From positions 1-23,387 of IMG/VR virus record IMGVR_UViG_3300027797_000147: DNA of 23,387 nt. One strand, written 5' to 3'. The notes below the pieces were generated by a model. The model saw only the letters and a list, made by a program, of their open reading frames with translations. It ran no database searches and was not told the origin of the DNA. The DNA is from a virus. Below, one piece after another: positions 1 to 23,387 of this stretch. The translations under genes were made by a program, and so were the position numbers. Numbering within the stretch: position 1 is the first letter of the stretch; each line of letters starts with the position of its first letter.

Positions 1-140
1 CTAATTTAGATGAAGGACAACTATTTGCAGATTATAGATTTGCAGAAATGTCCGACAGCAATTACTTAAAAGGTAGATTTAATCTATTCTATGATTTAAA
101 TAAAGGTGACCAATATTATTTAGAATATGAGGAGGAATAA
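1..140 (+). CDS. C-terminal end of an unidentified protein (partial)
   Basis: An open frame enters from the left edge (first full codon at base 3) and ends with TAA at 138-140. It encodes about 45 acidic, aromatic-rich residues ending YYLEYEEE. The stop overlaps the next start by one base (TAATG), and the GAGGAG run just before it serves as the next gene's ribosome binding site. It is therefore the upstream member of the same rightward operon. The product is not recognisable from this fragment. Confidence 0.75.
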   Translation, partial: NLDEGQLFADYRFAEMSDSNYLKGRFNLFYDLNKGDQYYLEYEEE

Positions 141-616
141 TGCAAGACTTAACTATATTAGATTCTGATAGTCCCGCAATTGTTGCAATAAAAAAGAGCC
201 TAAGTACAAATGTTCCATTGATAAAGCAGTCAACACATAATCAGGTTCTAAATTTTATTTTAACTTTATTCTTTCTTGGTTCTACTATTGCATGGGTGTG
301 GGTTACACTTTTTTGGTTTAGTTCTGTAATTAGTTTTATTCTTGCATTGTTTACTTTTTGGGTTTTTCTAGGGGCTGGAATTTACGCATTAGATGAAATG
401 TTTTGTGATATTCCTGAGCAAATTAGGAGAGCAAAAGTTAAAGAAGAAACAAGAATTAACAATATAATTGATAAAGAAAACAGAGAACTCTTGGCCAAGC
501 AAGAAGCAGAGGCATTGGAAGCAAAAGAAATTTTAAGACAAAGGAACGAAGAAGAGAATGCTCAACTTATGAATGAAGCTTTAAAGTTTTATCTATTGAA
601 TAAAAAGGGAGAATAA
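140..616 (+). CDS. membrane protein with C-terminal coiled coil
   Basis: 158 residues. Residues 40-83 are strongly hydrophobic and fit two closely spaced membrane helices. From about residue 92 to the end the chain is charged and Glu/Lys/Ala-rich, with heptad-like spacing that suggests a cytoplasmic coiled coil. The start has a strong GGAGGA site and overlaps the previous stop; the end overlaps the next start (TAATG), so translation is probably coupled. Function is unknown. Small membrane/coiled-coil proteins are common in actinophage early regions, but I cannot assign a role. Confidence 0.8.
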   Translation: MQDLTILDSDSPAIVAIKKSLSTNVPLIKQSTHNQVLNFILTLFFLGSTIAWVWVTLFWFSSVISFILALFTFWVFLGAGIYALDEMFCDIPEQIRRAKVKEETRINNIIDKENRELLAKQEAEALEAKEILRQRNEEENAQLMNEALKFYLLNKKGE

Positions 617-798
617 TGTTAGGTTATACAAAGGATGATTTAGATCGAATGACTAATGCTATTCATGACGCCAAGCTTTTTTATATTATTAACACAACTG
701 CTCCATATGTAGACAGAGAACTCTTAGTTAATGATTTGTTAAAAGCAAAGGATTTTCTTGATGGACTATGGGCAGAAGGGTATTTTGACCATGCATAA
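616..798 (+). CDS. small hypothetical protein (60 aa)
   Basis: 60 residues beginning MLGYTKDDLDRM, mostly helical in character and without cysteines or a membrane segment. The ATG overlaps the previous stop (TAATG) and is preceded by AAAGGGAG. The 3' end overlaps the next small gene by eight bases. No family recognised. Operon position and overlaps on both sides support it as a real gene. Confidence 0.7.
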   Translation: MLGYTKDDLDRMTNAIHDAKLFYIINTTAPYVDRELLVNDLLKAKDFLDGLWAEGYFDHA

Positions 799-901
799 TC
801 ATTATTGGGAATGTGATGATGTTCCAGGATACTTTTATTGTGCCTGCGGAGTTATGGCTATTTATAATAGGGAAACGGGAAAGAAGGATATTCATGACTA
901 A
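791..901 (+). CDS. 36-residue peptide with a CxC zinc-like motif
   Basis: A short frame encoding MHNHYWECDDVPGYFYCACG and 16 more residues. Three cysteines (positions 8, 17, 19) and two early histidines could bind one metal ion. The ATG lies inside the end of the preceding gene, with AGAAGGG about 8 bases upstream, and its last eight bases overlap the next start. It fills an otherwise empty gap in a chain of coupled genes. Function unknown; metal binding is inferred from residue spacing only. Confidence 0.6.
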   Translation: MHNHYWECDDVPGYFYCACGVMAIYNRETGKKDIHD

Positions 902-1076
902 GTCATCTGTATTCCTGCAGTATATGAAGTTACATCTAATTAGTTTAGAACAAGATTTAGAAAGTAATCCTGAATCTATCAATGTAATTGATATCCCAGG
1001 ACAAATTGAAGCAACCAGGCATTTATTGTCAGTGGCAACTGATATAATGAACTCTACTAACGAAAGGTATGAATAA
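894..1076 (+). CDS. small hypothetical protein (60 aa)
   Basis: Begins MTKSSVFLQYMKLHL and is predicted largely helical. A longer reading from 813 is open in this frame, but ATG at 894 is preferred: AAGAAGGATATTC gives a good ribosome site and the gene then overlaps the 36-residue peptide by only eight bases, matching the operon style. It ends with TAATG coupling to the next gene. No recognised domain. Confidence 0.7.
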   Translation: MTKSSVFLQYMKLHLISLEQDLESNPESINVIDIPGQIEATRHLLSVATDIMNSTNERYE

Positions 1077-1348
1077 TGAACTCAGAAGACATTGGGCTCC
1101 CGCCCCATTTACAACGTTTGGTTAATGCTGGAGTACCAGGCCTTGACATCATGCACGGTGAACTTAAAAACCTAATGCTGATTGCCGAGCAGGAACTAGC
1201 AGACGCAATTGAACGGGAAGAAGAGTCAGAAGAAGCAATGGATTCCATGCTACGTACAGAGGCAGAAGGAATGCTTGACGCATTAGTTTTAATATATCAA
1301 TTAACATACGACCTATCATTTGCGATTGGAGCACGAGATGAAGTCTGA
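1076..1348 (+). CDS. small acidic hypothetical protein (90 aa)
   Basis: 90 residues, acidic, with a helical Glu-rich centre around residues 42-58. Its ATG overlaps the previous stop (TAATG) and GAAAGG lies upstream. Base composition is more GC-balanced than the flanking leftward genes. It overlaps the next gene by 11 bases. The pattern (short Pro-containing N-terminus, long helices) suggests a small oligomerising protein, but no family is recognised. Confidence 0.7.
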   Translation: MNSEDIGLPPHLQRLVNAGVPGLDIMHGELKNLMLIAEQELADAIEREEESEEAMDSMLRTEAEGMLDALVLIYQLTYDLSFAIGARDEV

Positions 1349-1664
1349 GGATAAAGATAAACTAAACAAATGTTTAGAAATTCTAGACGACACAGACTTA
1401 GGTCTATCATTAGTTTGGCTATGGACATGGTCAACAATTAATAACATCCTAGAGGACGAGACCTACAAGGCCAACGTTACCAAGGATGACATGTGGGACC
1501 ACCTCTGTGAGGCTGTAGAGGCTGGTATGGGGTTCTCCCTGGAATACGGGGCGGAACAACATCATGAGGATGTACAAGACTGGATGACAAGCAGGGACTA
1601 CATTGTAGACACAATGTTTGAAGAAGAAGAAGAAGAGGAAGAAGACGAAGATGAGGATGAGTGA
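1338..1664 (+). CDS. hypothetical protein with poly-acidic C-terminal tail (108 aa)
   Basis: 108 residues starting MKSEDKDKLNK. A TTG start at 1320 is possible, but ATG 1338 has TTGGAG seven bases upstream. The C-terminus (from about residue 94) is an almost pure Glu/Asp tail encoded by GAA/GAG/GAT repeats. Such tails are typical of proteins that bind basic partners or mimic DNA, for example DNA-mimic anti-restriction or anti-repressor proteins; that is only a possibility. It overlaps the following gene. Confidence 0.7.
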   Translation: MKSEDKDKLNKCLEILDDTDLGLSLVWLWTWSTINNILEDETYKANVTKDDMWDHLCEAVEAGMGFSLEYGAEQHHEDVQDWMTSRDYIVDTMFEEEEEEEEDEDEDE

Positions 1665-1797
1665 CAACTATATTAATGATCAGTTAAGCACAGCCCAAAA
1701 GCTTTTATGGAGTGGGTCCGAAACTGAGAACATCGCAGCTCACAACATTATATCTAAACTAATACAAGATAGAGTAGAGCAGGCAGATCAAAATTAG
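1657..1797 (+). CDS. small hypothetical protein (46 aa)
   Basis: 46 residues, MSDNYINDQLSTAQK onward, ending VEQADQN. The ATG lies within the poly-acid end of the preceding gene; an in-frame ATG at 1651 is an alternative start. No cysteines or membrane segment. It is the last gene of the first rightward operon: a new promoter begins about 30 bases after its stop. Supported by coupling and an uninterrupted frame only. Confidence 0.55.
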   Translation: MSDNYINDQLSTAQKLLWSGSETENIAAHNIISKLIQDRVEQADQN

Positions 1798-1825
1798 GGG
1801 CCAAGAAATTGGCTTACGGTAACTA

Positions 1826-1854
1826 TTTACAAATCCGTGAAAAGTTGCTATAAT
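1826..1854 (+). promoter_or_regulatory. sigma-70-type promoter for the Lsr2-like gene
   Basis: TTTACA at 1826-1831 and TATAAT at 1849-1854 are separated by exactly 17 bases. Transcription would start near 1861, leaving a leader of about 24 bases that carries the GAAAGGGGA ribosome site of the gene at 1885. Confidence 0.8.
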
Positions 1855-1884
1855 TAATAAAACATCTCTTGAAAGGGGATTCAA

Positions 1885-2034
1885 ATGACAACAAAGCGTG
1901 AATATCTAAAAGCTCAGGGCATTACAGTAGGTGTACGTGGGCGCTTCTCAGGAGCAGCCAAGGTAGTACTAGAAGAGGCGCTAGCAAAGGGCCTTACATT
2001 TACTGCAGAGGTACCTGTAAAAAAGGCGAAGTAA
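1885..2034 (+). CDS. mini Lsr2-like DNA-binding peptide (49 aa)
   Basis: 49 residues. The core REYLKAQGITVGVRGRFS, followed by a helix, resembles the C-terminal DNA-binding domain of Lsr2, the actinobacterial xenogeneic silencer. That domain has a helix, then an RGR loop that enters the minor groove of AT-rich DNA, then a second helix. Here RGR is at residues 18-20. The Lsr2 N-terminal dimerisation domain is missing and a basic VKKAK tail is present. It has its own consensus promoter, a strong SD and a terminator. It could compete with host Lsr2 for phage DNA or act as a small nucleoid protein. The resemblance is short, so the assignment is moderate. Confidence 0.5.
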   Translation: MTTKREYLKAQGITVGVRGRFSGAAKVVLEEALAKGLTFTAEVPVKKAK

Positions 2035-2041
2035 AACTTGG

Positions 2042-2088
2042 GACGGGGTTAGGGCATCGTTGGTCCTTGACCCCGTCTCTTATTTTTG
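2042..2088 (+). terminator. intrinsic terminator after the Lsr2-like gene
   Basis: GACGGGGT (2042-2049) pairs with ACCCCGTC (2070-2077); further G-U and G-C pairs extend the stem inward. A T-rich run (TCTTATTTTT) follows at 2079-2088. The 3' arm also contains the -35 box of the next promoter. Confidence 0.75.
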
Positions 2089-2095
2089 GTATAAT
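2067..2095 (+). promoter_or_regulatory. promoter for the 91-aa gene, overlapping a terminator stem
   Basis: TTGACC at 2067-2072 and TATAAT at 2090-2095 are 17 bases apart. The -35 lies in the 3' arm of the preceding terminator hairpin and the spacer contains its T-run. The leader of about 20 bases carries GGGCGGAGG before the ATG at 2122. Confidence 0.75.
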
Positions 2096-2121
2096 CGAGA
2101 GTTAGAGGGCGGAGGCAAGAA

Positions 2122-2397
2122 ATGGCAAAGGCAAGTTCAATAGAAACAAAAGCAGCCGAGAAGGTATTAGAGGCTATGGATAGTCATTGGTTTAATCCAA
2201 CTATCATGGCTAGAGAATTAGTCAATGGTTGTGGATATTATACTCAATCTAAGGTAATGGAACTCGTTGTAGAAATTATCAAACAGACGGCGGGACAATT
2301 TGATAATGCTTGGGAAGAAGGCACTACATCAGAAGCACTAATGATGGCAGATAGACTAAATGATTACATTGAGAACTTTGAGCCTATCACAGCATAG
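2122..2397 (+). CDS. hypothetical protein (91 aa), last rightward gene
   Basis: 91 residues beginning MAKASSIETKAAEKVLEAM, helical, with an N-terminal basic/Ala segment. It has a dedicated consensus promoter, a strong GGAGG ribosome site and a strong terminator right after its stop, so it is a single-gene unit. No domain recognised. It marks the end of the rightward block; the next gene is on the opposite strand. Confidence 0.75.
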   Translation: MAKASSIETKAAEKVLEAMDSHWFNPTIMARELVNGCGYYTQSKVMELVVEIIKQTAGQFDNAWEEGTTSEALMMADRLNDYIENFEPITA

Positions 2398-2421
2398 GAT
2401 TAGATAAACATATATAGCCCC

Positions 2422-2465
2422 AGATATCCACAGGATCTACACAGGTCTTGTGGATATCTTTTTTT
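2422..2465 (+). terminator. intrinsic terminator of the rightward block
   Basis: An 11-bp perfect stem, AGATATCCACA (2422-2432) with TGTGGATATCT (2449-2459), is followed by a T-run. There is no comparable T-run for the other strand, so it mainly ends rightward transcription. Each arm contains a TATCCACA core similar to a DnaA box, probably by chance. Confidence 0.8.
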
Positions 2466-2513
2466 GTGTGTGCATAGGGGCAATATATTTCGTTTACGAC
2501 CAAGCTAAAAAAA

Positions 2514-2697
2514 TCGCTGGAATATTCAGCATATTATAATAAAATGAATATACTATCTAATAAAACATATAATGAATTAGGCATAATATACCCAGAATCT
2601 GTCAGAATTTATATACAATTGTTATACAAAATATGTTGACAATGTGGGCCAAATATGCCATTTACGGGGCTATTGACAAATTCGCTGGAATATGCAG
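2514..2697 (+). repeat. pair of 16-base direct repeats
   Basis: TCGCTGGAATATTCAG (2514-2529) recurs as TCGCTGGAATATGCAG (2682-2697), one mismatch, 168 bases apart. The second copy follows a CTATTGACA motif (2670-2678) that itself recurs at 2724-2732. Such repeats are typical of protein-binding sites. Confidence 0.7.
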
Positions 2698-2726
2698 AGC
2701 TTCTCATATAAGTCCATATGCCCCTA

Positions 2727-2756
2727 TTGACATTACGTGTTAAGATCTGATATGCT
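2727..2756 (+). promoter_or_regulatory. possible orphan promoter in the gene-free region
   Basis: TTGACA (2727-2732) and TATGCT (2751-2756) are 18 bases apart, with an extended -10 TG at 2748-2749. It points rightward into sequence without a gene, toward the 3' ends of the leftward operon. If active it would make a non-coding or antisense RNA. Confidence 0.4.
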
Positions 2757-2787
2757 CGATATCATAGTATTGTTTAAATAGATATAA

Positions 2788-2819
2788 CTATAGTATATGA
2801 TAGGTAATCTATAGTATAT
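2788..2819 (+). repeat. 11-base direct repeat, 21-base spacing
   Basis: CTATAGTATAT occurs at 2788-2798 and 2809-2819, so the copies start 21 bases apart, two helical turns, on the same face of the DNA. Very AT-rich. Confidence 0.65.
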
Positions 2820-2822
2820 ATT

Positions 2823-2852
2823 CTCCACTATGCTCCACTTTACTCCACTATA
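2823..2852 (+). repeat. three tandem 10-base units
   Basis: Units CTCCACTATG, CTCCACTTTA and CTCCACTATA lie head to tail at 2823-2832, 2833-2842 and 2843-2852. The conserved 7-mer CTCCACT repeats at one helical turn, as in iterons or cooperative operator arrays. Confidence 0.75.
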
Positions 2853-2917
2853 TAAGCCTTCTAAGGGCTATATGAGACAAGGAAAACGGGAGGGGGATAT
2901 AGGAGTTAGGACTTAAA

Positions 2918-3055
2918 TTACTCTATGTACATGCTAGGCAAGTATGCCTTGCATCTGTTACAAAATAGGTAAACCTGTCCAGTATAGGGATCATTCTCAG
3001 CTGTTAGTGTAGATATAGCATGTCCTATTATTTTGCAGATCAGGTAATTAATCAT
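2918..3055 (-). CDS. zinc-knuckle microprotein (45 aa)
   Basis: 45 residues starting MINYLICKIIGH. Cys7 and His12 form a CxxxxH pair; a second half reads PYTGQVYLFCNRCKAY with a CxxC at residues 33-36. Together C, H, C, C could bind one zinc. The ATG overlaps the end of the upstream gene by eight bases, and the stop lies at the edge of the gene-free region. It is clearly related to the 42-aa peptide at 9326-9454, which strongly supports it as real. Function unknown; similar small Cys/His proteins are common in actinophages. Confidence 0.75.
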   Translation of the reverse strand: MINYLICKIIGHAISTLTAENDPYTGQVYLFCNRCKAYLPSMYIE

Positions 3056-3341
3056 TCTTGCTCATATCAAAGGTATTAGATTCCATCTCTTGATAGAAAT
3101 ACTTCTTGCCTAACTCTATTAGATCCTTTAGTCCTTGGGGTTCTAATACGTATTGTATTGATTCCCCGCCCTTTTCGAGCTTAAGTGTGACGACATAGAC
3201 GTCATGTTCAGGGTTATGCTCGTATGTGGCTATACCAATGGGAGATAGATCTATTACGTTCTCTATCCCAGCATCCTCTAAATCTCCAGGTTCTGGAATT
3301 TCAGATTGTTTAATTATATCTGATATTAGGACTTTCTTCAT
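3048..3341 (-). CDS. hypothetical protein (97 aa)
   Basis: 97 residues, MKKVLISDIIKQSEIPEP onward. A GTG four codons earlier (3353) is open, but ATG 3341 is preferred because it overlaps the upstream stop as ATGA and TTTGGAG precedes it, with a rather long gap. The central part (VYVVTLKLEKG) looks like beta strands; the C-terminus is helical. No family recognised. It sits inside an operon of zinc-ribbon microproteins but has no cysteine itself, so it may be their scaffold or partner. Confidence 0.75.
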   Translation of the reverse strand: MKKVLISDIIKQSEIPEPGDLEDAGIENVIDLSPIGIATYEHNPEHDVYVVTLKLEKGGESIQYVLEPQGLKDLIELGKKYFYQEMESNTFDMSKND

Positions 3342-3475
3342 GATGATAAACACTCCAAACAGACAAATGGGACATCGTCTTGCTTAATATATAATTGCTT
3401 GCATTTGCTACATGCTACCTTATATGGCTCATATGCCTTGATAAACTTATTATAAGATGACTCGAACTTATCCAC
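3338..3475 (-). CDS. zinc-ribbon microprotein (45 aa), GTG start
   Basis: 45 residues with two CxxC knuckles: CSKC at residues 22-25 and CLEC at 39-42, a textbook zinc-ribbon spacing. The frame opens with GTG at 3475, three bases after the upstream stop, and ends in ATGA overlap with the next gene. The sequence TTATCCACA at the start equals a DnaA box but is simply coding here. No catalytic residues seen; a role in nucleic-acid or protein binding is inferred from the zinc ribbon. Confidence 0.7.
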   Translation of the reverse strand: MDKFESSYNKFIKAYEPYKVACSKCKQLYIKQDDVPFVCLECLSS

Positions 3476-3478
3476 AGC

Positions 3479-3679
3479 TTATCTCAGAACCTTACAATTT
3501 AGACAGTAAAATGGGCTACGCATATCATCCATATTAATCACAATTGTCTGAGCACATTTGTGGCAAGTAGCCTGCATGAGGTTATGCTCTTCTAGATCAT
3601 ATATTGAGATCCGCATAGTCTTTGTGTAATATACCTTAGTAACGTACCACGTTACTAGTATTGCTAAAATAGTTATCAT
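3479..3679 (-). CDS. membrane-anchored zinc-ribbon protein (66 aa)
   Basis: An N-terminal hydrophobic helix (residues 2-14, ending in TKVYYTK) is followed by a soluble domain with CHKC at 39-42 and CLNC at 59-62. This suggests a zinc ribbon tethered to the inner membrane with its domain on the cytoplasmic side (positive-inside rule). The ATG overlaps the upstream TGA (ATGA). Second of the zinc-ribbon genes in this operon. Function unknown. Confidence 0.8.
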   Translation of the reverse strand: MITILAILVTWYVTKVYYTKTMRISIYDLEEHNLMQATCHKCAQTIVINMDDMRSPFYCLNCKVLR

Positions 3680-3831
3680 TCAAAATCTACCTGTCTCTCA
3701 AAGTCCGAATTGTCTATACTTCTAGGATTCGGCATGTCATCATCCATGGCACCACAATTAAAGCATGTGACTTGACCATCAAGGTCTAATTGATAGTCGC
3801 ATCCATATTTATCACACATTGCATCGCTCAT
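3676..3831 (-). CDS. zinc-ribbon microprotein (51 aa), leaderless operon leader
   Basis: 51 residues, MSDAMCDKYGCDYQL onward. Cys6, Cys11, Cys23 and Cys26 (CFNC) form a compact four-cysteine zinc site, followed by an acidic disordered tail. A TTGTCA-17-TACAAT promoter ends exactly six bases before the ATG, so the transcript should begin at the start codon, with no SD. It is the first gene of a five-gene operon (3831 to 2918), four of whose products carry Cys-based metal motifs. Confidence 0.75.
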   Translation of the reverse strand: MSDAMCDKYGCDYQLDLDGQVTCFNCGAMDDDMPNPRSIDNSDFERQVDFE

Positions 3832-3837
3832 ACTATT

Positions 3838-3866
3838 ATTGTAGCATATTAGTCAGGTACTGACAA
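3838..3866 (-). promoter_or_regulatory. leaderless promoter of the zinc-ribbon operon
   Basis: On the minus strand TTGTCA (3861-3866) and TACAAT (3838-3843) are 17 bases apart. Six bases separate the -10 from the ATG at 3831, which puts the predicted start site on the A of ATG. Confidence 0.8.
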
Positions 3867-3927
3867 TAGGGTTCTTATTTTCCGCTTCACTTTTTCGCTT
3901 CACTAAATGGGGCCTATATGGGCTATA

Positions 3928-4056
3928 TTAGTTATTTCTAGCTATCTTAGCAGCAAGCATACGCATGCCTACGGCATTAGTTACTGACTCTTCGATCTCT
4001 ATGGCCTCTATAGCCCTTGCAATCTCTTCTCGTAGTGTTAATTCATCTAGGCTCAT
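3928..4056 (-). CDS. small helical hypothetical protein (42 aa)
   Basis: 42 residues, MSLDELTLREEIARAIEAIE onward, an amphipathic helix with a basic C-terminus (AAKIARNN). It starts one base after the stop of the upstream gene, so the two are coupled. Short helical peptides of this kind are frequent in actinophages; no function is known to me. The 60-base gap that follows contains a CGCTTCACT direct repeat (3883 and 3896). Confidence 0.65.
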   Translation of the reverse strand: MSLDELTLREEIARAIEAIEIEESVTNAVGMRMLAAKIARNN

Positions 4057-4057
4057 G

Positions 4058-4270
4058 TTACTCCCATACCTTTAGTTTAAATATATCTGATGCCATCTCT
4101 GGGTATGAGTCGGCAAGCTTTTGTAGTTCTTTGTTATACTTTGTTTTACTGCCGTAAACTTTTGCGGCCTGCAATTTCTTTAAGATATCCATGGCTTCTT
4201 TAGGAAGATCAACGCCAGAAGGCTTCGCCTTTGATGGATTAAGCATTGACTTATCTCTAGATGATTTCAT
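4058..4270 (-). CDS. small basic hypothetical protein (70 aa)
   Basis: 70 residues, Lys-rich, with a flexible N-terminus (MKSSRDKSMLNPSKAKPSG) followed by helices. The ATG lies one base after the preceding stop (TAACATG). Net positive charge could suit nucleic-acid binding, but no motif supports this specifically. Part of a run from the secreted protein at 5317 down to 3928. Confidence 0.7.
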   Translation of the reverse strand: MKSSRDKSMLNPSKAKPSGVDLPKEAMDILKKLQAAKVYGSKTKYNKELQKLADSYPEMASDIFKLKVWE

Positions 4271-4271
4271 G

Positions 4272-4493
4272 TTATGCAGCCAACTCTTCTTTTTCCATAT
4301 CAGTATATTTTACGAAAAGCTGTGCAGTCCATGCCCACAATGTAAGAATAGAAAATATAAATACAAACCACAGGAATGTTCCCATATTGTTTACTATACC
4401 CATAATAGTAACACCAATCATGAATAAGATTAATAGTAAAAATGGTGATAAGAATATTAATAAGAAAATGTTTGCTTTAGTTTTATTATTCAT
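4272..4493 (-). CDS. two-helix membrane protein (73 aa)
   Basis: 73 residues with hydrophobic helices at about 9-32 and 37-59 and a charged tail ending MEKEELAA. A longer reading from 4535 is open, but ATG at 4493 overlaps the upstream stop as ATGA and has TTTGGAGAAAAAT just before it, a strong SD. Its position after a secreted protein could suggest a holin-like or envelope role, but the topology alone is not diagnostic. Confidence 0.75.
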   Translation of the reverse strand: MNNKTKANIFLLIFLSPFLLLILFMIGVTIMGIVNNMGTFLWFVFIFSILTLWAWTAQLFVKYTDMEKEELAA

Positions 4494-5317
4494 ATTTTTC
4501 TCCAAACTGATCCGCCGCTTGAGATACTCAAACACTTAAGGCTTCCAATGCCCTTGAACTCAAATACTTTTCCAGGAAGAAAACAAGGGTTACCTTCTGC
4601 ATAAGAAAATATGTTAAATGGTTCTAGAAACATTTCCTTCATTTTATAATAATATTCACGCTCTCGTTGCCAATCGCCAATACACGAATCCATATGATCT
4701 TTCTGCTCTTGCTTTGTGTAACGATACGTTCCAGACTTGTACTCCTCACCAACTCTTGCAGTGTAAGTATTTCCCGATTTTGTTACAGTAGCAACATAAC
4801 TACCAGTTGGATATGTATAGCTAAAACTTTTTAATGGTTTACAGTTATGCTTTGGAGAAATGTAGTAGTCTTTATAAATCCTATTCCACTCTTTTAATTG
4901 TCCTTCAACTGTTGTGTCCATAGATTTAAGATTTCCTAAATAAAAATTATAGTAACTTGACATAGTGTCTTTGTAGTAATTGTCATTGTAATATCCTTTA
5001 TCATTTGGGCACTTATACCCAAAAAAATGTGTTAAGCACTTTAGTGTCCAAATACTGTAATCTTTTGATGTAAAAACAGCAGTAGGAACTGCATACGTCA
5101 TTACTTTTGCATAATTATACTTTTCACAATCTTGGTAGTTGTTGTCCCCACCGTCCCATTTAAAAACTTCAAGCAATAGGTTATCTACATTTGTTGCACA
5201 GGGTGCTGTTGCTTTATATTTTGCTACCATTTGATCTATAATCTGATCGTTAGCCTGGGCTGGGGTAAATCCAACTGAAAATAAAACTAAAGCTAGAATA
5301 AAGGAAATCTTTTTCAT
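4490..5317 (-). CDS. secreted Cys- and Tyr-rich protein (275 aa)
   Basis: A classical signal peptide (Lys-Lys start, hydrophobic core, AQA cleavage site near residue 22) precedes a mature domain very rich in Tyr, Lys and Asn. I count eight cysteines in the mature part, enough for four disulfides, as expected for an exported protein. It has a ribosome site (AAAGGAT) and a TTGACT-17-TACACT promoter. I recognise no enzyme motif. Possibilities are a superinfection-exclusion or surface-masking protein, or a toxin-like factor; none is supported beyond export. Confidence 0.8.
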   Translation of the reverse strand: MKKISFILALVLFSVGFTPAQANDQIIDQMVAKYKATAPCATNVDNLLLEVFKWDGGDNNYQDCEKYNYAKVMTYAVPTAVFTSKDYSIWTLKCLTHFFGYKCPNDKGYYNDNYYKDTMSSYYNFYLGNLKSMDTTVEGQLKEWNRIYKDYYISPKHNCKPLKSFSYTYPTGSYVATVTKSGNTYTARVGEEYKSGTYRYTKQEQKDHMDSCIGDWQREREYYYKMKEMFLEPFNIFSYAEGNPCFLPGKVFEFKGIGSLKCLSISSGGSVWRKI

Positions 5318-5367
5318 ATCGATCCTTTGTTTAAATACATTGTCCGCCTGACCCTGTATATACTCTA

Positions 5368-5396
5368 AGTGTACTATATATTGGTGGGCTAGTCAA
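5368..5396 (-). promoter_or_regulatory. promoter of the secreted Cys/Tyr-rich protein
   Basis: TTGACT (5391-5396) and TACACT (5368-5373) lie 17 bases apart on the minus strand, about 50 bases ahead of the ATG at 5317. The -35 box overlaps the final codons and stop of the zinc-finger gene (ATT GAC TAG). Confidence 0.7.
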
Positions 5397-5523
5397 TAGA
5401 CTTTTTGCCCGCCTGATTCTCATGGTATTGCATATGAAAGTCATATAGCTGGTGTGTGACCGCACAAAAACATATGGGGCAATGTGTGATCCATTGGGAC
5501 TTATCCTCCCAGTGCTTACTCAT
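5389..5523 (-). CDS. C2H2-type zinc-finger microprotein (44 aa)
   Basis: 44 residues starting MSKHWEDKSQW. CPIC (residues 15-18) and HMQYH (residues 30-34) form a Cys2-His2 pattern, CxxC-x11-HxxxH, close to a classical zinc finger. The ATG lies two bases after the last base of tRNA-Arg, and an in-frame TGA sits just upstream, so this ATG is the first possible start. There is no proper ribosome binding site. Translation may depend on tRNA 3' processing leaving a nearly leaderless mRNA. DNA or protein binding is inferred from the finger alone. Confidence 0.7.
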   Translation of the reverse strand: MSKHWEDKSQWITHCPICFCAVTHQLYDFHMQYHENQAGKKSID

Positions 5524-5524
5524 G

Positions 5525-5595
5525 CTTCAGGTGAAGGAATCGGACCTTCATTGTCGGTTTCGGAAACCGCTCTACGACCACTATAGGAACCTGAA
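5525..5595 (-). tRNA. tRNA-Arg (anticodon CCG)
   Basis: 71 bases fold as a tRNA. The acceptor TTCAGGT/ACCTGAA has seven pairs, the D stem CTAT/GTAG encloses a GG loop, and the T stem GAAGG/CCTTC is perfect. The anticodon loop TTCCGAA gives CCG, reading CGG. Odd points: the anticodon stem has a G-A mismatch at 27-43, the T loop is TCCGATT (C at position 55 instead of the near-universal T), and the first pair is T-A. CCA is not encoded. It is probably co-transcribed with the gene ending at 5601. Confidence 0.8.
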
Positions 5596-5616
5596 AAGGC
5601 TTATAGTGCCTTTTTC
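5593..5616. repeat. inverted repeat spanning a stop codon and the tRNA-Arg 5' end
   Basis: GAAAAGGC (5593-5600) and GCCTTTTTC (5608-5616) can form an eight-pair stem with one bulge. On the minus strand the stop codon of the gene at 5601 is in the loop, and the distal arm reaches two or three bases into the tRNA. It could be a weak terminator or a fold competing with the acceptor stem. Confidence 0.55.
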
Positions 5617-5702
5617 AGCTTCTTCATTGCTCTATTAAACTTTAAGTACTTAATTGGGTTCTTCCACCATTTAAGTGGAAGCTTTACCTTCTTCTTTGTC
5701 AT
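5601..5702 (-). CDS. 33-aa basic peptide from an in-frame internal start
   Basis: Inside the membrane-protein gene, the sequence CAAGGAGATAAC-ATG places a consensus AAGGAG five bases before an in-frame ATG. The product, MTKKKVKLPLKWWKNPIKYL plus 13 residues, is about one third Lys/Arg with a WW pair, resembling a cationic amphipathic peptide. The SD is stronger than that of most full genes here. It may be a distinct nucleic-acid- or membrane-binding peptide, or the true gene if the membrane part is translated separately. Confidence 0.5.
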   Translation of the reverse strand: MTKKKVKLPLKWWKNPIKYLKFNRAMKKLKKAL

Positions 5703-5942
5703 GTTATCTCCTTGTAAGTGTATTTCATTTACTGGTTCTTTAGACCAGTGTATGTAAGATCTAATATAAACTGCTCCGTATGCTATTGCTGCAAGAATAA
5801 ATCCGTACTGCTCAGTAGTAATTGCATACACAGTCCATAGACATTCATTTACTAATAATACAAGCCAAGCCCATATGACTTTACGTCCTACAAAAAATGT
5901 TCCTGTTACGCCAATGGCTGCCAATACATATGACCAATACAT
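5601..5942 (-). CDS. PnuC-like small membrane protein (113 aa)
   Basis: Residues 1-68 contain three hydrophobic helices rich in Trp and Tyr (about 4-19, 22-42, 47-62). This resembles the short transporter-like membrane proteins seen in actinophages; similarity to the PnuC nicotinamide riboside transporter is only in general character. The remaining 45 residues are cytoplasmic and strongly basic. The ATG overlaps the preceding stop (TAATG). A perfect internal ribosome site lies in frame before Met81, so the basic tail is probably also made separately. Confidence 0.75.
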   Translation of the reverse strand: MYWSYVLAAIGVTGTFFVGRKVIWAWLVLLVNECLWTVYAITTEQYGFILAAIAYGAVYIRSYIHWSKEPVNEIHLQGDNMTKKKVKLPLKWWKNPIKYLKFNRAMKKLKKAL

Positions 5943-6034
5943 TATAAGTTTTCTTGATCTATCTCTTCAGTTAAATCCAAGTCTTTTATGTCGCCTAAAT
6001 CAAAGTATGCTTCAAAATTATCTAAGATACCCAT
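5942..6034 (-). CDS. acidic microprotein (30 aa)
   Basis: MGILDNFEAYFDLGDIKDLD and ten more residues; highly acidic and amphipathic. CCAAGGAATAAG upstream is a good ribosome site and the stop overlaps the next start (TAATG). Only one base separates it from the upstream stop at 6036. Its acidity next to the very basic 33-residue peptide downstream is notable, but no interaction can be shown from sequence. Confidence 0.6.
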   Translation of the reverse strand: MGILDNFEAYFDLGDIKDLDLTEEIDQENL

Positions 6035-6035
6035 G

Positions 6036-6263
6036 TTACTTATTCCTTGGAATTAGTGATTGAGGTCCTTCTGTACCAAAGATAGACTTTGCAATTGGTA
6101 CACAATTAGGTACCTTCTTGCCGTTCTTATCTTTCATCCCCAGCTGCTTGTATCCTCGCCAGCAGGCTTTCTGGATGTTATCCCAATTGTCTTCCTGCTC
6201 ATTGTCGGATTCGTATCCCTTTGAGATCTCTTCATCTGTTAATTCAATATTGTTGTTATCCAT
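6036..6263 (-). CDS. conserved phage-type small protein (75 aa)
   Basis: The C-terminal half, CWRGYKQLGMKDKNGKKVPN followed by CVP, is a motif I recognise from many phage small proteins of unknown function (CW-GY-G-K-NG-PNCVP). The preferred start is ATG at 6263, four bases after the upstream stop; a frame reaching back to 6317 is open but would overlap the upstream gene by 50 bases. The N-terminal part is acidic. Role unknown. Confidence 0.75.
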   Translation of the reverse strand: MDNNNIELTDEEISKGYESDNEQEDNWDNIQKACWRGYKQLGMKDKNGKKVPNCVPIAKSIFGTEGPQSLIPRNK

Positions 6264-6267
6264 AAAC

Positions 6268-6540
6268 CTATTGTACCATTTCTGCTTCTTTAAGCCATTG
6301 GTCATCCCAAAGTCCAATTAAAGATTTATTCCCAATATCATCAAAGTAATAACGCCCTGTGTCACTGTTATGTGTCCATCCGTACCACATGTCACCTTCC
6401 ATCCAGCTAAGTGAGGCGGTCTTCATAGCATCTGGATCACTCATAATGCTATCTAAATGATCATACATATGAACTTCATCAAATACTGCATGCCTTAGCG
6501 TATCCCACCTAAATATTCTATTAACTAACCAATCAATCAT
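6268..6540 (-). CDS. Trp-rich hypothetical protein (90 aa)
   Basis: 90 residues beginning MIDWLVNRIFRWDTLRHAVF. Many aromatic residues and a strand-turn segment (MWYGWTHNSDTGRYYFDDIG) suggest a small WW-like or beta-sheet fold. GGAGTAAAAA gives a clear ribosome site. Only three bases separate it from the stop of the upstream dioxygenase, so the two are in one operon. No family name can be given. Confidence 0.7.
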   Translation of the reverse strand: MIDWLVNRIFRWDTLRHAVFDEVHMYDHLDSIMSDPDAMKTASLSWMEGDMWYGWTHNSDTGRYYFDDIGNKSLIGLWDDQWLKEAEMVQ

Positions 6541-6543
6541 TTT

Positions 6544-7209
6544 TTACTCCAGATCTTTGCTAAATTGAGATACATCCGAGTTTCCATTTTTCATTTCATA
6601 TTGTGGAACTTGTAATTCAAATCTTCTTAACTCTTCCAGGGTAGGGTTGTTTGGGTCCACTGCCCACATTTCTTTATAATGATATTTTTCTTTAACCAAG
6701 AATACGCTTGCAATAGCTCTTCTACCAGATATAACCTCAGTTACGCCATGTCTTACTTTATTGCCAAATATTAATACGCTTCCTTTTTTTGGTCTAATCG
6801 TGACATCATAATCTGGAAAGAATATGTCTCCGCCCTCAAAGTCTTCTGGATCACAAAGGTAGGCAAGTATTGTAGCGCTTACTTGCTCGTATGTTCCGTC
6901 AGGCATTGCCATAAAGTCTGTGTGTGGCCCATAGCCTGGTCCTGGACCTCTATTGTGTATAAAGGTTAACTTTGCTAATTTATATTTTACTGCATTTAAA
7001 TGCAAATGGTTTTTGTACCACACATCGAGACATTTAAATATTGCATCGTCTGTATCATCAAGGTACTGCTTTGTGTCAATTACAGCAGTTACCATGTCAT
7101 CATGATTTGGAGTTTTTTCCCAATCAGTAAGAGATTCTAGAAATTCATCAGCATTATCTAAAGCATCTTCAAAATACCAAATCTCGTCTGACATCTTTAT
7201 AGCATTCAT
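6544..7209 (-). CDS. 2OG-Fe(II) dioxygenase, prolyl-4-hydroxylase-like (221 aa)
   Basis: The double-stranded beta-helix core carries the iron ligands HTD (His96, Asp98) and His154, and the 2-oxoglutarate-binding Arg is in SGRRA (163-164). Between them are the family hallmarks ILAYL, FEGGDIFF and KKGSVLIFGNKVRHGV. P4H-type enzymes couple oxidative decarboxylation of 2-oxoglutarate to hydroxylation of a protein, nucleic-acid or small-molecule substrate; the substrate here is unknown. AGGGGAT precedes ATG 7209. One of four such proteins in the window. Confidence 0.9.
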   Translation of the reverse strand: MNAIKMSDEIWYFEDALDNADEFLESLTDWEKTPNHDDMVTAVIDTKQYLDDTDDAIFKCLDVWYKNHLHLNAVKYKLAKLTFIHNRGPGPGYGPHTDFMAMPDGTYEQVSATILAYLCDPEDFEGGDIFFPDYDVTIRPKKGSVLIFGNKVRHGVTEVISGRRAIASVFLVKEKYHYKEMWAVDPNNPTLEELRRFELQVPQYEMKNGNSDVSQFSKDLE

Positions 7210-7230
7210 TTAATATCCCCTGTCTTATTT

Positions 7231-7863
7231 TTAATCATAATGTTTTCTCTTCCATGAGTTTTTCTTATACCAATCAATTGGCATTGATCTACGATACTTT
7301 TTTGAATTTTCAAAAAGTCCCGCCTCTACTTCTGCTTTCCATGAATCATTATTAAAAGGAATTATTTGAGCTATTGGTGTGCCAGCTTTTATGACGCCCT
7401 CAAATCCCTTCTGTATATAAAATGGTATTGCTCCATGGGGAACTATTGTAAACTCTCCATCTATTATTCCACTTAAAGTTATAAATGGCAAATCATATCT
7501 GTTTAAAGGGTGTGTAAGTACTATGCTTGATCCAGCAGGAATATGTATGGCAACACAAAAATCCCATGCAAACTCTATTTCATAATGATTGAAGGGTATT
7601 GTATTTATATTTCGAGCATCCCTAAAAGATCCTTTGTATATTGTACCATCCGATAACTTTATTTCTGGAGTTTCATTATTAAGGCTAACATGCAAATCAT
7701 TTGGTAAGGTTATAATATATCCAGATGTAAAGGCATCTAAAAAAGGAACACATTGTTTTAGATCTTTAGATGTGCTCTTTTTATACCATTCTGGAATAAA
7801 ACTTTTAGCTGGCAATATTGGGTTGTTGCTAAAAGTTTCATATCCAATAACATTTTTAGACAA
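7231..7863 (-). CDS. conserved phage protein of unknown function, IPEWYK type (210 aa)
   Basis: 210 residues. The N-terminal pattern PAKSFIPEWYKK ... VPFLDAFTSGYIITLPND is one I recognise from marine and freshwater phages, where it is annotated hypothetical, often near 2OG oxygenases. The later part (HIPAGSSIVLTHPLNR, GFEGVIKAGTPIAQIIPF) is beta-rich, cupin-like in look. The start appears to be TTG at 7863, one base after the glutathione peroxidase stop, with little SD, so it likely relies on coupling. Confidence 0.8.
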   Translation of the reverse strand: MSKNVIGYETFSNNPILPAKSFIPEWYKKSTSKDLKQCVPFLDAFTSGYIITLPNDLHVSLNNETPEIKLSDGTIYKGSFRDARNINTIPFNHYEIEFAWDFCVAIHIPAGSSIVLTHPLNRYDLPFITLSGIIDGEFTIVPHGAIPFYIQKGFEGVIKAGTPIAQIIPFNNDSWKAEVEAGLFENSKKYRRSMPIDWYKKNSWKRKHYD

Positions 7864-7864
7864 T

Positions 7865-8332
7865 TTAGATATTCTGTAAGGCTAATTCTATTACGTTTTC
7901 CATTTCTTCTGGAGTAACATGTGGAGACATTGCTGTAAATTCATTATCATTAACAATAAATTTAGTAAAGTTCCATGGGATTTCATCAAACTCTGCTTTA
8001 GAAACTAAATATTTAAATAGTGGGTGTGCATCTTCACCATTAACATTAATTTTTGTAGACATTAAAAAGTCTACGCCGTATTTTGTTTGACAAAAATCTT
8101 TAATTTCTGAATCTGTTCCAGGCTCCTGCTCATTAAATTGATTGCATGGAAAGCCAATCACTACAAGCTTGTCGTCCGCATACTTTTTGCTAAGAGCCTG
8201 AAGACCTTCGTACTGAACAGTAAAGCCACAATTGCTTGCAACGTTTACCAATAATAAAGTATTTTCTTTAAATTTTGATAGTTCAACAACGTTACCGTTG
8301 TTATCTGTAAAGCTATAATCATATACTGACAC
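7865..8332 (-). CDS. thioredoxin-dependent glutathione peroxidase (155 aa)
   Basis: Full-length GPx fold. The peroxidatic Cys35 is in VNVASNCGFT (Cys, not selenocysteine). Gln65 in FPCNQF, Trp120 and Asn121 in PWNFTKF complete the catalytic tetrad. Cys81 in FCQTKYGVDF matches the resolving cysteine of the non-selenium, thioredoxin-reduced subclass. It would reduce hydrogen peroxide or lipid peroxides in the cytoplasm. It starts with GTG preceded by AAAGGAG and has its own consensus promoter. The phage thioredoxin at 16715 could be its electron donor. Peroxidases are unusual in phages. Confidence 0.92.
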   Translation of the reverse strand: MSVYDYSFTDNNGNVVELSKFKENTLLLVNVASNCGFTVQYEGLQALSKKYADDKLVVIGFPCNQFNEQEPGTDSEIKDFCQTKYGVDFLMSTKINVNGEDAHPLFKYLVSKAEFDEIPWNFTKFIVNDNEFTAMSPHVTPEEMENVIELALQNI

Positions 8333-8371
8333 AATAATCTCCTTTTTATGGCAAAGTTGCCTTATATCTAT

Positions 8372-8400
8372 ATAATACTATTTATTGATTAATCTGTCAA
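8372..8400 (-). promoter_or_regulatory. promoter of the glutathione peroxidase gene
   Basis: TTGACA (8395-8400) and TATTAT (8372-8377) are 17 bases apart on the minus strand. The -35 is formed by the last codons of the upstream gene. The leader of about 33 bases contains a small GGCA/TGCC hairpin just before the AGGAG site. Confidence 0.8.
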
Positions 8401-8616
8401 TGGCCTATATCTGTCTTCATCCATTATAATTTCATAGTAAAGCATCTCTGGTACATCATGTCCCGCCTTAAAATGTTCATGAAGGTGAAGGAATAGGTGT
8501 TCGTCATCCTTAATAGTTTCAGATTCTTCTGAAAGCAGGCAGGCTGCACAATAAATATATCCTTCTACATGCGGGTATATGTATATATCGCTGTCAAAAA
8601 ACCTACTGTAAGCCAA
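8389..8616 (-). CDS. zinc-finger-like small protein (75 aa)
   Basis: CAAC at residues 23-26 and a His cluster HLFLHLHEHFKAGH at 40-53 give a Cys2/His zinc-binding pattern common in actinophage small proteins. The only plausible start is TTG at 8616, three bases after the upstream stop, with GGGAT as a weak SD. The stop is followed directly by the peroxidase promoter. Function unknown; metal binding inferred. Confidence 0.75.
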   Translation of the reverse strand: MAYSRFFDSDIYIYPHVEGYIYCAACLLSEESETIKDDEHLFLHLHEHFKAGHDVPEMLYYEIIMDEDRYRPLTD

Positions 8617-8619
8617 AAT

Positions 8620-8745
8620 TTATCCCATGTACTTGAAATGAAAATGTTTTTCACATACATCTATTACTGTGCCAGTTAGTGGCTCGGGCTCTGAATATTT
8701 GCTTTCTGATGGGCAATAAAAGCAAGGTGGCATGTTATCTATCAT
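8620..8745 (-). CDS. zinc-knuckle microprotein (41 aa), leaderless
   Basis: MIDNMPPCFYCPSESKYSEP and 21 more residues, with CFYC (8-11) and CEKHFH (31-36) as a likely zinc site. The mRNA should start at the ATG: TATAAT ends six bases upstream, and the TG of an extended -10 comes from the stop codon of the preceding dioxygenase gene. There is no SD. It is co-transcribed with the zinc protein at 8616. Confidence 0.7.
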   Translation of the reverse strand: MIDNMPPCFYCPSESKYSEPEPLTGTVIDVCEKHFHFKYMG

Positions 8746-8751
8746 GTCTAT

Positions 8752-8760
8752 ATTATATCA
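8752..8760 (-). promoter_or_regulatory. leaderless extended -10 promoter
   Basis: TGATATAAT on the minus strand: TGA is the stop codon of the dioxygenase gene and TATAAT (8752-8757) follows at once. Six bases separate it from ATG 8745. No clear -35; the extended TG likely compensates. Confidence 0.7.
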
Positions 8761-9333
8761 GTTTTTATCATAAAAAGAGTTTGGGTGCTCATATACATAA
8801 GTTTGAGTCATGTATCTATTTCCGCTTAATATCTCTAATACCTCATGCTGCTTGTCACTTGGAAAAACTACCATTGAACCAGCCTTTGGCTTTATGCATA
8901 AGTCATCATGAATAAAATCAATTTCTCCACCAGTGTATTCATCATTTATATAAAGTATAGCGGTCAAGGATGGCTTTACTGGGTTGCCATCTTTTTTTAC
9001 ATAGCTGTATGCATCGCTATGTGCTGACATTTTAGATCCAGCATTGTACTCTCTAATCAAAAGCCAGTCTTGCCCTACATTTTCATCATTAAAATTTAAT
9101 CCGTTACATGCAGAATATTCTGCTACACAGTCAAAAAATACTTTTATTGCTTTTGAGTGTAGGTCTTCTCCATTACGTAAAAATGCAGATCTTCCAATTA
9201 TTGTCTCTCCTCCGCCCTTATTGGTATAGTATTCCCACCTGTCTTCTTGAATACCATCAATTAGTTCGTTTGGGTTTTCTAAAACATTTTCCCATTCCCA
9301 GATACCATTTTTTTTGTTAATTACTTTATTCAT
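8758..9333 (-). CDS. 2OG-Fe(II) dioxygenase, prolyl-4-hydroxylase-like (191 aa)
   Basis: Iron ligands are HSD (His105, Asp107) and His163; Arg173 in SGNRY binds 2-oxoglutarate. The signature AILYINDEYTGGEIDF and KPKAGSMVVFPS are typical of the P4Hc/2OG-FeII_Oxy_3 group. GAGGTAAATA precedes ATG 9333, which lies within the end of the 42-aa zinc peptide gene. It belongs to the unit led by tRNA-Asn/tRNA-Lys, the phosphatase and the dNMP kinase. Substrate unknown. Confidence 0.9.
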   Translation of the reverse strand: MNKVINKKNGIWEWENVLENPNELIDGIQEDRWEYYTNKGGGETIIGRSAFLRNGEDLHSKAIKVFFDCVAEYSACNGLNFNDENVGQDWLLIREYNAGSKMSAHSDAYSYVKKDGNPVKPSLTAILYINDEYTGGEIDFIHDDLCIKPKAGSMVVFPSDKQHEVLEILSGNRYMTQTYVYEHPNSFYDKN

Positions 9334-9454
9334 TATTTACCTCAATCATTTTATTGCACCTTATGCATGCCTGATAAGTTTTACCAGTAAATGGGCAGGA
9401 CCCTGCTTTTTCAAAGCTGTGTCTTTTAATACTACAAATTAATAATCTAAGCAT
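9326..9454 (-). CDS. zinc-knuckle microprotein (42 aa), paralogue of 2918-3055
   Basis: MLRLLICSIKRHSFEKAGSC and 22 more residues. It shares with the peptide at 2918-3055 the plan LLIC-xxxx-H ... P[FY]TGxxYxxCxRC, ending in CIRC (30-33). The ATG overlaps the dNMP kinase stop by eight bases (ATGCTTAG). The related copy elsewhere in the window makes both more credible and suggests a small phage zinc-protein family. Function unknown. Confidence 0.75.
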   Translation of the reverse strand: MLRLLICSIKRHSFEKAGSCPFTGKTYQACIRCNKMIEVNNE

Positions 9455-9992
9455 TTTTCTTCTCCCATAACATATCTATTATATTGTTTAAGTCTACCAC
9501 ACTATAGTCATTATCAATTATATTATGAAAATTATAGTCGTCTAAATCTGTTTCAGAAGAATGATTTGTTACTGGACCAACCCCACTTCTATTTATTCTC
9601 CATACCTGTCCGCCAATTCTTTTTATGGCATCTGCTTCATTTTTAAATCTTACGTCACTAATAACAACCCTATCTTCTTTAACACTATTTAAAGTAAGGT
9701 CTACCCAAAAGTTAATTCCAAACATGTCTCTTCCTATTTCTGTTCCAAAAACCTGAAGTAACCTACGTATCTCTGGAGCATCCTCTTTTGATTTATCTAA
9801 TCCATAAGCATCTACTAAATCTTTGTATCTAAAATTTCCTATTTCATCTGAAGACACTATGGGATTAAGCTTATACATAGCTTCTTTCATTGGTGCAGCA
9901 AATGAGTACCGTGTAAACATGTGATGCTCTACTAACCTATCTGCGGCAGTATCTTTACCCGATCTAGCGTAACCAGATAAGCCTATAATCAT
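9447..9992 (-). CDS. deoxynucleoside monophosphate kinase, T4 gp1-like (181 aa)
   Basis: Begins MIIGLSGYARSGKDT, with a Walker A P-loop GLSGYARSGKDT at residues 4-15. The LQVFGTEIGRDMFG and VVISDVRFKNEAD motifs match the phage dNMP kinase family, which phosphorylates dNMPs to dNDPs for phage DNA synthesis. An upstream-extended frame to 10049 exists, but ATG 9992 overlaps the phosphatase stop as ATGA and follows GGGGTAAAGAG. Cytoplasmic. It is coupled to the PseT-like phosphatase, a typical nucleic-acid-metabolism pairing. Confidence 0.88.
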   Translation of the reverse strand: MIIGLSGYARSGKDTAADRLVEHHMFTRYSFAAPMKEAMYKLNPIVSSDEIGNFRYKDLVDAYGLDKSKEDAPEIRRLLQVFGTEIGRDMFGINFWVDLTLNSVKEDRVVISDVRFKNEADAIKRIGGQVWRINRSGVGPVTNHSSETDLDDYNFHNIIDNDYSVVDLNNIIDMLWEKKNA

Positions 9993-10459
9993 CTCTTTAC
10001 CCCATCCCATGTTCCTATTTTTGTTGTAGGAATACCATTTTCTTCCCATAATTTAATTATACTAGGATTATCATCCACTGCATGTTTTATTTCCCAGTAC
10101 TCATTTATATGTTGAAGTATATCTTTTTTGACTTCATAGTCTTCCCTATAATCGTCATCTTGCCTCATAAATAAAACGTCGTGTGGGACGTCATTGTTTT
10201 TAAGCCATCTAGAAGTTAACGCTCTATATTTTTCTTTTCTAGCAGTAACTATAATAATATCTAAATCATTACACACTTGCCAGACCATATCCACGACATC
10301 TTTATGTGGATCACAGCTCACAGATTGTTTATGAAATAAATCATAATTTTTTTTAAATGATTCAGTTGATCTGTCTTGATTTAATATATAATGAAGTATT
10401 GGATCAACATCAACCAGTGTTCCGTCTACGTCAAATATCCACGCTGGTCTTCTCATCAT
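9989..10459 (-). CDS. HAD polynucleotide 3'-phosphatase, PseT/Pnkp C-terminal-like (156 aa)
   Basis: HAD motif I is WIFDVDGTLVD (nucleophile Asp10, acid Asp12), motif II IIIVTAR, and motif IV AVDDNPS. The SCDPHKDV and YRALTSRWL segments resemble the phosphatase half of T4 polynucleotide kinase-phosphatase. The kinase half is absent. Such enzymes remove 3' phosphates from RNA or DNA ends so they can be ligated, for instance in tRNA repair. ATG 10459 (or 10456) follows GAGGTAAG; an open frame into tRNA-Lys is not real. The gene lies 42 bases after tRNA-Lys with no terminator between. Confidence 0.85.
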   Translation of the reverse strand: MMRRPAWIFDVDGTLVDVDPILHYILNQDRSTESFKKNYDLFHKQSVSCDPHKDVVDMVWQVCNDLDIIIVTARKEKYRALTSRWLKNNDVPHDVLFMRQDDDYREDYEVKKDILQHINEYWEIKHAVDDNPSIIKLWEENGIPTTKIGTWDGVKR

Positions 10460-10501
10460 CAAACACTTACCTCGTTTTCCTCGTATCAATAAATCTATCC
10501 G

Positions 10502-10574
10502 TGTCCCCAGATGGGCTCGAACCATCGACCCGCAGATTAAAAGTCTGCTGCTCTACCAACTGAGCTATAAGAAC
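10502..10574 (-). tRNA. tRNA-Lys (anticodon TTT)
   Basis: 73 bases. The D arm GCTC-AGTTGGTA-GAGC, anticodon arm GCAGA-CTTTTAA-TCTGC and T arm GATGG-TTCGAGC-CCATC are all intact; the anticodon TTT reads AAA/AAG. The acceptor GTTCTTA/TGGGGAC contains three G-U pairs, which is unusual. Discriminator A, CCA not encoded. Only one base separates it from tRNA-Asn upstream, so both come from one transcript. Confidence 0.95.
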
Positions 10575-10575
10575 G

Positions 10576-10648
10576 CTGTCCCACCTGGCCTCGATCCAGG
10601 GACATTCGAATTAACAGTTCGACGCTCTACCAACTGAGCTATGGGACA
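10576..10648 (-). tRNA. tRNA-Asn (anticodon GTT)
   Basis: 73 bases. Acceptor TGTCCCA/TGGGACA perfect, D arm GCTC/GAGC, anticodon arm TCGAA-CTGTTAA-TTCGA with GTT reading AAC/AAT, and T stem CCTGG/CCAGG with loop ATCGAGG (first base A rather than T). Discriminator G, CCA not encoded. It is ten bases behind its promoter's -10 box. Confidence 0.95.
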
Positions 10649-10657
10649 CTTAACCTA

Positions 10658-10686
10658 AGTATAGTATTTTATAGCAGAAAGGTCAA
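10658..10686 (-). promoter_or_regulatory. promoter of the tRNA-Asn/tRNA-Lys unit
   Basis: TTGACC (10681-10686) and TATACT (10658-10663) on the minus strand, 17 bases apart, nine bases before the tRNA-Asn 5' end. With no terminator after the tRNAs it should also drive the phosphatase and kinase genes. Confidence 0.85.
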
Positions 10687-10692
10687 TAGATA

Positions 10693-11346
10693 TTATGCTA
10701 TTGGCTTATAATTAATTAAGTTTAAAACACGATCAGAATCAAAGCCTTCGAACGCTCTAGTCTCATCTGAAGTTGCCCAAAAAATTATGGCGTATTTCTT
10801 GCCACTTTCAATTTTTTTCCCACCATGCCATAGATCTGCTGGAAACAAAGATATTTCTCTGGCTTTAGGTTTAAAGCAAACGCCACCCATGGAATCTTCA
10901 TACAATGGGAAAAATGATTCAGGAACAAACTCTTCTAAAAATGTTGCTTCCCCACCCTCATAATCATCATTAAGGTATAAAACTCCACTATAAGACAAAG
11001 AAGAAAATTCTCCATGCATGTCTTGGTGTATTCTTAGCTGTATATCTTCGCTAAGTCTGGTTAATGAAAACCCATAAAAATATTGAGGTATGTCTGAAGG
11101 TAGCACCTCGTTTTGTGCAGACATAAACTTATCTGCATATTTTAAACAGATTTCTTCTATGTCTTTAAACATTGTAGCTGGTTTTTCATCTGGGAAAACG
11201 GCTCTAATTGCTAGCCCTTTGCCAAATGCAACTCCCACTCTGTGTCTAAACATATCTGTGTCTACGCCATTTGTATCTATCCAGCTTATAAAAAAATCAG
11301 CATCTTCTTTGCTTATAAAATCTTCAACTATTTTTAATTTATCCAT
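10693..11346 (-). CDS. 2OG-Fe(II) dioxygenase, prolyl-4-hydroxylase-like (217 aa)
   Basis: Iron ligands HQD (His107, Asp109) and His174 with the hallmark YSGVLYLNDDYEGGEATF. The expected 2-oxoglutarate-binding Arg is replaced by Lys in SGKKYAIIFW (183-184), a substitution known from some relatives (for example human prolyl-4-hydroxylases use Lys). The ATG overlaps the stop of the double dioxygenase by eight bases and GAGGAAT precedes it. Last gene of the sulfotransferase/dioxygenase operon. Substrate unknown. Confidence 0.9.
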   Translation of the reverse strand: MDKLKIVEDFISKEDADFFISWIDTNGVDTDMFRHRVGVAFGKGLAIRAVFPDEKPATMFKDIEEICLKYADKFMSAQNEVLPSDIPQYFYGFSLTRLSEDIQLRIHQDMHGEFSSLSYSGVLYLNDDYEGGEATFLEEFVPESFFPLYEDSMGGVCFKPKAREISLFPADLWHGGKKIESGKKYAIIFWATSDETRAFEGFDSDRVLNLINYKPIA

Positions 11347-12487
11347 GACTTATTCCTCTTTCTTTTATATTTGTTGCCCATATAGGCATTGCGATCCTTG
11401 TGCCAGACAAGATCTGTGTTATTTTATGTAATCTTGTAGATTCAAAAATAACAATACTAAGTTTTTCTGGGTCTATAGTTATGTCTGCATCCAGAAACTT
11501 TAAAAATCCGCCATCAAAATCATTATTTAAATATACTACTCCACTTCTAAATAAATGCTCTGCTTCAAAATGATTGTCAACGTGTTCTGATAAACGAGTG
11601 CCTTCCCCCAGCATAGTTAGCCACTGTGCTGCCAAAAATAGCTCCTCGTCTTTAAATAAATTATTACATTCCAGTAAAAATTTATCAGAATATTTTTTTA
11701 GTAATTCTATTACTTCTGTGTGACTAGAAAATAAATGACGTTCTGGCACATGGGACTCATACCTAAATATATTGTTTGTTTTTGCTTTTTCTGGCATATA
11801 AAATTTTTTATCATTTAAATAATTTTTTTGCATATAGTCTATTATTATTTCGGCATCTTCTTTTGTAATAAAATCTTTTATAATATAAATTTTTAAATCT
11901 TTTTCTGCATTACTAATTATTTTTGTTTCAGATTCTGGCATTATGTCTATTAGTATATGAACTCTATCATACTCACTATTGTTATCTACGCTATGAAGCT
12001 TAAGGTTATTTATTTCATAGCATTTTCCTTCTTCCATATGTATTTCTTCTCCGCCTACAGTATAGGATACCTTTTCGTTTGTGATTAATGGTATATGGAA
12101 TCTTCTTACATTAGAAAGATAATCTCCGCTATCCTTATGAACAAAAACTTTGCTGTTAGCATTTAATTTTATTAAAAGTATTCTGGCAGACTGGCCAACC
12201 ATTCTATCTTCTAATTCTTTGACAATTGGATAAACAAGGTCATACATTTCTTTATCTAAAGTTTCTTTTGAGAATAAAGTTCCTCTTTCCCAATGCAAGG
12301 AAGAGTTTTGAATAATATATGTATTTGTATTTACGTGTGGGTTAGGTCTTCCCTCGTAAACCGTGCTCTGTCTAGATGTGTCTAGATCCCATTCCTGAGA
12401 AAATTTTTCAACTCTACTTTTTATATTTTCTATATCAAAAGATTTAAATGGGGCAAAATTAAAATCACGATCAACTTTATTTTTCAT
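11339..12487 (-). CDS. fused double dioxygenase: Asp/Asn beta-hydroxylase-like plus P4H-like (382 aa)
   Basis: Two complete oxygenase domains in one chain. Residues ~40-182 resemble the aspartyl/asparaginyl beta-hydroxylase family (PF05118): HKD (His117, Asp119), RRFHIPL (129-133), His165 in KLHSVDNN and Arg175 before HILIDI. Residues ~195-372 form a P4H-type domain: HVD (His302, Asp304), GVVYLNNDFDGG, His354, Arg364 in SGTRIAM. Both ligand sets look intact, so both sites could be active. It overlaps the sulfotransferase gene by 11 bases and the next dioxygenase by 8. The substrate is unknown; sequential hydroxylation of one target is a reasonable inference. Confidence 0.85.
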   Translation of the reverse strand: MKNKVDRDFNFAPFKSFDIENIKSRVEKFSQEWDLDTSRQSTVYEGRPNPHVNTNTYIIQNSSLHWERGTLFSKETLDKEMYDLVYPIVKELEDRMVGQSARILLIKLNANSKVFVHKDSGDYLSNVRRFHIPLITNEKVSYTVGGEEIHMEEGKCYEINNLKLHSVDNNSEYDRVHILIDIMPESETKIISNAEKDLKIYIIKDFITKEDAEIIIDYMQKNYLNDKKFYMPEKAKTNNIFRYESHVPERHLFSSHTEVIELLKKYSDKFLLECNNLFKDEELFLAAQWLTMLGEGTRLSEHVDNHFEAEHLFRSGVVYLNNDFDGGFLKFLDADITIDPEKLSIVIFESTRLHKITQILSGTRIAMPIWATNIKERGISHG

Positions 12488-13292
12488 TGATTTCTCTTTC
12501 TCTTACCATAGAATAAACCTTGTAGTCTATATAATTATTTTCTAATATTTTTTCTTTATCCTGATCTGTTAGCATATTAATAAGATCTTTTGTAGTATAA
12601 ATTTTCCCCTTATACAATGTGCTAGATGAGTTTGTAATCTTTTTTGAATTTAAGGATATGTCTATCCCATGATTAGTCTTAAACCATTTAGATATTGAAG
12701 CATAATGAGAATCTAAAGCGTCCACTGTATTTACAATATCGAAGGACTCTATTTGATTTTTTGCATTTTCAAGTGAGGTTTTATCATCTTTAATAAACCA
12801 GTTAAAGGCAGTTCCTGGCTTAAAATTATGCTTTTCATAAATATCTGAAATGTTTTTTTCAAACTCTATAACATTTTGAAATACTACTTCATCTGTTGGG
12901 TTGCATATATGCCTAGACTGATAATTGTTGTGATCAACAAATCCTTCATCTTCAAACAAGTAGTACTTTAGTTTATCCAAATAGCTGCCTATTGATCTGT
13001 ATCTTGGTACGTCTAAATCATTTCTGCCATGTATAAAATTAAAATATGAAACCCTGGCCTCTATTGGGTTTCTAACTAAACATGAGACAGATATGCCTGG
13101 GAATTTTTCTATTGGATACGTACCAAAATGGCCAGCTATATAAATTTCATTAGATATTGGATAGTCGTTTGGATACTGTGTGCTAATATAAGACGAAAGA
13201 TTGTTTTTGTCAAGCTGCAATTTTAATTCAGATGTTAAGCTTTTGCCAGCTGTCTTAGGTACATGCAAAAAATAAAGTCTTTGTTTATTCAT
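12477..13292 (-). CDS. sulfotransferase family protein (271 aa)
   Basis: The N-terminal YFLHVPKTAGKSLTSEL is the 5'-phosphosulfate-binding loop (Lys13, Thr14) of PAPS-dependent carbohydrate sulfotransferases. CLVRNPIEARVSYF (Arg74, Ser82) is the 3'-phosphate-binding motif. These enzymes move sulfate from PAPS to a hydroxyl, usually on sugars. About 270 residues is normal for the bacterial/phage group; there is no membrane anchor, so it acts in the cytoplasm. It is coupled to the double dioxygenase, which could supply new hydroxyl groups as acceptors. That link is inference. Confidence 0.85.
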   Translation of the reverse strand: MNKQRLYFLHVPKTAGKSLTSELKLQLDKNNLSSYISTQYPNDYPISNEIYIAGHFGTYPIEKFPGISVSCLVRNPIEARVSYFNFIHGRNDLDVPRYRSIGSYLDKLKYYLFEDEGFVDHNNYQSRHICNPTDEVVFQNVIEFEKNISDIYEKHNFKPGTAFNWFIKDDKTSLENAKNQIESFDIVNTVDALDSHYASISKWFKTNHGIDISLNSKKITNSSSTLYKGKIYTTKDLINMLTDQDKEKILENNYIDYKVYSMVREREINEK

Positions 13293-13509
13293 CTCTGTCC
13301 TTTAGTCTCATCCATTTACCATACTTATTTGGGTCTTTGCTTCCTACATATTCCTGCCCAGTTTCTAAATCAATTAGTAACCATTTGCCAGGAGCTTTTG
13401 TGTGAACAGTTAAATCTACAGGTTCATCGTACTCTGGAACTTGTATGCCTTGATACATTTTGGGGAGGAATGTATACGCATTGTCTAAAAGTTTTCTAAA
13501 TTTTTCCAT
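13285..13509 (-). CDS. small conserved-looking protein (74 aa)
   Basis: 74 residues. The C-terminal WLLIDLETGQEYVG ... KYGKWMRLK is a compact beta-hairpin motif (LIDLETG-Y-G, then GKW-R) that I have seen in small actinophage proteins of unknown function. ATG 13509 follows GGGGTT and the end overlaps the sulfotransferase start by eight bases. No cysteines. Function unknown. Confidence 0.75.
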   Translation of the reverse strand: MEKFRKLLDNAYTFLPKMYQGIQVPEYDEPVDLTVHTKAPGKWLLIDLETGQEYVGSKDPNKYGKWMRLKDRDE

Positions 13510-13529
13510 AACCCCATGCCTTATTAAAA

Positions 13530-13619
13530 TTAAATAACTGATGAATCTAAAACTATGTCCATAGCATCATCAATTGTAGGGGCATGTTCTTTAGAGCATG
13601 CCCCACAACTTTTACACAT
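13530..13619 (-). CDS. Cys-rich microprotein (29 aa)
   Basis: MCKSCGACSKEHAPTIDDAM and nine more residues. Three cysteines and one His within the first 12 residues (C-xx-C-xx-C-xxx-H) could bind zinc or an Fe-S cluster, or be modified. The ATG overlaps the preceding stop (TAATG). An 8-bp palindromic hairpin lies inside the coding sequence. Very short, so confidence rests on coupling and on the similar MCFECGC start two genes upstream. Confidence 0.6.
   Translation of the reverse strand: MCKSCGACSKEHAPTIDDAMDIVLDSSVI
13579..13604. repeat. 8-bp inverted repeat inside the 29-aa gene
   Basis: GGGGCATG (13579-13586) and CATGCCCC (13597-13604) form a perfect stem with a ten-base loop. No T-run follows on either strand, so it is not a simple terminator; it could be an mRNA processing or stability element within the operon. 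Confidence 0.6.
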
Positions 13620-13819
13620 TATATCTTTTTGCGTCCTGTTTTTTTAGGAGGCCTTGGAGTGGTACTTGTCTCACGGCGAATCCCATGCTTGTTGGTATCT
13701 ATTTTTAATCCTTGTCGTGGAGCCTTACGTGTTGCTTCACGGCTTGTAACAGCACCTGCTGCTGATCCACTTGCTGGTGGAGTTGTGCCTGTGCCATCTT
13801 CTTTTTGAAAATTACTCAT
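13619..13819 (-). CDS. basic, disordered protein (66 aa)
   Basis: 66 residues rich in Gly, Ala, Ser, Thr, Pro and Lys/Arg. It begins MSNFQKEDGTGTTPPASGSA and ends in a basic RPPKKTGRKKI tail, and it has no predicted fold. The ATG lies in the end of the preceding gene (ATGAGTAA overlap) and its stop couples to the 29-aa gene. Such tails often bind nucleic acid. Function unknown. Confidence 0.65.
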   Translation of the reverse strand: MSNFQKEDGTGTTPPASGSAAGAVTSREATRKAPRQGLKIDTNKHGIRRETSTTPRPPKKTGRKKI

Positions 13820-13961
13820 TTATAAATTGTCTTGTCTGTTCTGGAGTGGAAGACATGCTTAGAGTTAAGCCCGAATTCCCATCCCTTGAAGCCTCTACAA
13901 TTGTAACTGGAGTAATACCAGTTGTGCTTCCTACTGACTCACATCCGCATTCAAAGCACAT
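13812..13961 (-). CDS. Cys-rich N-terminus microprotein (49 aa)
   Basis: Starts MCFECGCESVGSTTGITPVT, with three cysteines in the first seven residues, then a Ser/Thr-rich region. This start resembles many small actinophage proteins (MCxxCGC) of unknown function and the 29-aa gene two steps downstream. Two bases separate it from the upstream stop. The Cys cluster could bind metal. Confidence 0.65.
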   Translation of the reverse strand: MCFECGCESVGSTTGITPVTIVEASRDGNSGLTLSMSSTPEQTRQFINE

Positions 13962-13963
13962 GA

Positions 13964-14104
13964 TTAGCAATTCTCGCAATCTTTAACTGCACAGGGGGCT
14001 TCGCCTCTTGTGTCTCTTGTGCAACTTGCACTAGAGCTTACTACTGATGCAACAACTGCTGCAACTGTAGGAGCTACTACTTCTTCTTTATCAAATATTG
14101 ACAA
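13964..14104 (-). CDS. Ala/Val-rich peptide with Cys-rich C-terminus (46 aa)
   Basis: An N-terminal segment rich in Val/Ala (residues 9-22) is followed by a tail with four cysteines (Cys28, Cys38, Cys43, Cys46) ending CAVKDCENC. Start is probably TTG at 14104, one base after the previous stop, with GCGGAAAG upstream. The layout (helical leader-like part, Cys-rich core at the C-terminus, modifying enzymes in the same operon) is reminiscent of a RiPP precursor, but no maturation enzyme of a known RiPP class is seen. Confidence 0.55.
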   Translation of the reverse strand: MSIFDKEEVVAPTVAAVVASVVSSSASCTRDTRGEAPCAVKDCENC

Positions 14105-14105
14105 T

Positions 14106-14261
14106 TTACTTTCCGCCCTGGCCTACGCCTGAACCGTCTTGTGTTGACTTGTCTGTTGATGCAAAAGCACCTGCTGGATCAGCAGCGTACTGCTCTCCGA
14201 TTGTGTGCTGTACTGCTGGCTTTACTTCGTTAAATCCTGTTAAATTCAATCCATCTGACAT
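14106..14261 (-). CDS. small hydrophilic protein (51 aa), operon leader
   Basis: MSDGLNLTGFNEVKPAVQHT and 31 more residues, Gly/Ser/Ala-rich at the end (GSGVGQGGK), probably disordered. TAGGAGAAATAAA is a strong ribosome site and an extended -10 promoter lies about 60 bases upstream, making this the first gene of the operon running to 10693. No domain recognised. Confidence 0.65.
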   Translation of the reverse strand: MSDGLNLTGFNEVKPAVQHTIGEQYAADPAGAFASTDKSTQDGSGVGQGGK

Positions 14262-14318
14262 TTTATTTCTCCTATAGGTTTTTAATTTAGACGGGTCTAG
14301 AATGCCGTCTAGTTAACT

Positions 14319-14327
14319 ATTATAGCA
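14319..14327 (-). promoter_or_regulatory. extended -10 promoter of the sulfotransferase/dioxygenase operon
   Basis: TGCTATAAT on the minus strand (TATAAT at 14319-14324). No good -35. The transcript would have a leader of about 50 bases with an AGACGG/CCGTCT hairpin before the SD of the gene at 14261. Confidence 0.65.
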
Positions 14328-14344
14328 TTATCACGAAACAAAGG

Positions 14345-14485
14345 CTACTTTGATCCCTGTGCCTTTTGGCCTCTATAGCCAGTTTTTTTAATATTCATTG
14401 ATCCAGGCTTTTTTTGACCGCTTGCATACGTTGCTGCTTGTCTTTGTGCCAGGGCTTTCTGCATTTTATCTAAGTGTTTTCCCAT
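14345..14485 (-). CDS. small basic protein (46 aa)
   Basis: MGKHLDKMQKALAQRQAATY and 26 more residues, Lys/Gln/Gly-rich, no cysteines. The ATG lies inside the end of the monooxygenase gene, overlapping by 20 bases, with TTGGGGAAC upstream. High positive charge could suit nucleic-acid binding; no motif found. It is the last gene before the next promoter. Confidence 0.65.
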   Translation of the reverse strand: MGKHLDKMQKALAQRQAATYASGQKKPGSMNIKKTGYRGQKAQGSK

Positions 14486-15269
14486 TTTGTTCCCCAATCA
14501 TTTCTTTCATTAAGTGGTGTATTGCCCCTTTGTTTGTATCTTGTGAATGATTACTAATTAATAAATCAGTTACACCCAAATCCTTTAGACTATTCAATTC
14601 AATTTTAACACTATCTGCATTCCCGCAAATGGTCCATTCGTTTGAACCTGGCTTTTTAGATAGCATATTCTCTATCTCTTCTTCCGATTCATTTATGATT
14701 ACGCATACCGAAAGCATTTGTTTTTCATTCTTTACAAACTCAGGGTTATCATATAATTGCTTATGAACACCAAGCATGCCTAAGTGGGTTGCATTATATT
14801 TTTTAGCCAAAAGCCTAGTTTGGCTTGAATGCCCACCCATAACTATTCCAGATACAGTGTTATTTGATAGCTCAAGAAATTTTAATAGCCAGTCGTCTGT
14901 ATACTTTAATCTTTTTTCTTGTGTATCTAGATATTTGCTAAACCATATCATATCTTTTACTGATGTTTCTTCTTCTTGTAAATCTCCCGATACAATATTT
15001 AGCATAATCCTATTAGGTGCTATTGTATGAAAAGCCTTACATATCATTGCACAATATTCTGGGCTAATTGCATATGTTCTAACGGCTGGCATATACTTAA
15101 ACTTATGATCTAAATCCAGTGCCCTTGCTGCCTTAACCCAATTATCATCTATTTTTGAATGATAAACCATAAGCATTGATTCGTATCCGACCTCATCAAC
15201 TATATTAGAAATAGTTTTAAGATGAGCAATACTTGCATCTAAACCACGATCAAACCAATGAAATCTCAT
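14466..15269 (-). CDS. luciferase-like (LLM) flavin-dependent monooxygenase (267 aa)
   Basis: The pattern MRFHWFDRGLDASIAHLKTI ... VDEVGYESMLM, then KFKYMPAVRTYAISPEYCA and NRIMLNIVSGD, fits the bacterial luciferase-like superfamily (PF00296; SsuD, LadA, F420-dependent relatives), whose TIM barrel uses reduced FMN or F420 with oxygen. At 267 residues it is shorter than typical members (~330-380), with insertion regions reduced. It has a terminator upstream and its own leaderless promoter. Substrate and cofactor cannot be read from the sequence. LLM enzymes are rarely reported in phages. Confidence 0.8.
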   Translation of the reverse strand: MRFHWFDRGLDASIAHLKTISNIVDEVGYESMLMVYHSKIDDNWVKAARALDLDHKFKYMPAVRTYAISPEYCAMICKAFHTIAPNRIMLNIVSGDLQEEETSVKDMIWFSKYLDTQEKRLKYTDDWLLKFLELSNNTVSGIVMGGHSSQTRLLAKKYNATHLGMLGVHKQLYDNPEFVKNEKQMLSVCVIINESEEEIENMLSKKPGSNEWTICGNADSVKIELNSLKDLGVTDLLISNHSQDTNKGAIHHLMKEMIGEQNGKTLR

Positions 15270-15275
15270 ATTCCC

Positions 15276-15284
15276 ATTCTATCA
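15276..15284 (-). promoter_or_regulatory. leaderless promoter of the monooxygenase gene
   Basis: TGATAGAAT on the minus strand (TAGAAT at 15276-15281), six bases before ATG 15269, with an extended TG. It directly follows the terminator hairpin of the upstream gene. No -35 seen. Confidence 0.6.
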
Positions 15285-15292
15285 TTTATATA

Positions 15293-15326
15293 TAAAAGGG
15301 GCAAGACTCTCGTCCTGCCCCTTTTA
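15293..15326 (-). terminator. strong intrinsic terminator
   Basis: TAAAAGGGGCA (15293-15303) pairs perfectly with TGCCCCTTTTA (15316-15326); an inner GAC/GTC adds three pairs around a TCTC loop. The stem is A/T-flanked on both sides, so it can work in either direction, and it sits just after the secreted Ala-rich protein gene. Confidence 0.85.
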
Positions 15327-15336
15327 TTTAATTTAT

Positions 15337-16476
15337 TTACTTAACTAAGATAACCTTAGCCTTTGGATTCTTTGCATTCCACTTTGTGGCTAGTGCATTG
15401 AATGACTTCTTTAAAGAAGCAAGTGCTGTAGCATTATCTGCTATTAGCTTAGCAATAGTTGCATCCTTAGCAAGTAATACTGCATCTGAAGCAGCCTTAG
15501 CATCGGCAAGAGCCTTGGCTGAAGCAGCCTTCTCTGCAGCAACCGCAGTTGCAAGAGCAGCATCTGAAGCAGCCTTAGCAGCAACAGCATCTGAAGCAGC
15601 CTTTACGACTGCAGCATCTGAGATTGCCTTAGCAGCAAGTGCTGCATCCTTAGCAGCAGTCTGTGCAGCAAGTTCTGATACTAGATCACGAACTGTAATT
15701 TCTGCAAATGGTGCTAGTGCACGAGCAGGAAGTCCAACTACGTCTGCAGTTGTTGCATCTCCAGCAGTTGTTGGGCTAAATGTAATTAGTGAGCGTGTTC
15801 CAGTTGCTGGAAGTGTTGCAACAAACTTTGCAACTCCAAAATCTGAAAGTGTGGCACCAGTTGTTACTGTTGCTGTATCCATAACTGCTGTTGAAGCAAA
15901 TACGGTTGCAGTAATTGACTTAGCAGATACCTTGTTTCCAAATGTATCTGTTGCAGTTACTGAAATGTCTTGCTTTGTGCCAGCGGCACCAGCTGTAGGA
16001 GCTGATACTGTAAGAGTATTAATCTTACCAGCAGTTCCCTGTACGTAGTATGTAAGTGTTGTTCCGCCATTGGTGATTACAACTGTACCAATTGCTGTTG
16101 TCTTTGTATAGACATAAAATGTTGCTGTTGTGCCTGTACCAGTTGCAACTGTCAAAGATGATGATCCTGACGCTGCTCCAATTGGTGCGGCTGTAGCGTG
16201 TAGAGCAGAAACGATTGTTGCGTTTGTTGCTACTACTGAAACGTTTGTTCCAACATCAACTGTTGCAATAAACTTTAGTGCATCTGCAGCATCAACTGTG
16301 TTGTCTGCAGGTACTGGCAATGACGCAGGCGTTGCGATTGCTGATGCCGTAGTGTTTGCTACAGTGTCAAGCGATACAGCGACTGTCATTACAGCAGCAC
16401 TTGCAGGTGTTGCTACCATTGTGCCCAAAGTCATGGCTGCAACCATGGCTAGTGCGATTTTCTTAAATGAGTTCAT
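15337..16476 (-). CDS. secreted Ala/Thr-rich surface protein, acI-like (379 aa)
   Basis: A signal peptide MNSFKKIALAMVAAM... ends ATPASAA (about residue 28). The mature part is Thr/Val/Ala-rich with Ig-like beta repeats (for example ISVTATDTFGNKV near residue 172). A long Ala/Lys/Asp coiled coil follows (about 268-345), and the C-terminus reads KWNAKNPKAKVILVK. Nearly identical signal sequences and layouts are, as I recall, typical of abundant secreted proteins of acI actinobacteria, so this may be host-derived. GGAG upstream. It could form a surface layer, adhesin or virion decoration. High-GC codons contrast with neighbours. Confidence 0.8.
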   Translation of the reverse strand: MNSFKKIALAMVAAMTLGTMVATPASAAVMTVAVSLDTVANTTASAIATPASLPVPADNTVDAADALKFIATVDVGTNVSVVATNATIVSALHATAAPIGAASGSSSLTVATGTGTTATFYVYTKTTAIGTVVITNGGTTLTYYVQGTAGKINTLTVSAPTAGAAGTKQDISVTATDTFGNKVSAKSITATVFASTAVMDTATVTTGATLSDFGVAKFVATLPATGTRSLITFSPTTAGDATTADVVGLPARALAPFAEITVRDLVSELAAQTAAKDAALAAKAISDAAVVKAASDAVAAKAASDAALATAVAAEKAASAKALADAKAASDAVLLAKDATIAKLIADNATALASLKKSFNALATKWNAKNPKAKVILVK

Positions 16477-16523
16477 TTAATTTATTCTCCTTATTTCCTC
16501 TGCCTCTTGTATGAAACAGAAAG

Positions 16524-16724
16524 TTAGTGTAGTTCATGTACCTTAACATGAAATGAGCACGGATCTCCGCCTTCATCCCACTCTTGCATTTCTTCATCTG
16601 ACATTGGTGGACCATCATGTGTATCGCAAAATACATCTGATATCCAGCCTCGATCATAACCATTTTTAAGCCATATTTCAAACTCTAGGTGGCTAAGATC
16701 TTCTGAATCAAATTCTATATCCAT
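16524..16724 (-). CDS. small acidic protein (66 aa)
   Basis: 66 residues with CDTHDGPPMSDEEMQEWDEG then DPCSFHVKV. The pattern (C-THDG-P-EE-EW-DPC-H) is one I recognise from small actinobacterial and actinophage proteins; Cys33, His36, Cys56 and His59 could bind a metal. The ATG overlaps the thioredoxin stop by ten bases. Function unknown. The other long frame here (16463-16681) is a shadow. Confidence 0.75.
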   Translation of the reverse strand: MDIEFDSEDLSHLEFEIWLKNGYDRGWISDVFCDTHDGPPMSDEEMQEWDEGGDPCSFHVKVHELH

Positions 16725-17017
16725 TCGGATATCTCTTCCAAGAACTTATGCTTTGGCATAGCTCCCTTAGTTCTCTTTACTTCTTTACCGTCTTTAAAAA
16801 CGATAACTGTAGGCAAAGAAATAACATTGTACTTATCTGCACTGAATGTATTTTCATCCGCATCTATCTTTCCAATCCATACATTATATTCTGATGCTAC
16901 TTCATCAAGTATGGGAGAAAATCTTTTGCATGGACTGCACCATTCGGCCCAAAAATCTACAAGGACTACATGATGAGAGCCAATAACTTCATCAAAATTA
17001 CTGTCAGTTACAATCAT
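16715..17017 (-). CDS. trxA: thioredoxin (100 aa)
   Basis: Complete thioredoxin fold: VDFWAEWCSPCKRFSPIL with active site WCSPC (Cys27, Cys30) and the cis-Pro in SLPTVIVF (Pro69). The classical motif is WCGPC; the Gly-to-Ser change is seen in phage and some bacterial thioredoxins and may shift redox potential. It reduces disulfides in the cytoplasm and could reduce the phage glutathione peroxidase or ribonucleotide reductase. It overlaps the previous stop (TAATG). Confidence 0.93.
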   Translation of the reverse strand: MIVTDSNFDEVIGSHHVVLVDFWAEWCSPCKRFSPILDEVASEYNVWIGKIDADENTFSADKYNVISLPTVIVFKDGKEVKRTKGAMPKHKFLEEISEWI

Positions 17018-17223
17018 TACTTATCCTTTAGCGCCTCTGCTGCTTCATTAAAGCGAATCATAAAATTTTGGATTACCCAAAATGTTGTCTCACCCGCATT
17101 TTTAGCCATTGCTTCAGATGCTTCTGGTGTTCTATCTTCTTGTGCTAAACCATTGTACCATTTCTGATATAGTTCCTGGCCAAGATCTTTAATAATACCG
17201 TCGAGTACTGTAATTTCAGCCAT
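17017..17223 (-). CDS. small helical conserved-looking protein (68 aa)
   Basis: MAEITVLDGIIKDLGQELYQ onward, including GETTFWVIQNFMIRFNEAAE. The motif resembles small actinophage proteins of unknown function. ATG 17223 is preferred over the open extension to 17259, because it overlaps the subtilase stop by eight bases. It couples to thioredoxin (TAATG). Function unknown. Confidence 0.75.
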   Translation of the reverse strand: MAEITVLDGIIKDLGQELYQKWYNGLAQEDRTPEASEAMAKNAGETTFWVIQNFMIRFNEAAEALKDK

Positions 17224-18385
17224 TAAGTTTTGCCATCCACGCTGCTTTAGTTGCTGCAAGCTTGTCTTGGGCTAACTTTAAGTCAATTGCATATTGCTTT
17301 TCTGCTTCTGCAATACCCGCATCAACCTCTAACTTCAATGCTGCTGCTCGTGCTGCCTTTGCATCCGCCAGTGCCTTTGCATCCGCCAGTGCCTTTGCAT
17401 CCGCCAGTGCCTTTGCATCCGCCAGTGCCTTTGCTGCTGCTTCTGCTGCAGAATTTGTAGGGGTAGCACTTACTGCATTAGAAATTGTAATCAATTTTTT
17501 AAATGTGCCCTGTCTGCCAATAGTATTTACCGCATTGGCTTTCATGATATCAATTAATTGATTTCCAGATTGTCCAGATGAAATCATTAATTTTAAATAT
17601 GTTGCTGCTGCAACCTGCGTTGCAGAAGATGTGCCAGCAATATTTTTAGAAATATTTCCTGGACCAACTGCTGGCATATTTCCTAAAGCAAAGAAGTCTA
17701 ATAGTTCGGAGTCGTTATTGCTGTATGAAGCAATCTCACCAATCTGATCAACAGCACCTACTGCAACTGCTTCTGGAATACATGACGGCCAATCAATTCT
17801 TGAATAGCTTCGTGCATTACCTACTGCAGAAAAAACTGGGATAGACATTGAGTTTAACTGTTGAATTGCAGATACTGTTCTTGGGAATGTTGGGCAGTAT
17901 TGTGTTCCTGCTTTTCCAAGTAGTCCGCTGCTACCTTGCGAAAGAGATATAGCCTTAACATTATATTTAGTCGCATTGTCTCTTAGCCAGAATAGTGCTG
18001 CTGAAATGGTTGATTCTCCAGTTGGCTTTCGTAATCCAGCAGAGGTATTTCCAATAATTTTAATAAAAAGTATTTTAATGTTTGGATTAGCTTGAACTGC
18101 TGCACTTGCCATAAATGTTCCATGGTCAAACCCGTTCTTTGTAATTAGGTCTGCTGGCATAGATGCTGCGCCAGCACCTTCTTGAAAGTTAGTTCCATTT
18201 GGACATAGTGCCCATTCAAGAATACAAACTTCGCCTACGATCTTTCCTTGAAGATTAGGTAGTGATGTATCGATTGCTGTGTCTAGGATTGCTAGAACTG
18301 GTGCGTCTGCACCAGATGCCTGTGAAATTGCTACAGGTGATAGAAGTGATAAAGTAAGTACCGCCGTGATTAGTTTATTTTTCAT
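17216..18385 (-). CDS. secreted subtilisin-like serine protease (S8) with Ala-rich C-terminal coil (389 aa)
   Basis: A signal peptide (about residues 1-25) leads directly into the S8 catalytic domain: Asp35 in LAILDTAID, His88 in FDHGTFMAS, oxyanion Asn190 in SAVGNA, and Ser253 in GTSSATQ. No pro-domain is visible, which is unusual for secreted subtilases. After about residue 310 comes an Ala-rich coil with four exact ALADAK units, similar in style to the coil of the secreted protein at 15337. It may process a surface protein or help entry or lysis. It has a leaderless TTGACA/TATACT promoter. Confidence 0.88.
   Translation of the reverse strand: MKNKLITAVLTLSLLSPVAISQASGADAPVLAILDTAIDTSLPNLQGKIVGEVCILEWALCPNGTNFQEGAGAASMPADLITKNGFDHGTFMASAAVQANPNIKILFIKIIGNTSAGLRKPTGESTISAALFWLRDNATKYNVKAISLSQGSSGLLGKAGTQYCPTFPRTVSAIQQLNSMSIPVFSAVGNARSYSRIDWPSCIPEAVAVGAVDQIGEIASYSNNDSELLDFFALGNMPAVGPGNISKNIAGTSSATQVAAATYLKLMISSGQSGNQLIDIMKANAVNTIGRQGTFKKLITISNAVSATPTNSAAEAAAKALADAKALADAKALADAKALADAKAARAAALKLEVDAGIAEAEKQYAIDLKLAQDKLAATKAAWMAKLNG
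17361..17432. repeat. four perfect 18-base tandem repeats in the subtilase gene
   Basis: The unit GCATCCGCCAGTGCCTTT occurs four times head to tail without a mismatch, encoding ALADAK units on the minus strand. Perfect identity, including third positions, implies recent slippage expansion, so copy number may vary between isolates. Confidence 0.95.
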
Positions 18386-18391
18386 ATCCTA

Positions 18392-18419
18392 AGTATACTA
18401 AATATACAAAGTATGTCAA
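18392..18419 (-). promoter_or_regulatory. leaderless promoter of the subtilase gene
   Basis: TTGACA (18414-18419) and TATACT (18392-18397) are 16 bases apart on the minus strand, with six bases to ATG 18385. The TGA inside TTGACA is the stop codon of the upstream 50-aa gene. Confidence 0.85.
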
Positions 18420-18568
18420 GGGGTAGGCTTATACCACTTTCCTGAGTCTAAGCTTGTTCTATTATTATCTTTTTCTATTATTTCATTTACTAATAAAATA
18501 AGAAGATCAGTCACTGTGCTAAGCTCTTCTATCCTTGCCTCTAACTTTTTAACTTTTTTAGATCTCAT
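18416..18568 (-). CDS. short coiled-coil protein (50 aa)
   Basis: MRSKKVKKLEARIEELSTVT and 30 more residues: a basic N-terminus followed by a leucine-heptad helix (LEARIEELSTVTDLLILLV), then a hydrophilic tail. It probably dimerises. The ATG overlaps the preceding gene's end (ATGAGATCTAA) by 11 bases, and its stop is built into the next -35 box. Function unknown. Confidence 0.7.
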   Translation of the reverse strand: MRSKKVKKLEARIEELSTVTDLLILLVNEIIEKDNNRTSLDSGKWYKPTP

Positions 18569-18929
18569 CAACGTTACTCTTATCTATTGGTGTTGGTGCT
18601 GTGGCAAGGCTGCCACAGGCTAGGCATTCCATATCTAGAAAATATGTAGCTATTTCAAAATCTCTGAAGACTACCTTTACAATCCATACATCTGATCCAC
18701 ACAAACATGTATGTGTGGGTGTGCCTCTCATGTCTATAGCATTATCATAATCAACTGGAGGTATGTACCTTGGGTCATTTATCTCCATTAGATTTAACAT
18801 TTCTTTTACTGCTTCTTCGTACTTATCTATGTAGTAAAATCCGACCTTGAATCTCTTAAAAAACATCGTCAAAAAAAATATTGACAGTACTACTGCAATA
18901 GAGACAGATATGATTAATGCTATTTCCAT
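18558..18929 (-). CDS. membrane-anchored zinc-ribbon protein (123 aa)
   Basis: An N-terminal membrane helix (about residues 3-24) and a short charged linker precede a zinc-ribbon domain: CLCGSD at 75-80 and CLACGS at 102-107, giving CxC and CxxC ligands. The arrangement recalls the 66-aa protein at 3479. The transcript should begin at the ATG (TATAAT six bases upstream). Role unknown; a membrane-tethered binding domain is inferred. Confidence 0.8.
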   Translation of the reverse strand: MEIALIISVSIAVVLSIFFLTMFFKRFKVGFYYIDKYEEAVKEMLNLMEINDPRYIPPVDYDNAIDMRGTPTHTCLCGSDVWIVKVVFRDFEIATYFLDMECLACGSLATAPTPIDKSNVDEI

Positions 18930-18935
18930 ATACCA

Positions 18936-18964
18936 ATTATACCTTAAACTTGAATATATGTATA
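18936..18964 (-). promoter_or_regulatory. leaderless promoter of the membrane zinc-ribbon gene
   Basis: TATAAT (18936-18941) on the minus strand, six bases before ATG 18929. A weak -35, TATACA (18959-18964), lies 17 bases further up, inside the end of the Ntn-hydrolase gene. Confidence 0.65.
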
Positions 18965-19501
18965 GGGTGCAGTTACGCTCATGTTAAACTCAGTTGCTGC
19001 TTCTAAAGCTGCTTTTAATCTAAGCTTTGGGTTCTGTTGTTTTTTTGTTGCATGAAGGGCTCCAAGAGCTATTGATCCGCCGCTTCCTTCCGCCATATAA
19101 TTAACTATATTTTCTCCAACATGAAAGTCTTCATCTATGGTAAAGAGTCTACCACATACTCCAACTATAAAAATTCCGCCAGTATCTTCTTCTGACGAAG
19201 AGCCAATACTTCCGTATCCATTATCTTTAAATGCAGACTTTATGGAATCAACAAACTTAGTTCTCATAAACTTATCTAAACCAGAGTTTGTTTTAGTTGG
19301 TGTATACTTTGGAGGGGTCCACATGTACTGAAGAATTTGTCCCATACGAAATGAATCTGTAAATGCAATTCCATACTGACCATTCTTAAAAACTTTTGGC
19401 TCTTTTCTAGATATGATCCAACCAGTTTTGTCATCTGATGCGGCATGGTCGGACCCCATATACACAACACCATTTTGGGCAATAGCAACAATACAAGTCA
19501 T
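18944..19501 (-). CDS. proteasome-like Ntn hydrolase (185 aa)
   Basis: It starts MTCIVAIAQNGVVYMGSDHA. After Met removal Thr2 would be the N-terminal nucleophile, with Asp18 and Lys36 at positions matching the proteasome beta/HslV Thr-Asp-Lys triad, and the GSGGS turn at 139-143. Length and order fit a beta-type subunit with no propeptide. It may be a self-compartmentalising peptidase or an amidase; no ATPase partner is in the window. Cys3 could be an alternative nucleophile only if processing removed two residues. It has its own leaderless promoter. Leaderless start plus Met cleavage would expose Thr directly. Confidence 0.8.
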   Translation of the reverse strand: MTCIVAIAQNGVVYMGSDHAASDDKTGWIISRKEPKVFKNGQYGIAFTDSFRMGQILQYMWTPPKYTPTKTNSGLDKFMRTKFVDSIKSAFKDNGYGSIGSSSEEDTGGIFIVGVCGRLFTIDEDFHVGENIVNYMAEGSGGSIALGALHATKKQQNPKLRLKAALEAATEFNMSVTAPYTYIQV

Positions 19502-19507
19502 GATTTT

Positions 19508-19536
19508 AGTATACTATTTTTAAAATTATTTGTCTA
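19508..19536 (-). promoter_or_regulatory. leaderless promoter of the Ntn hydrolase gene
   Basis: TAGACA (19531-19536) and TATACT (19508-19513) are 17 bases apart on the minus strand, six bases before ATG 19501. Confidence 0.75.
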
Positions 19537-19852
19537 TCTGTATTATATTTTCAGCGTTAATGTGTATGCCTATATGATCTAATTTAAGCAATGACTCCTC
19601 TAGGTCTGATTTAACATGAATCAGCTCCTGCAGGGCCTCATAATATTTTTCTTTCCACTCATCTAAATCTTTTTCTAATTTATATAGCTTTATTTGAAGG
19701 TCTTTAAGTTCAATTAAAAGTCCATCGTGCTGCTTTTCAGCCAGCCGAATTAATTCTTTTTTCTTGCTCTGCTTGTAGTTAAACAGTATGCCTATTAATC
19801 CGCTTGAAACAGAGGCTATTATTGTTATAATTATTTGAGTTGTATTTAGCAT
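19526..19852 (-). CDS. membrane protein with long coiled coil (108 aa)
   Basis: One N-terminal membrane helix (about residues 6-24) is followed by a continuous charged coiled coil (about 28-92, for example LIELKDLQIKLYKLEKDLDE). This is the layout of spanin- or Rz-like and other phage envelope proteins; without a partner lipoprotein it cannot be called a spanin. TATAAT lies nine bases upstream of the ATG, implying a leader of about three bases. Confidence 0.75.
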   Translation of the reverse strand: MLNTTQIIITIIASVSSGLIGILFNYKQSKKKELIRLAEKQHDGLLIELKDLQIKLYKLEKDLDEWKEKYYEALQELIHVKSDLEESLLKLDHIGIHINAENIIQIDK

Positions 19853-19861
19853 TATTACATA

Positions 19862-19867
19862 ATTATA
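19862..19867 (-). promoter_or_regulatory. possible -10 box of the coiled-coil membrane protein gene
   Basis: TATAAT on the minus strand, nine bases before ATG 19852, within the gap after the zinc-finger gene. No -35 or TG extension seen. It would give a leader of about three bases. Confidence 0.45.
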
Positions 19868-19873
19868 CCGTAT

Positions 19874-20110
19874 TTATACTAATAATTCGGACGCTTTTAT
19901 GTCTTCTCCAACATATTTTTTCTTAGAAATATATTCTTTAACGACCTCATGGCCATACTGTCTGCCAGATAAAATTATAGTCCATCTAGGCTCAAACTTG
20001 CTTGTTATGCATGTTTCACACATAAGCAGATTAATTGGAAGTAATGCAGATCTTTTTAAATTTAAATTAGCCTTACTCTTATTACATGAGTAGCATAGTA
20101 TTTTTTCCAT
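19874..20110 (-). CDS. conserved actinophage zinc-knuckle protein (78 aa)
   Basis: CYSC at residues 6-9 and CETC at 31-34 make a zinc site, followed by FEPRWTIILSGRQYG. I recognise the combination (CYSCNK...LLPINLLMC-TC...PRW-IIL-GRQ-G) from many actinobacteriophages, always unnamed. GAGGAAAAC precedes the ATG, which overlaps the previous stop (TAATG). Probably a small binding protein; role unknown. Confidence 0.8.
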   Translation of the reverse strand: MEKILCYSCNKSKANLNLKRSALLPINLLMCETCITSKFEPRWTIILSGRQYGHEVVKEYISKKKYVGEDIKASELLV

Positions 20111-20304
20111 TAGTTTTCCTCTGTATCTATAATTGGGATTTCATTTGAAACAATAAAATCTTTTGTATCAAAAAGCTCAATAACTTCTTCAAAGCCATCG
20201 TTGTACTTTATTGAGGACATATAGGCCCCATGTGATACTATTACTCCATATCTCTGCTCTGGAATAATATACACAATTGATGCTACATCACCTTGTTCTT
20301 CCAC
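20110..20304 (-). CDS. small conserved-looking protein (64 aa)
   Basis: Core IVYIIPEQRYGVIVSHGAYMSSIKYNDGFEEVIEL, a beta-rich segment in the style of SH3-like small phage proteins (positions about 9-44; sequence given here only in parts is VIVSHGAY). GTG at 20304 is preferred because GGAGGGG lies seven bases upstream and the overlap with the upstream gene is then short; an ATG at 20337 is open but lacks an SD. Function unknown. Confidence 0.65.
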   Translation of the reverse strand: MEEQGDVASIVYIIPEQRYGVIVSHGAYMSSIKYNDGFEEVIELFDTKDFIVSNEIPIIDTEEN

Positions 20305-20611
20305 CTGGCTTCCCCTCCAACTCGACTCGTACCCCATATGATTCTAGGATACGTTTAACCATCTCGATATAATCTATAACTCTCATTCTCATACTTCCAT
20401 CGTACTGTGAAAAATTGTTTTCATATAATCTTATTGCTAAAAATTCAGGATACTTTACAATATCCATCTGTAAGTCGTGTGCAGGGCTTTTAAGTTCTCT
20501 GACCTTTTGTGCCATTTCTTTTGTATAAAAAACTGGTTTATTTGCCTCACCAGTCCATTCATTAATTCCGTATTTAAAGTGATCTTTGTCTTTGTTTATA
20601 AAGTTAGCCAT
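20288..20611 (-). CDS. conserved-looking phage protein (107 aa)
   Basis: 107 residues, MANFINKDKDHFKYGINEWT onward. The C-terminal half (YDGSMRMRVIDYIEMVKRIL) looks helical and resembles small actinophage proteins of unknown function. AAAGGGATT gives an SD, and the ATG lies inside the end of the WhiB gene (eight-base overlap), so expression is coupled to the regulator. No catalytic motif seen. Confidence 0.75.
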   Translation of the reverse strand: MANFINKDKDHFKYGINEWTGEANKPVFYTKEMAQKVRELKSPAHDLQMDIVKYPEFLAIRLYENNFSQYDGSMRMRVIDYIEMVKRILESYGVRVELEGKPGGRTR

Positions 20612-20912
20612 GTAATCCCTTTATCTTTTTGTTTACTTCTTTTGTCTTATGTGCATTTTTTGATTTATCTGGGCTACCAGCACTAAGATAAACTCCACCC
20701 CAAACACCATAGTTATCTGACTCTACTCCATACTTATAACACATTGCTATAACGGGGCACGACATGCAAGCCTGATCAATACTTTTTGCTATGTTAACAT
20801 CTGTTTCATATGTATCAAAGAACAGGTTAGTTTCCATGCCAAGACAAAGAGCTAAGTCCTGCCACTGAAGCAGGTCCTTATCTAATCCTAGACTATTTAA
20901 AATTTTTGACAT
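20604..20912 (-). CDS. WhiB-family Fe-S transcription factor (102 aa)
   Basis: Four cysteines, Cys23, Cys49, Cys52 and Cys58 (C-x25-C-xx-C-x5-C), ligate a [4Fe-4S] cluster, and GVWGGVYLS (69-77) is the G[VI]WGG turn that contacts sigma factor. A basic C-terminal tail (HKTKEVNKKIKG) is suited to DNA. WhiB proteins are found only in actinobacteria and their phages and regulate transcription, often in response to redox or NO. ATG 20912 is preferred over an extension to 20993 inside the upstream gene. It could switch the numerous phage promoters here. Confidence 0.92.
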   Translation of the reverse strand: MSKILNSLGLDKDLLQWQDLALCLGMETNLFFDTYETDVNIAKSIDQACMSCPVIAMCYKYGVESDNYGVWGGVYLSAGSPDKSKNAHKTKEVNKKIKGLHG

Positions 20913-21123
20913 ATTGTAATGGAAGCTTCCATAACCCGTCGTTGTTGATTGTAAACTCTTCTGCAATACCCCATTCATTTTTGAACAGCCCATTTTTATT
21001 TGTAAAACCAGAATTATTTTTTTTCCAAATTACTAAAGAATAGTTATTCCAAAAAGATTGTAGATTTTTAGAATTAGACCTTTTTATAAAGACCTCTACT
21101 CCTAGCTCGGTTAAGTTAAGCAA
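20893..21123 (-). CDS. hypothetical protein (76 aa), after tRNA-Leu
   Basis: 76 residues with TTG start at 21123 and ACAGGAATTTCG upstream. The sequence is Asn/Lys/Trp-rich (FWNNYSLVIWKKNNSGFTNK), with a beta-strand look and no known domain. It begins 17 bases after tRNA-Leu and no terminator intervenes, so it is probably made from the tRNA transcript after processing. It overlaps the WhiB start by about 20 bases. Confidence 0.65.
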   Translation of the reverse strand: MLNLTELGVEVFIKRSNSKNLQSFWNNYSLVIWKKNNSGFTNKNGLFKNEWGIAEEFTINNDGLWKLPLQYVKNFK

Positions 21124-21139
21124 CGAAATTCCTGTCTAG

Positions 21140-21223
21140 TACCCATAGTCGGATTTGAACCGACACTCCACGGTTGGAGGCAAATTTTAAGTCTGCTGCG
21201 TCTGCCAATTCCGCCATACGGGC
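21140..21223 (-). tRNA. tRNA-Leu (anticodon TAA)
   Basis: 84 bases with a class II long variable arm (TCCA/TGGA). Acceptor GCCCGTA/TATGGGT (two G-U pairs), D arm GGCG..., anticodon arm GCAGA-CTTAAAA-TTTGC giving TAA (reads UUA/UUG), T arm GTCGG-TTCAAAT-CCGAC. Discriminator A, CCA not encoded. UUA is a preferred Leu codon in AT-rich phages. It has a perfect consensus promoter. Confidence 0.95.
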
Positions 21224-21238
21224 ATAATGCTTATAACT

Positions 21239-21267
21239 ATTATACCGTGACAAAATGGACATGTCAA
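21239..21267 (-). promoter_or_regulatory. consensus promoter of tRNA-Leu
   Basis: TTGACA (21262-21267) and TATAAT (21239-21244), both perfect, 17 bases apart on the minus strand, 15 bases before the tRNA. The TGA of the -35 is the stop codon of the 48-aa gene. It probably also drives the WhiB operon. Confidence 0.92.
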
Positions 21268-21410
21268 CTGTTTTTGGAGATTTTTACTACCTTGACGTTT
21301 TTAATTTCATCGTCTACATTAAATATATCAGATATATACTCCCTAGCATCTGCTTCTGAAAAAGCATCAACTTCGGCTAAAACCTCTAGCTTTATACTGT
21401 ATTTATCCAT
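21264..21410 (-). CDS. conserved actinophage small protein (48 aa), leaderless
   Basis: MDKYSIKLEVLAEVDAFSEA and 28 more residues, including AREYISDIFNVDDEIKNVKV. This compact alpha/beta motif (AFSEADAREYI-DIF-DDEIKNVKVVKI) is one I know from many actinobacteriophage hypothetical proteins. The -10 TATAAT lies six bases before the ATG, so the mRNA is leaderless. Its stop codon is inside the tRNA-Leu -35 box. Confidence 0.8.
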   Translation of the reverse strand: MDKYSIKLEVLAEVDAFSEADAREYISDIFNVDDEIKNVKVVKISKNS

Positions 21411-21416
21411 AATACA

Positions 21417-21425
21417 ATTATAGCA
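21417..21425 (-). promoter_or_regulatory. leaderless extended -10 promoter
   Basis: TGCTATAAT on the minus strand (TATAAT at 21417-21422), six bases before ATG 21410 and beginning just after the stop of the holin-like gene. No -35 required or seen. Confidence 0.75.
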
Positions 21426-21716
21426 TTATTTACTAGCTTTTTTATCTACTGATAAGAATGCTGAGTTAATTTCTGATACGGTCAATTTACCGTCATCTAG
21501 GAATCCCCTTGCAAGTCTTTCAACTACTGTAGCAACTCCAAGAGTTCCTGCCAATATGACTGCCTTATAGGTTTCAATTCCTACTACTGCTCCTGCTCCA
21601 ATTACAGATAAACCAGAGGCTGCAAATACAGCAATAATTCTAGCTAGAATATTATTGATGCTTGCTATCTTACCTCCGCCTACATGAGTTGGTTTTTCAA
21701 TATATGCTTTTGCCAT
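21426..21716 (-). CDS. holin-like membrane protein (96 aa)
   Basis: A central hydrophobic stretch (about residues 24-64, IIAVFAASGLSVIGAGAVVG ... VILAGTLGVATVVERL) fits two membrane helices, followed by a soluble tail LARGFLDDGKLTVSEINSAF. The tail and size match a family often annotated as holin or tail-associated membrane protein in actinophages. Holins form membrane lesions that time lysis, but no endolysin is in the window. It overlaps the upstream gene (TAATG). Confidence 0.7.
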   Translation of the reverse strand: MAKAYIEKPTHVGGGKIASINNILARIIAVFAASGLSVIGAGAVVGIETYKAVILAGTLGVATVVERLARGFLDDGKLTVSEINSAFLSVDKKASK

Positions 21717-21946
21717 TATTTATTCTCTTTTCTTAGCGGGATCGTAATTAGCCAGACTATTGTTACTGCTAATACTGCAATGCCAACGATGTCTCTTGCT
21801 GATCCCGTCAAAGTTAACCATGCAATAAAGAAGCCAAGGAGGGTGAATGCTTGTGCTATTAATTCCATTCCTGCGTCTTTAAACCATTTAATTAATCCCT
21901 TTATCATTTTTCCTATTAGGGAAATTACTTTATTGATTATTTTCAT
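21716..21946 (-). CDS. small membrane protein, possible holin partner (76 aa)
   Basis: An amphipathic basic N-terminus (KVISLIGKMIKGLIKWFKDA) precedes two membrane helices (about 31-49 and 52-70) and a short basic tail RKENK. Two adjacent small membrane proteins suggest a holin/antiholin pair, but either could be structural. AGGAGGAAC is a near-perfect ribosome site and the ATG overlaps the preceding stop (ATGA). Confidence 0.7.
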   Translation of the reverse strand: MKIINKVISLIGKMIKGLIKWFKDAGMELIAQAFTLLGFFIAWLTLTGSARDIVGIAVLAVTIVWLITIPLRKENK

Positions 21947-23387
21947 TTGTTCCTCCTTATCATTGCCCCTGCAATTTGTGATGCAATGACCACTGGGACA
22001 ATTACTTCTTGAGCTTTCTCTCTCTGATCATCTGTCATATCCATACCTAATTTAGAGAAATTAGATAGGAGTTCTGTAACATTCACTTCAAATACTGCTC
22101 CAAGTGGGTCTGCTAAGAATGCTTCTGTTTGTACTTCTGTTACTGCATCTGCTAATGTAAATGGCATTGGAGTTTCTCCTGCCTCCGCCTCTCTATCTGA
22201 GAACTCAACAAATGCTTCAGCAAGTGCTGGGTTAGACTTCATCTGCTCAGCAATCTGTGCAACTTCTGAAGGCTTAATACCAAGGTCTTGTGCAACCTCA
22301 GCCTTTGCTTCTTGAGTCAAGGCTCTGAGTGTCTGGCTAACTGCTGTTACTTGTTCAGGAGAAAGAGTAACCAACTTGTTATCACTGCTTGTAAGGTTGG
22401 CAATAACATTAGATAGATCTTCTTCTGTTCCAGTTCCCTTTTCAGGAACCAGTGCTGCTAAGACCTCATCTTTAATTACTACATCTGGCTCAGTCCAAGG
22501 ATTCTCTTCTGGCTTTGGTTCTGGACCAGGTTCTGGTGAAGGTTCTGGGTCAGGCTCTTCAGTTGTCTCTGGAGTAGGTTCTGGAGAAGGCTCAGGAGTT
22601 GGTGGTTCCTCTGGGGTAGGCTCAGGTGTAGGCTCCTCTGTAGGGTCCACTGTAGGCTCTGGAGAAGGCTCTGGTGTAGGAGGCTCTTCTGCCGTAGGTT
22701 CAGGGCTTGGTTCTGGTGTAGGTGGTTCCTCAGCAGTAGGTTCTGGACTTGGCTCAGGAGTAGGTGGCTCTTCAGCAGTTGGTTCTGGGCTTGGCTCTGG
22801 GGTGGGTTGATTTGCTGCAGCGTTGGCTGCTGCTTGGGCAATAGCAGATTGAATTTCTCTTTGTAGTTGCTCGTCATAGCAACGCCATGCATCATCAATT
22901 GCACTATTAACATTATTAATTGCTTGATCGTATGCATTTATAGCATTATTTTTATTTTGCAATGCTGTTACAACATTTAAACTTGCATTCTCGGCCTCAG
23001 TCGTTTTATTAGTTAAGGTTTGATTGTAACCATTTAATATTGAAACCTCTTGATTATAAACACTTAATTTATTATTGTATACAGCCTGCGCTGAGGTAAC
23101 TGCATCAGTTAACTCTTGGCTTGGAGCACTTCCTATAATAGTTTTTATAATTACATTATCAATAACGTACCAGTCATCATTTGCCCAAAAATATATCTCA
23201 TGAATTTGTTTACCAGGTAGGGCATCTAAAACCTCTTGATGAACAAATCCTGGATAATTTGAATTAACATTGTCTTGAATTGTAAAGTTATATGTTGTTC
23301 CATCTGTATGCCTGACCATAGCAGTGGCATCTCCATTTTTTGCATAAACGGAAAATTTAACCTGAGTAACTGCTCCCTCACTCCAAT
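21943..23387 (-). CDS. tail- or surface-type protein with PEP repeats, 5' end outside the window (partial)
   Basis: The frame enters from the right edge and gives 480 residues; the start is not in the window. The first part is beta-rich (VRHTDGTTYNFTIQDNV ... EIYFWANDDWYVIDNVIIK), like a carbohydrate-binding or tail module. It is followed by a coiled-coil segment, a 100-residue Pro/Glu linker of PTPEPSPEPTAEE units, and a helical C-terminal domain ending VIVPVVIASQIAGAMIRRNK. Modular adhesin-linker-domain design and position before holin-like genes suggest a tail or host-contact protein. Confidence 0.75.
   Translation of the reverse strand, partial: WSEGAVTQVKFSVYAKNGDATAMVRHTDGTTYNFTIQDNVNSNYPGFVHQEVLDALPGKQIHEIYFWANDDWYVIDNVIIKTIIGSAPSQELTDAVTSAQAVYNNKLSVYNQEVSILNGYNQTLTNKTTEAENASLNVVTALQNKNNAINAYDQAINNVNSAIDDAWRCYDEQLQREIQSAIAQAAANAAANQPTPEPSPEPTAEEPPTPEPSPEPTAEEPPTPEPSPEPTAEEPPTPEPSPEPTVDPTEEPTPEPTPEEPPTPEPSPEPTPETTEEPDPEPSPEPGPEPKPEENPWTEPDVVIKDEVLAALVPEKGTGTEEDLSNVIANLTSSDNKLVTLSPEQVTAVSQTLRALTQEAKAEVAQDLGIKPSEVAQIAEQMKSNPALAEAFVEFSDREAEAGETPMPFTLADAVTEVQTEAFLADPLGAVFEVNVTELLSNFSKLGMDMTDDQREKAQEVIVPVVIASQIAGAMIRRNK
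22504..22806. repeat. PEPSPEPT-type repeat region in the tail-type gene
   Basis: About 100 codons of Pro/Glu/Thr/Ser repeats, roughly 14-residue units (PTPEPSPEPTAEEP). The DNA copies differ at many synonymous positions, so the region is old or maintained by selection, unlike the perfect repeats in the subtilase gene. It would form a stiff, extended linker. Confidence 0.85.

Follow-up and report, generated by a model that had tools for sequence, protein, structure and literature searches.

A phage tRNA-Arg gene that abuts the start codon of a microprotein gene suggests tRNA punctuation of a leaderless mRNA

In mitochondrial tRNA punctuation, the excision of tRNAs from a polycistronic transcript sets the 5' ends of the mRNAs, which carry little or no leader. 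In actinobacteria (Mycobacterium, P. acnes and Streptomyces), leaderless mRNAs with a 5'-terminal AUG and no Shine-Dalgarno (SD) sequence are translated. Such mRNAs are common in mycobacteria (PMC5741613), where a 5' AUG or GUG is necessary and sufficient for leaderless translation and where leaderless initiation has been defined with RTG exactly at the 5' end (PMC4633059). In E. coli, the MazF endonuclease generates leaderless mRNAs after transcription. Here we describe a viral tRNA-Arg(CCG) gene that ends next to the start codon of a microprotein gene and that, judged from its sequence anatomy, would work like tRNA punctuation. It differs from the mitochondrial system in belonging to a bacteriophage with a bacterial host, in involving single junctions rather than a whole genome, and in having a presumed cut that possibly falls after C74. 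Like the actinobacterial leaderless mRNAs, the predicted transcript would begin at its start codon, and eight other genes of the same phage have the -10/start geometry of leaderless transcripts; however, the actinobacterial 5' ends come from transcription initiation and carry a triphosphate, whereas the one proposed here would come from processing and carry a monophosphate. As with MazF, an endonuclease would create the leaderless mRNA, but without toxin or stress, with the tRNA as the cutting signal and with a 5' phosphate instead of a 5' hydroxyl on the proposed product.

The window, by which we mean the whole stretch of DNA analysed, is a 23.4-kb fragment of an IMG/VR virus. It encodes a WhiB-like protein and a dNMP kinase that, among cultured phages, is best matched by Streptomyces phages, and these two genes point to an actinobacterial host. 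Among cultured phages, no DNA match to the window or to the junction was found, nor any match to the microprotein. The minus strand reads ...CACCTGAA-G(5525, discriminator)-C(5524)-ATG(5523-5521), with a gap of exactly one base between discriminator and ATG (Table 1); ARAGORN gives the tRNA as 5595-5524, since it counts C74. As in tRNA punctuation, the tRNA directly abuts the open reading frame (ORF) on the same strand. A TGA lies two codons upstream in the microprotein frame and no other in-frame start precedes the conserved core, which fixes the ATG at 5523. The best SD pairing in the 20 nt upstream is -0.6 kcal/mol, as expected of a leaderless mRNA. The sequence and ARAGORN thus bear out the tRNA end and the ATG position of the initial annotation, and its further claims, that CCA is not encoded, that the TGA bars an earlier start and that a proper SD is lacking, are confirmed, with C74 nevertheless encoded.

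Table 1. Features at the tRNA-Arg/microprotein junction of the window.
Feature	Position	Strand	Description	Support
tRNA-Arg(CCG)	5525..5595	-	71 nt to discriminator G (5525); CCA not encoded	ARAGORN, covariation
C74, sole base between discriminator and ATG	5524	-	presumed 3' processing site (before or after C74)	sequence
44-aa putative zinc-binding microprotein ORF	5389..5523	-	ATG at 5523, stop TAG 5391-5389	conserved family, pS>>pN
33-aa basic ORF (MTKKKVKLPLKWWKNP...)	5601..5702	-	TAA 5 nt before tRNA	same cassette; own SD AAGGAG 5713-5708
PnuC-like small membrane protein ORF	5601..5942	-		Pfam PF04973 1.9e-6; phrog_2421 6.5e-24, residues 2-75
Promoter-like element TTGACT-17-TACACT	5368..5396	-	overlaps microprotein ORF end	

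The ORF behind the tRNA is, by its pattern of substitution, a real gene, conserved and under purifying selection. An alignment of 25 homologues has 15 invariant columns, including C15, C18, C20, H30 and H34; mean pS was 0.70 and mean pN 0.12 across 60 distinct homologues, and over the first 35 codons the two closest viruses sharing this junction show only synonymous changes relative to the window, 6 in one and 5 in the other. Relatives, located by neighbour and profile searches of viral contigs, are encoded on 109 viral stretches, and no homologue was confirmed in 84,980 prokaryote genomes (one per species). The description of the product as a C2H2 zinc finger stands as far as its candidate ligands are concerned, with C15, C18, H30 and H34 (C-x2-C...H-x3-H) invariant in the 25 sequences; this motif is its sole support, the comparison with Pfam and PDB having given no significant match. 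An AlphaFold2 model, built without metal, consists of two helices with a mean pLDDT of 79. In four relatives (L032:911-1498, L049, L050 and L052), the ORF immediately behind the tRNA joins the microprotein in frame to a glutathione-peroxidase-like protein. Five other homologues (L028, L033, L034, L035 and L039) have TTG or ACG at the usual start position, and L033 has an ATG one codon upstream.

The cloverleaf was not recovered when the precursor was folded by minimum energy (z -0.27), and covariation was therefore used instead. Across 33 distinct variants of the tRNA-Arg, 99.4% of paired cells hold and 7 pairs have changed on both sides; the covariation score was 0.180 against 0.067 +/- 0.008 in shuffles, a value reached by 0/500 shuffles. 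By this covariation, tRNA-Arg(CCG) is a genuine, structure-constrained tRNA, as a punctuating element should be. Position 55 of the T loop is a near-universal U. In the T loop of this tRNA (TCCGATT; 5525-5595 and homologues), most versions have C55 and a few have U.

A -10 element that ends 6 nt before a start codon is the geometry of transcripts beginning at the A of the ATG. Among 48 plausible gene starts of the window, chosen manually from its list of ORFs, 8 are preceded by a -10 hexamer at exactly this distance (0.37 expected, P=3e-9). These minus-strand starts (3831, 8745, 10049, 15269, 18385, 18929, 19501 and 21410) are predicted to give leaderless primary transcripts, and leaderless mRNAs appear to be normal in this phage. 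The microprotein start is not of this ordinary, transcription-made type, because no -10 lies about 6 nt before it: the hexamer at -12..-7 is TTCACC. No sigma-70-like promoter serving this start was found upstream on the minus strand. The sole promoter-like match in 5250-6100 (shuffles gave 2.9 on average) is the TTGACT-17-TACACT element, which presumably serves the next gene (5317-4490). A hidden promoter or SD for the microprotein start was rejected on the same pairing energy and lack of a promoter match. With no leaderless promoter at the start, the 5' end of a leaderless microprotein mRNA would have to arise by processing.

Where the cut would fall depends on C74. In the related loci, each of the 73 non-redundant tRNAs with an identity other than Arg-CCG encodes this base, 63 with C74 only and 10 with the full CCA; a motif-based count made without ARAGORN gave C74 in 109/109 tRNAs, the Arg-CCG members being partly selected on that C. 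In silico changes of C74 leave the tRNAs detectable by ARAGORN. In P. acnes (PMC3848588) and in S. coelicolor (PMC4681348), the cut in CCA-encoding tRNAs falls between C74 and C75. A cut of this kind would produce an exact 5'-AUG at the junction in the window, and the C-AUG site of the initial annotation may thus lie one base early. Against this, the C74-C75 cleavage is known for CCA-encoding tRNAs, and the CCA-less tRNAs of S. coelicolor are cut a few nucleotides downstream (PMC4681348), which in the window would fall inside the start codon or ORF. We infer that the phage host would cut CCA-less tRNAs after C74. The enzyme need not be tRNase Z, because P. acnes has no obvious one (PMC3848588).

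We consider it probable that 3' maturation of tRNA-Arg creates a leaderless microprotein mRNA, in a phage version of tRNA punctuation. The microprotein gene, with neither a ribosome-binding site nor a promoter of its own, would be co-transcribed behind tRNA-Arg(CCG). Endonucleolytic 3' maturation, most likely just after C74 as in reported actinobacterial tRNAs, would then release a 5'-monophosphorylated mRNA starting with AUG, or with C-AUG if the cut follows the discriminator, giving a predicted leader of 0 or 1 nt, and this mRNA would be translated as a leaderless one. The initial annotation, which proposed such processing, had named two findings that would speak against it, the lack of a conserved protein in this frame and a primary transcript start between tRNA and ATG. 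The frame has 25 aligned homologues, pS is far above pN in the family, and the gap offers neither room nor a -10 element for such a start. Processing is the best explanation for the lineage of the window, and it applies less generally to relatives that have alternative routes to initiation.

The most serious competitor, which we nevertheless judge unlikely, is that gene packing alone could account for the tightness, the tRNA merely happening to abut the ORF, with an uncut co-transcript translated by inefficient, SD-independent internal initiation and processing playing no positive role. Many genes of the window overlap or abut, and its tRNA-Asn and tRNA-Lys are likewise 1 nt apart. However, a folded acceptor stem at -2 should block 30S loading, and the distribution of start codons behind other viral tRNAs speaks against packing. 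For 470 unselected viral tRNAs, we compared ATGs opening at least 60 codons with control triplets. At 0-3 nt after C74, 21/52 ATGs opened such frames against 14/146 control triplets (P=3e-6), and at 11-25 nt the counts were 84/212 against 80/632; a dip lay between them at 4-10 nt (14/63), though its contrast with the 0-3 nt range is weak (P=0.04). The two peaks fit two modes, leaderless and SD-led.

The C74-ATG arrangement is, on these sequence comparisons, wider than the initial annotation supposed. Among the matches listed, 76 unique viral R-C74-ATG junctions were not followed by another tRNA, and 48 of them opened ORFs that reach 40 aa or more, compared with 7 of 47 R-C74-AGT controls (Fisher P=1e-7). 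Neither a strict SD nor a read-through ORF accompanied 38 of these 48 ORFs, and 2 had a -10-like hexamer in the leaderless position, again among the matches listed. The ORFs included known families (uracil-DNA glycosylase, UDG, 1.5e-28; HD_4; glucosaminidase; DUF4326; gp3 packaging) and one PnuC-like family that aligned from residue 1. Three homologous pairs keep the C74-ATG junction, with pS of 0.70-0.84 and pN of 0.13-0.17. A pattern search for a tRNA end followed by ATGANNAA returned mostly unrelated matches, and the annotations of Streptomyces phage Jada over 1-50 kb contained no tRNA abutting a CDS start. We found no report of a tRNA-end/start-codon arrangement in phages or bacteria in the open-access journal literature.

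Packing is further opposed by one of the sampled C74-ATG junctions, that of the cluster L mycobacteriophages, which are cultured on M. smegmatis mc2155. A 57-aa gene (gp105 in Lolly9, gp107 in Whirlwind) starts with GAC-ATG immediately behind tRNA-Pro(TGG) in Snenia, Whirlwind, DuncansLeg, Lolly9 and Krypton555. This site is occupied by one or the other of two unrelated tRNA-Pro genes (51% identical when aligned), and the junction is exact in 5/5 phages, having been kept through tRNA exchange. The 57-aa gene has pS of 0.32-0.55 and pN of 0.015-0.16. By this comparison, the constraint in cluster L follows the tRNA end and not the tRNA sequence. The locus resembles the window in its exact C74-ATG, its conserved small protein and its lack of an SD, and differs in tRNA isotype and in protein; the gene is annotated as unknown and the junction passes without comment in the papers searched. 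The annotations of Snenia and DuncansLeg extend the gene into the tRNA, and those of Lolly9 and Whirlwind begin it at the tRNA end.

Relatives of the window bear on a less likely alternative, translational coupling, in which ribosomes translating an upstream ORF would cross the unfolded tRNA, terminate where the microprotein begins and reinitiate there. All of the intact tRNA-Arg(CCG)/microprotein pairs found have a gap of 1, 3 or 4 nt between discriminator and start codon, and these spacers (C, CTT, CTA, CTG, CTTA or CATA) put the microprotein in differing frames relative to the tRNA between lineages. The pairs fall into three classes. Class I, with GAAG-C-ATG and neither an SD nor read-through, comprises the window, L038 (= L105 = L106) and L029/L030 (= L107/L108), and the sister viruses of the L038 and L029 group therefore do keep the tRNA-ATG junction, a check that the initial annotation had proposed. 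Upstream in class I lies the 33-aa ORF with its own SD and a stop 5 nt before the tRNA; the genes beyond differ, and L029 and L038 keep the start and SD of this ORF beside different upstream genes. In class II, a gene ending IGLWEDQ(W/F)LSK... stops just before the tRNA, and the junction reads GGAG-C(TT/AT)A-RTG, the acceptor end resembling an SD. In class III (L003, L004, L058, L111, L112, L126, L130, L152, L229 and L243), a zinc-ribbon-like ORF extends across the full length of the tRNA, its stop falling at +1 or +8 of the microprotein start.

Class III fits coupling, and microprotein genes that lie away from a tRNA are nearly always joined to the ORF upstream by stop/start coupling; L147, which lacks the tRNA, is coupled in a similar way. 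Since this coupling away from the tRNA is nearly constant, the gene apparently lacks an initiation site of its own and seems to rely on what lies upstream, a stop codon or, in class I, the end of the tRNA. In class I, nothing but the tRNA end is available for initiation, and the ATG stands exactly at C74-A: in the window, as in L029 and L038, every upstream ORF ends short of the start, with the closest stop 5 nt before the tRNA. The PnuC-like ORF of the window also terminates ahead of the tRNA, which excludes its coupling to the microprotein start. A read-through ORF across the window tRNA was rejected because of the in-frame TGA and because spacers of 1, 3 and 4 nt shift the frame between lineages. 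For the proposed processing, the other classes set a limit, as relatives with 3-4 nt spacers have a read-through ORF or an SD-like acceptor end, so that processing need not be obligatory for every tRNA/gene pair. Leaders of 2-3 nt may also work less well, because mycobacterial leaderless initiation was defined with RTG exactly 5'-terminal.

Several arrangements near these loci were observed in addition. In the window, the PnuC-like ORF continues in frame into the 33-aa one, which is standalone in relatives, representing either a fusion or a nested start. In class III (for example L004:571-810), the last ~25 codons of the ORF are the tRNA sequence, one sequence having apparent tRNA and protein-coding roles. 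In L116 (~1433-1503), only a 3' tRNA remnant is left; it encodes the last residues of the upstream ORF, GPIPSPGA, and the microprotein is still coupled through TTAATG. In L007:2311-2410, L018, L021, L220, L221 and L225, a tRNA-Arg is followed by a conserved 9-codon frame, xFETQ[RI]DFE, that meets the next gene at its terminal TAATG; the tRNAs of L007 and L018 have an encoded CCA, and there the 9-codon frame starts CCATG. On the minus strand of L262, and in L120 near 3040-3060, a tRNA-Gln-like gene with a GGGGGAG acceptor end meets the start of a 71-aa protein at GC-ATG, and this junction is a second one of its kind in a related phage.

Two further alternatives would need no cut. A promoter inside the tRNA, making a separate short-leader transcript, is improbable: a TATAAT-like hexamer does occur at tRNA nt 11-16 in many variants, but it varies (TATAGT, TATAAT, TATAAC), sits in the D arm under tRNA structural constraint and would start transcription about 50 nt upstream without an SD, and no promoter-like match lies upstream of the start on the minus strand. 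An SD hidden in the acceptor strand and used on the uncut precursor can practically be dismissed for the window, where CTGAAGC-ATG pairs at only -0.6 kcal/mol with a spacing of 1-2 nt and the motif is base-paired within the tRNA, although CTGGAG-C(TT/AT)A-RTG pairs at about -5.6 kcal/mol in several class II members and 10/48 C74-ATG ORFs elsewhere, among the matches listed, have an SD-like acceptor end.

Returning to processing at the tRNA end, we tentatively suggest, at a little under even confidence, that tRNA-punctuated leaderless genes are a widespread, unrecognised mode of phage expression, especially in actinobacterial phages, in which one cut would make both a tRNA end and an mRNA 5' end and would tie protein expression to tRNA maturation. 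If true, this would extend mitochondrial tRNA punctuation to bacteriophages and provide a source of monophosphorylated leaderless mRNA that needs no promoter or ribosome-binding site. It would also explain genes that sit exactly on tRNA ends and change the annotation of their start sites. The cluster L phages on M. smegmatis mc2155 offer a cultured model that makes the mechanism directly testable. Some phage tRNA genes would then have a second role, as expression elements.
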